DNA from: Streptomyces sp. MST-110588
GTDB taxonomy: Bacteria; Actinomycetota; Actinomycetes; Streptomycetales; Streptomycetaceae
Length of the DNA: 64,000 nucleotides
NCBI RefSeq assembly: GCF_022695595.1
Contig: NZ_CP074380.1
Coordinates: 7,406,501 to 7,470,500, forward strand
Direction of reading: 5' to 3'
How positions within the stretch are numbered: the first letter of the stretch is position 1; each line of letters starts with the position of its first letter. The notes beneath the pieces are model-generated. The model had not been told where the DNA came from. It made no database searches and saw only the letters and a program-made list of their open reading frames with translations. A program made the translations under genes and the position numbers. Positions 1 to 64,000 of this stretch are shown here, piece by piece.

Positions 1-1446
1 CCACCAGTCCCGGAAGGACTCGGCGGGCACCGCCGGCAGGTCGCGGGTGTCGCTCCAGGCCCGGCCGGGCCCGGGCAGCCTGCGCGGATGCAGCCGTCGG
101 GTACGGGCCGCCAGCCGCTGGCCCGTACGCAGCGCACCCGGGTGGTCGAAGGCCCAGGCGGCGGCCCGCATCGCGGCCCGCTCGGCGGCATGGCCCTTCG
201 CGGGCCGCAGAACGGTCTTGACACCGTTACGGGTGACCGGCCCGCCCTGCACCACCCGCTCGCGCAGATGCACCAGGATCTCGGGGATGTCGATGGCGAC
301 CGGGCACACCTCGTAACAGGCCCCGCACAGCGACGAGGCGTACGGCAGCGAGGCGTCCAGCGCGCTCGTCACCCCCCGGAGCTGCGGTGTCAGCACGGCT
401 CCGATAGGGCCGGGGTAGGGCGAGCCGTAGGCGTGGCCGCCGGCCCGCTCGTACACGGGGCAGACGTTCAGACAGGCCGAGCAGCGGATGCAGCGCAGCG
501 CCCGGCGCCCCACCGTGTCGGCGAGGGCGTCGGTGCGCCCGTTGTCCAGCAGCACCAGGTGGGAGGCGCGCGGCCCGTCCTCGTCCGTGGTCCCCGTCCA
601 GGTCGAGGTGTAGGGGTTCATCCGCTCGGCGGTGGAGGAGCGCGGCAGCGACTGGAGGTAGATCTCCAGGTCCTGCCAGGTCGGCACGAGCTTCTCGATG
701 CCCACCACCGAGATCAGCGTCTCGGGCAGGGTCAGGCACATCCGGCCGTTGCCCTCGGACTCCACCACGACCAGCGTGCCGGTCTCGGCCACCATGAAGT
801 TGGCTCCCGAGATCCCCACCTTGGCGCCGAGGAACTTCTCGCGCAGATGCAGCCGCGCCGCCTCCGCGAGCGCGGCGGGGGAGTCGGACAGGTCCTCGGG
901 CGCCGGACGGCCCCACCGGCCCATGTGCTCGCGGAAGATGTCGCGGATCTCGGAGCGGTTGCGGTGGATCGCCGGGACCAGGATGTGGGACGGCAGGTCC
1001 CCGCCGAGCTGCACGATGAGTTCGGGCAGGTCGGTCTCGTACGCGCGGATGCCCGCCCGCGCCAGCGCCCCGTTCAGACCGGTCTCCTGGGTGGCCATCG
1101 ACTTGACCTTGACCACCTCCCGCTCGCCGGTGGCCAGGACCAGGCCGGTGACGATGCGGTTGGCCTCGGCGGCGTCCGCGGCCCAGTGGACCCGGCCGCC
1201 CGCGGCGGTCACCGCCGACTCCAACTGCTCCAGATAGTGGTCGAGGTGGCGCAGCGTACGGTCCTTGACGGCCGCCCCCGCGGCGCGCAGCGCGGACCAG
1301 TCCGGCAGCTCGGCGACGGCCGCGGCGCGCTTGTCGCGGATGGTGTGGGTGGCGTGCCGCAGGTTGGCGCGCAGCCCGGCGTCGCGGGTGGCGGTGGCCG
1401 CGGCCTCGGGGAAGGCGGGCATGCCCAGGTAGGCGGAGCCGCTCAC
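1..1446 (-). CDS. lutB: LutB-type iron-sulfur lactate oxidation protein (3' end cut by window)
   Basis: Second subunit of the LutABC L-lactate dehydrogenase complex, an electron-transferring iron-sulfur protein. The 482 visible codons begin at a GTG and run off the left edge, so the C-terminus is missing. The N-terminal part is the LUD domain (about residues 60-290). Two ferredoxin-like cysteine clusters follow: CIRCSACLNVCPVY near residue 317 and CGACYEVCPVAIDI near residue 375, each with CxxCxxCxxxCP spacing for a 4Fe-4S centre. The start codon overlaps the lutA stop by four bases (GTGA), so translation is coupled. LutC would be expected just beyond the window edge. Family assignment is firm; lactate as substrate rests on family knowledge and the lutA neighbour. 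Confidence 0.93.
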   Translation of the reverse strand, partial: MSGSAYLGMPAFPEAAATATRDAGLRANLRHATHTIRDKRAAAVAELPDWSALRAAGAAVKDRTLRHLDHYLEQLESAVTAAGGRVHWAADAAEANRIVTGLVLATGEREVVKVKSMATQETGLNGALARAGIRAYETDLPELIVQLGGDLPSHILVPAIHRNRSEIRDIFREHMGRWGRPAPEDLSDSPAALAEAARLHLREKFLGAKVGISGANFMVAETGTLVVVESEGNGRMCLTLPETLISVVGIEKLVPTWQDLEIYLQSLPRSSTAERMNPYTSTWTGTTDEDGPRASHLVLLDNGRTDALADTVGRRALRCIRCSACLNVCPVYERAGGHAYGSPYPGPIGAVLTPQLRGVTSALDASLPYASSLCGACYEVCPVAIDIPEILVHLRERVVQGGPVTRNGVKTVLRPAKGHAAERAAMRAAAWAFDHPGALRTGQRLAARTRRLHPRRLPGPGRAWSDTRDLPAVPAESFRDWW

Positions 1447-2273
1447 AGGACCGCGCCTTGCGTGCTCGCCAGGATCTCGGCGATGTGGACGGTACGGACG
1501 GCAGCGGCGGCGGGGACCGTGCGGGCCGGCGCCCCGGTGTCCGAGTTCCGGTGCTCGCCCCTGTCCGGGACCGGCGGCGCGGATGCCTGCCGGGTGAGCA
1601 GGCCGCCGAGGTGCAGCAGGCAGGAGCTGTCGACCGTGCACACCGCCTCGGCACCCGTACCGCGTACGGCCCGTACCTTGTCGGCTCCCATCGCGGCCGA
1701 GACCGCCGGGTTCTTCACCGCGAACGTACCGCCGAAGCCGCAGCACTCCTCGGCGCCCGGCAGTTCCCGCAGCTCCAGGCCCCGGACGTGCTCCAGCAGG
1801 CGGCGCGGCCGGTCGCCCAGTCCCAGCACCCGCAGCCCGTGACAGGTGGGGTGGTAGGTGACGGTGTGCGGGTAGTACGCGCCGACGTCGGTCACCTGGA
1901 GCACATCGACCAGGAACTCCGTCAGCTCATAGGTCTTGGGGACGGCGCGCGCCGCGGCCTCCGACAGTGCCCGGCCACGCCCCTCGGCGGCGGCCCGCGC
2001 CCCGATCCGCGGATAGTTCTCCCGCACCATCGCGGCGCACGACCCGGACGGGGTGACGACGTGGTCGTACGTCTCGAAGGCCCGGCTGTAACGGTGTACC
2101 AGAGGCTCCGTGGCGTGCCGGTAGCCGGTGTTGTACTGGGGCTGGCCGCAGCAGGACTGCGCCCGGGGGAAGCCCACCCGTACGCCCAGCCGCTCCAGGA
2201 GCGTGACCACCGCCCGCCCGACGCGGGGCTGGAGCGTGTCGTTGATGCAGGTGACGAAGAGTGCTACGCGCAT
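1443..2273 (-). CDS. lutA: LutA-type (Fe-S)-binding protein
   Basis: First subunit of the lactate utilisation complex, 276 residues. It carries two cysteine-rich CCG domains typical of LutA and heterodisulfide-reductase-like proteins: SCCGQPQYN near residue 40 and ECCGFGG near residue 173. The ATG is chosen because it begins the characteristic MRVALFVTCINDTLQPR N-terminus and is preceded by AGGAG about eight bases upstream; the open frame continues upstream but without family resemblance. The C-terminal 30 residues are poorly conserved. It is the first gene of a lutAB(C) operon and is divergent from the transporter gene across a 123-bp gap that must hold both promoters. Confidence 0.93.
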   Translation of the reverse strand: MRVALFVTCINDTLQPRVGRAVVTLLERLGVRVGFPRAQSCCGQPQYNTGYRHATEPLVHRYSRAFETYDHVVTPSGSCAAMVRENYPRIGARAAAEGRGRALSEAAARAVPKTYELTEFLVDVLQVTDVGAYYPHTVTYHPTCHGLRVLGLGDRPRRLLEHVRGLELRELPGAEECCGFGGTFAVKNPAVSAAMGADKVRAVRGTGAEAVCTVDSSCLLHLGGLLTRQASAPPVPDRGEHRNSDTGAPARTVPAAAAVRTVHIAEILASTQGAVL

Positions 2274-2396
2274 GTTTCCATCTCCTTTCGGCCGCCCCTG
2301 GCCCCTGGCGGCACCGCGCCCCGCCGGTACATGATCACCTGTCGGCTCATCCTGCCCCAGCGGCGGGCGAAGGAGAAGGACCCGGGAGGCAGGACC

Positions 2397-3703
2397 ATGA
2401 CCAGCGCGCAGGACCTCGTACGGGACCGGGTTCCGGACGGCGGCACCCGCCCCGTGTCCCAGGTGCGGCAACTGGCCGCCGCGTCGGTCGGCAACGCCGT
2501 GGAGTGGTTCGACTGGTACGCCTACTCCTTCCTGGCCGTCTACTTCGCCGACCAGGTCTTCCCCAAGGGGTCCGGCAACTCGCTCGTACCGCTGCTGTCC
2601 TCCTTCGCCGTCTTCGCGGTGGGCTTCTTCATGCGCCCGGTCGGCGGGCTGCTGATGGGCGCGGTCGCCGACCGGCACGGGCGCCGGTCCGCGCTGACCG
2701 TCACCATCCTGCTGATGGGCGGCGGCAGTCTGCTCGTCGCGCTCACCCCCACCTACGCCGCCGCGGGCGTGCTCGCCCCGGTCGTCCTGGTCATCGCCCG
2801 GCTGGTGCAGGGGCTCTCGGTGGGCGGCGAGTTCGCGGCCTCCACCACGTTCCTGGTGGAGTCGGCGGGCCCCGGCCGGCGCGGGCTGTTCTCCAGCTTC
2901 CAGTACGTCTCCACCACCGCCGGGCAACTGCTGGCCTCCGCGACCGCCGCCGTACTGGCCGCCCTGCTGACCGAGGCCCAGATGGCGCGCTGGGGATGGC
3001 GGGTGGCGTTCCTGACCGGCGCGGTGCTGAGCCTGCTGGGGCTGTGGATCCGGCGCGGCGCGCGGGAGACCCACGGACCGCGGCAGCGGACCGCCGGGCG
3101 CCCCGGCCTGTTCGAGGCGCTGCGGCGCCACCCCGCCAGTCGCTGCTGATCTGCGGCATCACCGCCGGCGGCACCCTGGCGTACTACACCTGGACCACCT
3201 ACCTGCCCACCTACGCCCAGGTCAACGTGGGCTTCGACAAGGGGCAGGCACTCACCGTCGGCACGATCTCGCTGGCCTTCTTCGCGCTGCTCCAGCCCCT
3301 GGGCGGGCTGCTGTCGGACCGGATCGGCCGCAAGCCGCTGCTGCTGGGCTTCTCCCTGGGCTTCGCGGTGCTGGCCGTGCCGCTGCTGCACCTGGTCACC
3401 GGCACCTTCCTCTCGCTGCTGCTGGTGAGCTGCGCCGGCATGGTGCTGCTGACCGGGTACACCGCGGTTGCCGCGGCCGTCAACGCCGAGGTGTTCCCGG
3501 CGCGGGTACGGGCGGCCGGCATCGGCTTCCCGTACTCGCTGACCGTGGCCCTCTTCGGCGGCACGGCCCCGTACGTGGGCACCTGGTTCAAGCAGGCCGG
3601 TCACGCCGGCCTGTTCCCCTGGTACGTGGCCGTGCTGTGCCTGGTGTCCTTCTGCGTCTATCTGGCGCTGCCGGAGACCGCCAAGCGGGAGCTGCAAACC
3701 TGA
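2397..3703 (+). CDS. MHS-family MFS transporter, frameshifted
   Basis: Proton-coupled uptake of small carboxylates or osmolytes is the usual role of the metabolite:H+ symporter family. The N-terminal AASVGNAVEWFDWYAYSFLA and the loop motif ADRHGRRSALTVTILLMG are hallmarks, and twelve hydrophobic stretches can be followed. The frame opened by the ATG at 2397 (GGAGG-like site just upstream) stops at 3147-3149, while the C-terminal half continues in another frame from SLLICGITAGG to the TGA at 3701. Adding one C to the C-run at 3131-3134 restores one 435-codon protein of normal MHS length (residues read HPRQSLLICG). It is therefore either a frameshift mutant or, more likely, a sequence error. 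Position opposite lutAB suggests a carboxylate such as lactate as substrate (inference). Confidence 0.85.
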
Positions 3704-3710
3704 CGGCCGG

Positions 3711-4754
3711 TTATCTCACGGCGACAAGAGCCGCGTTGGCGCCCGGTGCCTCCATGGGGACCTTGCGGGTGTGCGTGAACCCGGCGTCGGTGAGCCAGTC
3801 CGCGTACTGGGCCGCCGTGTAGTTCCGGCCGCCCTCGGTCTCCACCAGCATGTTCAGGCTCATCAGGGCGGCCGTGGCCGGGCCGGTCAGGTCGTCGTCG
3901 ACCATCAGCTCGCTGATCACCAGCTCGCCGCCGGGCGGCAGCGCCGCGTAGCACTTGCCGAGCAGCGTGCGGTTGGTCTCCTCGTCCCAGTCGTGCAGGA
4001 TCATCGACAGCACGATCACGTCGTGGCCGCCGGGCAGCGCGGGCTCGGCCAGGAAGTCGCCGGGGAAGGTCGCGATGCGGTCGGCGAGACCGGCGGCCTC
4101 GGCGTTGCGGGCCGCGGCCGGGCACACCCCCGGCAGGTCGTAGACGGTGGCCCGCAGATCCGGGTGGCGGCGGCACAGCTCGATGGCGTACGCGCCCGAG
4201 CCGCCGCCCACGTCCAGCAGCCGGGAGCGGGAGGCGAGGTCCACGACCGAGCCGAGCCGCTGGGCGGTCCAGGAGGACACGGCGTGCATCGCCTCCCAGA
4301 AGACGGACAGCAGGTCCGGGTCCTCGGTGTTGAACAGATGGGGCTGGGTCTCGGGGTCCCAGGTGGTGGGGCGGTTGTTCCGTACGGCCTCGGTGAGCTT
4401 CCCCCATCCGGGGTACAGCCGCTGGTCCAGCATGCGTACCCAGCCGCCGAAGTGGTAGGGACGTCCGGGCACCAGGTAGGCGTCGGCCAGCGCGGAGTTG
4501 ACGAAACGCCGGTCCGGTCGGCGCTGCAGCAGACCCAGAGCCGTACAGGCGGTCAGCAGCATGCCCGCGGGCCGGGCGCTGACCTCCAGTTCCTCGGCGC
4601 ACTCCTCCACCGTGGCGCCCCCCATCCGGTCCAGCAGCCCGAACAGTCCCAGCTCGTTGGCCGAGGCCAGGGCCTTGAACGCCCAGAACCCGGTGGCCAG
4701 GTGCATCAGCGGCAAGGGGGAGAGGGCGGGCACGGCGGGCTGCGGGGACGGCAT
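3711..4754 (-). CDS. SAM-dependent O-methyltransferase
   Basis: Class I methyltransferase of the plant-COMT-like family (Methyltransf_2), 347 residues. The N-terminal winged-helix dimerisation domain occupies about residues 20-120. The SAM-binding loop LLDVGGGSGAYAIE lies near residue 182, followed by the acidic DLPGV motif and the catalytic-histidine region ILHDWDEE near residue 252. The start at 4754 is chosen over the longer open frame because GGAGGAACCAG precedes it and the first conserved helix follows within 20 residues. It stands alone: the neighbouring transporter is convergent and about 800 bp separate it from the next gene upstream. The substrate cannot be read from the sequence; phenolic or polyketide hydroxyls are usual for actinomycete members. 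Confidence 0.88.
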   Translation of the reverse strand: MPSPQPAVPALSPLPLMHLATGFWAFKALASANELGLFGLLDRMGGATVEECAEELEVSARPAGMLLTACTALGLLQRRPDRRFVNSALADAYLVPGRPYHFGGWVRMLDQRLYPGWGKLTEAVRNNRPTTWDPETQPHLFNTEDPDLLSVFWEAMHAVSSWTAQRLGSVVDLASRSRLLDVGGGSGAYAIELCRRHPDLRATVYDLPGVCPAAARNAEAAGLADRIATFPGDFLAEPALPGGHDVIVLSMILHDWDEETNRTLLGKCYAALPPGGELVISELMVDDDLTGPATAALMSLNMLVETEGGRNYTAAQYADWLTDAGFTHTRKVPMEAPGANAALVAVR

Positions 4755-5561
4755 CTGGTTCCTCCGGTGGTCGGTCGGTGGGCGAGGGCACGCGTCCGTC
4801 CGCACTCCGTCGGTCTCCGTTCGCGTGTCCACGTACGGGTGCGGGCGCGAACGCGCACACGTATCCGTGATCAACTACCACCCCTGGAGCGCCGTCACAC
4901 ACGAAGAGCGCCACCGTTGCCCGAACCGGAGGCGACGGCGCCGCGAGGGACACCTTTCAGCCACCCGACGGCCTACGGACCAGCCTGGTGTCCGCAGGTC
5001 GTCCACGACCGTCCTCGGGCCGACGTCCTGCGCCTCCCGGAACGGAGAGAGCCGATCGCGCAGCACATCGGCGTCCTACGAGCCCTCACCCCTCCGGGTG
5101 TTGAGCATCTGCCGGTGGCGGCGGGGCAGGCCCGGCACCTTTCCAAGCCTGGCCGAAATCGTGGCTGATCAGTGTGCCGGCTTCCTTGAGGCAGTGCCCG
5201 ATCGGCCTCGGCTCCGCTGTCATCCGTCCTTCTGGCGTCCGTGGACGGGCCACCGCGCGCGGGCACGCGGGGGCCGCCGGGCGATCGGTGAAAAGGTGGC
5301 ACGAGCAAAGGCCCCGGATAAGGGGACGCGTCAGCGCGGCAGCGCCTCGGTGTGGCGATGCCTGCCTCCAGCGCAGCCCCTGCTCCCCGTGGTAACGCAG
5401 CGCCCGCGGACCGGCACCGGCCCGCCGCGAAAGCCCCCCGATGGGCAGTCAACCGTTCGACTGCTTCAACGGAAGGACGGGAGGCTGGAGTTCCGGAGGT
5501 ACCGCGGGGCGGCAGCGGTCCGGGCTGCCGCCCGTCCGTGGCGCCGCCGGCCGTCCCGCGA
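4755..5561. other. 807-bp gap with no gene recognised
   Basis: This stretch between two leftward genes must hold the methyltransferase promoter near its left end. Several open frames cross it (for example 4973-5452 on the minus strand), but they are rich in Arg/Gly/Pro, lack a ribosome site and resemble no family I know. No inverted repeats, tRNA or mobile-element ends were seen. Confidence 0.5.
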
Positions 5562-6761
5562 CTACGCCGGTGGCGGTGGGGCGATGGACTCGCGGTCGAT
5601 GAACTCGGTGGGCAGGGTGGTGTGTTCCGGTTCGTGGGTGCTGCCCTCGATGCGGGAGATCAGGGCCCGTACGGCTGTGGCGCCGAGTTCCTGGACGGGC
5701 TGGGCGACGACGCTGAGCCGTGGGCGCAGGGCTCGCGCCCAGTCGGTGTCGTCGAAGGTGACGACCGACAGGTCCTCGGGGACCCGCAGACCGCGGTCGC
5801 GGGCCGCGGAGAGCACGCCCAGTGCGATCAGGCTGTCGGTGGCCAGGACCGCCGTGGGCGGTTCGGGCAGGGCGAGGAGGCCGGCGGTCAGGTCGGCCGG
5901 ATCCTGGCGGTGGAAGGCGCCTTTGCGCAGGTAGGTGCCGGTGTCCTCGATGCCTGCCGCGCGCAGCGCCAGGCGGTAGCCCTCGATGCGCTCCAGACCC
6001 GTGGAGCCGCGGTCGATGGGGGCTGTGGGGGCAGTGGTGGCCGTGGGGGCGCCGTCCGCCGTCGCGCCGTGCGCGTCGCCGGTGCTGTCGGTGTCATCGC
6101 CGCCGGAGCCGCTGTTGCCGTTGCCGCCGAGGCCGTCGCCGGGTGCGTCGAGGTCGCTGTCCTCGTCGCCGACCAGGCCGACCAGGGCGATCCGCCGGTG
6201 TCCCGCGGCGAGCAGCCGGCGGACGGCGTCCCGGGCCGCGCCGCGGTTGTCGATGGTGACGGAGTCCGTACGCAGACCGGGCGCGTCCCGGTCCAGGAGG
6301 ACGACGGGGCAGCCGGCGGCGTGGACGGCAGCGAGGTGGCCGGTGTCGGTGGTGGAGGCGGGGGCGACGATCAGGCCGTCGACGTGTTTGTCGCGGAGCA
6401 TCTTGACGGCGGCGCGCTCGGCGGCGGGGTCCTCGTCGGTGTTGGCCAGCAGGACCTGGTAGCCGGCCGCGCGGGCGGCGTCGGTGATACCGCGGGTGAC
6501 ACCCGCGAAGAACGGGTTCTGGATGTCCGCGATCACCGCGCCCAGGGTGTGGGTACGCCCGGTGATCATGGACCGGGCCAGTTGGTTGGCGCGGTAACCC
6601 AGCTTCTCGGCGGCGGCGCGGACGCGTTCGCGGGCCGCCGGACTGACGGAGCCGTAGTCGGCCAGGGCCCGGGAGGCGGTCGAGCGCGAAACGCCCGCCT
6701 CGCGGGCGACGTCGGGGATGGTGGCGGGCCGGCTCGGGCGGCTGCGTCGGTTCGTCGTCAT
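5562..6761 (-). CDS. LacI-family transcriptional regulator of the Amadori-sugar operon
   Basis: Repressor with an N-terminal LacI helix-turn-helix (TIPDVAREAGVSRSTASRAL, residues 14-33) followed by a sugar-binding periplasmic-binding-protein-like core, 399 residues in all. The usual LacI length is 330-350; the excess is a Gly/Ser/Asp/Thr-rich, low-complexity insert at about residues 197-253, inside the effector domain, probably a surface loop. The gene is divergent from the SIS/kinase/ABC operon, and three palindromes fill the gap between them, so it very likely represses that operon and itself until a glycated amino acid or its phosphate binds. Known Enterobacteria and Bacillus fructoselysine operons use a GntR regulator, so the LacI choice is a local variation. 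Confidence 0.9.
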   Translation of the reverse strand: MTTNRRSRPSRPATIPDVAREAGVSRSTASRALADYGSVSPAARERVRAAAEKLGYRANQLARSMITGRTHTLGAVIADIQNPFFAGVTRGITDAARAAGYQVLLANTDEDPAAERAAVKMLRDKHVDGLIVAPASTTDTGHLAAVHAAGCPVVLLDRDAPGLRTDSVTIDNRGAARDAVRRLLAAGHRRIALVGLVGDEDSDLDAPGDGLGGNGNSGSGGDDTDSTGDAHGATADGAPTATTAPTAPIDRGSTGLERIEGYRLALRAAGIEDTGTYLRKGAFHRQDPADLTAGLLALPEPPTAVLATDSLIALGVLSAARDRGLRVPEDLSVVTFDDTDWARALRPRLSVVAQPVQELGATAVRALISRIEGSTHEPEHTTLPTEFIDRESIAPPPPA

Positions 6762-6840
6762 GGCCCGGCCAGGCTATCGGCTGCGTCCCGGCCCGGAACA
6801 TCGGCTCCCGCCGAGGTATTGACGCCCCGACAACGGTGAT

Positions 6841-6910
6841 GGGAAGGTTCCCAGCACCGCCGGTGAGAACGTTCCCAACCGCCGCGTCGGCGCACGTTGG
6901 GAACGTTCCC
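6841..6910. promoter_or_regulatory. Three LacI-type operator palindromes
   Basis: Three 12-bp palindromes with a central CG or GG lie in the divergent gap: GGGAAGGTTCCC (6841-6852), GAGAACGTTCCC (6865-6876) and the perfect GGGAACGTTCCC (6899-6910, extended TTGGGAACGTTCCCCA). Centre-to-centre distances are 24 and 34 bp. The last sits 26 bp before the SIS-gene start, where it would block transcription. Shape and central CG fit LacI-family operators. Confidence 0.8.
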
Positions 6911-6935
6911 CACGATCGTCTCGGAGAGGACCCGC

Positions 6936-7964
6936 GTGACCACCGCAACCCTGCCCCTCAAGCCCATCACCGAGGACTTCAAGGAGGCCGTGGCCTTCGC
7001 CCTCAGTCAGAACGACGTCACCCGCGCTTTCGTCAAGGAGGTCGTCGACGCCGGGCTGCGCAATGTCTTCCTGATCGGCTGCGGCGGCTCGCTCACCGCC
7101 TCCTACCCCGTGCACTTCCTCTTGGAGACCCGCGCCGCCTTCCCCGTCTTCCAGATGAACAGCGACGAGTTCAACCTGCGCCGGCCCGCCCTGCTCGGCG
7201 AGGGCTCCCTGGTCGTGGTCTCCTCGCACACCGGCACCACCAAGGAGACCGTGGCCGCGGCCCGCTACGCACGCTCCGCGGGCGCCAAGGTCGCCGCCAT
7301 CAGCCGCGACGCCGACAGCCCGCTCGCCCAGGCTGCCGACCTCGCCCTCACCTACCGCAGCGAGGACACCGTCGTGGCGCCCAAGGGCGTCCTGTTCGGC
7401 CAGCTCGGCCACGCGCTGCTGGAGTTCACCGGCGCGCAGGGCGACTACGCGGCCCTGCGCACCGCGTTCGAGGCGCTGCCCGACGCGCTGTACACCATGC
7501 AGGAGGAGGGCGAGGAACTGGCCCACTCCATCGCCACCGCACTCGCCGACGAGGACATGACGTACGTGCTCTCCGCCGGCCCCAACTACGGGGCGGGCTA
7601 CGGCTTCACGATGTGCTACCTGATGGAGATGCAGTGGAAGCACGGCGGCAGCTTCCACGCCGGCGAGTTCTTCCACGGCGCCTTCGAGATGGTCACCGAG
7701 GACCAGCCGGTCATCCTCTTCCTCGGCGAGGACGCCACCCGCCCGATGGCCGAGCGCGCCAAGACGTTCCTGGACACGTACACGCGCAAGGCCCACTACG
7801 TGGACTCCCGGATCTTCAGCCTGCCCGGCGTGCCCGAGGCCGTACGCGGCGACATCACCCCCATCGCCCTGGACGTCTTCGTCACCCGGCTGGCCCGCCA
7901 CTACGAGTCGGTGCGCGGCCACGACCTGGACCAGCGCCGCTACATGTTCCGCGTCGAGTACTGA
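6936..7964 (+). CDS. frlB: SIS-domain deglycase, fructoselysine 6-phosphate deglycase-like
   Basis: Expected to cleave a 6-phosphorylated Amadori product into glucose 6-phosphate and the free amino acid. The protein has 342 residues, close to the 340 of E. coli FrlB, with two SIS folds: the first contains LIGCGGSLTASYPVHFLLE and the phosphosugar-binding SSHTGTTKET segment, the second the FHAGEFFHGAFEM segment. The C-terminal LDQRRYMFRVEY mirrors the DERRYYGGLVEY end of E. coli FrlB as I remember it. GTG start at 6936 is supported by GAGAGGA six bases upstream. It heads an operon with a PfkB kinase and an ABC importer. Glucosamine-type SIS isomerases are the main alternative; the kinase partner argues for the Amadori pathway. 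Confidence 0.85.
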   Translation: MTTATLPLKPITEDFKEAVAFALSQNDVTRAFVKEVVDAGLRNVFLIGCGGSLTASYPVHFLLETRAAFPVFQMNSDEFNLRRPALLGEGSLVVVSSHTGTTKETVAAARYARSAGAKVAAISRDADSPLAQAADLALTYRSEDTVVAPKGVLFGQLGHALLEFTGAQGDYAALRTAFEALPDALYTMQEEGEELAHSIATALADEDMTYVLSAGPNYGAGYGFTMCYLMEMQWKHGGSFHAGEFFHGAFEMVTEDQPVILFLGEDATRPMAERAKTFLDTYTRKAHYVDSRIFSLPGVPEAVRGDITPIALDVFVTRLARHYESVRGHDLDQRRYMFRVEY

Positions 7965-8058
7965 ACCCCGACCCCGCCCACGCGGCAGAAGACCGGCCCG
8001 GTGCGCGGCGCCGCACCGGGCCGCCCCGTACCCGCAGCGAACTGGAGGAGACAGCGGA

Positions 8059-8874
8059 ATGCGGATCTGCGGACTCGGCGACAACGTCGTCGATCGCTAC
8101 CCCCAGCGCGGCCTGATGTACCCGGGCGGCAACGCCCTGAACGTCGCCGTGCACGCGGCACGCCGCGGGGCCCGGGCCGCCTACCTCGGCGTCACCGGCA
8201 GCGACGAGGCCGGCCGGCACATACGGGCCGTGCTGGCCACCGAGGGCGTCGGCACCGAGCGCGCCCGCATCGCCGAGGGCCCCAACGCCTACGCCACCGT
8301 CCACCTGGACCAGGAGGGGAACCGCGTCTTCGGCGACTACGACCCGAGCGTCTCCTTCTTCACCCCGAACGAGGCCGACCTGCGGTGGCTGCGCGGCTTC
8401 GACCTGGTGCACACCGGCGACTGCAGCGCCATGGAGGGGCAGTTGCCGCGGCTGGCCGCCGTCTGCCCGGTCAGCTTCGACTTCTCCGACCGCCCCTGGA
8501 CGTACGCCGAACCCCTGCTGCCCTGCGTGCACAGTGCCGTCTTCTCCCGGCCCGAGGCGGACGACGCCGAGGCCGCGGACCTCCTGGCGCGGGTGCGCGA
8601 GCTGGGGCCGGAACTGGCCGTGGTCACCCGCGGCGCCCGCGGCGCGCTGCTGTCGTACGGGGACACCACCCACCACCAGCCCGTCGCGCCCGTCCGGGCC
8701 ACCGACACCCTGGGCGCCGGCGACTCCTTCACCGCCGCGCTGCTGGTCGCCCTGCACCACGGCAGCACCCTGGCGGACGCCGCGGCCCGCGCCGCCGCGT
8801 ACGCCGCCGAGGTCTGCACCCGGCCGGGAGCCTTCGGGCACCCCCTGGCGCCGGCGTCCTCCGCACCCCTGTGA
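8059..8874 (+). CDS. frlD: PfkB-family sugar kinase, fructoselysine 6-kinase-like
   Basis: ATP-dependent kinase of the ribokinase/PfkB fold, 271 residues, short like FrlD (about 260). It opens with ICGLGDNVVDRY as FrlD proteins do, carries the substrate-side PGGNALNVAVHAARRGA near residue 24 and the ATP-side signature DTLGAGDSFTAALL with the GAGD anion hole and catalytic Asp near residue 218. The small lid typical of larger family members is reduced. It lies 94 bp after the SIS gene with GGAGGAGACAGCGG before the ATG. Predicted role: phosphorylate the imported glycated amino acid at O6 to give the substrate of the deglycase. Confidence 0.85.
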   Translation: MRICGLGDNVVDRYPQRGLMYPGGNALNVAVHAARRGARAAYLGVTGSDEAGRHIRAVLATEGVGTERARIAEGPNAYATVHLDQEGNRVFGDYDPSVSFFTPNEADLRWLRGFDLVHTGDCSAMEGQLPRLAAVCPVSFDFSDRPWTYAEPLLPCVHSAVFSRPEADDAEAADLLARVRELGPELAVVTRGARGALLSYGDTTHHQPVAPVRATDTLGAGDSFTAALLVALHHGSTLADAAARAAAYAAEVCTRPGAFGHPLAPASSAPL

Positions 8875-8958
8875 CGGTCCCGCACCCCGCTTCCCGAGCG
8901 ATCACCGTGCCGCCCTGCCCTTCCCTTTCCCGATCCCCTCCCCGCCAGGAGAGAGCCG

Positions 8959-10299
8959 ATGCGCCGCACCCCGGCCGCCGTCGCCGGCGCGCTGCTCGCC
9001 GCCCTGCTGACCCTCCTCGTCAGCGGCTGCGGGCAGGCCCCCGTACGCGTCACCCCGGACGACTTCACGCTCCACGGACGCCCCAAGGGACACCTCACCA
9101 TCCTGGAGAAATGGGCCGACCCCGAGTACGCGCCCTACTTCAAGGACGTGGTGCGCGCCTACGAGCAGCGCAATCCGGGGGTCACCATCGACCTCCAGGC
9201 CGTCGGTGACCAGCCCTACAAGGACCGCATCGCGGTGCTGGCCGCCTCCCGCGACCTGCCCGACATCTACTTCGCCTGGCCCGGCCGCTACGCCCGCAAG
9301 TTCGCCGACGGCCGGCTCGCCGCGGACCTCTCCGGGCCGATGCGGGAAGGCGGTTGGGGCAGCCGCTTGGATGCCCAGGCGCTGGACGCCTTCACCTTCG
9401 GCGGGCGGCGGTACGGGGTGCCGCTGAACCGGGACGCCAAGGTCTTCGCGTACCACACCGGAATCTTCGCCGAGGCGGGGATCACGGCACCCCCGCGGAC
9501 CTTCCCCGAGCTGCTGGACGCCTGCGACCGCATCAAGAAGGCCGGGCACACCCCGCTCGCCTTCGGCAACCAGTACGGCTGGCCCGCCGGGCACCTGCTC
9601 ACCCAGTTCAACGCGATGGAGGTGCCCGCCTCCGTACTGGCCCGGGACTACGACGGCGAGGGCGGCGACGCGGCCTTCACCCATCCGGGTTACGAACGGG
9701 CGCTGAAGGACCTGCGGCAGCTCAAGGAACGCTGTATGGCCCCCGGAGGAACCAGCACCAGCCATGAGTCCGCACAGGCCCGCATGCTCTTCGGCAAGGC
9801 CGCGATGCAGTACCTGGAGACCCTGGAATTCTCCTATCTGAGTGAACGCGGCGGCGCACCGGCACAGTTCGCCGCGCACTGGGACTTCTTCCCCATGCCG
9901 GGGATTCCCTCGGGGGCCGGCTCGCCGGGCGCCGTGGCGGGCGGCACCGACGGCCTCATGGTCTCCAACTCCTCCCCGAACAAGGCCCTGGCCGTCGACT
10001 TCCTGAAGTTCCTCACCAGCCGCGAACAGGCCCGCAAGGTGGTCCGCGACCTCGGCTGGCTCAGCGCGGTCAAGGGCACCGCGGACGCCGCCCGCCTCAA
10101 GGGCCTGGCCAAGGCGGACCGCACGCTGGCCGGCCGGGACCTGGCCCTGTGGCTGGACACCCGTGCCGACGACAAGATCGTCAACCCCTATCTCGCAGCG
10201 GCCGAAGCCGTCCTGGGCGGCGACGCCACGCCCGGACAGGCCATGGACCAGGTACGCCAAGGGGCCCACAACGCCCGCCGATTCGCCGTACGCCGATAA
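8959..10299 (+). CDS. ABC sugar-type solute-binding lipoprotein
   Basis: Extracellular binding protein of the carbohydrate CUT1 class, 446 residues. A lipoprotein signal is clear: MRRT, a hydrophobic stretch, then the lipobox LVSGC with Cys24 as the lipidated residue. The mature part has the usual two-lobed family 1 features, e.g. YFAWPGRYARKFADGRLA and LMVSNSSPNKALAVDFLKFL. It begins 84 bp after the kinase gene with AGGAGAGAG upstream and is followed by two permease genes. It should capture the glycated substrate outside the membrane; specificity is inferred from the enzymes of the operon. Confidence 0.9.
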   Translation: MRRTPAAVAGALLAALLTLLVSGCGQAPVRVTPDDFTLHGRPKGHLTILEKWADPEYAPYFKDVVRAYEQRNPGVTIDLQAVGDQPYKDRIAVLAASRDLPDIYFAWPGRYARKFADGRLAADLSGPMREGGWGSRLDAQALDAFTFGGRRYGVPLNRDAKVFAYHTGIFAEAGITAPPRTFPELLDACDRIKKAGHTPLAFGNQYGWPAGHLLTQFNAMEVPASVLARDYDGEGGDAAFTHPGYERALKDLRQLKERCMAPGGTSTSHESAQARMLFGKAAMQYLETLEFSYLSERGGAPAQFAAHWDFFPMPGIPSGAGSPGAVAGGTDGLMVSNSSPNKALAVDFLKFLTSREQARKVVRDLGWLSAVKGTADAARLKGLAKADRTLAGRDLALWLDTRADDKIVNPYLAAAEAVLGGDATPGQAMDQVRQGAHNARRFAVRR

Positions 10300-10391
10300 C
10301 CCCGCCGAACTCGGTCCGCACCCGCGAAACAGCCCCCGAAGCACGCCCCCGAAGGAACCCCGAAGCAAGCCCCCGAAGGAGGTGCCACACC

Positions 10392-11276
10392 GTGAAAAGG
10401 CGACGCCGCTTCGGCCACGCCCTGTACGCCGCCCCCGCTCTCGCCCTGATCGCGCTGTTCGTCTACTACCCGATCGTGGAGAACATCCGCCTGAGCCTGT
10501 TCAAGTTCAGCGTCTTCCAGCCCGGGACGCGCTACGTCGGCCTGGAGAACTACCGGCAAGCCCTCCAGGACCCGGTCTTCTGGAAGGCCCTGTCCAACAA
10601 CGTCTGCTACGCCGCGGCCTCGGTGGTCTTCCAGGTCGGCGCGGCACTCGTCCTGGCCGCGGTCCTGGAGGCGGTCATCGGGCGCCGGCTGCGCGGCGTG
10701 CTGCGCACCGTCTACTTCATCCCGGCCGCCGTCTCCATGACCGTCGCCGGCCTGCTCTTCCGGTTCCTGTACCAGCCCGACGCCGGACTGGTCAACGACG
10801 CGCTGCGGGCCGTCGGCCTGGACGGCGCGGCACGCGACTGGCTGGGGGAGACCGCCACGTCGATCTGGGGCGTCATCAGCATGAGCCAGTGGCAGTCCTT
10901 CGGCTACACCACGATGCTGCTGACGGTCGCCATCCAGCGGATCCCGCGCGAGCTGTACGAGGCGGCCACCGTGGACGGCGCCGGCCGGGTGCGGACCTTC
11001 TTCACCGTCACCGTACCGATGGTCCGCGAGATGACGACCCTGCTGGTCATCCTCACCGTCTCCCAGGCGTTCCTGGTCTTCAACGAGGTGATGGTCATGA
11101 CCGGCGGCGGCCCCTCCAACTCCAGTCAGGTCCTGGGCACCTGGCTGTACGCCAGCGCCTTCACCGGCGACGACATGGGTTACGCCGCGGCCATCGGCAC
11201 GGTGATGTTCCTCCTCACCTTCGCCGCCGGCATCCTCCAGCTCATCCACTCGCGCCGGAAGGCGGTCGCGGTATGA
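10392..11276 (+). CDS. ABC sugar-type permease, MalF-like
   Basis: First inner-membrane subunit of the importer, 294 residues with six predicted membrane segments, beginning LYAAPALALIALFVYYP. The cytoplasmic EAA loop that docks the ATPase reads EAATVDGAGRVRTFFTVTVP. The GTG start at 10392 follows GAAGGAGGTGCC at good spacing. The stop overlaps the next gene start (ATGA). No ATP-binding subunit is encoded in the operon; in Streptomyces such CUT1 importers generally share the MsiK ATPase encoded elsewhere (family knowledge). Confidence 0.92.
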   Translation: MKRRRRFGHALYAAPALALIALFVYYPIVENIRLSLFKFSVFQPGTRYVGLENYRQALQDPVFWKALSNNVCYAAASVVFQVGAALVLAAVLEAVIGRRLRGVLRTVYFIPAAVSMTVAGLLFRFLYQPDAGLVNDALRAVGLDGAARDWLGETATSIWGVISMSQWQSFGYTTMLLTVAIQRIPRELYEAATVDGAGRVRTFFTVTVPMVREMTTLLVILTVSQAFLVFNEVMVMTGGGPSNSSQVLGTWLYASAFTGDDMGYAAAIGTVMFLLTFAAGILQLIHSRRKAVAV

Positions 11277-12175
11277 CCCTCACCCTGCGCAAGCCCGCGC
11301 CCACGCCCCCGGCTCCCGCGTCGGCCGGTGCCCCCGCGCGGCGCGCCCCGGCCCGCCCCGGCACGGTCCTCCTGCGCGTCCTGACGTACTGCGCGCTGGC
11401 GGCGCTGGCCGTCGCCGTGATCTATCCGCTGTGCTGGATGGCGCTGTCCGGCCTGAAGGCGAACGCGGAGATCTTCTCCAGTCCCTGGGACCTGCCCGCG
11501 CACCCCCGCTGGGGGACGTACGCCGACGCCTGGAACCAGGGCGTCCTGGGCTATCTGCTCAACAGCGTGCTGGTCACCGCCGCCAGCGTGGTGGCCGTCG
11601 TCCTGATCAGTGCCTGGGCCGCCTACGGGCTGACGCGGCTGGACATCCCCTGCTCACAGCCGGCCCTGCTGCTCGTCCTGGGCGCGATGATGCTCTCGCC
11701 GACCGTGGCACTGGTCCCGCTGTCCCAACTGCTCCAGGCCCTGCACATCTTCAACACCTACTGGGCGCTGATCGTCCTCTACACCGCCTTCAAGGTGCCC
11801 TTCACCACCTTCCTCATCCGCGCCTACCTGCTGGGCCAGCCGGTCGAGGTGGAGGAGGCGGCCCGTATCGACGGCGCGAGCCGCCGGCAGGTCTTCTGGC
11901 GGATCGTCGTCCCGATGGCCCGTCCGATCCTGGCGTCCGCCGCCGTCCTCCAGGCGCTGTTCGCGTGGAACGAGTACGCCTTCGCGCTCGTCTTCATCAC
12001 CGACGACCGCCTCAAGACCCTGCCCGTGGGGCTCGCCGACCTGGCCGGCCGCCTCAACTCCGACTGGCCGATGCTCTTCGCGGGGCTGACGATCGCGGCG
12101 CTGCCGATGATCGTCGTCTTCCTGGTCGCCCAGCGGCACTTCGTCCGCGGGCTGTCCGAAGGCATCGGCAAATGA
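11273..12175 (+). CDS. ABC sugar-type permease, MalG-like
   Basis: Second membrane subunit, 300 residues. An Ala/Pro-rich N-terminal tail of about 30 residues precedes the first membrane helix (YCALAALAVAVIYPLCWMAL). The EAA loop is EEAARIDGASRRQVFWRIVV and the C-terminus GLSEGIGK resembles the GLTAGAVKG end of MalG-like permeases. Translation is coupled to the first permease by a 4-base overlap. It is the last gene of the regulon: the next gene is on the other strand. Confidence 0.92.
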   Translation: MTLTLRKPAPTPPAPASAGAPARRAPARPGTVLLRVLTYCALAALAVAVIYPLCWMALSGLKANAEIFSSPWDLPAHPRWGTYADAWNQGVLGYLLNSVLVTAASVVAVVLISAWAAYGLTRLDIPCSQPALLLVLGAMMLSPTVALVPLSQLLQALHIFNTYWALIVLYTAFKVPFTTFLIRAYLLGQPVEVEEAARIDGASRRQVFWRIVVPMARPILASAAVLQALFAWNEYAFALVFITDDRLKTLPVGLADLAGRLNSDWPMLFAGLTIAALPMIVVFLVAQRHFVRGLSEGIGK

Positions 12176-12186
12176 CCGGCGGGAGC

Positions 12187-12247
12187 GGCGGACAACCGGC
12201 GGGACAGGAAGGACCGGCGGACAACCGGCAGGACCGGCGGACGACCG
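12187..12247. repeat. Short GGCGGACAACCGGC direct repeats
   Basis: After the permease stop, GGCGGACAACCGGC occurs at 12187-12200 and 12216-12229, with a partial third copy at 12236-12247. They fill the gap between convergent genes. No function is evident. Confidence 0.6.
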
Positions 12248-12265
12248 CGCGCCGGTGGCCGCCCC

Positions 12266-14253
12266 TCACCCCTCCTTCGCCACCGGCGCACCCTCGGCGA
12301 ACTGCCGCGCCTGGAGCTCGTACATCCGGCGGAAGCGGCCGTCGGGGGCCGTCGCCGGGTCCATCAGCTCGGCGAAGGTACCCTCCTCCGCCACCCGGCC
12401 GCCCTCCATGAGACAGATGTGATCGGCCTGCCGGACCGAGTGCAGCCGGTGGGTGATCAGTACGACGGTCTGCCCGTCCGCGGCCAGCTCCCGGATCTGG
12501 GCGAACGTCTCCTGCTCGGCCTCGGCGTCCAGGGCGGCCGTCGGCTCGTCGACCACGAGGATCTCGCCGCGCCGGTAGTAGGCGCGGGCGATGCCGAGCT
12601 TCTGCCACTGGCCGCCGGAGAGGCTGTGGCCGTCCTGGTAGCCGCGGGCCAGCAGCGTGTCCCAGCCGCGCGGCAGCTCCTCGATCAGGTCGCGGGCGTT
12701 GGCGTACCGTACGGCCTCGTGCAGCCACCGGTCGGTGATGGGCTCGGTGGACCGCCCGATGGCGATGTTGACGCGCGCGGTGAAGGGCCAGCGGTGGAAG
12801 TCCTGGGCGACACCGGCGATCCGGCTGAACAACTGGTGCCGGTCGGCCTCGGCGGTGGGCACGCCCCCGATCAGGATCCGGCCTTCGGTGGGGTGTAGAG
12901 GCCGGCCAGCAGCTTGGCGACGGTGGTCTTGCCCGAGCCGTTGCGGCCCACCAGCGCCACGGTCGTACCGGCCGGAATCCGCAGCGACACCCCGCGCAGC
13001 GCGTACTTGCCCTCCACCCCCGGATAGTTGAACGTCACGTTCTCGAAGCGGATCTCATCGATCCGGTCGGGCAGCGCCCGCCCGGTCAGAGGAATGGCGC
13101 GGGCCCGGGACTCGGTCTGCACGTGCTCCAGGTCGCCGACGAACAGCGCCTCCTCGTTGAGGTAGTTGATCTGGCGTACGAGGGTGGCCAGCGACCCCGT
13201 ACCCGTACGGATGGCGATGACGGCCGTGCCTCCCACCGACAGCGCCATCGCGCCGCTCCACAGCAGCAGCCCCAGCACGCCGAAGGTCATCAGGTACGCC
13301 ACACCGGTGAAGGCGGAGGCCAGCAGCCCGGTACGGGCGGCCAGCCGCGCCAGCCGGGCCTGCTCGCGCTCGGCCTCCTCGGACATGTCACGGAAGTGGT
13401 GCAACAGGAAGCCGGCGATGCCGTGCAGCCGGATCTCGGCGGCGGCGTGGGTGGAGGTCAGCAGCTCGCTGATGAGCCGGCCGGTGCGGGCGTGCTGGGA
13501 CCAGGCACGGGTGCTCATGTACCGGCGGCGTGCGGTGGTCAGCGTGGACCAGGCGCTGGGCAGCGTCATGGCCACGATCAGCGGCAGCAGTACGGGATGC
13601 AGCACCGTCAGCACGCCCGCCGAAGCAATCAGCGAAAGCAGGGCGTTGATCACCGATGAGCTGTACTGGATCATGCGCCGGGCCGATGACGCCCCGAACC
13701 GCGCCGACTCCTGACGCCGGTGGAACTCGGGATCCTCCATCGCGGACAGCTCCACCTTGGCGGCGGCCTCCAGATAGATCTCGGTGGCGACCCGTTCCAC
13801 GGCGGGCTCCAGCCGCCCGGTGCCCTGGACGGACACCGCCCGCAGCACCGCGCCGACCACCCCCGCCACCCCCACGACGGCCAGCGCGGGCACGGCGTCC
13901 CGCAGCCGCTGTGTCGTGCTCCCCACCGACAGCAGCGCCGCCAGCACACCGTTGACCGCCACCATCCCCACAGCCTGGGCCAGGCCCCGCCCCACCTCGG
14001 CGCACACCACCATGCGCAGCGCCCGGGCATCGGCCTTGCGGGCCAGCCGCGCGGTCAGCGCGAGCAGATGCGGCAGCCGCGCCACCATGGCTTTCAGCCC
14101 GAGGTCGAGAAAGGCGTTCTCATGCCGCACCCACGCCAGATCCAGCCGCAGCCGCCCCCCGAAAAGCAGCCGCTCCGACGCACCGACGTACTCCTCCTCC
14201 CCACCGTCCAGCCCGCTTCCGTCCCCCTCCTTCTTCCCCTTCTTCCCTTTCAT
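12266..14253 (-). CDS. ABC exporter, fused permease and ATPase, frameshifted
   Basis: Type I ABC exporter half-transporter. A charged Lys/Glu/Gly-rich N-terminus of about 25 residues leads into a six-helix membrane domain (about 40-390), then the ATPase: Walker A GRNGSGKTTVAKLL near 437, signature HSLSGGQWQKLGIARA near 543, Walker B ILVVDEPTAALD near 566, H-loop LITHRL near 604. In the sequence as given the frame from the ATG at 14253 ends at 12871 in the middle of the ATPase, and the rest is in another frame. Adding one base to the G-run 12890-12893 (C-run on the coding strand) restores a 662-residue protein reading LYTPTEGRILIGG, the normal motif. Substrate unknown; drugs, lipids or peptides are all possible. 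Confidence 0.85.
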
Positions 14254-14541
14254 CCCTGCCCCCGTACGCCGTCCGGTCGACCACCGCGGTCGTCGTTGAC
14301 CGTGCCCAACCGCACGTCGGCATATGCCCGACGCCGCCAACCGGTACGGGGCCGTTCCCCCCACCACCAGGCAGAACAGCCCCACGCCTGACTCTGCCAC
14401 CACCCGCACCATCGACATGAGAACCGGCGGCCGGGAACCGGCCCCTGCTCTGACGCCGGCGTGGGCGCTCCCCCCTTGTCCGAACGACCGGCAGCGACGC
14501 GCATATGAGGTTTTTCCGGTCCTGTCTGGGAAGATCGATGC

Positions 14542-14964
14542 ATGGCTGAGAGCTTCACGACACGGGAAATCGACGTCCGGACCGGTTCGCAGGAGACGGT
14601 CCACGACCTGACCCGGGACTGCGTGGCCTTCCTGCGGGACGTCGCCCGGGGCCGGGACGGGTTGCTGAACGTCTTCACGCCACACGCCACCATGGGAGTG
14701 GCGCTCCTGGAGACCGGCGCGGGCAGCGACGAAGACCTGTTGTCGGCCCTGCACGATCTCCTTCCGGCGGACGACCGCTGGCGCCACAAGCACGGCAGCC
14801 CCGGCCACGGCCGTGACCACGTGCTCCCGGCGCTGGTGCCTCCCCACGCCACATTGCCCGTGGTCGGGGGAGAACTGGCCCTTGGCACATGGCAGTCCGT
14901 ATGCCTGGTGGACACCAACAAGGACAACCCGAACCGCAAGGTCCGGCTGAGCTTCCTGGGCTGA
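14542..14964 (+). CDS. YjbQ / UPF0047 family protein
   Basis: Small single-domain protein of 140 residues, the usual length. The family signature is present: NVFTPHATMGVALLET in the first half, then HGSPGHGRDHVLPALVPPHA with the conserved histidines, and LGTWQSVCLVDTNKDNPNRK at the end. Members form trimers with a metal-like histidine site, and the E. coli protein has been linked to weak thiamine-phosphate synthase activity, so database names vary; the physiological role is unsettled. It is divergent from the ABC exporter and 50 bp before the helicase gene, with no obvious functional link to either. Confidence 0.9.
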   Translation: MAESFTTREIDVRTGSQETVHDLTRDCVAFLRDVARGRDGLLNVFTPHATMGVALLETGAGSDEDLLSALHDLLPADDRWRHKHGSPGHGRDHVLPALVPPHATLPVVGGELALGTWQSVCLVDTNKDNPNRKVRLSFLG

Positions 14965-15014
14965 CCCGGGGCGCCCTATGATCGTCTCACTCCACGTGCG
15001 AGGGGGCGGCAGGC

Positions 15015-17246
15015 ATGGTGGCGGGTGGTTCGGCGGCGCTGCGGGCGCGGGAGGCGCGGCGGCAGGAGCGGCTGTTACGGGAGCAGTGGCGGGCGGCCGG
15101 CAGGTGGGAGGCGGCTAGGGCGCTTCTGATGGATCTCCGCGGCCTCGCGACGCCCGGCACGCACCCTCGCCGCACGGCGCAAAGGGACAGGTGGCTCCGC
15201 CACATGACCCTTCACACCGCACGCCGAGCGCACGCACCGCACACCGCTCCGTCTTCCACGGAGATCCATCAGAAACGCCCTAGCGCGGGGGAGCGGAGCG
15301 TGGCCGCCCATCTGCTGATGCTCACCGAGCGGGGATGGCGGCTGCTCGTCGACCGGCGGTGGCCGGACACCCGTGCCGCGAACGTGGACATGCTGCTGGT
15401 CGGACCGGGCGGTGTCTTCGTCATCGACGTCAAGAACTGGCGGGCCGCCCCGGAGGTGTCCGGTGGTGTGCTGCGGGCCGGCGGCGAGTCACGGGAGGAC
15501 CGCGCGCGCAAGCTGACGGCGGTGACGAAGACGGCCGAGAGCGCGGTGGCGTCCCTGGGGCTGTCCCCGGTGGCCGTCCAGCCGCTCATGGTCTTCGCCG
15601 GCCGGCGGGTCGACGCCGAGCTGGGCCGCATCAGACTGCTGGGTGAGGGGCAGGTCGGACCGGTCCTGCTGCGGGAACCGTGACGGCTCCGTCCAGAAGG
15701 GGTGCGTGCCCTCGCCGATCATCTCGGGCGGGTCTTTCCCGAATACGAGGGTTCGGATGTCACGGAGACGGCACGCGAGCGCGCGCAGGCCCGGGAACCG
15801 GAACCCGAGGGGCTCTTCGATCTCGACGGGCTGCGCGAAGCGGCCGTCGAGGAGGCGATGCGGGCTCCGATCGAGCAGTGGATGACCTTCCTCGATCCGG
15901 ATCAGGTGGCGCTCGTACGGCGCAACTGGGCGGGCCCCGCCCGGATCAGCGGCCCGGCCGGTACCGGCAAGACGGTCGTCGGTCTGCACCGCGCCGCCCA
16001 CCTCGCCAGGCGCAACAGCGGCCGGGTCCTGTACGTCACTTACGCCAACAACCTGCCCCGCGTGCAGCACACTTTCTTGAAGACCATGTCTCCCGCCGTG
16101 GCCGACCGGGTCGACTTCCGCAGCCTGCATTCCTGGGCCCAGGAGTTCCTCCATGAACGCGGCGTGCCGGTCAGGCTGCACGGCGACAAGGCGGAGACGG
16201 CCTTCAGCCTGGCCTGGACGCGCGTGGGCCGCGGGAGCTGCCTGACCGAGATCGACCCCGTGCCGCGTTACTGGCACGAGGAGATCGACCATGTCATCAA
16301 GGGCCGCGGCATCACCTCCTTCGAGGAGTACGCCGCCGTGCGCCGGCGCCGCCGCCGGGCGAATCTGCGGCGCCCTCACCGGCAGGCGGTCTGGGCCCTG
16401 TACGAGGCGTACGAGTCCCTCCGCGACGAGCGCGGGGTGCACGACTTCAACGACGTCCTCTCACTGGCGCTGACCGCGGCTCGCCAGGACACCGGCCTGG
16501 CACCGTACAGCGCCGTGATCGTGGACGAGGTCCAGGATCTGACGCTGGTCGGAGTACGCCTGCTCCACGCCCTGGTGGGCGACGCCCCCAACGGGCTGCT
16601 GCTGATCGGGGACTGCCAGCAGGCGGTCTACCCGGGGGGCTTCCGCCTCTCCGACGCCGGTATCGACATCCGTGGTGGCCGTGGTCAGGTGCTGCGCGTC
16701 AACTACCGCAACAGGAAGGAGATCCTGGAGGCGGCTCTCGCGGTCGTCGCCGAGGACGCCTTCGAGGACATCGACGGGCGCTACACCTCCGGGCGCCGGG
16801 ACGTCGACCTGACACACCGCGACGGCCGGGTGCACCGCGTCGTACGGCCGAGCGTGGCCGAACACGACCGGGCCTTGCTGGACGCCCTGGGAGAGCTGTC
16901 GGCGCCGGAGCGGGGTGATACCGCTGTGCTGTGTCCTTCGATGCGGGCCATCGAGCGGTATCAGCGCCTCCTCTTGGGGGCCGGTGTACCCGTGTGTCTG
17001 CTGGAGCACTATGACGGCCGTACGGTTGCGGCCGTGAAGCTCGGCAGTTACCGGCGCGCCAAGGGGCTTGAGTTCAAGCGGGTGTTCCTGCCGTGCCACG
17101 ACACGGCCGGCCCGCAGTCCTCCCAAGGAGCTGACGCGCCCGAGACCGTACGGGAGCGCGAGGAACTCGCCCGCAGTCAGCTCTTTGTCGCCATGACCCG
17201 CGCCCGTGACGTCCTGTGGCTGGGCAGTGTCCGAGGGGAACGGTAG
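15015..17246 (+). CDS. NERD nuclease-related / UvrD-like helicase, interrupted by a MITE and an in-frame stop
   Basis: One reading frame runs from the ATG at 15015 to the TAG at 17246, broken only by a TGA at 15681-15683. The first part has a NERD domain (core NVDMLLVGPGGVFVIDVKNW near residues 123-142). The second has a superfamily 1 helicase: Walker A ISGPAGTGKTVVGL, Walker B VIVDEVQDL (DEVQD where DEAQD is usual) and motif VI FVAMTRARD. Both parts in a single frame fit the known NERD-helicase fusions of about 690 residues once the insert is removed. Residues 34-88 are translated from the inserted MITE and look unlike the family. Codon 21 is a TTA. If the TGA is real, the helicase could only restart at the GTG at 15702. 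A decaying gene is likely; a sequence error at the TGA is possible. Confidence 0.8.
15115..15283. mobile_element. CTAG-targeting MITE, copy 1, inside the NERD gene
   Basis: Non-coding element of 165 bp plus a 4-bp CTAG target duplication (CTAG at 15115-15118 and 15280-15283). Its ends are inverted repeats: left GGCGCTTCTGATGGATCTCC and, on the other strand at the right end, GGCGTTTCTGATGGATCTCC, one mismatch in 20. A copy with only two base differences lies at 53494-53662. CTAG target sites are known for some IS5-family (IS427-like) elements, so it is probably mobilised in trans by such a transposase (inference). Since 165 is a multiple of three and this orientation has no stop in frame, the host gene reads straight through it. 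Confidence 0.88.
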
Positions 17247-17250
17247 CCGC

Positions 17251-17278
17251 CGCACACCCCCGGTGGCGGGGGCGTGCG
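17251..17278. terminator. Hairpin between convergent helicase and regulator genes
   Basis: Arms CGCACACCCCC and GGGGGCGTGCG pair over 11 positions with one A-C mismatch around the loop GGTGGC. It begins four bases after the helicase stop. It sits just beyond the stop proposed for the regulator once its frameshift is corrected, as expected of a bidirectional terminator. Confidence 0.7.
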
Positions 17279-17292
17279 GACGCGGTGACCGT

Positions 17293-18399
17293 TCAGGAGG
17301 GGCGTGGGGGCCAGGTTCCGGGGAAAGGATGTTCAGGGCGTAGGCGCGGGCTACCAGGGACGGGCGGGTAGGAGCGTTCAGGAGGGTGCGCAGACGGCTG
17401 AGGTGGTAGTCGACGGTCTGCCGGGACAGTCGCAGGGAGGTGGCGATCTCCGCGTTGGTCCGCCCGGCGGCCAGTAAGGACAGGATGCGGATCTGGCAGG
17501 GGGTGAGCGGCGGGTGGGGGTCATGGGCGATGCCCTGGTGGGTGACGACTGCCCAGACGCCGGTCGCGCGGGTCGTGTGGGGCGTGTGGGCGCCCACCGT
17601 CGTCAGGTGCAGACGGGCCCGGCGGTGCCGGCCGCGGGCGTCGAGCAGGAGCGCGTCCGTCTCCAGTCTTCTGCTGCGGCGGGCGATGAGGTCCTGCCAG
17701 CCGCTGAGCAGGCGGCCGGGGCCGGGGGACGGGGCGAGCAGGGTGTGGACGCGGCGGCCCACGAGGTCCGAGAGGCGGGTGTGGAGCAGTTCGGCGGTGG
17801 CGGTGTTCGCCTGCCGGACGCGTCCGCCCGCCGAGATCAGGGCGCAGGGCAGGCCGCTGTGGTCGCGCAGCGCGTGCAGGTGCTCCTCGGCCCGGCGGCG
17901 CTGGTCCAGCGCGCGCCTGCCGTCGGTGACGTCCACGTAGATGCCGCCCACGCAGGTCTGTGAGCCCTCCAGTACGGGGAAACGGTGGCCCGCCGCGTAT
18001 CCGTCGGTGCCGTCGGGACGGCGGTAGGTGAGGGTGTGCCGTACCGGCTTGTGGTGGGCGAGGATCTCCCGGTCCAGTGCCAGGAACCGGGCCGCGTCGG
18101 CGGGGGAGTCGAAGTCTTGTATGTGCTTGCCGATGATGTGGCCGGGGGTGGTGCCGTACAGGTGGGCGTAGGCGTGGTTGGTCCACAGGTAGCGGCCGGT
18201 GCCGTCACGGATGAAGGCCGCGGGGGGCGAAGTCCAGGAATCGCCGTACCGTCCGGGCGTCGTCGAGGGCCCCTCGGCCGGCGCTGTCGGTGAGCTGCGG
18301 GTGCCCGTCGGCCTCGTTGGTCCCGTCGGTCTCCCACCAGGTCATGGGCAGGTGGTCGAGCAGGTGGTCGAGCAGGGTATGGGGGCTGGTGTCGTTCAC
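17293..18399 (-). CDS. PAS-LuxR transcriptional regulator with a TTA codon, two frame breaks
   Basis: Regulator with two PAS-like sensor regions (first containing RYLWTNHAYAHLYGTTPGHI, second CALISAGGRVRQANTATAEL) and a C-terminal LuxR helix-turn-helix (LTPCQIRILSLLAAGRTNAE, then LRLSRQTVDYHLSRLRTLL). The GTG at 18399 has GGAGG upstream and begins VNDTSPHTLLDHLLDHLPMT. The frame breaks at the G-run 18222-18227 (one base too many) and again near the C-terminus: the visible frame runs on antisense through the helicase gene to 16461, but adding one base to the G-run 17306-17310 gives an immediate stop at 17293, beside the terminator. The restored protein has 368 residues. The TTA codon (17475-17477 on the minus strand) lies in the DNA-binding domain, making the protein bldA-dependent. 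It is divergent from the ATP-grasp operon, a typical place for a pathway activator. Confidence 0.75.
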
Positions 18400-18782
18400 G
18401 GCGGCCTTTCCTCCGGATGCGTACCGCGCGGTGCGGTGTGCCACCGCGATGCGTTTCCCTCCGCTTCGTCGCGCAAGCCCGGTCTTCGGCCTCTTTGACG
18501 GCGTTCGGCCGGGGCCGTTCGCCGCCGAGGAGGGTCATATATCTCTAAGTCGCTGTATGTAGCTTTGTGCTGTCTTCGCTCCCGCGTGCTCTTACGCCGT
18601 CACAGGTTCTTCACACTCTTCAAACGGCACTCGCAATTCAGGCATTTGCCTGAACGCCCGCTGCCCGATACGGCGATCCGGGCGTGCGCCGGCTGATTCG
18701 CTTGAGTGGGTTCGGGCAGCCGTTATGACGCACAGCTTCTGTCGTATGACGGCCCATCAGTGACTGAAGGAGCTGGATTTCC
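18400..18782. promoter_or_regulatory. Divergent promoter region with an 18-bp palindrome
   Basis: The 383-bp gap between the regulator and the ATP-grasp operon is locally AT-richer than its surroundings. It contains TTCAGGCATTTGCCTGAA (18637-18654), a palindrome with perfect 8-bp arms around TT. No gene is seen. The palindrome is a good candidate operator for the PAS-LuxR regulator or another dimeric factor. Confidence 0.6.
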
Positions 18783-20156
18783 GTGAGCAAGGTGCTGTTC
18801 GTGCATGCCAAGGGCGGTCCGCCCCTGGGGTACGCCCTGTCACGGGTCGCCGCGAGGTCGGCGGTGCACCTGCTGGCGCTCAGCGCGCTTCCCGGCGCCG
18901 TGGCCGCCCCGGCCGCGAACCTGTGCGCCTCGGTGCACGTCCCCGACGAGGCGGAGCGGCGCGACCTGGTGTCGCTGATCGTCTCCCGGGCCCAGGCCGT
19001 GGGCGCGGACGCGGTCGTGACGTTCTCCGAGTACGCGGTCGTGGCCGTCGCCGAGGCCTGCGAGAAGCTCGGCCTCGCCGGGGCGGGCGGCTCCTGCGCG
19101 CTGGCCCGCGACAAGCGGATGATGCGGCGCGCGTGGCAGGAAGCGGGCATCCCCCAGCCCCGCTTCCGTCCGGTCGCAACGGAGGAGGAGGTGCGGGACG
19201 CGGCGGCGGATCTGCCGTACCCGCTGCTGCTGAAGGCGGCCTGGAGCGCCGGTTCCACCGCACACCAGATCATCCGCTCCCCGCAGGAAGCGGTCAGGGC
19301 CTGGGAGCGGTCGCGCGAGGTCATGGCCGAATCGGCGCGGCTGGGCTACGCCGAGCTCCATGTGCCCGGCGCCGGCGGGGACTTCCTCATCGAGCAGATC
19401 GTGACGGGCTCGGCCCAGGAGTGGTTCGACCAGCCGGGCTGGGGCGACTACGTCAGCGTCGAGGGGGCCGTCGTGGACGGCGTCTTCAGGCCCGTGTGCC
19501 TCAGCGGCCGGATGCCGACGGTGGCGCCGTTCACCGAACGCGCGGGCATCACCCCCGCGGCCCTCCCGGCCGGAGCCCAGGAGCGCGTCGTGGCCCTGGC
19601 CCGGGACGCCGTCGACGCACTGGGCCTGGCGAACTGCGGCACCCACACCGAGATCAAGCTCGGTGCCGACGGCCGTATGTGGGTGATCGAGACCGCGGCC
19701 CGGTTCGGCGGCGCGATGACCGTACCGCAGATCGAGGAGGTCTTCGGCCTGGACCTCATAGGCATGCTGGTCGACCACCTCCTGGGACGCCCGGTCCACT
19801 GGCCGGAGCGCGCCCTGACGCCCCAGGAGGCGCGCGGCGCGGCCGGTTCGCTGGTCGTCCTGGCCGTCGACGGCGCCGGCGAGCCCTGGCCGGACCGGCG
19901 CCTGTGGGACTTCCCGACGGTCGCCCGGAGCGTTCCGCTCAGCGACGGCAGCCGGCTGTCGGTGGTGGCCGAGAGTTCCCTGCCCGACGGCGCCGTGGTG
20001 CCGGTCTACGACCCGGCCGCCGGCGCGAACACCATGGCGGCGCTGTGCCTGCTGTCCGCCGACGCGCCGCAGACCGTCATCGCCGACTTCCAGACCCTGG
20101 TGGACGCCCTGCCGCGCGTCCTTCCGGCCGCTTCGCCCGAGGAGGCCCGCTCATGA
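18783..20156 (+). CDS. ATP-grasp carboxylate-amine ligase-like enzyme
   Basis: ATP-dependent ligase of the ATP-grasp fold, 457 residues, of the type that joins a carboxylate (often an amino acid) to an amine through an acyl phosphate, as BacD-like L-amino acid ligases do. An N-terminal Rossmann-like domain (MSKVLFVHAKGGPPLGYAL) is followed by the ATP-binding lobes: ARDKRMMRRAWQEAGIP near 113, YPLLLKAAWSAGSTAHQI near 148 and the metal-binding HTEIKLGADGRMWVIETAAR near 293. The GTG start has GAAGGAGCTGG upstream. It begins an operon with a dikinase-like enzyme and an exporter; the stop overlaps an ATG by four bases. The amino acid or peptide joined cannot be read from the sequence. Confidence 0.85.
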   Translation: MSKVLFVHAKGGPPLGYALSRVAARSAVHLLALSALPGAVAAPAANLCASVHVPDEAERRDLVSLIVSRAQAVGADAVVTFSEYAVVAVAEACEKLGLAGAGGSCALARDKRMMRRAWQEAGIPQPRFRPVATEEEVRDAAADLPYPLLLKAAWSAGSTAHQIIRSPQEAVRAWERSREVMAESARLGYAELHVPGAGGDFLIEQIVTGSAQEWFDQPGWGDYVSVEGAVVDGVFRPVCLSGRMPTVAPFTERAGITPAALPAGAQERVVALARDAVDALGLANCGTHTEIKLGADGRMWVIETAARFGGAMTVPQIEEVFGLDLIGMLVDHLLGRPVHWPERALTPQEARGAAGSLVVLAVDGAGEPWPDRRLWDFPTVARSVPLSDGSRLSVVAESSLPDGAVVPVYDPAAGANTMAALCLLSADAPQTVIADFQTLVDALPRVLPAASPEEARS

Positions 20157-20263
20157 CCGTACGTACCTGCAGCACCCGGCCGACGTGTCCGGGAAGCATC
20201 CGGCCGGCGTCCCCGGGCCGAAGCTCCCGGCCGGCGCTCCCGGAAAGGACGGTGGGCCGGTGA
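20153..20263 (+). CDS. 36-codon small ORF coupled at both ends (tentative)
   Basis: A short frame starts at an ATG overlapping the ATP-grasp stop (ATGA, 20153-20156) and ends with a TGA overlapping the GTG start of the next gene (GTGA, 20260-20263). The peptide is rich in Arg, Pro and Ser with Cys at positions 6 and 12. Such double coupling could mark a real small protein or peptide substrate. The DNA here is repetitive (CCGGCCGGCGTCCC and CCGGCCGGCGCTCC), and the competing reading is that the dikinase gene itself starts at this ATG and a single-base indel hides it; reading on in its frame gives a plausible N-terminus. I cannot decide between them. Confidence 0.3.
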   Translation: MTVRTCSTRPTCPGSIRPASPGRSSRPALPERTVGR

Positions 20264-22308
20264 CCACCGCACTGCTCCCCTCCGGTACGCCGGGACCCGC
20301 CACGGACCGTACGGTCATCGGCGAGAACCTGTCGCTGCCGCTGTTCCGCACCCTCTCCGGCGTGTTGGCCGGCCACCCGTACCTGAAGGTCGTCGTGGAC
20401 CGCTGCGAGGACACCTGGCACCTGCTCGACACGGCCGTCCACCCCTTCCACGTCAACTACGTCGCCACCCGCATCCTGGGCATGGACCTGGAGACCCTGG
20501 ACGCGGGCCTGGACGCCTTCAACGCCTCGGTCTACACCGACCCCCAACGGCGCTTCTTACTGGGCGTGCTCTCCCTGCACACCGACGAGGACCTCGAAGG
20601 CCGCGAACGCCCCTTCCTCGTCCTGGAGACGACCGAGGCCGACACCATGAACGGCGCGCTGCTGGAGGAGTTCTACACCTTCGTGCGCCACCGGGTGGAC
20701 GGGCGGCTGCCGCTGCTGCTCAAGCCCGCCAACCACGGCCAGGAACAGGAGCTGGCCGCGGTCAGCGAGGTGCGGGTCCCGCGGATCCTGAGCCACCAGC
20801 TCTTCGGGAACCGGACGCGGATGCCGCTCAACCCCGGCGAGGCCACCGGCCGGCTGCGCTGGTTCCGTACGGCCGAGGAGTACCGGGCCGCCGCCGGCGG
20901 GCTCGGCTGGTCGGACATCGTGGCCATGGACTGCCTCCCGGACGACGTGCCGCGGGTGGCCGGGTTCATCAACACCGCGCCCATCACCCCGCTCTCGCAC
21001 ACCAACGTGCTCGCCTCCGGCTGGGGCATCCCCAACGCCGTCGTCCGGGACCTGCCACGGCTCGTCGAGCGCGACGGCCTGGACGGCGCGTGGGTGCGCT
21101 ACCGGGTACGGGAGGAGGAGATCACCCTCATACGGCTGGAGAGCGCCCCGGTCCTCCAGGCGCCGGCCTGGCACCAGCAGCGCATCCGGCTGGAGCCGCC
21201 GCTCCTGGAGGACGCCCCGGCGCTGTCGCTGCACCGGCTGCGCCGCGCGGACCGGGACCGCTACGGCACCAAGGCGGCCAACCTGGGGGAGCTGCACCAC
21301 GTCCTGGACAGCCGCACCGCCGATCTCACCACGTTCTACGGGAAGCCCAGGCCGCCCCGCCGGAACCTCTACCACCACCTCGCGGCCCGTCTGGGTCTCG
21401 ACGGCGCGGGCAGTGACGGTGGCCCCGGGCGGACCGGCGGCGCCGGCGTGGAGCGACTGCGGCAGGCGGCGGCCGAATTCGCGGCCCGTACCGTCTCGGC
21501 GCCCGACGGGGTCGCCCTGCCGTTCGCCCTACAGAATCGTTTCCTCACGTCCTCGCCCGCCCTCCAACAGGCCATCGGAAAGCTGAAGATGGCGCTCGAA
21601 CTCGACGCCGTGGAGGTACTGGACTCCCTCTGTCTGCACCTCCAGCACGTCATCCGCCACACCCCCATGCCCGAGGACGTGACCCGGCAGATCACCCAGG
21701 CCTTCCCCGCCCCGCTCGCCGCCGGCAGCCGCCTGGTGGTGCGCTCCTCCTCCAACGCCGAGGACCTGCCCGGATTCTCCGCGGCCGGGGTCTACGACTC
21801 GGTCACCACCGTCCGCGGCGAGAAGGAACTCCTGGACGCGGTACGGCAGGTGTGGGCCTCGCTGCTGTCGCCGCGCAGCGTGCGGCTGCGCCACCAGGTC
21901 GGCATCTCCCTGGACGACACGTACATGGGAGTGATCATCCAGCAGTACGCCCCCGCCGAACTCGGAGGCGTCCTGGTGACCTGCGACCCGACCCGGCGCG
22001 AGGACTTCCGCAACGTGTACCTCAACTGCTCGCCGGGCTCCCCCGAAACGGTCGTCGACGGCACCACCCTGCCGCAGCAGTACCTGTACAACACCGTCGA
22101 GGGCGGCGGCCGTACGGTGGCGCTCGGCTCCTCGGGCCAGGACCTGCCCGCCGCGACCCGGAACCGGCTGGCCGACCTGGCCCTGACCGGCCGGCTGCTC
22201 CAGTCGCACTTCAGCGAGGACGACCCGGACGCCCCGCTGGACATCGAATGGCTCATGACCGGCGAGGGCGGCTTCCGGCTGGTCCAGATCCGCCCGTACG
22301 CGCTGTGA
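20260..22308 (+). CDS. Dikinase-like PEP-synthase-family enzyme with glucan-water-dikinase domain order
   Basis: 682-residue protein. The C-terminal half is the nucleotide-binding domain of the PPDK/PEP-synthase family: YGTKAANLGELHHVL near 335, VALPFALQNRF, LVVRSSSNAEDLPGFSAAGV near 494, and DIEWLMTGEGGFRLVQIRPY at the end. A swivelling phosphohistidine-like segment, ITPLSHTNVLASGWGIPNAV with a candidate His near 248, comes before it. The PEP/pyruvate TIM barrel is absent. Phosphohistidine before nucleotide domain is the order seen in glucan water dikinases, the reverse of PEP synthase, so phosphorylation of a small molecule, sugar or peptide with ATP is more likely than PEP synthesis (inference). 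TTA at 20557-20559 (codon 100) makes it bldA-dependent. GTG at 20260 is the coupled start; an N-terminal extension is possible. Confidence 0.78.
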   Translation: MTTALLPSGTPGPATDRTVIGENLSLPLFRTLSGVLAGHPYLKVVVDRCEDTWHLLDTAVHPFHVNYVATRILGMDLETLDAGLDAFNASVYTDPQRRFLLGVLSLHTDEDLEGRERPFLVLETTEADTMNGALLEEFYTFVRHRVDGRLPLLLKPANHGQEQELAAVSEVRVPRILSHQLFGNRTRMPLNPGEATGRLRWFRTAEEYRAAAGGLGWSDIVAMDCLPDDVPRVAGFINTAPITPLSHTNVLASGWGIPNAVVRDLPRLVERDGLDGAWVRYRVREEEITLIRLESAPVLQAPAWHQQRIRLEPPLLEDAPALSLHRLRRADRDRYGTKAANLGELHHVLDSRTADLTTFYGKPRPPRRNLYHHLAARLGLDGAGSDGGPGRTGGAGVERLRQAAAEFAARTVSAPDGVALPFALQNRFLTSSPALQQAIGKLKMALELDAVEVLDSLCLHLQHVIRHTPMPEDVTRQITQAFPAPLAAGSRLVVRSSSNAEDLPGFSAAGVYDSVTTVRGEKELLDAVRQVWASLLSPRSVRLRHQVGISLDDTYMGVIIQQYAPAELGGVLVTCDPTRREDFRNVYLNCSPGSPETVVDGTTLPQQYLYNTVEGGGRTVALGSSGQDLPAATRNRLADLALTGRLLQSHFSEDDPDAPLDIEWLMTGEGGFRLVQIRPYAL

Positions 22309-23867
22309 CCGGCCGGCCGTCCCGGCCGCGGCCCGCTTCATGGCCGTGGCCCGTCCTGCGCCTGCGGTCCGCCTCCCGGCGTGGCCCCGCCGATCAGCTC
22401 CCCACCCCCGCCGCCCGCCGGATCATCCGTCTGAACAACGGCTTCCAACTGCTGTTCAACCTGCTGTGGTGGATGCCGGTGTTCTACGCCTACCAGCGGG
22501 AGGCGGGGCTCTCGGACGGGGAGATCTTCGGGATCCAGAGCGTCTACTACGTCGCGTTCTGCCTGTTCGAGATCCCGACCGGGATGGTGGCCGACCGCAT
22601 CGGCGCCCGCAACTGCCTGCGGGCCGGGGCGGTGGTGATGACCGCCGCCAACCTGGCGCCGGTCCTCAGCCCCTCCTACCCGGGCTTCCTGCTCCACTTC
22701 CTGGCCATCGCCGCGGGCCGCTCCCTGACCTCGGGCGCCGCCAGCGCCTACCTCTACGACGGTCTGCGGGCCGAGGGGTGCGACGCCCACTACCTGAAGG
22801 CCGAGGGCACCGCCCGCGCGCTGGGCCTGGCCGCGAAGGTGGTGTGCTGGCCGCTGGTGGGCCCGCTGATGGCCCTGGCCCACCCGGCGCCGTACGTGCT
22901 CAGCGCCGCGAGCGCGGCGGGCTCCCTGGTCTGCGCGGTCGCGCTGCCCCGGCTCGCCCGCGCCCACGGGGACGGCCGGCCGGGGAACCGGCCGGACAAG
23001 GAGCCCGCGACGGGCGGCAGCGCGGCAGGAGGGCGGCGCCGGGCCGCGTTCTGGCACGACGCGGGCGCCGCGCTGCGCTGCGTACGGGCCACGCCCTGGC
23101 TCGCCCTGGTCATGGTGCAGGGCGTGGCGGTCTTCACCCTCTCCCGCATCTGCCAGGTGAACCTCTTCCAGCCCATCCTGCTGGACCACGGCATCGGCGA
23201 GACCTCGCACGGCGGGGTGCTGGCGGCCATGACCGTGGCCGAGGCGGTGGCATCGGCGCGGCCCCAATGGCTCAGCCGCAAGCTGCCACCGGTGGCCTGG
23301 GTCTCCCTGCTCAGCCTCGCGCTGGCCGGCACCCTGGCCGCCCTCACCCTCGGCGGGCCGTGGACCGTGGTCGTACTGCTGTGCGTGTTCGCCGCGATCA
23401 CCGGCTTCGCGTACCCGGTCCAGCGCAAGCTGGTCAACGACGCGATCCCGGCGCACGCCCCCCGCGCCACGCTGCTGTCCGTGGAGAGCATCGTGGACCG
23501 GGGCGTGTGCGCGCTGGTGGCGGTGGCCGTCGGGGCCTACCTCTCGGCGGGCCGACTGGACGCGCTGCTGTGGCACAGCGCGCTGGCGACCGCGGTGGTG
23601 ATGACCGTCCTGCACCTGCTGCTGCGCCGCCTGGGCTCCGGGCGCGGCCGGGCGGCCCGTACGGAGCGCGAGATCCGTACGGCGCGTACGGCACATACGG
23701 CGCACATGGCGCGTACGTCGGCGGTACGGGGCGAGGGCCCCGGGCCGGGAACTGCGGACCGGCCCTCGGCGACTCCGGCTGATCCTGTGCGCGAGGACGC
23801 GGCGAGTTACGGTGAAAGACCCTTCGCGGACTCCTCCGGAGAGCCCCCCGAAGGCAGGACGCGGTAG
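22305..23867 (+). CDS. MFS transporter
   Basis: Major facilitator protein of 520 residues with about twelve membrane segments, starting IIRLNNGFQLLFNLLWWMPV after a basic N-terminal tail. MVADRIGARNCLRAG is the loop between helices 2 and 3. A hydrophilic Gly/Arg-rich loop (around 225-255) separates the halves, and the C-terminal 75 residues form a polar tail. The GTG start overlaps the previous stop by four bases. Placed last in the ATP-grasp/dikinase operon, it probably exports the product or provides self-resistance, as BacE does beside BacD (analogy). Confidence 0.85.
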   Translation: MTGRPSRPRPASWPWPVLRLRSASRRGPADQLPTPAARRIIRLNNGFQLLFNLLWWMPVFYAYQREAGLSDGEIFGIQSVYYVAFCLFEIPTGMVADRIGARNCLRAGAVVMTAANLAPVLSPSYPGFLLHFLAIAAGRSLTSGAASAYLYDGLRAEGCDAHYLKAEGTARALGLAAKVVCWPLVGPLMALAHPAPYVLSAASAAGSLVCAVALPRLARAHGDGRPGNRPDKEPATGGSAAGGRRRAAFWHDAGAALRCVRATPWLALVMVQGVAVFTLSRICQVNLFQPILLDHGIGETSHGGVLAAMTVAEAVASARPQWLSRKLPPVAWVSLLSLALAGTLAALTLGGPWTVVVLLCVFAAITGFAYPVQRKLVNDAIPAHAPRATLLSVESIVDRGVCALVAVAVGAYLSAGRLDALLWHSALATAVVMTVLHLLLRRLGSGRGRAARTEREIRTARTAHTAHMARTSAVRGEGPGPGTADRPSATPADPVREDAASYGERPFADSSGEPPEGRTR

Positions 23868-23936
23868 TCACGCAAGTCGCGTACGCAGTCGGTACCGCCC
23901 GTACCGCCCCGTACCGTCGGAACAGGAGAGAGGCAG

Positions 23937-24752
23937 ATGAGCCGTCCCCCGGCCGCCGCCGAGGCGTTCGCATACTTCCTTGCCCAGTTCGAGGCCGGCA
24001 TGGCGCTGGCCGCGTCGGGCGACGACGGACCGGCGTACAGTCTCGGGGCGGATCTTCCGCCGTGGCTGGTGCAAATGGTGACCGCGCTCTACGAAGGCCA
24101 GGACGAGGCCGCGGCCCGGGCGTGGGCACAGCGCGTACAAGGCGAGCTGCGCCGCCTGGACGGCCGGGTGCCGTTCGCCGCGGTGGTGCACGACTGGCAC
24201 CTGCGCACGGTCGCCCCGATGCTGGCGGAGGCGAGCGTACGGCGCGGCGAGGGGCCCGGTGCCCAGGAGGCGGTACGGCTGCTGCACGAACGGGCGCTGG
24301 CGGGACAGCCGGTCGGGGAAAGCCAGTGGCAAGAGGCGCTCGGCCCGGCGCTGCGCGAGGTCTACCACCACGCCTACGCCTATGCCGACGCCTTCGCCAC
24401 GGCGTCCGCCAACGCGCTCGCCTACGCGCAGGCCAATGACTACGAGGAGGACAAGGCCGTCGAGTTCGCCGAGTACTACGCCAAGCTCAACACCGGGGCG
24501 AACGCCCGCGCCAGCGCCGACGCCAACGCGCTCGCGCACGCGCGGACGCTGGCACAGGTCTACGCCACGGGGGACGAGCGGGCCTATGCCACCGCCTACC
24601 CGTTCGCGTACGTGAACGCGTACGCGCTGGCGTACGCCAACCGGGACGAGGCGGCGGACCGGGGCGGGCAGGACCGGCGGCGCCGGGCCGCTTACGGGCG
24701 GCTCGCCGACGGACTGGCCGACAGCCTGGCCCGGGCCGGGGCCGCGGGCTGA
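23937..24752 (+). CDS. Ala/Tyr-rich repetitive protein of unknown function
   Basis: 271 residues, no family recognised. The N-terminal 130 residues look like an ordinary helical domain (AFAYFLAQFEAGMALAASGD; WLVQMVTALYEGQDEAAARA; VHDWHLRTVAPMLAEASV). The C-terminal half is built from short helical repeats with Ala-Tyr at alternating positions, such as HAYAYADAFATASANALAYA and later AYATAYPFAYVNAYALAYAN, ending in a basic/acidic segment. No signal peptide or membrane helix. ATG start has AGGAGAGAGGC upstream. It lies 69 bp after the MFS gene in the same direction and could be cotranscribed. It ends convergent to the TauD gene. Confidence 0.75.
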   Translation: MSRPPAAAEAFAYFLAQFEAGMALAASGDDGPAYSLGADLPPWLVQMVTALYEGQDEAAARAWAQRVQGELRRLDGRVPFAAVVHDWHLRTVAPMLAEASVRRGEGPGAQEAVRLLHERALAGQPVGESQWQEALGPALREVYHHAYAYADAFATASANALAYAQANDYEEDKAVEFAEYYAKLNTGANARASADANALAHARTLAQVYATGDERAYATAYPFAYVNAYALAYANRDEAADRGGQDRRRRAAYGRLADGLADSLARAGAAG

Positions 24753-24857
24753 AACCGGGACCGGCCGGTGTCCTGTGACCCCGGCCGGCGGGCCGCCGCC
24801 CCGGCCTGTCCCCAGGGCGGCGGCTCCGTACGCCGGGCACAGACATCGGGTGCGTAG

Positions 24858-25730
24858 TCAGGCCCGGGGCCGGTGACCGCGGATGGCGACCCGCCGGCCG
24901 TAGCGCTCATGGGGGTAGTAGTCCCATGTCGCATGGTGCTGGACACAGCGGTTGTCCCAGAACACCAGCGTGTTAGGCGCCCAGCGGACGCGGCAGTTCA
25001 GCAGCGGCGTACGGGCGACATGGTCGTGGAGCATGTCCAGCACCGCCTTGCTCTCGGCGCGCGAGAGCTGCGGGATGTGCGAGGTGTACGCGCCGTTGAC
25101 GAACAGCAGCTTGCGGCCGGTCTCGGGGTGGCGGGCCACGACGGGGTGCTCGTTGACGGGGACCTCGTACTCCGGCGGCGGGGTCTGGCCCATCCAGGGG
25201 AGCAGACCGTCGTGGACGGCGGTCAGCGGGTCGAGGAAGGCACGCATGGCCGGGGACAGTATCTCGTAGGCCAGGTGCATGTTGGCGAACAGGGTGTCGC
25301 CGCCGCTTCCGGTGTCCGGCGTACGGAGGATGTGCAGCATCGAGCCGAGCGAGGGCTCGGCATCGGCGGTGCCGTCGGCGTGCCAGCCGTTGCCGGCCAC
25401 CGCCCGTGACTCCTTGGTGGTCTTGATGTCCAGGACGAACGGGTCGGAGCCTTCGGGGGCCAGCGCGACCGGGTGCAGCTCGCCGAAATGGCGGGCGAAG
25501 CGCTTGTGGTCCTCGGCGGTGATCTTCTGGTCGCGGAAGACCAGCACATGGTGGGTCAGGAAAGCCCGCCGGACCTCGGCGACCTGCTCCTGCGTCAGCT
25601 CCTCGGCCAGGTCCAGGCCGGACACCTCGGCGCCGAGCAGCGGCGTCAGCGGGTCCACGGCGATGGTGTCGTAGACCTCCTTCGGCCTGGTGGTGATGCG
25701 CTCGATGGCGTCCAGCGCGTACTGGTCCAT
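24858..25730 (-). CDS. TauD/TfdA-family Fe(II)/2-oxoglutarate dioxygenase
   Basis: Non-haem iron hydroxylase, 290 residues. The iron-binding HxD is in NGWHADGTADAEPSLG (His near 115), and the distal His in VQHHATWDYYPHERYG (near 262); the following RRVAIRG supplies the 2-oxoglutarate-binding Arg. The start at 25730 is preceded by GGAGGACGGA and begins MDQYALDAIERITTRP. It is the last gene of the leftward block headed by the NRPS genes. Within a megasynthase cluster it is best read as a hydroxylase of an amino-acid unit; a proline-derived ring is the leading guess given the second adenylation domain (inference). Confidence 0.88.
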   Translation of the reverse strand: MDQYALDAIERITTRPKEVYDTIAVDPLTPLLGAEVSGLDLAEELTQEQVAEVRRAFLTHHVLVFRDQKITAEDHKRFARHFGELHPVALAPEGSDPFVLDIKTTKESRAVAGNGWHADGTADAEPSLGSMLHILRTPDTGSGGDTLFANMHLAYEILSPAMRAFLDPLTAVHDGLLPWMGQTPPPEYEVPVNEHPVVARHPETGRKLLFVNGAYTSHIPQLSRAESKAVLDMLHDHVARTPLLNCRVRWAPNTLVFWDNRCVQHHATWDYYPHERYGRRVAIRGHRPRA

Positions 25731-25812
25731 TCCGTCCTCCTGAAGTGATGTGGTGCCGGCCGTACGGGGCCGGTGGCCGGGCGCCGGTCGGCGGCGCCGC
25801 CGTGGTGGCCCT

Positions 25813-26568
25813 TCACAGCCCCCGTGCCAGCAGATCGGCCAGGATGATCCGGCCGAAGGCCAGGTTGCCGTGGATGGTGTCGTCGGCCTCGCACAGCTCG
25901 GGGCGCTGGAAGCCGTGCTCGTCGGTGACCCGGTCGCGCAGGTCGACGACCTCGACACCCAGCGCGCTCAGCGCGCGCCGGAAGGTCTCCTGTGCCGCCA
26001 TGAAGACCAGGGGGTCGGACAGGCCCGGCACCCGCTGCGGCGGCATCACCGCCAGCACCCGCAGGCCCAGGCCCCGGGCGTGCCGGTAGAAGTCCAGCGC
26101 GCCGCGGAGCACGGCCAGGACCAGGTCCTCGAACAGCGCGCCGGCCAGGAAGCCGGGGACGAAGCCGCCGCCGGGCCGGCGGTAGAGGTCCCAGTTCTCG
26201 GTGGTGGCCACGAAGTGCGCGGCGAAACCGAAGGTCGACACCAGCGGGACGCCGGGCCGCGCCAGTTCGCCGAGCCCGCGGACGCCCAGCTCGTCCAGGA
26301 AACCGCGGTAGTACGTGTCCGCCTCCGGCTTGCGGAAGACCACGTCCTGTCCGTCCGGGTCGAAGAACTCGGCGGTGAACTCGCGCCCGGCGCCGACCGG
26401 CCCGCCGCAGAACGTGATGCCCGCCGCCTTCGCCGCCCGGCCGATGGGACCGGCGTGGGAGTCGCCCAGCAGCAGGAACCTGGCCGGGACCGGAGTACCG
26501 GCTGCCGCTGTCGTACTGACCGGTGCCGTGCTAACCGGCGTTGTAGTAGTCGAGGATGGCGTCTTCAC
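25813..26568 (-). CDS. SGNH/GDSL-hydrolase-like protein
   Basis: 251 residues. After a Ser/Thr/Pro-rich tail of about 25 residues comes FLLLGDSHAGPIGRAAKAAG, the GDS block with the nucleophilic Ser, and near the C-terminus ADDTIHGNLAFGRIILADLL, the block holding the catalytic Asp and His (DxxH). The intervening sequence is not closely similar to any esterase I know. Its ATG lies inside the end of the upstream GSCFA gene (38-bp overlap), so the two are translated together. Members hydrolyse or transfer acyl groups; here acylation or deacylation of the peptide product is plausible. Confidence 0.72.
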   Translation of the reverse strand: MKTPSSTTTTPVSTAPVSTTAAAGTPVPARFLLLGDSHAGPIGRAAKAAGITFCGGPVGAGREFTAEFFDPDGQDVVFRKPEADTYYRGFLDELGVRGLGELARPGVPLVSTFGFAAHFVATTENWDLYRRPGGGFVPGFLAGALFEDLVLAVLRGALDFYRHARGLGLRVLAVMPPQRVPGLSDPLVFMAAQETFRRALSALGVEVVDLRDRVTDEHGFQRPELCEADDTIHGNLAFGRIILADLLARGL

Positions 26569-27703
26569 ACAAGGAGTCCTCTCCCTTGACGGGCGTGGTG
26601 GGCGTGGCGGCGGTACGGGCGGGCCGCGGCGCGGCGGCGGAGCGCCGGGCGAGCGCGGTGGTGAAGCGGCGCATGACGAAGGCGACGCCCTCCGGCGTGA
26701 CCGTGCGCAGGTTCGGCCCGAAGAACACCGACTTGAAGGGGATGCCGGTGACGATCTCGTACGCGGGGAAATAGTCGATGTGGTCGTGCTCCTGGGCCAG
26801 TTGCCCGGCCACCGCGCGCAGTACGGACTTGGTGTAGGTGTTGGCCGTCAGCGCGTGGTCGCCGGTGGCGGTGGCCGTCAGCGGCTGCGGCGAGACGGTC
26901 AGGATCACCCGCAGCCCGGGGTTGGCGGTCCGCGCCAGCGCGATGGCCTGCGACAGGTCCTCGTACGCCGCCCCGAAGGTGAAGTTGCGCAGGACGTGCC
27001 GCCGGGCGTCGAAGGTGCCGCGTACGGTGCCGGGGCAGGCCGGGTAGACGTGCTGCGCTCCGTCCCGGTCCTGCCATGCCTCGGTCAGGCCCATGGTGAA
27101 GACCAGGCAGCCCGCCTCGGCGACGGCGGAGCGGATCGCGGCCAGGGTCGTGTGGCGCGCGGCCAGCATCTCCTCGGCCGAGCCGTACCCCTCCGGCTCG
27201 ATGGCCGGGCGGAAGGGGTCGAAGTGGCGGCCGTCCTCGTACCAGGACTCCTCGGGCGGGACGCTGTGGCCCAGGGCCCAGGACAGCCACTGCCGCAGGA
27301 CGGCGGGGGTGTAGATGTTGCCGGTACGGAAGGAGAACTCGCCGTAGTGCCGGGCCCGGCGCTCCTCCTCGGTCAGCCCCGGCGGAGCCGGCTCGGCGTC
27401 CCGCCAGTTCATGCCCGCTTCCAGAAGGGTGGTGCCGATGCGGGCCGCGAAGCACGACCCGGCGGTCAGGACCGGGTCGTCCTGCCCGATGGCGAACTTG
27501 GGCGTCCACAGGTCGTCGATGGTCTGCTCCAGCTCCGCCACGGCGGAGCGCCAGAAGGCGCGGGGCGGCATCGACTCGTAAGGATTCTTGGGGGAGTCGG
27601 TGTCCGTGCCCGCCGGGCCGTGGACCGGGCCGTGGGTGGTCCCGTGCGTCGTGTCGCGGGCCGGGCCGGGCGGGCGTGCGGGGGTGTCCTGGGCGGTGTC
27701 CAA
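26531..27703 (-). CDS. GSCFA-family protein
   Basis: The family-naming motif is present as VLTAGSCFAARIGTTLLEAG after the conserved NPYESMPPRAFWRSAVAELE opening. Later conserved blocks are HYGEFSFRTGNIYTPAVLRQ, FTMGLTEAWQDRDG, RVILTVSPQPLTAT and the C-terminal IDYFPAYEIVTG. GSCFA proteins are SGNH-like and are thought to be acyl hydrolases or transferases, often in polysaccharide or natural-product loci. The start is uncertain: a TTG at 27703 with AAGGAAG eight bases upstream gives 390 residues, a GTG at 27799 has no ribosome site, and an ATG at MPPRAFW would remove conserved residues. Its tail overlaps the SGNH gene start. Confidence 0.75.
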   Translation of the reverse strand: MDTAQDTPARPPGPARDTTHGTTHGPVHGPAGTDTDSPKNPYESMPPRAFWRSAVAELEQTIDDLWTPKFAIGQDDPVLTAGSCFAARIGTTLLEAGMNWRDAEPAPPGLTEEERRARHYGEFSFRTGNIYTPAVLRQWLSWALGHSVPPEESWYEDGRHFDPFRPAIEPEGYGSAEEMLAARHTTLAAIRSAVAEAGCLVFTMGLTEAWQDRDGAQHVYPACPGTVRGTFDARRHVLRNFTFGAAYEDLSQAIALARTANPGLRVILTVSPQPLTATATGDHALTANTYTKSVLRAVAGQLAQEHDHIDYFPAYEIVTGIPFKSVFFGPNLRTVTPEGVAFVMRRFTTALARRSAAAPRPARTAATPTTPVKGEDSLCEDAILDYYNAG

Positions 27704-27825
27704 GTCGATGTCTTCCTTGTCGGGGGAGGCGGGCGGACGGGCGGGCGTCGGCGGGGGAGAGGGGAAGGCGGCGGGCCGGTGAGGGGCGTCGGCGGGCACC
27801 GGAGGGGCCGGTGTCCCGTGGCGGC

Positions 27826-30800
27826 TCACGTGGCGTTGACGACGTCGGCGATCACCTGTACCTGCGGCATGCGGACGATGTCGTAGTGCGTGGTGCCGAG
27901 CCGGTGACAGGCCGTGGGCTCGGGCAGATACCCCTGCCACAGCCGCCGTTGAGCCTTTGGCGAGCCCAGTGACGGCAGGCCGTCCACCGGCCGGTCCGCC
28001 AGCCACAGGACGCTGGGGGTGGCGGTCAGCCGCGGCACCTCGTGATCGGCCATGCTGCTCAGATTGGCCCGGCAGCAGCGCACCAGCCGCTCGGCGTAGT
28101 TCCTGGCCTCCCGGCTCGCCGTCTTCCCCGCGCCGCCGCCCTGGCCCAGCTCGTGGGCGAAGACCGCCTGAAGTTCCCTCTCGTCGTACGCCCGCAGTCG
28201 CGGCCCGGCGTCCGGCGGCGGGGGATCCAGCAGGTAGAGCCCGTGTGCCGGATGGCCTGCCGCCTCGGCCTCGGCCGCCATCGCCTGTGCCACCCACGCG
28301 CCGAAGGACCAGCCGGCCAGCCACCGGCGCCACTCCTGGTGCGGGAAACGTTCCCGCAAGGCGGCGTGGTAGCGGCGGGCGCGCTCGGCCAGGGACCAGG
28401 AGGGCAGCTCGGGACGGCGCAGCGCCGGGTCGGCGATCAGACAGACGGTGAACCGCGGGTCCACAGCCGTCACCAGTGCCCGGTACGCCTGGATGTCCCC
28501 GCCGACCGGGTGGACCAGGCACAGCAGGTCCCGGCCGGTGCCTTCCTGCCACACCTCCAGGGCCACCGGGTTCTCCTCGGACGTGACGGTGGCCGGTGCG
28601 GTGGGCGCAACAGCGGCGGACGACCGCGCGTCCAGCCGCGCCAGTACGTCGGCCAGGCTGACCCGGTGGCTCAGCTCGGACAGCTCCAGGTCGACGCCGA
28701 AGGACTCCTTCACCTTGCCGAGCAGGTCGAGCATGGTGAGCGAGTCGGCGCCCTGGTCGTAGAGCGAGATGTCCGGATCGAGCGCGTCCAGCCCCAGCCA
28801 TCGGCACAGCCAGTCGGTCAGTTCCGCGACCGCCGCGTCCCGCGCACCGGGAGACACCGAACCCGTCCCGGGTACGTCTCCCGGCGCGCCCTGTGTGAGG
28901 TCCCTCGACGCGTCTTCCCGTACGGCCTTCGGGACCGGGTCGCCCGCCGACGCCGGATCGGGCACCGCAGCGGCGTAGAATCCGCGCGCCTCCTCCAACG
29001 CCGTGGTGGACACCAGCAGTTGCGGCAGTTGCAGGCGCAGCGCCCGTTCGAAGATCCGCCGGCCCTCCTTCACCGCCAGGCCGACCGTCAGGTGCGCCTG
29101 GTGGCGGGCGTCGGTGCGCAGGGCGTGCCGCGCCATACCGGCCTCGCTCCAGATGTCCCAGTCGATGCCGATGCGCAGTGTGCCCCCGGTCTCCCCGTCC
29201 TCCCCGATGTCATGGGTCCCTCCGGTGTCATCGTTCTTCCCGGGCTCCTCGGCCCGGTAGCGGGCGAAGCCGTCCAGCAGGCCGTTGGCGGCGGCGTAGT
29301 CGAACTGGCCGATGCCACCGAACAGCGCCGCCATCGAGGAGCAGTAGGCCGCGAAGGCCGGCCGGTAACGCTCGATCAGCCGCTCGACCAGCAGCGCGCC
29401 GTGCAGCTTCGCCGCCGTGGCGGGCCGCATCGCGGCGGCGTCACGCCGGGTGATCAGCGCGCCGGCCGCCACGCCCGCGGCGTGCACCACGCCGTCGATC
29501 CGGCGGGTGCGCCGCCCGAGCCGGGCGAGCACCGCCTCGGGTGCTCCCTCCTCGCTCAGATCCGCCTCGATCAGTTCGACGCGGTCCGCCCACGGCGCCA
29601 GTTCCTCCGGCAGCCGCGGCCTACGGGCCAGCAGCATCACCCGGGAGTCCGCGGAGCGGGCCAGCAGCCAGGCCGCGATGCTGCCGCCGATGCCTCCGGT
29701 GCCCCCGAGGATCAGGTACGTGCCCGCCACGGCGGGCAGCGCGGTGGGGGCCGTCGGCGCGGGGGCGGGCACCGGCAGCAGCGCTGGCTGCCACCAGTAG
29801 CCCTGCCGCAGGGCCAGCCGTCGCGGCGCGCCCGCCGCGTCGTCCGCCTGTGCCAGCAAAGCGGCCAGCGCCGGTGCCCAGTCGGCCGGGTCACGGCCCG
29901 GCAGGTCCAGCCAGCGGCCGTCGACGGCACACTCCTGCGGTGCCACCTCGCAGGCTCCGGCCAACAGGCCCAGCTCCGGCCGCTGTACGGCCCCCTCGAC
30001 GGGCTGCGCCAGGTGGGACAGCCACCACGGCCGCAGCCGCGGGGCGTGCGGCAGGCCGGTCACCGCCCGCAGCAGCGCGGCCGGGGTGTCCAGGCAGGCC
30101 CAGCGGGCGCGCGCGAGAGTCTGCGGCCCCACCGCGCCGTCGACCGCCAGCGGCAGCGCGTGCAGCCAGTCGATACCGGCCCGGCCCGCGTCGGCCAGCG
30201 CGTCGAACAGCTCCCGCAGCGAGCCGGTGTCGGCCGGGTCGACCTCGTAGCAATCCTCCGCGAGCCGGGCGAAGGCACCGGCCGCGCCGACCCGTACGAC
30301 CCGCTCGTAAGCCGCCTCGAAGGGGCGCAGGACTTCGGGGGCAACGGCTCGGCCGTCATGATCACCAGCACTCCCGGGGCTCGGGAGGTGGCGGCCGGCG
30401 CGGCGCGGTGCAGCCGTACCCAGTGCGGCTGGTGCAGCCAGCCGTCCTCCGGCAGCCGCCGCGGCAGCTCCCGGGTGCCTGGCCCGGTGTCCTGCCCATG
30501 CCGGATGCCTGCCGGAGCCGCGATGCCTGTCGGGGCCGCGATGCCTGCCGGAGCCGCGATGCTCGTCGGGGCCGTGACCTGCGAAGGGGCGGGACGCGGG
30601 AAGTCGTGGTCGGTCAGTGCGAACGCCGGTGGCGGGAAGTCCCACGGCGCCTGCGCCGGCCCGGCCGGCCACCGGATGTCCCGGCCGGCCGCCCAGGCGG
30701 CGGCCAGTTCCCCGGCCGGGTGGTCCTCGGCGCGCCAGGACCCGCCGCTGCCCGACGGGACCCCCTCGCCCGGTGCCAGCTCGGCCCCGCCCGGTGCCAC

Positions 30801-33800
30801 CTCGGTCCGCCCGGGCGTCACTTCCGCGCCGGACACCGTACGCAGCCAGGCCACCGCGGCGGCCGGACCGGCGCAGACCGCCGCCGCCCGCCACCGGTAC
30901 GCGCTCCGGCCGGCCTGCACGTGGCGCAGCACGTCCCCGTACGCCTCGGGCCGGGCCTGAAGGTAGTCGGCGATACGGGCGGCGTCGGCCCGCAGCCCCG
31001 CCTCGCTGCTGCTGGAGAGCGTCAGGACGGGTACGGGGGCGGGTCTGGACACAGCCCCCGAGCGGGGCGCCGTCTCCTCGTACGCCTCAAGGACCAGGTG
31101 CGCGTTGGTGCCGCCGATGCCGAAGCTGCTCACCGCCGCCACCCGTGGCCGGCCGTCCGGCCAGGGCAGCGCCCGCGTCGGTATGGAGAACGGCACCAGG
31201 TCCGGTCCGATCCGCGGGTTGGCACGGCGGAAGCCGGCATTGGGCGGGATCAGACCGTGGTGGACCGCCAGCGTGGCCCGGATCAGACCGACCACGCCCG
31301 CGGCGGCGCCCAGGTGGCCGATCTGGCTCTTCACCGAGGTCAGCGCACAACCGCCGGGCTCCGTCAGGCCGAACGCCTGGCGCAGCGCGCCGACCTCGAC
31401 CGGGTCACCGAGCTCGGTGCCGGTGCCGTGCGCCTCGACGTACCCCAGGTCGGCGGCGGTGCGGCCACTGCGGCGCAGCGCCGTACGGATCACCTCGCGC
31501 TGGCCGGCCAGGGAGGGCGCGCTGTAACTCATCTTGCCCGAGCCGTCGTTGTTGAGGGCCGAGCCGGTGATCACCGCGTACACGGTGTCGCCGTCCCGCC
31601 GTGCCAGCCGCAGCGGCTTGAGTACGACCACGCCGACGCCGCTGGCACCGATGGTGCCGCTGGAGTCGTCGCTGAACGGGCGGCAGTGGCCGTCCTTGGA
31701 GAAGATGTGTCCCGGCCGGTAGCGGTAGCCGCCGGTCAGCAGGGTGTCGACCAGTACGCCGCCGGCCAGCATCACCTCCGCGTCGCCCTGGCGCAGCATC
31801 CCGGCGGCCACGTGCACGGCCACCAGGGAACTCGCGCAGGCCGCCTGCACGGTGAAGGCCGGTCCCGACAGGTTCAGGTGGTAGGCCACCTTGGTGGCCA
31901 GGAAGTCCTTCTCGTGGTGGATGGCCATCTGGAAGCCGTCCGGCAGCAGTGCCGGGTCGGCCTCACGGAGCATGGACTGGAAATAGGTGTTCTCGCCGCA
32001 GCCGGCGACCAGTCCGATGCGCCGTCCCGCCGGGTCTGCGATTCCGGCATGGGCCAGCGCCTGTACGGAAGTCATCAACAGGTGGCGCTGCTGCGGGTCC
32101 ATCAGCCGTGCCTCCTGGCGGCTGATGCCGAAGTGCGCCGGGTCGAAGGCGAGCAGCCCCGACATCTGGCTGCGGGCGCCCACCAGGCCGTTCTCGGCGT
32201 CGAAGTGCTCGATGCCGCGGCCCGCGGACTTCACCATCTCCCAGAAGGCGGCGAGGTCGTCGGCGCCGGGCAGCCGTACCGCCATGCCGACGACGGCGAT
32301 CGGCTCGTCCGCCGCATCGGCCGCATCGGTTGTCTCTGCCGTACCGGTTGCCTCTGGCGCGTCGGCCGGGCGGGTGTCCTGCCGCACCCTCCCGGGCCGC
32401 CCGTCCTGTCCGTGCCGACCGTCCAGGAAGCCGGCCAGCCGTCGCACGGTGACGTGCTCGAACAGGTCCGGGATGGAGAACCGCAGGTCCGGCTCGGCCG
32501 TACAGCGCAGATGGAAGCGCATCAGGTCCAGGCTGGTGGCACCGGCGTCGAAGAAGCGCTGTTCGGGTCCGACGGGTATGCCGACCACCGTCTCGAACAA
32601 CTCGGTGAGACGGGCCTCGCGTGCCGTCAGGGCCGGTGCGGCGGCCGGGCGCGGACGCAGCTCCGTACCCGGCGCGGTCAGTGCCCGGCGGCGGTCCAGC
32701 TTGCCGCTGGGCGTCAGCGGCAGCGCGTCGAGCCGGCGGTAGCGGTCGATCCGTACGTAGGGCGGCAGCAGCGGTGCGAGGTGACGCGTCAGGTCCTCCA
32801 CCGTCGGCGTCGGGTCCCCCGCCGTCGGCGTCAGGTCCTTTGCGACCGGTCCGGGGGCCTCCGCGGTCGGCTCCGGGTCCGCCGGCGCCGTACGGAACTG
32901 GAGACAGGCGGCCAGCCGCTCGCCGTCCCGTACCACCACCGCGTTGCGGACCTCCGGGTGCCGCAGCAGCGCCGCCTCGACCTGTCCCAGCTCCAGCCGG
33001 TGACCGCTCAGCTTGATCTGCTGGTCCTCGCGGCCCAGATAGTGCAGCAGCCTCTCCCGGTCGAACCGGGCCCGGTCGCCGCTGCGGTAGAAGACGCCGA
33101 GGCCGGGCAGTTCGACGAAGCGGGAGCGGTTGAGTCCGGTGTCGCCCAGGTAGCAGGGCCAGGCCATCACTCCGCCGATCAGCAGATGTCCGGGGCAGCC
33201 CGGCGGGACCGGCTCGTCGGCCTCGTCCACCACCCGCAGCCAGGCGCCCGCGACCGGCCTGCCGATGGCCGGCCGGGCCGGCCAGTGTGCCGGGTCGCCG
33301 TCCAGGCACAGGCTGCTGACCACATGGGTCTCGGTCGGACCGTAGTGGTTGAACAGGCGCGCGCCGGCCAGCCCGGCGAACCAGCGGCGGATGGCGTCGG
33401 TGCACAGCAGTTGCTCGCCCGCGGTGACCACCTCGCGCAGCCGCGAGGGGTAGCGGCCCAGCCGGACCCCGTGCTCGGCCAGGAGTTGCAGCGCCACGTA
33501 CGGGAGGTGCAGCCGCTCGATGCCCGCCGTTTCGAGCTGCTCCAGCAGCGCCGGGACGTCCTGCCGCCAGGCCGGCCGTACGAGGTGGAGGCAGCCGCCG
33601 CCGCACAGCGTGCCGAAGATCTCCTGGAAGGAGACGTCGAAGGACAGCATGGAGAACTGCTGGGTGACGGCGCCGCCCGCCGGGCCGTCCGCGTCGTTCT
33701 GCCACTGCAGCAGGTTGCACAGGGTGCGGTCGGGGACCTGCACGCCCTTGGGTGTGCCGGTGGAGCCGGAGGTGAACAGCGTGTAGAGGGGCCGCCGCCC

Positions 33801-36800
33801 GTCCGACGCGGTGGTGTCGTACGGCACCTCACCGGGCGCGTCCTCGTACGGTGGCGGGTCCGGTACGGCGGTGACGTCCTTCAGTGTGACCGGGTGCCGG
33901 GGCAGGCCGCTCGGGGCGATCGCGTCGAGTGCCGCGGCGCCGTCCGGCGGCATCAGCACACAGAGCGGTTCCACCTGCTCCAGGATCTGCCGCAGCAGCG
34001 CGGGCGGGTAGGACGGGTCGAGCGGCACGATGGTGATGCCCAGCCTGGCCAGCGCCAGCAGCGAGACCACGTGCTCGACGGAGGGCTCGAAGTGGAGCGC
34101 GACACTGCGCGGCCCAGAGGTGGTACGGGAGCCGGTACGGGAGTTCGCAGGGGAGTCCGCGCGCGAGCTCGTACGGGAGTCCGTGCCCGAAGCCGTACGT
34201 TCCTCCTGCGGCGCGAGCGGATGGCGCTCGCGCAGTTCGGCGGCGAGCGCGGCGGCGTGCGCGTCGAGTTCGGCGTAGCTCAGACGGCGGCCGTCGGGAG
34301 CCACCAGCGCCGGGGCGCCGGGGGTCAGCCGGACCTGGCGGGCGAATCCCTCGGCCACGGTGGTGAAGGCCGGGCGCACCGGAGCGCCCCGCCCGGCCTC
34401 GGGCAGACCGCGCCGGTAGGGGGCCGCCAGCTCGGCCAGGGTGATCGCACCGCCCTCGGCGAGGCTGTCCAGCCCCCGCCGGAACAGGTCGGCCATCGCC
34501 TCCACCTCGGCACCGTCGAAGTACCCGTCGGCGTACTCCCACAGGCAGTCCACACCGTCCCCGTGCTCGACCACGGACAGCGTCAGCGGGCACTTGGCGT
34601 CGGCCGGTACGGTCCACCGCGGCCGGGCAGCACAGCCCGGCAGCGCCAGCGCGCCGAAATCGGTGTTCTCCAGGACGAACATGAAGTCGAACGGCGGGTC
34701 GTCGGTACGGGACTCCTGACCGGCGTCGGCCAGCACATCGGCCAGCGCCACGTCCTGCCGGTCCAGCACCGCCTGGACGGCGGCGCCCTGCCGCAGCAGT
34801 TGCGCCCGCAGCTCCTCGCGCGGCGCCAGGTCCAGCGGCAGCAGCACGGTGTTGGCGAACATACCGACACTGGACTCGAACTCCTGCACGGGGCGGTTGG
34901 CCACCGGGCCCGCGATCCGCGGCAGGGTGCGCCCGGTCACGCCGTACAGACTCCACGCGAACACGCCCAGCAGCACCTGGAAGCGGGTGAGCCCCAGTTC
35001 GGCGCCCAGCTTGTCGAGCGCGGCGCGACGGCCCGGGTCGAGCCAGGCGTGCAGCAGCCGGCCGGCCTGGCTGCCGCTCCCGGGGCGCACCGGCTCCAGC
35101 GGCGCCGCCGCCTTCGGCAGACCGCTGTAGTGGTCGCGCAGCGCGGCGCGCTGGGAGCGGTAGGCGTCCCGGCCGAACCACTCGGTCTGCCAGGCGGCGT
35201 AGTCCAGGGGGGTGGGGACGGCGGCCGTCTCCTCGGGAGCCCGGCTTTCCTCCCCGTCGAGCGCGGACGCGTAGCCGGCCGACAGTTCACGGAACAGGAC
35301 GTTGAGCGACCAGCCGTCGACGGCGATGTGGTGCAGGCGCAGCAGCAGTACCCCGCCGCCCTCGCGCGGCAGCCAGCACGCCTCGAACAGGCGCGGCTCG
35401 GCCAGGTCGAAGGGGGCGGCGAAGAGGCGGTCGGCGAAGGCGCGCCAGTCCGCCTCCTGGGCCTCCGGGAGCTCTGGAGCCTCCGGGGGCCTACCGGTGT
35501 CGCGTCGGCGCTTCGGATCCATGTCGGTGCCGATGCCGGCGTCGGCGTCGGCCTTCCGGTGTCCCCGGTCCGTACCGGCGCCGGGCTCCAGCCATGGGTC
35601 GTACGGCTCGCCCACCACCTGCCGCAGGCCCTCGGGCGTGGCCCGGAAGGCGGTCCGCAGCGCCGGGTGACGGGCCACCAGCCGCCGCAGCGCCTGCCGC
35701 AGCGCGGCGGCGTCGACCGTGCCGTCCAGCCGGAAGGACAGCCCCACGTGGTACGCGGTGGAGCGCGGGTCCCGCTGCTGGAGGAGCCACAGCCGCTGCT
35801 GTTCGGAGGTGGCCGGCGCGGAGCGGGCCCCGGTCGGGGCGGCCGGCACCGGGTAGGGCGAGTCCGGCGCGGACCTGCCCTCGGCGATCGCGGCGGCCAG
35901 TTGGGCGAAGTCGCCTCGCAGGACCCGCGCCTGCGGCAGCTCGCAGCCCCAGCGCCGGCGCACCTCGAAACGCAGCCGCAGGGCCTTGAGCGAGTCGCCG
36001 CCGCAGGAGATCCAGCGGTCGTCCGGCCGCAGACCCGGTACGCCCAGCACCTCGCCCGCCAGGTCCAGCACCTCGCGCTCCCAGGCGGTGGCGGCCGACT
36101 CCCCGGCCCGCTCCCGCCGCCAGGGCCGGTCCGCACGCTCCAGCAGCGCCGCCCGGTCGACCTTGCCGTTGGCGGTGAGCGGCAGTTCCTCCACCAGGTA
36201 GACGTGGTGCGGCCTCATGTACGACGGCAGGCCGGCCGCCAGGTGGCGGTCGAAGTCCTCGTACGACAGGTCCGCGGCCGGCACCACATAGGCCAGCAGC
36301 TCCTCCGCCGCGTCCGCCGCGTCCCGGCGGGTGCAGACGTAGGCCTGTCGCACCGCCGGGTGGGCGAGGATCTGCCGCTCCAGCTCGCCCGGTTCGATGC
36401 GGAATCCCCGGACCTTGACCTGCCGGTCGGCGCGTCCGACGTAGCTGATCAGTCCGGTGGCGTCCTGGCGTACGAGGTCACCGGTGCGGTAGTACCGCTC
36501 GCGCCCGCCGTCGAGCCAGGGGAGGGATACGAAGCGGCGCCCGGTCTCCTCCGGCAGATTGCGGTACCCGGCCGCCAGCCCCTCGCCGGACAGCAGGAGT
36601 TCGGCCACCTCGCCGGGCCGGGCCGGCCGCCTGCCGTCGGCCACCAGCAGTGCCCCGGTGCCCGGCAGGGCCCGCCCGATCGGGATCACGTCCCCGTCGA
36701 AGTCGCGCGGGACGGGGTGGCACAGGGCGAAAGTGGTGCACTCGGTGGGGCCGTAGACGTTGTGGAGCCGGGTGGGGGCGTCGGCGTTGTGGCGGTACCA

Positions 36801-37718
36801 GCGGCGGATCAGCCGGGCGTTGAGCTGTTCGCCGCCCACCAGGACCTGGCCGATGCCGGAGAAGCAGTCCGCCACCTTGTCGACCACCGCGTTGAACAGC
36901 GCCACCGTGATGAACAGGGTGTCCACGCGCTCCCGCCGCAGCGCCGCCGCCAGCAGGTGGGGCGTCTGCACCTCCTCGTCCCCGAAAATCACACAGCAGC
37001 CGCCGGTCAGCAGCGGCACCCAGACCTCGAAGCTCAGGGCGTCGAACGCAGGGTTGGACAGGCATGCGAAGCGGGTGGAGCGCGCCAGGTCGAGATAGCC
37101 GGGGCCGGAGCGGGCCAGACGCAGGATGCCGGCGTCGTTGACCTCGACACCCTTGGGCCGGCCGGTGGAGCCCGAGGTGAAGAAGACGAAGGAGACGGGC
37201 GGGGCGTCGTACGGGGGCAGCGGCTCGTCATCGGCGGCCGGACCGGTGGCTTCGCAGGTCGCGGGCTCTTCGAGCAGGGACGCCACCGACAGGGGCCGTA
37301 CGGTGCCGGGAAGGCCGTCGGGCGCGTCGGCCGGCGCCGCCCCGCCGTGGATCAGCGTCGTACTGCCCGAGTCCGTCAGGATGTGCCGGCGCCGCTCGGG
37401 CGGGCTCTGGCCGTCCAGCGGGACGACCACCGCGCCCAGCCGCAGGATGCCGAGCATGGCGCAGACCAGTTGCCAGGAACGCGGCAGGCAGACCGCCACC
37501 GCCTGGCCGGGCCGTACGCCGTGCCGGCGCAGGGCGCGGGCGACGGCGGCACCGGCGGCGTCCAGGGCGGCGTAGTCCAGGCTGTGGTCGCCGTCCACGA
37601 CCGCGACGGCGTCCGGGGTACGGCGGGCCTGCTCCTGCACCCGACGGGCCAGGCCGGTGGCCGACGGGCCGGCCGGGAGGTTCGGTTCGCGTGAACCGTG
37701 CGTTCCGCTGTGCATCAT
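27826..37718 (-). CDS. Hybrid NRPS-PKS megasynthase A-T-C-A-T-KS-KR-ACP-TE, frameshifted
   Basis: Restored length is 3297 residues. Order: A1 (FVFFTSGSTGRPKGVEV near 178), T1 (WISCGGDSLKAL near 573), C (LLRLHHIAVDGWS near 795), A2 (YTLFTSGSTGTPKGVQV near 1315), T2 (FFDAGATSLDLM near 1722), KS (EPIAVVGMAVRLPG near 1805, active Cys in VQAACASSLV near 1961, His in VEAHGTGTE), a linker with no acyltransferase, KR (YLILGGTGGIGGSIAAWL near 2673, active site FDYAAANGLLDG), ACP (YDQGADSLTML near 2990) and TE (LAGWSFGAWVAQ near 3138). The first frame is lost at the G-run 30337-30341; one added base joins LVIMTAEPLPPEVLRPFEAA. My pocket readings are D-A-F-F-L-G-V-T-F-K for A1 (branched aliphatic, Ile/Val) and D-V-Q-H-V-A-H-V-V-K for A2 (proline-like). 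Product unit: aliphatic acyl-Pro extended by one malonate and ketoreduced. Its start overlaps the end of the upstream NRPS gene by four bases. Confidence 0.9.
30504..30575. repeat. Four tandem 18-bp units in the KS-KR linker
   Basis: Units of 18 bp beginning GATGCCTGCCGGAGCCGC are repeated four times with few changes (30504-30521, -30539, -30557, -30575). On the coding strand they give an Ala-Pro-x-Gly-Ile-Ala repeat where an acyltransferase domain would sit in a cis-AT PKS. Copy number probably varies. Confidence 0.8.
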
Positions 37719-40700
37719 TTCTCCTGCGCCTGAGCCGGCCCGGACACCTCTCCGGCGGATGCCGGTGGGCCGGGGTCCGGGAAGCGGGCCAGCTCGGAGG
37801 CGATCCGCGCGGCCACCCGCGGTACCTCGGCGGACTCCAGCACCTCCCAGTGGTCGCAGTGCAGCGGTTCGACCAGGAAGTCACCGTCGGCGCGGCGGCG
37901 CCAGAAGTCCCGTACGCCCCGCAGGAAGGGCGTGTCCTGCCCGTCCTCGACGGCCTGCATCAGGACCAGCCGGGCGGGGGAGGGCGGCGGGAGGTAGTCG
38001 CGGGCGGTCAGCCGGTTGTGGTTGTAGATGCGGAAGTACCGGTCGATCTGCGCATCGTCGATGCCCGGGTACATGCCGTTGAACTTGACGAGCTTGTCGC
38101 GGAACTCGGCCATCTCCACCGGCGCCACCGCGGCGCGCTCGGCCGGGTCGTCACTGCCCTGGGTGTCCAGCAGCACCACGCTCACCTTGCGGTGTCCCGC
38201 CCGTGCCAGCCGGCGTCCCATCTCGTGGGCGATCAGGCCGCCGTAGGAGAGTCCGGTGAGGACCAGCGGTCCGGCGTCCGGCAGCGGTTCGATCAGCCGC
38301 AGATAGGCGTCGGCCATTGCCTCGACCGTGGGCAGGAACGTTTCATCCGGGTTCACCCCGGGCGACTGGACGCCGTACACCCCGCAGTCGTCCGGGAGCG
38401 CCTTGGCCAGCGGCAGATAGCAGAAGGCGGTGCCGCCCGCCGGGTGGACACAGACCACCCGCCGCCGGCCGTCACCCTCGCGGAACGCGATGAGATTGCT
38501 GTCCGGGCCCCGCGCGGCGCTCCGCGGGCCCTTCGAGGCGTGCCCCTGTCCCTTCGCCGCGCCCTGCCGCAGCAGACCGCCCAGCGCCTCGATCGTCGGG
38601 TGCAGCAAGATGTCGCGGATCTGCAGGTTCTGCCCGAACTCCGCACGGACGGCGTGCGCCAGCTTGATGGCGGAGATCGAGCTGCCGCCGATGTCGAAGA
38701 AGCTGTCCCGGACGCCGATCCCGGTCCGCACCAGCAGCCGCTGCCAGATCTGGTAGAGCGCCAGCTCGATGTGATCGCGTGGACTGGCCAGATTGACCTG
38801 TACGGGGCTCTCCTCGCGGGCCCGCTCCAGCAGCGCCGCGTGGTCGAGCTTGCCGTTGGGGGTCCGCGGCAGCCGCGGCAGTTCGACGAAGAGCGCGGGA
38901 ATCATGTACCCCGGCAGCCGCCGGGACAGCGCGGCCCGCCATTCCTCCGGCAGCCGTGGCGCCGCCTCCGCACGGCCCACGGCGGCCACCAGTCGCGGCT
39001 CGCCGGTGCCGCCGGTGTCGGCCAGCACCGCCGCCTCGTGGACCCCGGGCTCGGCGAGCAGCGCCGCCTCGATCTCGCCCGGCTCGATGCGGAACCCGCG
39101 CAGCTTGAGCTGCTGGTCCCGGCGGCCGACGTACTCGGCATTGCCGTCGGGCAGCAGGCGGGCCAGGTCGCCCGTACGGTACATCCGCTCGCCGGGGACG
39201 AAGGGGTCGGGCACGAAGCGCTCGGCGGTCAGGTCCGGCCGCCCCAGATAGCCGCGGGCCAGGCCCGCGCCGCCTATGAAGACCTCACCGGCCACGCCGA
39301 CCGGGACCGGTTCGAGCCGGTCGTCCAGCAGATAGACACGGGTGTTGGCCAGCGGCCGGCCGATCGGTGCCCTGCGGGGCAGCGGGCGCGGGCCGAGGTA
39401 GGCGGTGCTGTAGACGGTCGCCTCGGTCGGTCCGTAGCCGTTGAGCACGCGCAGACCCGGCAGGTGGTGCTGCATACGGTGCAGGGCCTGCTCCGGGATG
39501 GGCTCCACCCCCGTCAGCAACTGCCGCAGGGACAGCCCGGCCAGGCGCTCCGCGGGCGCCTCGTCGATCCACTTGACGAAGGCCGGGGGCAGGAACGCGT
39601 GGACCACGCGGTGGGTGCGCAGCCAGTCCATCAGCGCGTCGGGGTCGGCGCGCAGGTCCTCCGGCACCAGGTGCAGGACGCCGCCGGTGGTCAGCGGCAG
39701 CCAGATCTCCTGCACCGAACAGTCGAAGCCGATGCCCGACCAGAGCGCCATCGCCTCACCGGGTGCGGCGTCGAACCGCGTCAGCCAGTGGTCGAGCAGA
39801 TTGACGACGCTGCCGCGGGGGACCGCGACGCCTTTGGGGCGTCCTGTCGAGCCCGAGGTGTGGATGACGTACGCCAGGCCGTCCGGGTGAACGGCGACGC
39901 CGGGCGCGTCCTCGCTGGTTCCCCCGGCCTCGACCGCGGTCAGCGACTGCCAGCCGTTGGGCGGTACGGCGGCGTCGCTCAGCACCAGGGCGGGGGCCGC
40001 GCCCTTCACCATGCCGGCCAGCCACTCCCGGGGCAGTGCGGGGTCCAGCGGCAGATAGCCGGCGCCGGCCTTGAGGATGCCCAGGATGCCCACCACGAGC
40101 GCCGCCGTACGTCCGGTGTGCAGGCCGACCACCTGGTCGGGCCGTACGCCGCGGGAGATCAGGGCGTGGGCCAGCCGGTTGGCGCGCCGCTCCAGCGTGG
40201 CGTAGTCCAGCCGTTCGCCCTCGCACACCACGGCCGGCTGTGCGGGGCGCTGCCGTGCCTGGGCCTCGAAGCGCTCGATGAGACCGAGGGGCATGGGCTC
40301 CTCGGGACTGCCGGCTGCGGTTCCGGCTCCGGCTCCGGCTCCGGATTCGACTCCGCTTCCGGTTCCGCTTCCGGTGCCCGCGACGGCCCGGTGACCGGTG
40401 TCGTTCCACTCCACCAGCACCTGCCGCCGCTCCCGCTCGTCGAGCAGGGTGAGGGCGCCCGCCGCCGCGTCGGGGTCCTGGGCCATCTGCTTCAGCACCC
40501 GCCGCAGATAGCGGCCGTACCGCTCGGTCGTGGCGGCGTCGAAGAGCGCCTCGGCGTAATCCAGCCCGCCGGTGATACGGCCGTCCTCCTCCGCCAGGGA
40601 CAGCGTCAGGTCGAACTTGGCCGCGCGGTAAGGGGAATCCAGGGGTGTCACCTTGATTCCCGGCAGCTCCAATACGCCCTCTTCACTGTTCTGCCAGGCG

Positions 40701-41845
40701 AACATCGTCTGGAACAGCGGCGTACGGGCCGGGCTGCGGGCCGGGTTGACCAGTTCCACCACCTGCTCGAACGGCAGGTCCTGGTGTTCCAGGGCCGAAA
40801 GGGTGGCGCCGCGCACCCGCTTGAGCAATTCGGCCACCGTCGGCTTGCCGGAAAGGTCGATCGGGAGTGCCAGGGCGTTGACGAAGAACCCGATCAGTCC
40901 TTCGAGTTCGGCGCGGCGGCGATTGGCCGTGGGCGTACCGATGACCACGCTCTCCTGGCCGGACAGCCGGGAAAGTACGAGTGCCCAGCCGGTCAGCACC
41001 GTCATGAACAGCGTGCTGCCGTGGCGTCGGCTCAGCGATTTGAGTGCGGTGGTCAATTCCGTGCCGAATTCCAGCCGTAGCCGGCCGCCGCGGTAGTCCT
41101 GTTCGGCCGGCCGGGGGCGGTCGGTGGGAAGTTCCAGTGACGCGGGGGCGTGCGCCAGAGCTTTTCTCCAGTAATCGGCCTGCTTGGCCAGAGCGCCCCG
41201 CGACAGCCGTTCCCGTTGCCAGGCGGCATAGTCGGCGTACTGCACCGGCAACGGCGGCAGCGGATTGCCCGAGCCCTGAAGCAAAGCGGTGTAAAGCGCA
41301 CCGAGTTCACGTGTCAGCACGCCCATGGACCAGCCGTCCGACGCGATGTGGTGCAGCGTCAGCAGCAGGACGTGGTCGTCCTCGGCGAGCGTGATCAGCA
41401 GGCCGCGCGCCGGCGGGTCCTGGGCCAGGTCGAACGGCGCGGTGGCCGCCTGCTCCCGCAACTCACGGAGCCGGCTTTCCGCGTCGGGCCGGCCGGTCAG
41501 GTCCTCGGTCCGCAGGGCGAATCCCGTACCGGGAGGGCCGATCCGCTGCACGGGCTCGCCCGCGACGACGGCCAGGCGGGTGCGCAGCACCTCATGGCGG
41601 TCGACCAGCGCGTCCAGGGAACGGGCCAGCACCGTGCGGTCCAACGGGCCGCGCAGCCGGAACGCCTGGGGCATGTGGTACGCCTGGCTCGCTCCCCGCA
41701 TCTGCGCCAGGAACCACAGCCGCTGCTGGGCGAAGGACAGCGCCAGGGGCGCCGTACGGTCCGTCAGCGGTTCGATGGCGGTCTGTTTCCGCGTTGCCCG
41801 GGGGTGTGCGGGAGGGGATGCGCGGAACGGGTGATTCGCCGTCAA
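37715..41845 (-). CDS. NRPS C-A-T-TE
   Basis: 1376 residues in one intact frame. Condensation domain (LALSFAQQRLWFLAQM near 40; LLLTLHHIASDGWSMGVL near 175), a Gly/Ser/Ala/Thr-rich spacer from hexanucleotide repeats (about 490-510), adenylation domain (YVIHTSGSTGRPKGVAVPRG; NGYGPTEATVYSTAY), carrier protein (FFDIGGSSISAIKLAHAV) and thioesterase (LTGLSYGGLIAHEMGRRLA). My pocket reading is D-C-Q-F-L-G-G-V-Y-K, which I cannot assign to an amino acid. The TTG start at 41845 has only a weak ribosome site. It overlaps the megasynthase start by four bases (ATGA), so both are made together. Two TE-bearing synthases suggest that each releases or transfers its own piece, for example to form an ester link. 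Confidence 0.88.
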   Translation of the reverse strand: MTANHPFRASPPAHPRATRKQTAIEPLTDRTAPLALSFAQQRLWFLAQMRGASQAYHMPQAFRLRGPLDRTVLARSLDALVDRHEVLRTRLAVVAGEPVQRIGPPGTGFALRTEDLTGRPDAESRLRELREQAATAPFDLAQDPPARGLLITLAEDDHVLLLTLHHIASDGWSMGVLTRELGALYTALLQGSGNPLPPLPVQYADYAAWQRERLSRGALAKQADYWRKALAHAPASLELPTDRPRPAEQDYRGGRLRLEFGTELTTALKSLSRRHGSTLFMTVLTGWALVLSRLSGQESVVIGTPTANRRRAELEGLIGFFVNALALPIDLSGKPTVAELLKRVRGATLSALEHQDLPFEQVVELVNPARSPARTPLFQTMFAWQNSEEGVLELPGIKVTPLDSPYRAAKFDLTLSLAEEDGRITGGLDYAEALFDAATTERYGRYLRRVLKQMAQDPDAAAGALTLLDERERRQVLVEWNDTGHRAVAGTGSGTGSGVESGAGAGAGTAAGSPEEPMPLGLIERFEAQARQRPAQPAVVCEGERLDYATLERRANRLAHALISRGVRPDQVVGLHTGRTAALVVGILGILKAGAGYLPLDPALPREWLAGMVKGAAPALVLSDAAVPPNGWQSLTAVEAGGTSEDAPGVAVHPDGLAYVIHTSGSTGRPKGVAVPRGSVVNLLDHWLTRFDAAPGEAMALWSGIGFDCSVQEIWLPLTTGGVLHLVPEDLRADPDALMDWLRTHRVVHAFLPPAFVKWIDEAPAERLAGLSLRQLLTGVEPIPEQALHRMQHHLPGLRVLNGYGPTEATVYSTAYLGPRPLPRRAPIGRPLANTRVYLLDDRLEPVPVGVAGEVFIGGAGLARGYLGRPDLTAERFVPDPFVPGERMYRTGDLARLLPDGNAEYVGRRDQQLKLRGFRIEPGEIEAALLAEPGVHEAAVLADTGGTGEPRLVAAVGRAEAAPRLPEEWRAALSRRLPGYMIPALFVELPRLPRTPNGKLDHAALLERAREESPVQVNLASPRDHIELALYQIWQRLLVRTGIGVRDSFFDIGGSSISAIKLAHAVRAEFGQNLQIRDILLHPTIEALGGLLRQGAAKGQGHASKGPRSAARGPDSNLIAFREGDGRRRVVCVHPAGGTAFCYLPLAKALPDDCGVYGVQSPGVNPDETFLPTVEAMADAYLRLIEPLPDAGPLVLTGLSYGGLIAHEMGRRLARAGHRKVSVVLLDTQGSDDPAERAAVAPVEMAEFRDKLVKFNGMYPGIDDAQIDRYFRIYNHNRLTARDYLPPPSPARLVLMQAVEDGQDTPFLRGVRDFWRRRADGDFLVEPLHCDHWEVLESAEVPRVAARIASELARFPDPGPPASAGEVSGPAQAQEK

Positions 41846-42617
41846 GGCCAGCTCTTTTTCTGTGCGGGAGGCTCATGCCTGCCGACGGCTGATGGTGATC
41901 AGCTTTTCCGGGCGGCCGAGCCTGTTCCGTAACGGACTGAGGAGTGGTGATCAGCTAAGGAGTTTCGATCGATGCACCGGCGGTACGGAAGCGCCTGACG
42001 CGGGCGCGTATCCGCCGATGGCCGATGCCATGCCGATGGTGCGGACCGGCTTGGCGACTTCCGTCTTCCGTCGCCGCGACGGAATTCCGGCTCGGTAAAG
42101 CGTGCGTGAGGGCGGGGTGGTGCCCATTGTCCCGACGGCGGCCGTCGTCCACGGCCGCGGGTCGCCTCAAGTGCCCATGACGCGCACTCACTTTCCGAGC
42201 CACCGGGGGCAGCCCCTTGGACACGGCGCCCGAATGGGGCGCTGTGGTGACTTTGTCACCCAGGCGATGATCGAACAAGGTTGCGGAGTGTGTCAATGGT
42301 CCGTTACCGGTGGGGCCGGTGGGTGATCGGCGCCGAAGGCGAGAAGCCGGAAGGGACGCAAGGAGAGAGCGGGAAGGGGCCAAGGCGAGGTTAGGGAGGG
42401 GTGGAGAGGATTCAGGAAGCCGACAGGAGGAGAAGCCGACAAGGAGTCCAGGAGATCGACAAAAAGCGATGAGAGCCGATCAGAAAGTTGCATACGGCAG
42501 CAGGGTTGAGGCAGATTGACGTCGCTCCATCGGCGCCGGGGCGACCGGCAACCGGAAGCCGCAGCGCCCGAGGAGACCCCTACCGGCGGCCCACCACGGT
42601 GACAGGCAGGACGTGCG
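41846..42617. promoter_or_regulatory. Divergent promoter region of the NRPS genes
   Basis: This 772-bp gap separates the leftward NRPS operon from the rightward glycine NRPS and should carry both promoters. GGTGATCAGCT occurs twice, at about 41890 and 41945, as a direct repeat close to the leftward start. From 42360 to 42490 the plus strand becomes A/G-rich (AGGAG-like runs). No reading frame here resembles a protein. Confidence 0.5.
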
Positions 42618-45600
42618 ATGTCCGACGCTCCAACAAGCTCCCGCCCCTCGGTCCCGGGCCTGCCCCAGCCCCGGCCCCGGCCTCGATTCCAGTTCCGGCC
42701 CCGGCTCCGGACGGGCCCTCGCCTGCCCGGCCCGAGGCACGCCCCGCCTCGGCCGCGCAGGGCGGGATCTGGTTCAACGAGCGGCTCGAAGACTGCGGGG
42801 CCGTCCACCACGTACCGTTCACCCTGCGCTTCGACGGACCCCTGGACGTCCCCGCCCTGCGCCACGCCTGCGATGCCGTGCTGGACCGGCACCACCAGCT
42901 CACCAGCGCCGTCGAGGACCGGGGCGGCGTCCCGTACCTGATACCGGCCGCGGCCCGCCCCGCACTCCTCGTCGAGCCGGCGGGCGAGGAGGCCACCCGG
43001 CAGCACATCCGGGCGCCGTTCGACCTCGCCCACGGACCGCTGTGCCGCCTGGTCCTCCAGGTCGTCGGCCCCCGCGAACACCGGCTGCTCGTGGTCGCCC
43101 ACCACATCGTCTTCGACGGCCGCTCCATGGAACTGTTCGCCGCCGACCTGGCGGAGTACTACGGCGCGCGGACCGAGGGCCGCGCCCCCGTACTCCCCGG
43201 GCTGCCGACGGCCGAACCGGCGGGCGCCGAAGAGGAACGGATCGCCGCCAAACTGCCTGCCGCCCGCCGGTACTGGGCCGACCGCCCGCTCGGTGACGAG
43301 GACGTGGTCCTCCCCGGCCTGACCCGCCCCGCCCAGGGCGTCCAGGACGGCGAGTCGGTGGAGTTCCGACTCCCCGCGGAGCTGCGGGCCGCACTGGGGC
43401 CGCTGGCGGAACGTATCGGCGTGACCCGGTTCGAGCTGCTGGTCGCCTCCCTGCACGCCCTGCTCTTCCGTTACGGCAACGGCACGCCCGTCACCGCCCT
43501 GGACCTCGGCACCCGCACCGCGGACCAGCGCGACCACATCGGCGTCCACGTCAACGAACTGCCCTTCTCCTCCGCGCCGAGGAGCAGCACACCGTTCGCG
43601 GAGTACGCCCGCGCGGTCAGAGCCGGACTGCGGGAGCTGTACCAGGTGCGCGAGGTCCCGCTCGGACGCGTCGGAGCGGGGGTCAGGCCGGGCGTCGCGC
43701 TGGCTCCGGTCTCGCTGACCTACCGCCGTACGGGCGCCGCGCCGCGCTTCCCCGGCCTGGAGGTGGCGGCGGACTGGTCACCGTCCAACCACACCGCCCG
43801 CAACGCGCTGCGCATCGAGCTGACCGACGGCCCCGACGACTTCGGCGTCCTCATCCAGTACCCGCCGCGGTCCATCACCCGCGAGCGGGCCGAAAGCACG
43901 GGCCGGCACTGGCTGACGCTGCTCACCCACGCCACAAGCTCCCCCGACGCCCCGCTGGCCGAACTGGTGCTGCTGGAGGAGGACGAGCGCGACAGGCTGC
44001 TCACGGACTGGAACGACACGGCGGTGGAGTACCCGCCGCACACCGTGCCGGAGCTGATCGCGCAGCAGGCGGCCCGCAGGCCGGACGCCGTCGCCGTCGT
44101 CCACGGGGACCGGCGCCTGACCTACGCCGAACTGGAAGCCGACGCCGAAGCCCTCGCCGGCCGGCTGCGGGAGAAGGGCATCGGCGCGGGCTCGCTCGTC
44201 GCCGTGCGGGCGAGCCGGACGGAACGGCTGCTGGTGGGACTGCTCGGGGTCCTCAAGGCACGGGCGGCCTACATCCCGCTGGACGCGGTGTACCCGGCGG
44301 AACGTACCGCGTTCGTCCTCGCGGACTCGGGGGCCGCCCACGAGCTGAATGACAGCGACCTGACGGCCGGCGACGGGATGGACGGTGCCGGCTTGCCCGG
44401 TGTCGGCTTCAGGGACGGCGGCGTGGACGGTGCCGGCGCGGTCGGGGCGCCCTCCGCCGAAGACCTCGCGTACGTCATCTACACCTCCGGTTCGACCGGC
44501 CGCCCCAAGGGCGTACAGATCGAGCACCGCTCGCTGACCAACCTGCTGCTGTCCTTCCGGGACCTGCTCGACGCCCGGCCCGGCCACCGCTGGCTGGCGC
44601 TGACCTCCGTGTCGTTCGACATCTCCGGCCTGGAACTCTTCCTCCCGCTGGTCACGGGCGGCACGGTGGTCGTGGCGAGCGAGAGCCAGACCCGCGACGG
44701 CAGGGCGCTGAGCGAACTGGCCGCCCGGCACGGCGTCACCCACGTACAGGCCACCCCGACCGGCTGGGCGATGCTCCTGGACAGCGGCTTCCAGGCGCCC
44801 GCCGTCACCGCGCTGGCCGGTGGCGAGGCACTGCCGCAGGCGCTCGCCCAGCGGCTGCGCCCCAAGGTCGGCAGGCTGCTGAACGTTTACGGCCCGACGG
44901 AGACCACCATCTGGTCGACCTGGGAGGAGATCCCCGCCGGCGCGCAGGACCCGGTGACGATCGGCCGTCCGCTGGCCAACACCCGGGTCTACGTGCTCGA
45001 CGAGCGGCTGACACCCGTACCGGTCGGCGTGCCCGGCGACTTCTACGTCGCCGGGGCCGGCCTGGCGCGCGGGTACGTCGGCCGGCCGGAGCTGGACGCG
45101 CAGCGGTTCCTGCCGGATCCGTTCGGGCCGCCGGGCAGCCGGATGTACCGGACCGGGGACCGGGCGCGCCACCGCGACGACGGGCGGGTGGAGTTCCTCG
45201 GCAGGGCCGACGATCAGATCAAGCTCCGGGGATTCAGAATCGAATTGGGTGAGATCGAGTCGCGGCTGCTCGCGGTGGAGGGTGTGGAGCTGGCCGCCGC
45301 CGCCGTACGGGACGGCAGGCTGGTCGGCTACCACGTCGGCCGCGCCCGGGCGGGCGACCTGCGGCGGGAACTGGCGGCGGCGCTGCCCGCGTACATGGTG
45401 CCCGAGGTGTTCGTCGCGCTCGACGCGCTGCCGACCACACCGAACGGCAAACTCGACCGTGCGGCGCTGCCGTACCCGGCCGGGACCGCCACCGATGTGC
45501 CGTCCGAGGCCGTGGACGGCACGGAAGCCGCTGAGGGTACGGGCAGTGCCGGTGGGGCGGGAGATGCGGAGGGTGCGGGCGGTGCACCGGAGAACCTGCC

Positions 45601-45868
45601 GGAGAGTCCACTGGAGACGGTACGGGACATCTGGCGCGAGGTGCTCATGCTGCCCGAACTCGGGGACGAGGAGGACATCTTCGACCTCGGCGGCCACTCG
45701 ATCACCATGACCCAGATATCGACCCGCATATGGGACCGGCTCGGCGTCGAGGTGCCGCTGTCGGCGTACTTCGACGCGCCGACCATCCGGGGCATCGCCG
45801 CCGTGGTGGCAGAACTCCAGGCGGAGGAGGCGTACGAGGACTCGTACGAGCACGGTGTCGACGGATAG
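42618..45868 (+). CDS. NRPS C-A-T, glycine-type pocket, probable N-terminal frameshift
   Basis: Condensation domain (LLVVAHHIVFDGRSMELFAA), adenylation domain (YVIYTSGSTGRPKGVQIEHR; LNVYGPTETTIWSTW; KLRGFRIELGEIE), an acidic Gly/Ala linker and a carrier protein (EDIFDLGGHSITMTQIS), with no thioesterase. The pocket reads D-I-L-Q-L-G-V-I-W-K, essentially the textbook glycine code. The domain frame is open back to 42488 but has no ribosome site. The ATG at 42618, with AGGAC five bases upstream, opens MSDAPTSSRPSVPG in another frame; losing one base in the G/C runs at about 42650-42690 would join them (1083 residues). The start is therefore inferred. The condensation domain at the N-terminus could acylate glycine with a small acyl-CoA or join it to the partner synthase product. 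Confidence 0.82.
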
Positions 45869-45999
45869 CGGGGCTGGGGGCCCGCGGGCCCGCGGGGACG
45901 GGTTGGGGCGGTGCGGTGCGAGGACGAGGGCGGTGGGCGGTGGGCCGCCGAGCCCGCCGGCTCTCAGCGGCCCACCGGGTCTGAACGGCCCGTCGCCTC

Positions 46000-47130
46000 T
46001 CAGCGGCCCTGCAGCGCCTTGACGTTGTCACCGAACGTCCAGCCCTTGGACCCGTCCCAGTTGACCGACCAGGTCATCAGTCCCTTGAGGCCGCCGCCGT
46101 ACCGGTTCCAGGCTTGCGACACCAGGCTCGGCGCCATGTAGCCACCGCCGGCGCCCGGTTGGGCCGGCAGTCCCGGCACCTGCTTGTCGTAGGGAACCCG
46201 GATCGTGGTGCCCTGGACGACCAGTCCTTTGTTCAGGCAGTCCGTCTGCGCGGTGAACCCCGCGACCGTACCGGCGGAGTAGGAGTCACCGGAGCACCCG
46301 TACATGTTGCCGTTGTAGTACTGCATGTTCAGCCACCACAGCCGGCCGTTGTCCGCGTACTTCTTCACGATGGGCAGATACGCTCCCCAGATGGAGCCGT
46401 AGGTCACGCTGCCCCCGGTGACATAGGCCGTCTCCGGCGCCATCGTCAGGCCGAACCCGGGCGGCATCCGGTCGAGTACGCCGTCGATGATGTGGATCAG
46501 GTTGGCCTGGGAGGCCGACAGCGTGGTGATGCTGCCGCTGCCGGTGAGGCCGGTCTCGATGTCGATGTCGATGCCGTCGAAGTTGTACGCCTTGAGGATG
46601 GGCACCACCGTTTCGACGAACCGGTCGGCGACGGACCGGGAGGAGAGGTCGATGCCCGCCGCCGCGCCACCGATGGACATCAGGAGCGTGAGGCCGGACT
46701 CCTTGGCCCGGCACATCTCGGCCGGGGTCGCGACCTTGACCGTGGCGTCCATTCCGTCCTCCCACAGGACGGTGCCGTCGGAGAGGATGACCGGGAACGC
46801 CGCGTTGACCACGTTGTAGCCGTGTGCGCGGATGCGGGGATCGGTGACGGGAGTCCAGCCGAACGGGGGGTGTACGCCGTTCGCGGCGCCGTCCCAGTTC
46901 TCCCAGTAACCCTGGAGCACCTTGCCCGCGGGCCTCGGTCTGACCGGGCACGTCTCGGCTCCGCCTCCCGGTGCCGCGCTCGGCGCCGGAGCGGCCGTTG
47001 CCCGGAACGTCGTCTGAAGTGCCATCTGGAGGAGGACGGCCAGTACCAGACCGACTCCCAGCAGGAGCCGGTACGGGCGCAGGTGCGGGTACCGATGCCG
47101 GTGCGTCGTCGTCCGGCGGGGTCGGGTCAT
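46000..47130 (-). CDS. Secreted GH18 chitinase
   Basis: Glycoside hydrolase family 18 endochitinase, 376 residues. The basic N-terminus (MTRPRRTTTHRHRY) and a hydrophobic stretch (LLLGVGLVLAVLLQMAL) form a Sec-type signal. A short Pro/Ala linker and the TIM barrel follow, starting KVLQGYWENWDG. The catalytic DxxDxDxE is FDGIDIDIETG with the acid/base Glu near 191; SIGGAAAGIDLSSRSVADRF is the usual strand-3 motif and LKGLMTWSVNWDGS ends the barrel. No carbohydrate-binding domain is attached. ATG at 47130 has GAAGGAG upstream and is preferred to the longer frame to 47214. It lies immediately after the NRPS region and is not expected to belong to it. Confidence 0.93.
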   Translation of the reverse strand: MTRPRRTTTHRHRYPHLRPYRLLLGVGLVLAVLLQMALQTTFRATAAPAPSAAPGGGAETCPVRPRPAGKVLQGYWENWDGAANGVHPPFGWTPVTDPRIRAHGYNVVNAAFPVILSDGTVLWEDGMDATVKVATPAEMCRAKESGLTLLMSIGGAAAGIDLSSRSVADRFVETVVPILKAYNFDGIDIDIETGLTGSGSITTLSASQANLIHIIDGVLDRMPPGFGLTMAPETAYVTGGSVTYGSIWGAYLPIVKKYADNGRLWWLNMQYYNGNMYGCSGDSYSAGTVAGFTAQTDCLNKGLVVQGTTIRVPYDKQVPGLPAQPGAGGGYMAPSLVSQAWNRYGGGLKGLMTWSVNWDGSKGWTFGDNVKALQGR

Positions 47131-47194
47131 CGCTGTGCTCCTTCCCGTCGCGGCCGGCCCGCTCGCTCGGGGCACGTCGGGCCAGACGCTAAAA

Positions 47195-47227
47195 CGGTCC
47201 AGACCAACCGTCAATAGGTCTGTACCA
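47195..47227 (-). promoter_or_regulatory. Chitinase promoter direct repeats (DasR-like sites)
   Basis: Read toward the chitinase, two 12-bp repeats TGGTACAGACCT (47227-47216) and TGGTCTGGACCG (47206-47195) start 21 bp apart. They match the TGGTCYAGACC direct repeat of Streptomyces chitinase promoters, which overlaps DasR and carbon-control sites. Induction by chitin breakdown products is expected. Confidence 0.82.
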
Positions 47228-47335
47228 ACGCGCGTACGGGGGTGCCCCGGTTACGCCCGTCGCACCACTACGCCCATAACGCCGTCACGCCCGTAGCACC
47301 GTTGCATCCATCGCATCGTCACGCCGGCAAAACCG

Positions 47336-48397
47336 TCACGCGCCCAGAACCTCCGCCAGGTCGTACCGGACCGGCTCCTCCAACTGCGCGTACGTGCACT
47401 GCTCCGGCTCCCGGTCGGGGCGCCAGCGGCGGAACTGGGCGGTGTGCCGGAAGCGGTCGCCCTGCATGTGGTCGTAGGCCACCTCCACCACCCGCTCCGG
47501 GCGCAGCGGGATCCACGACAGGTCCTTCTTCCCGGTCCATCTGCTGGGGCCGCCCGGCAGCCGGTCGGCGGCCTGTGCCTCCTCGCTGGTCCACCGCTCC
47601 CACGGATGTCCCGCAGCGGAAGCCATCCGCAGCGGTTCCAGTTCGGCCATCAGTGCCCGGCGCCGGGCCATCGGGAACGAGGCGCAGACACCCACGTGCT
47701 GGAGCCGGCCGGCCTCGTCGTACAGGCCCAGGAGCAGGGAGCCGACGACCGGTCCGCTCTTGTGGAGACGCAGCCCCGCCACCACGCAGTCGGCGGTCCG
47801 TTCATGCTTGACCTTGACCATGGCCCGCTCACCCGGCCTGTAGGGGAGGTCGGGCGGTTTGGCGACGATCCCGTCCAGGCCGGCCCCCTCGAAGTGTTCG
47901 AACCAGGCGCGGGCGACGTCGAAATCGTCCGTGGCAGGGGCGAGGAAGACCGGCGGCGCGGTGGCACGCAGCGCCTTCGTCAGCGCCTCCCGGCGGGCAC
48001 GCTGCGGTACGGGCATCAGCGACTCCTCCTCCAGGGCGAGCAGGTCGAAGGCCACGAAGCTCGCCGGAGTCACCTTCGCCAGGTGGCGTACCCGGGATTC
48101 CGCGGGGTGGATGCGCTCCAGAAGGGCGTCGAAGTCCAGACGGCCGTCACGGGCGATGACGATCTCGCCGTCCAGGACGCAGCGTTCCGGGACCCGCTCG
48201 CGCAGGGCTGCCACGAGTTCGGGGAAGTAGCGGGTGAGCGGCTTGCCGGAGCGGCTGCCCAGCTCGATCTCCTCGCCGTCGCGGAAGACGACGGCCCGGA
48301 AGCCGTCCCATTTGGCCTCGTACTGCATGCCGGGCGGAATGGCCGCGGCGCTCTTGGCCAGCATCGGCTGCACGGGCGGCATCACGGGAAGATCCAT
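47336..48397 (-). CDS. ATP-dependent DNA ligase, NHEJ type
   Basis: Stand-alone ligase of the LigC/LigD-ligase class, 353 residues. The adenylated lysine is Lys29 in YEAKWDGFRAVVF. Other nucleotidyltransferase motifs are visible: VLDGEIVIARDG, SFVAFDLLALEEES, GIVAKPPDLPYRPGER and MVKVKHERTADCVV. The C-terminal OB domain carries RPERVVEVAYDHMQGDRFRH. It is divergent from the polymerase gene, with 76 bp between starts, so the LigD activities are split into two genes, as is usual in Streptomyces. It seals double-strand breaks held by Ku, which is not encoded in the window. Confidence 0.93.
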   Translation of the reverse strand: MDLPVMPPVQPMLAKSAAAIPPGMQYEAKWDGFRAVVFRDGEEIELGSRSGKPLTRYFPELVAALRERVPERCVLDGEIVIARDGRLDFDALLERIHPAESRVRHLAKVTPASFVAFDLLALEEESLMPVPQRARREALTKALRATAPPVFLAPATDDFDVARAWFEHFEGAGLDGIVAKPPDLPYRPGERAMVKVKHERTADCVVAGLRLHKSGPVVGSLLLGLYDEAGRLQHVGVCASFPMARRRALMAELEPLRMASAAGHPWERWTSEEAQAADRLPGGPSRWTGKKDLSWIPLRPERVVEVAYDHMQGDRFRHTAQFRRWRPDREPEQCTYAQLEEPVRYDLAEVLGA

Positions 48398-48473
48398 GCG
48401 GCGATTGTGCGGTCGCGGACCGCCCCCCGCCCGCCGACGGGCGGCGTCCGCCCGTACGGCCTAGCGTGGGTGC

Positions 48474-49478
48474 ATGGCAGAGGCGCTGGAGCTCACCGTC
48501 GGCGAACGGACGGTCCGGGTGTCGAACCCGGACAAGGTCTACTTCCCGCGGCGCGGCTTCACCAAGGCCGATGTGGTCCGCTACTACCTGGCCGTCGGCG
48601 ACGGCGTCCTGCGCGCCCTGAAGGACCGCCCCACGACGCTGGAACGCTACCCCGACGGGGTGGAGGGTGAGTCCTTCTTCCAGAAACGGGCGCCCAAGAA
48701 CCTCCCCGACTGGATCCCGACCGGCCGGATCACCTTTCCCAGCGGTCGGTACGCCGACGAGATCTGCCCCACCGAGCCCGCCGCCGTCCTGTGGGCGGCG
48801 AACCTGGGCTGTCTGACCTTTCACCCCTGGCCGGTGCGCCGTCACGACACCGAGCACCCGGACGAACTGCGCATCGACCTCGATCCGCAGCCCGGAACCG
48901 GCTACGGCGACGCGGTACGGGCCGCCCTCACCCTGCGCGAGGTCCTGGACGAACTCGGCCTGACCGGCTGGCCCAAGACCTCCGGCGGCCGTGGCCTGCA
49001 CGTCTTCGTCCCCATCGCTGCCGACTGGACCTTCACCCAGGTACGGCGCTCGGCGATCGCCGTGGCCCGGGAGCTGGAGCGGCGCGACCCGGAACGGATC
49101 ACCACCTCTTGGTGGAAGGAAGAGCGCGGCGCAAAATTATTTGTAGACTACAATCAAACGGCCCGTGACCGCACGATCGCCGGCGCCTACTCCGTACGGC
49201 CCTTCCCGCACGCACCGGTTTCCGCGCCACTGCGCTGGGAGGAACTGACCAGCGCCGTGCCCGAGGATTTTGACCTGGCCACCATGCCGGCCCGCTTCGC
49301 GGAGGCCGGAGATCCGTACGCCGACATGGACACCCACGCCTTCCGCCTGGACGCGGCCTTGGAACTGGCCGCCCGCGACGAGCGCGAACACGGTCTGGGC
49401 GACCTGCCCTACCCGCCGGAACACCCCAAGATGAAGGGCGAACCCAAACGGGTCCAGCCCAGCCGCGCCAAAAAATGA
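48474..49478 (+). CDS. ligD: LigD-type primase-polymerase (PolDom)
   Basis: NHEJ gap-filling polymerase of the archaeo-eukaryotic primase fold, 334 residues. Opening VSNPDKVYFPRRGFTKADVV, the metal-binding pair in LRIDLDPQPGTG near 132, and the nucleotide-binding KTSGGRGLHVFVPI are all present, as is the conserved segment AKLFVDYNQTARDRTIAGAY. That last segment is written in strikingly AT-rich codons, including a TTA leucine (49137-49139, codon 222), unlike the rest of the gene. It is divergent from the ligase gene. The TTA codon implies dependence on bldA tRNA, fitting a role in spores or late growth (inference). Confidence 0.93.
   Translation: MAEALELTVGERTVRVSNPDKVYFPRRGFTKADVVRYYLAVGDGVLRALKDRPTTLERYPDGVEGESFFQKRAPKNLPDWIPTGRITFPSGRYADEICPTEPAAVLWAANLGCLTFHPWPVRRHDTEHPDELRIDLDPQPGTGYGDAVRAALTLREVLDELGLTGWPKTSGGRGLHVFVPIAADWTFTQVRRSAIAVARELERRDPERITTSWWKEERGAKLFVDYNQTARDRTIAGAYSVRPFPHAPVSAPLRWEELTSAVPEDFDLATMPARFAEAGDPYADMDTHAFRLDAALELAARDEREHGLGDLPYPPEHPKMKGEPKRVQPSRAKK
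49131..49157. other. AT-rich patch with 13-bp palindrome inside the polymerase gene
   Basis: Within the coding region the nine codons at 49131-49157 use GCA, AAA, TTA, TTT, GTA, AAT and CAA, although every amino acid has a GC-ending codon. They contain TTGTAGACTACAA (49141-49153), perfect 6-bp arms around one base. A short hairpin CCACC-TCTT-GGTGG lies just upstream at 49102-49115. Confidence 0.7.
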
Positions 49479-49592
49479 CCCGCCCCGCACCACCCGCATC
49501 CCCCACTCCTCACCGACACCGCCCTCCCGGCACACCCTCCCGACACCTTCCCGTCTCCGCCTTCCCTGCCGCCTCCCTGCCTGTCTCCTCCC

Positions 49593-49948
49593 TCACCCGC
49601 CACCTTCCCGCCCGGCGCTGAGCCAGTCGTACGCGGCCCGCGCCGTGACTCCCCTCTGGCCGCCCTTGAACAGCAGCCCTGCGCCGGCACCGCCCCGATC
49701 GCGGCCCGCGAGGAGCCGGACAGCACCGCCATGGGATGCCCGGCGGCATACAGCCGCTCCACCAACCCACGCATCTCGGGGAAGGCCTGGGTACGGTCGC
49801 GTGCCAGCTCGACATAGGCACGGTTCTTCCCGGTCGGCAGCTCGTCGGGCAGTGCGTCGATGCCGCACTCGTCCCGAAGGGCCTCCAATGTCTCGCGCGT
49901 ACCGGTGCCGATGAAGCGGGTGTGCCGCTCCCAGGTGAAGTCCCGCAT
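49593..49948 (-). pseudogene. Remnant of a HAD-superfamily hydrolase
   Basis: The frame from the ATG at 49948 (purine-rich GAGGAGGGAGG upstream) reads like the cap and motif II of a HAD phosphatase: TGTRETLEALRDECGIDALP, AFPEMRGLVERLYAAGHP and MAVLSGSSRAAI with the conserved Ser. The N-terminal DxDxT nucleophile block and the C-terminal motifs are missing. The frame shifts near 49675 to GLLFKGGQRGVTARAAYDWL and stops at 49593. It is a decayed fragment rather than an active enzyme; the exact limits are uncertain. Confidence 0.45.
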
Positions 49949-50066
49949 GCACGCGCCTCCCTCCTCACCCTTACACCCGTACGGCCGAGGAGCCCGGCAC
50001 CCGTACAGGAAGCCCCCGAGTCACCCCTCCGATCACGCTCGCCGCCCCCGCCGATACGGTGCCGCC

Positions 50067-50735
50067 ATGTCGACAACCGGACCTCACGACCCTCACCACC
50101 CCCATGGCGCCCACGACCCCCACACGTTAGAAGCACCGGCCTTCGGATCTGTCGGAACGCTGGTCTACCGCTCGGCACGCCCCGAGGACGACGCGGCCAT
50201 CGAAGCCATCGACGGCTCGTTCACCACGGACACCGTCTTCGAGGTGGTGAACACCGGCACGGGATTCACCATCCGCCCCACCGCCGTGGACCCGCCGATC
50301 CACAAGGAGTTCCCGGACGACGAGGACGTCGAGGATGACGATGGCGACGAGGGCGAGGGCGAAGACGACGAGCGTTCGCCCGATGTCCACACCGTCGTGG
50401 CCGTCGACGGTGGCCATGTCTGTGGCTTCCTCACCACGAAGTACGCCTCCTGGAACCGCCGGCTGACCATCGCCGACGTCGAGGTGGCTCCCACCCACCG
50501 GGGCCAGGGCGTGGGCCGCACCTTGCTGCGTCATGCGGTCGACCGCGCGCGGGCCCTCGGCGCGAGCCACGTCTGGCTGGAGGTCACCAACATCAACGCC
50601 CCGGCCATCCGTGCCTATCTGCGCTTCGGCTTCACCTTCTGCGGACTGGACACCTCCTTGTACGACGGCACGGCATCCGCCGGCGAGACGGCACTGTTCA
50701 TGAGCCTGCCCTGCACCGACGCGCCCAGCGCCTGA
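50067..50735 (+). CDS. GNAT acetyltransferase, streptothricin N-acetyltransferase-like
   Basis: 222 residues. A His-rich N-terminal tail (about 25 residues) is followed by YRSARPEDDAAIEAIDGSFT, an acidic loop with runs of Asp/Glu, the acetyl-CoA site EVAPTHRGQGVGRTLL, and FGFTFCGLDTSLYDGTASAG near the end. These blocks match the streptothricin acetyltransferase of Streptomyces as I remember it, including the long acidic insert, so it may give self-resistance or nourseothricin resistance. Codon 21 is a TTA (50127-50129) but lies in the non-conserved tail. No streptothricin biosynthetic gene is present, so it is probably a stand-alone resistance-like gene. Confidence 0.82.
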   Translation: MSTTGPHDPHHPHGAHDPHTLEAPAFGSVGTLVYRSARPEDDAAIEAIDGSFTTDTVFEVVNTGTGFTIRPTAVDPPIHKEFPDDEDVEDDDGDEGEGEDDERSPDVHTVVAVDGGHVCGFLTTKYASWNRRLTIADVEVAPTHRGQGVGRTLLRHAVDRARALGASHVWLEVTNINAPAIRAYLRFGFTFCGLDTSLYDGTASAGETALFMSLPCTDAPSA

Positions 50736-50756
50736 CCACACCCGGCAGCGGGAGCC

Positions 50757-51236
50757 TCATCGTGGTTTCGCGGTGTTCCCCACCGCCTCGACCAGCGGAA
50801 GCATCCGGTGCGGCACCCGCTCCCGCAGTGCCACCTCCGTGCGGGTGCGCACCACACCGGGCAGCTTGATCAACTGCTGGATCACATCCTCCAGATGCGC
50901 CGCGTCCCGTGCCACCACCCGGGCCAGCAGGTCCCCGCCGCCGGTGGTCGAGAACGCCTCGATGATCTCCGGTACCTCGGCCAGCGCGTCCGCCATCTCC
51001 TCCAGGTGCCCCTGGGTGACCTCGATGTGGACGAACGCCAGGACCGGGTGACCGAGCGCGGCGGGGGACAGACGCGGGCCGTACTGCGTGATCACCCCGT
51101 CGCGCTCCAGCCGGTCCAGCCGCGCCTGGACCGTGCCCCGGGCGATACCGAGGATGCGCGCGTACTCCCGCACGCTCGTGCGCGGCTGTTCCAGCAGCAG
51201 CCGGAGGATCTTCGCGTCGAGGGCGTCCACAGCCAT
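50757..51236 (-). CDS. Lrp/AsnC-family regulator
   Basis: 159 residues, normal length. N-terminal helix-turn-helix (LDAKILRLLLEQPRTSVREY and ARILGIARGTVQARLDRLER) followed by the RAM effector domain (VLAFVHIEVTQGHLEEMADA, then TTGGGDLLARVVARDAAHLE). These proteins sense amino acids and act as dimers to octamers. The gene ends 21 bp from the convergent acetyltransferase gene. Its upstream neighbours on the same strand encode an ABC system 170 bp away, with no overlap, so no target can be named. Confidence 0.92.
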   Translation of the reverse strand: MAVDALDAKILRLLLEQPRTSVREYARILGIARGTVQARLDRLERDGVITQYGPRLSPAALGHPVLAFVHIEVTQGHLEEMADALAEVPEIIEAFSTTGGGDLLARVVARDAAHLEDVIQQLIKLPGVVRTRTEVALRERVPHRMLPLVEAVGNTAKPR

Positions 51237-51407
51237 GTTCCAACAGCCTCCTCATCTTCGGCAACGAGCCTCTGCGAATGTACCAATGGCCCTCCCAAGG
51301 CTCGGTCACCTGGACCACTGGCCCACCCCGTACGCGGTCACTGCGCCATAGCCCCGCGCGTCGTCCGTGGCCTGGGCGCCGCCGGCGACGGAAAGCGCCT
51401 TCGGCGC

Positions 51408-52280
51408 TCAGGCGTCGCGTGAGCGGAGTACGCAGTACCCGACGACATTGGCCGCCACCGCCCATATCGCCAGCAGCCCCACGGCCGCCGGAGTGCCGTA
51501 CGCCTGGTTCTCGGCGACCCCCATCAGATGCATGCCGGCCGGTCCGGGCAGGTAGTCGGCCGCCTTGGAGAGGAACTCCACCGACGTGGACTGCATGGTC
51601 ATCGGAAGTACCAGCATCAACAGGAACCCCACGGTGAGCGTGCCCGCGACGCTGCGGACGGCTGCACCTATACCCACGACGATGACACCTGTGGCGGCGA
51701 GATAGCCTCCGACGGCGAACGCCCGGGCGACGGCGTCCTCGGCGGTCACCGACTGTGCCGCATCACCGAGCGCGGCGACGGCGGACCCCACCCCCACGGG
51801 CGTGAGCACCAGGCCGGACACGAAGAGCACCGGGAAGAGCACCAGGCATTTCGCCAGCAGCACCCGATAGCGGACCGGCACCCACAGCAGCGTCGAACGG
51901 ATACTGCCGGTCGAGTATTCGGTCGCCATGACCATCGTGGCCAGTGCCAGAACCCCGAACTGGCCCATGAACGCGACCCCGGTCCCCAGATTGTCCAGCG
52001 GCGCGGTCGGCAGCCCGCCACCGGAGCCGTCCGCGGGAGCGGACCGCGCGGCACCACCCGCGATGACCGTATAGGCGATGATCAGCGCCGCCGTCGAGGC
52101 GAGAGCCACCCAGGTGGAGCGCACGGTCCATAACTTGGTCCACTCCGCGGCGATGGCCCCGACCAGCCCACCGCGTCCCTTTTGGCCTGTCACCCCCGCT
52201 CCGCGAGGAGCAACAGGGGAAGGGACGGTGTCTGACGCGGTGGAGGAATCAACGGAGGAACCAGCGGTTCTGTTACTCAT
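51408..52280 (-). CDS. ABC-2 type membrane permease
   Basis: 290 residues with a Ser/Thr/Pro-rich N-terminus of about 35 residues and six membrane segments, in the style AAEWTKLWTVRSTWVALAST followed by MGQFGVLALATMVMATEYST. The conserved cytoplasmic EYxxGSIRSTL motif is present. It overlaps the ATPase gene by four bases (ATGA). Such pairs in Streptomyces export or exclude antibiotics and peptides; a specific substrate cannot be named. Confidence 0.9.
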   Translation of the reverse strand: MSNRTAGSSVDSSTASDTVPSPVAPRGAGVTGQKGRGGLVGAIAAEWTKLWTVRSTWVALASTAALIIAYTVIAGGAARSAPADGSGGGLPTAPLDNLGTGVAFMGQFGVLALATMVMATEYSTGSIRSTLLWVPVRYRVLLAKCLVLFPVLFVSGLVLTPVGVGSAVAALGDAAQSVTAEDAVARAFAVGGYLAATGVIVVGIGAAVRSVAGTLTVGFLLMLVLPMTMQSTSVEFLSKAADYLPGPAGMHLMGVAENQAYGTPAAVGLLAIWAVAANVVGYCVLRSRDA

Positions 52281-53251
52281 GACGTCGGCTCCGCCTTGTC
52301 TGCCGAGGGCCCCGGTGGGGTGCCGTGATGAATGCCGTATTCGATGCTGGAGGCGGTCAGTTGCATGTACGCCTCCTCCAACGAGGGTGCAAGGGCGCGG
52401 AGTTCATGCAGGCGTATGCTGGCTTCATGGGCGATGTCACCGATCCGCTCCACGGTCGCGCCACGTATCGTCAGCACGTCATCGTCGCTGTCATCGTCAT
52501 CGGAGCGGTCCACGGCGAAGCCGGCCACGGCTGTCCGCCGCTCCATTTCCTCCCGTCCGCTTCGCTCCGGCACCCGCACCCGGACCGTGTCCCGCGCACT
52601 GCGCCGCACCAACTGTTCCATCGGTTCGTGCGCGATGAGCCGGCCCCTGCCGATGATGACCAACTGGTCGGCCGTCTGCTGCATCTCACTCATCAAATGA
52701 CTGGAGAGAAAAACGGTCCGGCCTTCCCCGGCCAGTGACCGGGCCGTCTCCCGGACCCAGCGCACACCGTCCGGATCGAGCCCGTTCACCGGCTCGTCGA
52801 AGATCAGTACACCGGGGTCGCCCAACAGCGCGCCGGCGATACCGAGCCGCTGCCCCATACCGAGGGAGAAGAGCCCGGCCTTCCGCTCGGCGACCGAGGT
52901 CAGGCCGACCGTTTCCAGTACCTCCTCGACACGACGGCCCGGAATACCGTTGCTACGCGCCATGGCCAGCAGATGATGGCGGGCGCTGCGCCCCGGGTGC
53001 AGCGCCTTCGCTTCCAGGAGAGCCCCGATTTCCCGTGTGGGATACCGCAATTCCTCATAACGCTTTCCGTTGACCAATGCCTCCCCGGCCGTCGGACGGT
53101 CCAGGCCGAGAATCATCCGCATCGTCGTGGATTTCCCGGCACCGTTGGGACCGAGAAAACCGGTCACGTGTCCCGGCCCGATATCCGCATGCAAGTCGTC
53201 CACGGCGGTGACTTCTCCATAGCGTTTGGTCAGTCCCCTGAGCGTGATCAT
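52277..53251 (-). CDS. ABC transporter ATP-binding protein
   Basis: 324 residues. Walker A GFLGPNGAGKSTTM, the signature region FSLGMGQRLGIAGALLGD (LGMGQ in place of LSGGQ, as in many DrrA-like ATPases), Walker B LIFDEPVNGLDPDG and the switch His in LSSHLMSEM. A long C-terminal extension carries an Asp-rich loop (DRSDDDDSDDDV) and ends HHGTPPGPSADK. The start is preceded by AGGGAG. It energises the following permease. The promoter must lie in the 53252-53427 gap. Confidence 0.93.
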   Translation of the reverse strand: MITLRGLTKRYGEVTAVDDLHADIGPGHVTGFLGPNGAGKSTTMRMILGLDRPTAGEALVNGKRYEELRYPTREIGALLEAKALHPGRSARHHLLAMARSNGIPGRRVEEVLETVGLTSVAERKAGLFSLGMGQRLGIAGALLGDPGVLIFDEPVNGLDPDGVRWVRETARSLAGEGRTVFLSSHLMSEMQQTADQLVIIGRGRLIAHEPMEQLVRRSARDTVRVRVPERSGREEMERRTAVAGFAVDRSDDDDSDDDVLTIRGATVERIGDIAHEASIRLHELRALAPSLEEAYMQLTASSIEYGIHHGTPPGPSADKAEPTS

Positions 53252-53427
53252 GTGAGTCTCCCTGTCGAAGTGGTGACGTGATCAACGCTAGAAAACGCGA
53301 CGGGTCCGGCACATCCGACCAAAGGAATCGATCGTCTATAACTTTCGCTGCGTCCCACCCCCTCTTTGGAGACCACTCCATCGACACGGTGGCCGGACCG
53401 AGCAGATGGAACCGGAACGAGGGGACC

Positions 53428-53464
53428 AGCCGGCCCGGCGGTTCGTCGAACCGCCGGGCCGGCT
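53428..53464. terminator. Strong 37-bp hairpin
   Basis: AGCCGGCCCGGCGGTTCG pairs perfectly with its complement across a single T (18-bp arms; loop TTCGTCGAA in practice). It lies downstream of the large permease gene read leftward, with the MITE lying between stop codon and hairpin, and upstream of the next ABC operon, so it should insulate the two. Confidence 0.75.
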
Positions 53465-53493
53465 GCTGTGCCGTGGGGAATCACCGGCGAACG

Positions 53494-53662
53494 CTAGGGC
53501 GCTTCTGACGGATCTCCGCGGCCTCGCGACGCCCGGCACGCACCCTCGCCGCACGGCGCAAAGGGACAGGTGGCTCCGCCACATGACCCTTCACACCGCA
53601 CGCCGAGCGCACGCACCGAACACCGCTCCGTCTTCCACGGAGATCCATCAGAAACGCCCTAG
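53494..53662. mobile_element. CTAG-targeting MITE, copy 2, at a stop codon
   Basis: Same 169-bp unit as at 15115-15283, with two base differences (C for T at 53509 and A for C near 53620). CTAG flanks both sides (53494-53497 and 53659-53662). The right-hand CTAG contains the TAG stop of the leftward permease gene. Removing the element leaves GAC-TAG at the same place, so the coding sequence was not changed and the target was the stop codon itself. Confidence 0.88.
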
Positions 53663-56172
53663 TCGCCGGCGATCGCCACCAGCATGTTCGTACGGGCCGC
53701 CCGGCGGGCGGGCCACATCGCGGCCAGTACGGCGGCGGCGCCGATCCCGGCCAGCGCCGGACCGATGACCGTCAGCGGGAGGGTGAAGTCCCACAACCGC
53801 TGCCCGAACATGGCGTGTTGCATGACGGCTCCCGCCGGGACGCCCACCACCACACCGAGCAGCGCGCCGAAGAGCGATATGACGATGCTCTCGACCCTGA
53901 TGGTTCTGCGGACCTGGAGACGTGTCGCGCCCACCGCGCGGATCACTCCGATCTCACGGGTGCGTTCCATGACCGACAGCACAAGGGTGTTGACGACACC
54001 GAACACAGCGATCAGGAGCGCCACCCCGAACATCGCGTACATCAGCGTGAACGCCAGCGACTGGTGCTCCACGCCCTGCCGCACCAGTGTCTCGCGGTCG
54101 CCGACGATCACGTCCGGACGGTCGCGGAAGGCCGCCTCGATACCGGCCCGGGCCCTGGCAGGGTCGGGCCCGGTGGCGTAGAGCGTGGTGATCTGCTTGC
54201 GGAGTGCGGCAGGCGCCCGGGCGACGTCCAGGAAGATGCTGGCCTGCAACTCCGTGGCGTCGTAAATGCCCACGACGGATTGAGTGACGGAGGTCCTGGC
54301 GTCCAGATGAAGGGTGATCTTGTCGTTCATGCCCAGGCCCATCATGTCGGCCTGGTTCTGCGATATCACCACACCGTGTTCAAGGTCGGGGCTGCCCGCC
54401 GTGATGTGCGGGGTGAGGACGCCCTTGAGCCCCGCGGGTTCGATCGCGGAGATCCGCCGCTCGGTTCTGCCGCCCTTGTAGGTGAGCCCGACCAGTACGT
54501 CACGGCTGCCCGCCACGTGAGAGACGCCCGGCAGCGATGTGACCTTGGCGGCTTCGGCGGGAGTCAGGCAGGACCCGCCGCCGGCCGCGGACTGCAGGAC
54601 CGTGGTGGTGTCCGGCACGTTCGCCCGGGTCGTCGAGGCGATCAGCGCGGAGAACGAAGCGCTGAGTGTGGCGAACGCGCAGACCAGGGCCAGGCCGACG
54701 GTGATGGCCGTCGCCGTGCCCGACGTACGCCGCGGGTCGCCGACCGCGTTGCGCAGCCCCAGCCGCAGCGCCGGCCGCGACCGCGCACCCAGCAGGCGGG
54801 CCGCGGGACGCAGGACCACCTCGGCGAAGAAGGGCGCGAGCACGATCATGCCGGCCACACCGAGCACCGCCCCCACCAGACCGATGATGCGTGCGGCATT
54901 GGACGAACTCGGGTCCGCGGTGGCGAGGACCAGCGCCGTACCCAGGACGACGAAGCCGAGGCCCAGCACATGACGTATCCGCTTGGTCCCCCGCGGAGGG
55001 ATCGCGTCGGTCCGCAGTGCGGCGACCGGCGGCACGGAGGCGGCACGCCGGGCCGAGCCGTATGCGGCCAGTGTGCTGACCAGCAGGGCGACCGCGTAGC
55101 CGAGGGCGATGGCCACCGGGCCGACGGTGAAGGCGACATCGTCCCCCGGGCGCATCACCGAGATCATGGAGGGGCCCAGCGCCACCCCTCCCAGCGTGCC
55201 GACGGTGCCTCCGGCCAGACCGAGCACACAGGCTTCCGCGATGATCCCGGCCCGCACCTGCCGCTTGCGGGCACCCACCGCCCTCAGCAGCGCGAACTGC
55301 CGGGTGCGCTGTGTCACCAGCAAGGTGAAGGTGTTGCTGATCACGAACATGCCGACCAGCAGCGCGACCGCCGCGAACGGCAGCATCGTCATCCGCAACT
55401 CCTGCGCCGTCGCCTCCGATTGGCGCATGGCGGCGTCGGCCAGCGCACCACCCGTCTCGACATGGCAGTCGCCGGGCACCGCCTTGCGCACGGCCGCTTC
55501 GAGCGCTCCGGCGGACGTACCGGACTCGGTCGACAGCTCGATGCGGTGATAGCGCGTGCCCAGGAGCCTTACGGCGGTCCGTGTGTCGTACGCGACCACC
55601 GGTATCGCGTCGGACGCCTCATCGGAGTCCGTCGTCGTCTCCGGCCCCAGTCGGCGGTACGTGAACAGCCCGGACACCACGGCCCGGTCCGTACGGCCGT
55701 CGGACAGCAGTATGCGCGTGGTCGTCCCCACCTTGATGCCGGCGGCGTCGGCGTCGGTCCGGTTGAGCGCCACCTGGCCGGGCCCGGAGGGGGCCTTGCC
55801 CGCCTCCAACGTGAAGCGTGTGCCGTGACTCCAGTTGGTGCCGGCCCGGTCCAGGACGGTGGCGGTCCTCACGAACTTGCCGCCGGGCCCGACCAGCCCG
55901 GCCCGGCCGACGATCACGCCTTCGGCGCGGCCCACGCCGGGTATCCGGGAGAGCCGGTCCCGGTCCGCGGGGGTCAGCAGCGGATCCTTCCCGGGACTCT
56001 GCACCGAGACGCCGACATCCGTACGGGTCTCCTGGCCTGCCAGGGTGGTGGCGACGGATTCGCTGACCACCCAGCTTCCGACCGTGGCGGTCACACCGAG
56101 GGCGATGGCGACCAGCGTCATCACCACCCGGCCCTTGTGCGCGAGCAGGTCCCGCAGCATGGTTCTCAGCAT
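53659..56172 (-). CDS. FtsX/MacB-type ABC permease
   Basis: 837 residues with two FtsX units. An N-terminal helix (KGRVVMTLVAIALGVTATVG) precedes a large extracellular region; three helices with FAAVALLVGMFVISNTFTLL follow; a second extracellular region begins after LRLGLRNAVGDPRRTSGTAT; the last helices contain TLMYAMFGVALLIAVFGVVN and the end reads WPARRAARTNMLVAIAGD. The start shares one base with the ATPase stop (TGATG). Such large permeases with a LolD-like ATPase act mechanically on envelope substrates or in antibiotic sensing. The adjacent divergent two-component system is a common partner that controls them. Its stop codon is bounded by a MITE. Confidence 0.92.
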   Translation of the reverse strand: MLRTMLRDLLAHKGRVVMTLVAIALGVTATVGSWVVSESVATTLAGQETRTDVGVSVQSPGKDPLLTPADRDRLSRIPGVGRAEGVIVGRAGLVGPGGKFVRTATVLDRAGTNWSHGTRFTLEAGKAPSGPGQVALNRTDADAAGIKVGTTTRILLSDGRTDRAVVSGLFTYRRLGPETTTDSDEASDAIPVVAYDTRTAVRLLGTRYHRIELSTESGTSAGALEAAVRKAVPGDCHVETGGALADAAMRQSEATAQELRMTMLPFAAVALLVGMFVISNTFTLLVTQRTRQFALLRAVGARKRQVRAGIIAEACVLGLAGGTVGTLGGVALGPSMISVMRPGDDVAFTVGPVAIALGYAVALLVSTLAAYGSARRAASVPPVAALRTDAIPPRGTKRIRHVLGLGFVVLGTALVLATADPSSSNAARIIGLVGAVLGVAGMIVLAPFFAEVVLRPAARLLGARSRPALRLGLRNAVGDPRRTSGTATAITVGLALVCAFATLSASFSALIASTTRANVPDTTTVLQSAAGGGSCLTPAEAAKVTSLPGVSHVAGSRDVLVGLTYKGGRTERRISAIEPAGLKGVLTPHITAGSPDLEHGVVISQNQADMMGLGMNDKITLHLDARTSVTQSVVGIYDATELQASIFLDVARAPAALRKQITTLYATGPDPARARAGIEAAFRDRPDVIVGDRETLVRQGVEHQSLAFTLMYAMFGVALLIAVFGVVNTLVLSVMERTREIGVIRAVGATRLQVRRTIRVESIVISLFGALLGVVVGVPAGAVMQHAMFGQRLWDFTLPLTVIGPALAGIGAAAVLAAMWPARRAARTNMLVAIAGD

Positions 56173-56915
56173 CAGGCAGCGGCCTTCTCGAAGGACTTCA
56201 TGCGCTCCAGCACGGCGTCCGCGGTCGGTGTGCAGATCTCATCCACGATGTGGCCGTCCTTGAGGAACAGCACCCGGTCCGCGTACGCGGCGGCGCTCGG
56301 CTCATGGGTCACCATCACCACCGTCCGACCGAGGTCGTCCACGCCGCGGCGCAGGAACCGCAGCAGTTCGGCAGAGGCGGCCGAGTCCAGCGCGCCGGTC
56401 GGCTCGTCGGCGAACACCACCTCGGGCCGGGTGACCAGCGCCCGTGCACACGCCACGCGCTGCTGCTGTCCGCCGGAGAGTTGACTCGGCCGGTGGCCGA
56501 GCCGGTCGCGCAGGTTCAGTGTCGTGATGACCTTGTCCAGGAGCGCCTGATCGGGCTTGCGTCCGGCCAGGTCGAAGGGGAGCGTGATGTTCTCCAGGGC
56601 GGTGAGCGTGGGCAGCAGGTTGAACGCCTGGAAGACGAACCCCACGCGGTCACGGCGCAGATCGGTCAAGGCGTCGTCACGCAAAGCGGTCAACTCGGTG
56701 TCACCGAGCCACACTTTGCCCTCGTCGGCCCGGTCGAGCCCGGCGAGGCAATGCATCAGCGTCGACTTCCCGGAGCCGGACGGCCCCATGATCGCGGTGA
56801 ATTCCCCGCACGGGAACGCGACGTCCACCCCGGCGAGCGCGACCACGCGGGAGTCGCCCGAGCCGTAGCGCTTGGTGAGACCGGTGGCGCGGACGGCGGT
56901 TGTTGTCTGTGTCAT
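56172..56915 (-). CDS. LolD/MacB-type ABC ATPase
   Basis: 247 residues, standard for the class. Walker A IMGPSGSGKSTLMHCLAG, Q-loop region VGFVFQAFNLLPTLTALENI, signature LSGGQQQRVACARALVTR, Walker B VVFADEPTGALDSAAS, H-loop VMVTHEPSAAAYADRV. It is the first gene of a two-gene operon with the FtsX-type permease and is divergent from the histidine kinase gene. Confidence 0.95.
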   Translation of the reverse strand: MTQTTTAVRATGLTKRYGSGDSRVVALAGVDVAFPCGEFTAIMGPSGSGKSTLMHCLAGLDRADEGKVWLGDTELTALRDDALTDLRRDRVGFVFQAFNLLPTLTALENITLPFDLAGRKPDQALLDKVITTLNLRDRLGHRPSQLSGGQQQRVACARALVTRPEVVFADEPTGALDSAASAELLRFLRRGVDDLGRTVVMVTHEPSAAAYADRVLFLKDGHIVDEICTPTADAVLERMKSFEKAAA

Positions 56916-56982
56916 GGAAGGGAGTGTCCGAGCGCGGACCGGCCCGGCACGTCACCTGAACGGCCAGAAACACCCCTGACTT

Positions 56983-57005
56983 AAGTTGAGGCCACGCTCA
57001 ACCTT
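56983..57005. promoter_or_regulatory. Inverted repeat between ABC and two-component operons
   Basis: AAGTTGAG (56983-56990) and CTCAACCTT (56997-57005) form an imperfect inverted repeat around GCCACG, in the 153-bp divergent gap. It is placed to serve as the binding site of the NarL-type response regulator and could control both operons. Confidence 0.55.
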
Positions 57006-57068
57006 GGTGCAGCCGGGGCAAGACGTTCGGCAGAAGCCGAGCGCGTCATGAACAACTAGGCTCGGTGT

Positions 57069-58292
57069 GTGGCACAGAACAAGGAGTCAGCGCTCCGGCA
57101 GCGACTGCGACGGACCAGGGGCCGCTGGGGCCCGGCGTCGCTGGCGGTCGTCGTCGCCGCGGATGCCTTTGTACCGGTCGACGGCCGCCCCATCCCTTAT
57201 GTGCACGCCGAGTTGGGCATCACACCGATGACCGGCTTCCTCCTTTCGGTGGTAATGGCGACGGCATCCTCGACCGCCGTCCTGCTGCTGCCGCGCAGGC
57301 GCCTGCCGGCCGTCGTCGTCGGGATGGTGGCCTGGGTGCTGCTGTCGGCCTGGGTGATGCTGGGCATCGGGTCCTACGTCGCGGCCCGTACCGCCCGCAG
57401 GCCCGCCCATCTGGCCTGGTACGTCCTGGGGGCCGGCGCGGCAGCCGTGCTGCCGACCGTCACGGGCGCGGCCACCGGCGTACCGGGCATCGGGCGCGAG
57501 GATCTGCTCGCCTCGCTCGGCGGCGCGGTGCTCTTCGTCGGCCTCCCCGTCACGCTCGGCCTGTGGAGCAAGGCCCGCCGCGAGGTGATCGAGGGCCTTC
57601 AGGAGCGCGCCGCGCAACTGGAAAGAGAACAGGCCGTGCGCGCCGAGCAGGCACGGCTGGCGGAACGGGCCCGGATCGCCCGCGACATGCACGACGTCGT
57701 CGCGCACCGCGTCACGCTCATGGTGCTGCACGCGGGCGCGCTGGAGGTCAACGCCAAGGACGAGAAGACCACCGATGCGGCCGAACTCATCCGCACCACG
57801 GGCAGGGAAGCGCTCGCGCAGCTCAGGGACGCCATCGGCATTCTCAAAAGGCCGGGTGACGACGACGGGCCCGGCCTCGGACCGCAGCCGACCCTGGTGG
57901 ACCTCGACCGGCTGCTCGACCGGTCGCGGGCCGCAGGCATCCCCGTGGCCCGTCGCGACGAGGGAACGCCCCAGCGGCTGCCGACGCTGCTGGAGCACGC
58001 CGCCTATCGGGTCATACAAGAAGCCCTGACCAATGTGCACAAACACGCCGGGGCGGTCTCCACCGATGTCGCCGTGCGTTACCACACGAAAGAGCTGGAG
58101 ATCATGGTGAACAACGCGGCCCCGCAAGGTCCCGTCGAGCCGCTGCCGGGCAGCGGCACCGGGCTGGTCGGCCTGCGCGAACGGGTCGAGCTGCTCGACG
58201 GCGAGTTCGTCGCCGAGCCGCGCCACGACGGCGGCTTCACGGTGTCGGCCCGTTTCCCCCTCTCCCAGCCCGCTCTGGAGGAACACGCGTGA
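57069..58292 (+). CDS. NarL-type sensor histidine kinase
   Basis: 407 residues. Four or five membrane segments occupy the first 180 residues with almost no extracellular domain, as in intramembrane-sensing kinases that watch an ABC transporter. Then comes the HisKA_3 dimerisation domain with the phospho-accepting His in RARIARDMHDVVAHRVTLMV (near 207), and an HATPase domain with AYRVIQEALTNVHKHAGA and GTGLVGLRERVELLDGE. GTG start at 57069. The stop overlaps the regulator start by four bases. Confidence 0.93.
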   Translation: MAQNKESALRQRLRRTRGRWGPASLAVVVAADAFVPVDGRPIPYVHAELGITPMTGFLLSVVMATASSTAVLLLPRRRLPAVVVGMVAWVLLSAWVMLGIGSYVAARTARRPAHLAWYVLGAGAAAVLPTVTGAATGVPGIGREDLLASLGGAVLFVGLPVTLGLWSKARREVIEGLQERAAQLEREQAVRAEQARLAERARIARDMHDVVAHRVTLMVLHAGALEVNAKDEKTTDAAELIRTTGREALAQLRDAIGILKRPGDDDGPGLGPQPTLVDLDRLLDRSRAAGIPVARRDEGTPQRLPTLLEHAAYRVIQEALTNVHKHAGAVSTDVAVRYHTKELEIMVNNAAPQGPVEPLPGSGTGLVGLRERVELLDGEFVAEPRHDGGFTVSARFPLSQPALEEHA

Positions 58293-58939
58293 TCCGCGTT
58301 CTGGTGGTCGACGACGAGGCACTGGTCCGGACCGGCCTGCGCATGATCCTGGAGCCCGCCGAGGACATCGAGGTGGTCGCCGAGGCGAGCGACGGCAGCG
58401 AGGCGATCACCGCGGTCGCCAAGCACCGCCCTGATGTGGTGCTCATGGACGTCCGGATGGCGGGCATGGACGGACTGACCGCACTGCGCGAGCTGCGGCG
58501 CTCGCCGGACGGGCCAGCAGTGATCATGCTCACCACCTTCGACCTCGACGAGTACGTGCACACCGCCCTGCGCAACGGGGCGGCCGGCTTCCTCCTGAAG
58601 GACACCTCCCCACGTGACCTGACCAACGCCGTCCGTACGATCGCCGAGGGCAGCGCCATGATCACCCCGAGGGTCACCAAACGGCTGATCGACACCTTCG
58701 CGGGACTGGAGACGGAAGGCACCGCCGAGGCGCGTCGGCGGCTGTCGGTGCTGACCGACCGGGAGGACGAAGTTGTCAGAGCCGTGGCCACGGGGATGTC
58801 CAACGCGGAGGTCGGACGCGAACTGGCCATGAGCGAGGGCACGGTGAAAGCGCATGTCAGCCGCGCCCTGGCCAAGCTGGGCCTCTCCAACCGGGTGCAG
58901 ATGGCCCTGCTCGTCCGCGACGCGGGGACACGGCCCTAG
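58289..58939 (+). CDS. NarL/FixJ-family response regulator
   Basis: 216 residues. Receiver domain with the acidic pair in VLVVDDEALVRTGL, the phospho-accepting Asp near 53 in VVLMDVRMAGMDG, and Lys in FLLKDTSPRDL. The C-terminal LuxR helix-turn-helix contains LTDREDEVVRAVATGMSNAE and MSEGTVKAHVSRALAKLGLS. It is co-translated with the kinase. The likely target is the divergent ABC operon, in the manner of antibiotic-sensing modules (inference). Confidence 0.95.
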   Translation: MIRVLVVDDEALVRTGLRMILEPAEDIEVVAEASDGSEAITAVAKHRPDVVLMDVRMAGMDGLTALRELRRSPDGPAVIMLTTFDLDEYVHTALRNGAAGFLLKDTSPRDLTNAVRTIAEGSAMITPRVTKRLIDTFAGLETEGTAEARRRLSVLTDREDEVVRAVATGMSNAEVGRELAMSEGTVKAHVSRALAKLGLSNRVQMALLVRDAGTRP

Positions 58940-58950
58940 GAACCGCGCGG

Positions 58951-59464
58951 TCAAGCGCCGGGCCTGAAGACCGCGCGGCCAAGCGCCGGGCCTGAGGTCC
59001 GCGCCCGCCTGCGGTGTCCGTTCCCGGCGCCCGCCGGTATGCGCGGTGAGAGCGCTCCGGGGCTGTCCTGGTGGGCGCCGAGGCCGTACGCCGTGAGGTC
59101 GTTGACGGCGTTGACGGCCCGGCCGTCCGTGATCGGATGGAAGGCGAGGAGGTACCGGCTCGGGACGGTGACCAGTACACCGTCGGCGAGGGGCTCCTGG
59201 CCGGTCGTCGTACGCGTCAGCTCCGCCACGACGAGTGCCTTGCCGGCCACACACATCGACGAGCCGCCGGCGCAGTGGATGAGCGTGCCGTCGGGACGGC
59301 GCAGGACTTCGTGCGCGACCGGTTCGTTCACCGGGTCGGCGCGCGCGGCCGAGCGCAGCGTCTCCAGCCCGGTCCGCGCCACGTCTGCGTCGTCCAGGAG
59401 CCGTACGGAGCCCTACGGAGCCGGGCGAGTCCAGCGCGATGCCCCCCAGCAGGCCGTCGGCCAC
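58951..59464 (-). pseudogene. Unrecognised gene broken by a 10-bp tandem duplication
   Basis: A coherent protein starts MADGLLGGIALDSPGSV at 59464 and continues RLLDDADVARTGLETLRSAA in another frame, through IHCAGGSSMCVAGKALVVAE and VPSRYLLAFHPITDG. The two frames are joined if one copy of a directly repeated 10-bp unit (TACGGAGCCC then TACGGAGCCG on the plus strand, about 59404-59423) is removed. The C-terminal 30 residues after LGAHQDSPGALSPR are Arg/Gly-rich and may be out of frame too. I do not recognise the family; there is no signal peptide or membrane helix. It converges with the response regulator gene 12 bp away. Confidence 0.5.
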
Positions 59465-59662
59465 CGGACGCGGTTACCTGGATCCGGCCACCGTCTCGGC
59501 GGGAATCCCGCGACGGAAGAAGCGCTCAAGGACGAGCTCACGCAGTCGGCTGCCAGGCTGTCCGGGTCGTACTGTGCCGCGGTCCGACACCATCGTCCGA
59601 TCGGCCCGGCCCCGGAGCCCCGCTCCGCTTCCTGGGCCCAAGCCCCGGGCCCCGGAAGCGGG

Positions 59663-61165
59663 TCAGGCGCCGGCCAAGGGGGGACGCGGCCCCTGCAACA
59701 AGGGAGCGGTCAGGGCCGCGAGGGCCTTTTCCAGGTCGTGCAGGTGGTCCAGGGCCCGCTCCGCGCCGGGGTGGTGCTGTGGGGCGGCGCTGCCGGGTTC
59801 CGGCGTGGTCAGGGGTGCCTCGGCGGCCGGCAGGAGGGCGCGCAGCGCGGTTTCGACGCGCTGGCAGGCGGCGGTGAGCCGGGCGTCGTGCGAGGCGTCG
59901 GGGTCGGCGGCGACGGCGGCCAGGCCGCGCGCCTGCCGGGCGCAGTCGTCCAGGTGCACCATGATCTGCCGGGCGCGTTCCTTGCGGGCGCGCAGCGGGC
60001 TGAGGGGATGCAGCAGTGGGGCGAGGGAGGCGCGGACCCTGCCGAGGAGGAGTTCGAGTTCGGCGACGTACGGTGCCGGATCGGCAGACTCCTCGCCGCC
60101 GAGCCGGCGCGCGGATTCGGCGGTGCACCGCCGTACGGCCAGCAGGGCGCGCCGGATCCATGCGTCGGTGGCCTCGTGCGTGGTGACCGGCAGGACGAGC
60201 GTGAGGGCGAGGGCCGAGCAGCCGGCGCCGACCAGCGTCTGCTCCAGGCGCAGCGCGAGAAGGCCGGGGTGCAGCACGCCGAGCAGCCCGTAGAGCAGGC
60301 CGGCCATGACGGTCACGAAGAACATCATCCAGCTATAGGAGGGCGCGGCGGTGTAGAAGATGCCGAAGACGCACAGTGCCACCAGGACGAGCGTGGGCGC
60401 GGCAGCCCCGTGCAGCGGTATGGCGACCAGGAGGCCCACGGCGATACCGGCCAGCGTCCCGACGACGCGGCGGAAGCCCCGTACGAGCGTCTCCCCGCGC
60501 GAGGCGGTGTTGACGAAGATCCACCAGGCGGTGCCGACGGCCCAGTACCAGCGCTCGTCCGAGACGAACTGCCCGATGCCCAGCGCGAGGGCGCAGGCGA
60601 AGGTGTTCTGGAACGCCTGACGGGTGGTGGGGCGGGCGAGGCCGCGGGCCGTCGGGGGAGCGGGCACCGCCGGCGGCGGCGTACGGCGCTCGATGCACCA
60701 CAGGCCGAAGCGGACCAGGCTGGACGCGGCCAGTGCCGCGGTCATGGCCGTGTACAGCGCAGGCAGCTCGGCCGGTACGGCGTGCAGGAACTGCGTCATG
60801 AAGAAGGTCATGAACGCGAAGATCCCCAGCGCTTGGCCCCGTGGGCCCCACCTGCGGGCGTACACGCCTGCGAACACCACGACGAGGAACGCGGTGTCGC
60901 GTGCCCAGGGCGTGCCGTGGAGCGCCGTCGCGAGCGCGAGGACCGGGAATCCCACGACGGGCAGCAGGGCGGTGGTCAGGGCCTGCTCGCGGACCGTGGG
61001 GCCGGTGACGGTGAACAGTGCGAGCAGCGCGGCGAGGCCTCCGGCGACGGCCGCGCCGAGGGTCCCGGCGGCCAGGTGCGAGACGGTCACCGCCAGTCCG
61101 ACGCCGAGAACGGCCCGGGCCGAGGTGCGCAGGCGCAGCCGTCCCGGATCCGCAGCCACGAACAT
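59663..61165 (-). CDS. FUSC-family membrane protein
   Basis: 500 residues, the layout of fusaric-acid-resistance / aromatic-acid-exporter proteins: six N-terminal membrane helices (from VLGVGLAVTVSHLAAGTLGA), a short cytoplasmic stretch, a second set of helices beginning NTFACALALGIGQFVSDERW with the FUSC motif WWIFVNTASRGETLVRGFRR, and a helical C-terminal cytoplasmic domain. The ATG at 61165 (GAGG six bases upstream) is preferred to a TTG four codons earlier. Likely a proton-driven efflux or membrane-modulating protein of unknown substrate. Confidence 0.88.
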   Translation of the reverse strand: MFVAADPGRLRLRTSARAVLGVGLAVTVSHLAAGTLGAAVAGGLAALLALFTVTGPTVREQALTTALLPVVGFPVLALATALHGTPWARDTAFLVVVFAGVYARRWGPRGQALGIFAFMTFFMTQFLHAVPAELPALYTAMTAALAASSLVRFGLWCIERRTPPPAVPAPPTARGLARPTTRQAFQNTFACALALGIGQFVSDERWYWAVGTAWWIFVNTASRGETLVRGFRRVVGTLAGIAVGLLVAIPLHGAAAPTLVLVALCVFGIFYTAAPSYSWMMFFVTVMAGLLYGLLGVLHPGLLALRLEQTLVGAGCSALALTLVLPVTTHEATDAWIRRALLAVRRCTAESARRLGGEESADPAPYVAELELLLGRVRASLAPLLHPLSPLRARKERARQIMVHLDDCARQARGLAAVAADPDASHDARLTAACQRVETALRALLPAAEAPLTTPEPGSAAPQHHPGAERALDHLHDLEKALAALTAPLLQGPRPPLAGA

Positions 61166-61177
61166 TCGCCTCAGCAA

Positions 61178-61453
61178 CTCTTCCGCACCCCTTCACGTAT
61201 GTCGGCAACAAAAGAGGCGCCGCGGGAATCCACAGCGCCATTGGTTCGATCATCAAAACATTTGCCCGCCGCTGGCTCAACAGACGACAGAAGGTCTGGG
61301 CCATTGGTATAGCGACTTAGGTGAGAAGACCGCCATTGGAGGGCCAACGGATCAACCGCCACCGGCCCGGGCGGACTGTTAGCGTCGGCCCGTACCTCGG
61401 CGTACACCTCATAGGCGGCGGACCACACGGCAACGAAGGGCGGGTCGGCGGGC
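61178..61453. promoter_or_regulatory. AT-richer divergent gap, no gene
   Basis: The 276 bp between the FUSC and lactonase genes have a noticeably lower GC content from 61195 to 61330 (for example CATCAAAACATTTG and CCATTGGTATAGCG). It must contain both promoters. No inverted repeat or coding frame stands out. Confidence 0.45.
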
Positions 61454-62514
61454 ATGACGGACACCGGGCAGCGGGCGTACATCGGGTCGTTCACCGAGGC
61501 GGGCGGACGGGGCATCATCACGGCGGACATCGACCCCGCCTCCGGCGCCCTCACCCCGCGTCACGCCACGGACGCGATCGCCAACCCCTCCTATCTGGCG
61601 CCGTCCCCCGACGGCCGGTATCTGTACGCCGTCAGTGAGGTGGACGAGGGGCAGCCGCCGCCTTCTCGCTCGGCGGCCACGCGCCGGCGCTGCTCGCGCC
61701 CCCCGTGCCGGTACAAGGCGCCGCCCCCACCCACCTCGCGCTGTGGGCCGGGTACCTGCTGACCGCCAACTACGGCTCCGGCAGCGTGAGCGCGCTCCCC
61801 GTACGGGCCGACGGCGCCCTCGCCGCCCCGGTCGCCGTGCTCCGGCACGAGGGCAGCGGCCCGCACCCCGACCGCCAGCGGGAGCCGCACGCCCACGCGG
61901 TGCTGCCCGATCCCACCGGCCGCTGGCTGCTCGGCGTCGATCTCGGCACCGACTCCGTACGCGTGTGCGCACTGGACCCGGAGAGCGGGGCGCTCACCGT
62001 ACGGGAGGAGGTGCGGCTGCGGCCGGGCAGCGGCCCGCGCCACCTCGCCTTCCACCCGCGCGGCGAGCGGGCGTACGTGGTCAACGAACTGGCGCCCACG
62101 GTCACGGTCTGCCGCTGGGACGCCACCGAAGGCCGCCTGACTCCCCTGGACGAGACCGGCCTGCTGCCCGACGGAGAGCCGCTGGGCGGCCCCGGCGCCG
62201 GAGCCGAGACATATCCATCCGAAGTGGTCGTCTCGCCCGACGGACGCTTCCTGTGGGCTGCCACCCGGGGGCACGACAGCATCTCCGTGCTCACACTGGA
62301 TGACGCGGGAGAGGTCCCGACCCTGGCCGCGAACGTCCCCTGCGGCGGCCACTGGCCCCGCGACCTGGCCCTCCACCCCGACGGCCGGCACCTCTACGCC
62401 GCCAATGAGCGCTCCGGCGACGTCACCTGGTTCACCGTCGACCCGGCGACGGGCATCCCGGTCCGCGGCGGCGCCATCGAAGCGCCGGCCGCGTCGTGCG
62501 TGGTCTTCGTGTGA
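61454..62514 (+). CDS. Lactonase-family seven-bladed propeller protein, frameshifted
   Basis: Member of the 6-phosphogluconolactonase/YkgB-type lactonase family, 353 residues once repaired. Blade repeats are clear: AYIGSFTEAGGRGIITADID, YLAPSPDGRYLYAVSEVDEG, RHLAFHPRGERAYVVNELAP, EVVVSPDGRFLWAATRGHDS and DLALHPDGRHLYAANERSGD. The first frame runs to 61762, but family sequence leaves it at the G-run 61648-61651; adding one G gives EGAAAAFSLGGHAPALLAPP and joins the rest. There is no signal peptide, so it is cytoplasmic. Whether it hydrolyses 6-phosphogluconolactone or another lactone is open. Confidence 0.85.
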
Positions 62515-62576
62515 ACACGGGCTTCGCCTGACCGCCGACTTCGAAGGCACAGCAAAGACAACAAAGCACAACAAAA

Positions 62577-62609
62577 GGGCCGCTCCCTCCGGTATGTGAG
62601 GAGCGGCCC
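62577..62609 (-). terminator. Rho-independent terminator between convergent genes
   Basis: Arms GGGCCGCTCC (62577-62586) and GGAGCGGCCC (62600-62609) pair perfectly. Read leftward, the hairpin is followed by TTTTGTTGTG and more T-rich sequence, a classical terminator for the chelatase gene; it may also stop lactonase transcripts. Confidence 0.85.
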
Positions 62610-62693
62610 CGGGCGGTCGGCAGCCGACGACAGCCGACGGCACCCGTCCGCCGGCCGTGCGGCGATCGCTGAGCAGTGATCGGGCCGGGACAC

Positions 62694-62751
62694 GATCACG
62701 TACCGGACCCGATCACCTACCGGACCGGATCACGTACCGGACCGGATCACC
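62694..62751. repeat. 17-bp tandem repeat, about 3.4 copies
   Basis: GATCACGTACCGGACCC (62694-62710) is followed by two near-identical units (62711-62727, 62728-62744) and the start of a fourth. The array runs into the stop codon of the leftward chelatase gene (62747-62749). Confidence 0.85.
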
Positions 62752-63709
62752 GAGCCGGTACGCCCTGCCCCTGCGCCTGCTGGAGCTTGACCCCCACCAG
62801 CGTCGCGTAGTGGGACAGCACCAGTCGGCCCACCGTCCCATAGGCGCCCAGCGCCTCGGCCGCCGAGCAGCCCGCCTCCGCCGCTGCCGCCTCCACCAGG
62901 CCCCCGGAGATCTCCGGGCCGATCAGGTACGGGGCCAGGGCGAGCTGCCGGGAGCCCGAGGAGCGCAGCTCGTCGGCCGCGCGGGAGATCGCGCCCTCCT
63001 CGTCCAGCGCGGCGGCCAGCACCGGCACCGCCAGACGTGCGGAGAGCAGCATGCCGGTGATCCCGGCGGCCTGTACGGCCTCCGGGCCGCCGACGGTGGC
63101 CAGGACGATGCCGTCCGCGGCCGTCGTGACCGTGAACAGCCGGGCCCGGTCCGCCCGCGCCAGACCGGCCTCGGAGAGCCGTACGTGCAGGGCCTCGGCG
63201 AGCAGCGGGTGGGGGCCCAGGACGTCGGTCAGCTCCGCCCCGGAACCGCTGTTCATGATCGCCTGGCGTATCCGGCGCAGCAGCGCGTTGTCCGGGCCCG
63301 CCAGCAGCGGTACGACCACCGCGGCGGGGCCTTCCTCGCCGGACCGCGCACCGTCGCCGCCACGGAGCTTGTGCTCGGCCGCGGCCTGTGCCAGTACGGC
63401 CTCCAGCGCGGGGAACTCCGCGTCTCCACCGTCGATGTAGCCGACCCGGGTGTCCAGGCCGGGCAGCTCGGAGCGGGCGAGGAAGGAGATCTCCTCCGCC
63501 AGGCTCCGGGACGCCGCGTCGGGTGTGCCGGGAACGGCCAGGACCAGGGCGGGCGCGCCCTCGGGCGCGGCGACCGGCTCCGGTCGGCGGTGGCGTCCGG
63601 ACTGGCGCGGACGCGGCATTCGTACAGGCAGGCCGGGTGCGGCCCCCGGGCTCGGGGAGACTTCGTCGAAGTGGGGCGAGCCGGGTGCGGGCCCAGTGGG
63701 GGAACTCAT
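62747..63709 (-). CDS. Sirohydrochlorin chelatase-like (CbiX) protein
   Basis: 320 residues, two tandem CbiX half-domains as in long actinobacterial forms. A Pro/Arg-rich N-terminal 45 residues precede ALVLAVPGTPDAASRSLAEE, where the metal-site His of HG/GSR-type starts is not obvious. The second half contains QLALAPYLIGPEISGGLVEA and ends SHYATLVGVKLQQAQ. The role would be insertion of iron or cobalt into sirohydrochlorin for sirohaem or cobalamin. Such genes usually sit near sulfite reductase genes, which may lie outside the window. Function is family-based, and the missing His makes activity less certain. Confidence 0.75.
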   Translation of the reverse strand: MSSPTGPAPGSPHFDEVSPSPGAAPGLPVRMPRPRQSGRHRRPEPVAAPEGAPALVLAVPGTPDAASRSLAEEISFLARSELPGLDTRVGYIDGGDAEFPALEAVLAQAAAEHKLRGGDGARSGEEGPAAVVVPLLAGPDNALLRRIRQAIMNSGSGAELTDVLGPHPLLAEALHVRLSEAGLARADRARLFTVTTAADGIVLATVGGPEAVQAAGITGMLLSARLAVPVLAAALDEEGAISRAADELRSSGSRQLALAPYLIGPEISGGLVEAAAAEAGCSAAEALGAYGTVGRLVLSHYATLVGVKLQQAQGQGVPAR

Positions 63710-63816
63710 GGCGTCGGATGCTAACGCCTCGACAGGTTCCGGTGCGGAGGGAGGGCTCGGTCGGGAGGTATCCGTCCCGTTTTATCCCGCGCGTCTTCGC
63801 GCACGCGCCGGTCGGG

Positions 63817-64000
63817 TCAGCCCAGGAGCCGTGTGATCTGCAACAACTTCTCGTCATGGGGCAGCAGGAGCCGGTCGGCGGACAGCGCCGCCGCGATGCG
63901 CAGGGCACCGTCGAGCGGAGTGCCCGGGGCCTCGACCGGCTGTGCGTACGGCAGCCGTTCGGCGAGCGCCGCGCGCAGCGGCGCCAGCAGCGGTTCGCCG
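63817..64000 (-). CDS. C-terminal end of a BadF/GlcNAc-kinase-like protein (5' part outside window)
   Basis: Sixty codons end at a TGA (63817-63819). They read EPLLAPLRAALAERLPYAQP, then PLDGALRIAAALSADRLLLP and the tail HDEKLLQITRLLG. The PLDGALRIA segment resembles the C-terminus of BadF/BadG-type ATPases annotated as N-acetylglucosamine kinases in Streptomyces. Too little is visible for certainty; no nucleotide-binding motif lies in the window. Confidence 0.55.
   Translation of the reverse strand, partial: GEPLLAPLRAALAERLPYAQPVEAPGTPLDGALRIAAALSADRLLLPHDEKLLQITRLLG

Follow-up and report, generated by a model that had tools for sequence, protein, structure and literature searches.

Small mobile elements of Streptomycetaceae appear to carry a strand-specific, long hairpin core, kept by compensatory change, between IS5-like ends that differ from element to element. 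One such element, a MITE of Streptomyces sp. MST-110588, lies inside a NERD-UvrD helicase gene in the 64,000-nucleotide stretch analysed here (the window). That insertion is real but ordinary, in a broken gene; the part worth following is the core family. The account that we favour, with good though not full confidence, joins three elements: recent spread of the MITE, chance insertion together with decay of the host gene, and an RNA-structured core carried between exchangeable ends.

The element and its copies

The inserted element (Table 1) has the features of a MITE: it is short and without a transposase gene, it has terminal inverted repeats and a TA duplication, it is multicopy, and its ends are common to a resident IS. 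It folds far better than shuffled sequence (DNA energy -50.5 versus -29.0, sd 3.1; z -7.0). Its length plus the TA duplication makes a net gain of 165 bp, or 55 codons. An earlier note on this DNA had reached the same gain by way of a CTAG duplication; the duplication proper is TA, and CTAG is only that TA with its adjacent letters.

A genome-wide search finds 17 full-length copies, 98-100% identical and scattered over the 7.9-Mb genome, in agreement with the earlier proposal of a MITE with related repeats and well beyond the two copies in the window. Every full-length copy measures 163 nt, 15 of the 17 have TA on both sides, and each differs from the family consensus at 0 to 3 positions. Because the copies are nearly identical, the spread looks recent; likewise the window copy looks young, since it departs from the consensus at only two positions, one of them common to five other copies. 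The element would thus be a non-autonomous IS5-type MITE that recently multiplied in this genome. Seven copies out of the 17 are located where script-called ORFs stop.

Partial forms occur as well. Locus L018 holds a 58-nt left-end fragment (1501-1558; G000:C1:7589667-7589724), and L019 a 57-nt palindrome that consists of two right ends with no core (1480-1537; G000:C1:7562914-7562970); close pairs of ends resembling this palindrome are present in a further genome, G038.

Table 1. Features of the element and its host gene, with positions in the window
Feature	Position	Strand	Remarks
MITE, 163 nt	15118..15280		flanked by TA dinucleotides
TA target duplication, left	15116..15117		
TA target duplication, right	15281..15282		
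Left terminal inverted repeat, GGGCGCTTCTGATGGATCTCCG	15118..15139	+	opening 15 nt shared with the IS in L031/L032
Right terminal inverted repeat, GGGCGTTTCTGATGGATCTCCG on the minus strand	15259..15280	-	
Conserved hairpin core, model R1	15144..15255	-	112 positions, 43 pairs; minus strand folds better as RNA
NERD-domain ORF, 222 aa	15015..15683	+	includes the 55 inserted residues; ends at TGA; Pfam NERD E 1.9e-13
In-frame TGA splitting the NERD-helicase gene	15681..15683	+	no stop in 27/27 homologues over the part compared
UvrD-type helicase ORF	15702..17246	+	same frame as the NERD ORF, just beyond the TGA
Second MITE copy (L005)	53497..53659		match 53493-53662, 99% identical; lies where a script-called ORF on the minus strand stops

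The genome also contains two elements of about 1.0 kb (815554-816554 and 7638761-7639762) that begin with the same 15 bases as the MITE ends and have TA on both sides; 15 of the first 16 bases are identical between the MITE and these elements (loci L031 and L032). L032 codes for DUF4096 and DDE_Tnp_1 parts, which we take to mark elements of the IS5 kind. On the strength of the matching ends, the mover of the MITE is most likely this resident DUF4096/DDE transposase. The two have the first 15 end bases and the TA flanks in common; the MITE is too short to encode a transposase, and no match to the MITE or to the core model was found inside the resident IS. Among 30 transposase loci fetched from eight other genomes none had ends like those of the local MITE, and plausible IS ends were seen in just seven; searches with single end types in six genomes gave short end pairs and, among the matches listed, no pair spaced by about 1 kb. 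Still, seven of the 24 end words taken from MITEs agree with one of eight from IS at 14 or 15 of 15 bases.

A compensated hairpin core

Between the terminal repeats lies the core. Alignment A1 joins 25 cores from the 30 loci L066-L095, their orientation set by similarity in sequence to the window copy; L071, L077, L079, L084 and L095 were left out as nested insertions or a repeat of another core. (In L071, L079, L084 and L095 a different GC-rich hairpin, of the CTCCCCCA..TGGGGGAG type, is nested inside MITE copies.) RNAalifold returns one hairpin of 43 pairs, 14 of which have changed on both sides. Of the cells in these pairs 97.6% do pair, versus 88.0% after shuffling and 28.9-56.0% in slid registers; double-change cells number 87 versus 27.8, a count that none of 500 shuffles reached. 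Over the full register (49 pairs, 24 distinct rows) there are 800 Watson-Crick, 258 G-U, 4 A-C and 111 other combinations.

The same pattern emerges along a tree of 55 sequences, where 52 pairs changed from one Watson-Crick combination to another, versus 1-7 in slid controls. Changes away from Watson-Crick went to G-U in 52 cases and to A-C in 13; the slid controls gave 26:16, 30:15, 39:8 and 14:12. Strand composition accounts for part of this G-U bias, since one of the four controls gave 39:8.

A second set was gathered by an exact pattern that fixes only the two arms and leaves the middle free. It comprises at least 80 records (78 Streptomyces, 2 Kitasatospora) with 67 distinct middles among the matches listed, of which 65 of one length were used. 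Read in the A1 register, 1108 of 1300 position pairs in these listed middles are standard, versus a mean of 904 and a maximum of 931 in 500 shuffles. G-U pairs outnumber A-C by 111 to 5, a ratio of about 22 for the matches listed, versus 1.1 to 7.6 in eight slid registers. Folded as RNA, the aligned strand is the better one in 56 of 56 distinct cores and, among the matches listed for the second set, in 73 of 73, by a median of about 33 kcal/mol; the second figure is partly built in, because the search pattern fixes G-U arms. The core thus has both compensatory change and specificity for one strand, the latter with a compositional component.

Model R1 places the core widely within the genus. 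In its own genome it finds 17 cores, each within this MITE. Across the genus it finds cores in 80 of 121 genomes (the own genome included, and some having supplied the model). Across the phylum, with stricter filters and few candidates scored per genome, it finds them in 6 of 296, all six of the same genus. A search with the whole element gives matches in 166 of 295 genomes, many to the inside only. The core is also present in Kitasatospora and Embleya. Plasmid records matching the element are six from Streptomyces and one from Embleya, where the match covers the core; none of the seven plasmid matches has a listed gene under it. No phage record that was searched matched the element.

The ends vary more. 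A script located them in 49 of 57 cores examined, four of the 61 loci outside the own genome having been left out (L093, L094 and L130 as repeats of other loci, and L078). Single linkage of 24 hand-chosen, distinct 15-base end words yields 19 groups at 14 of 15 identities, 13 at 13, 8 at 12 and 4 at 11; the ends therefore differ more than the core does. Within one element, left and right ends match each other.

Position relative to genes was surveyed at 81 distinct places among the matches listed, 20 of which were dropped as near locus ends and four as lacking flanking genes. By script, 52 of the 57 assessable places are intergenic, 23 of them between two gene ends. A link between the hairpin strand and neighbouring genes was considered and rejected: among the listed places downstream of genes, 31 have the structured strand in sense and 36 in antisense orientation. 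This lack of bias argues against a fixed link to host transcripts, and the function seems to belong to the element rather than to any fixed host transcript.

What the core may be

An RNA-level function of the element is the likeliest reading of this core, judged from its pattern of substitution. In the chief competing view the hairpin is maintained purely at the DNA level, for instance to bind a protein or to supply a single-stranded DNA form for transposition. The element is after all mobile, both arms hold GTGCGTGC on one strand, core orientation to genes is unbiased, and the G-U excess is partly compositional. Against it, the unconstrained middle has compensatory changes on both sides of its pairs; its ratio of G-U to A-C exceeds that of every slid register (matches listed); and IS5-type transposases act on double-stranded ends. 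On balance a DNA-only explanation is doubtful, though it deserves to be taken seriously.

A second competitor sees the compensatory pattern as a functionless by-product of palindrome correction. Template-switch correction of palindromes is known, and the two ends of any one element likewise keep matching each other. Yet conserved G-U pairs persist, as does a G-G mismatch kept in 22 of 25 cores, rather than being turned into perfect pairs. This explanation is improbable.

We return to an RNA-level function. Streptomycetaceae may then possess an undescribed structured RNA, a G-U-rich hairpin of about 100 nt that travels as MITE cargo across many IS5-like ends, with the module, not the ends, defining the family; on present comparisons the chances of this are about even. 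In our reading the elements form a MITE superfamily whose common part is a structured RNA module. As for the use of the core, our best though tentative guess, by analogy with what is reported for Correia elements, is that it serves as a double-stranded RNA processing signal in read-through transcripts and so limits harm to the host.

The insertion and its host gene

The MITE copy at 15118-15280 entered the NERD-UvrD helicase gene at a TA inside CTAG. The ORF is indeed open across it, as the earlier note had said, and the insert does contribute 55 residues, although by recount these are residues 35-89 and not 34-88. When the part after the insert was searched as DNA against 295 genomes of the genus (the own genome included), 29 loci emerged in other genomes (L037-L065). 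The 27 with both parts (L037-L063; L064, L065 and L149 were left out) provide the homologue alignment that had been called for. In all 27 the NERD and helicase parts form one frame with neither insert nor stop over the part compared, which is shorter for the stop check in L043, L054, L062 and L063. These homologues run EAAS-EGER or similar across the site, in keeping with the smooth ancestral join that had been proposed.

The location in a NERD-helicase gene was thus correctly seen, but the in-frame TGA at 15681 was missed. The TGA falls between the NERD and helicase parts, at a position that varies among homologues, and it is seen in one assembly. From this start, at most a 222-aa NERD fragment would be made. 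The helicase domain is recognised, as the NERD domain is. Of 200 columns that are invariant in the other sequences, the window helicase has an unusual residue at 2 (range 0-11 in 21 sequences). This is no excess, so either the break is recent or the helicase part may continue to be made by itself. In the NERD part, 3 of 40 residues are unusual, joint highest among 21 sequences.

Before it was split, the gene may have served in defence: its helicase part matches the PADLOC GajB and NERD+UvrD models. For the latter (C3a187) the match is at E 2.5e-20, and the homologues are NERD-UvrD proteins in one frame. However, the window gene is split, GajB has a slightly higher score, and no PADLOC model matches the NERD part, so a defence role is only a lead.

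In the phase nCT-AGn the MITE lacks stops in either orientation; the four remaining frames are closed. The net length is divisible by three as well, so the 55 codons would have been gained by chance. Four of the 17 copies lie in clear script-called genes (L001, L003, L007 and L012), and L003, L007 and L012 bring stops, one staying open. A fifth, L009, reads open, but by visual inspection the gene proper begins downstream of it; the called ORFs across L009 and L017 were rejected by eye as in-gene cases. With only one open case in four the frame looks like chance, and selection is not needed.

The earlier note had called this a clear case of a MITE turned into coding sequence. On that reading the cell produces and uses the enlarged NERD protein, and the helicase may be translated from its own start at 15702; the frame is open through the insert, the NERD domain is still recognised (E 1.9e-13), the helicase part has few unusual residues, and the two ORFs share one frame. 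The claim is not supported: none of the 27 homologues has the TGA over the part compared, the inserted codons have lower GC3 (0.76 versus 0.90 in the rest of the ORF), the copy is young, only one case in four is open, the NERD part has unusual residues, and the insert as sense RNA is predicted to fold at -85.5 kcal/mol. Functional coding sequence is therefore improbable here. Because the gene is also split by the TGA, insertion and decay describe the case better than domestication, and the insert is probably no new protein part, the gene being broken by a stop codon.

Least credible of all is a peptide of about 40 aa encoded by the structured strand of the core from a conserved GTG. Distinct cores in which the frame from the motif-matched GTG stays open for 29 codons number 53 of 53, and this frame often runs to the terminal TAG (the fuzzy match misplaced the start in a handful of rows, L068 and L089 among them, and three motif-less loci were dropped), yet the other-strand frame is open in 52 of 53 because the core is palindromic, and the middle residues vary widely and track pairing, on which grounds the peptide was rejected.

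Relation to known elements

A review (PMC10969869) describes in-frame MITE fusions in bacteria as not unusual and also treats Rickettsia palindromic elements (RPEs), the cleavage of Correia transcripts by RNase III, and small RNAs that derive from MITEs; its main text does not contain the word Streptomyces. The in-frame case adds little, since such fusions are already known. RPEs, as portrayed there, are likewise short palindromic mobile elements in frame within genes (PMC10969869). The window insert shares with them an in-frame passage without a stop. It differs in that its host gene is not otherwise intact, being broken by the TGA, and repeated in-frame insertions were not found, only one of the four clear in-gene copies being open.

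Correia and ERIC elements, compared by description, are also small and palindromic, and ERIC inserts at TA. In contrast, the elements here are GC-rich and have one core carried by differing ends. The comparison with Correia extends to the RNA level, where its transcripts are cut by RNase III according to the same review (PMC10969869).

Searches for the core itself returned little. Rfam gave no gathering match in eight loci, and in the window stretch only matches far below gathering; one, to a plant miRNA family (E 0.0021; 30.4 versus a gathering threshold of 150 bits), was set aside as a chance match to a long hairpin. Core sequence strings did not occur in open-licence papers, and nothing among the open-licence papers listed was recognisable as the core family. 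The hairpin is apparently an undescribed RNA structure.

If these observations hold, a strand-specific, compensated hairpin found across species and ends would imply selection on the RNA that a MITE carries as cargo. This raises the question of what a non-autonomous element would gain from an RNA.
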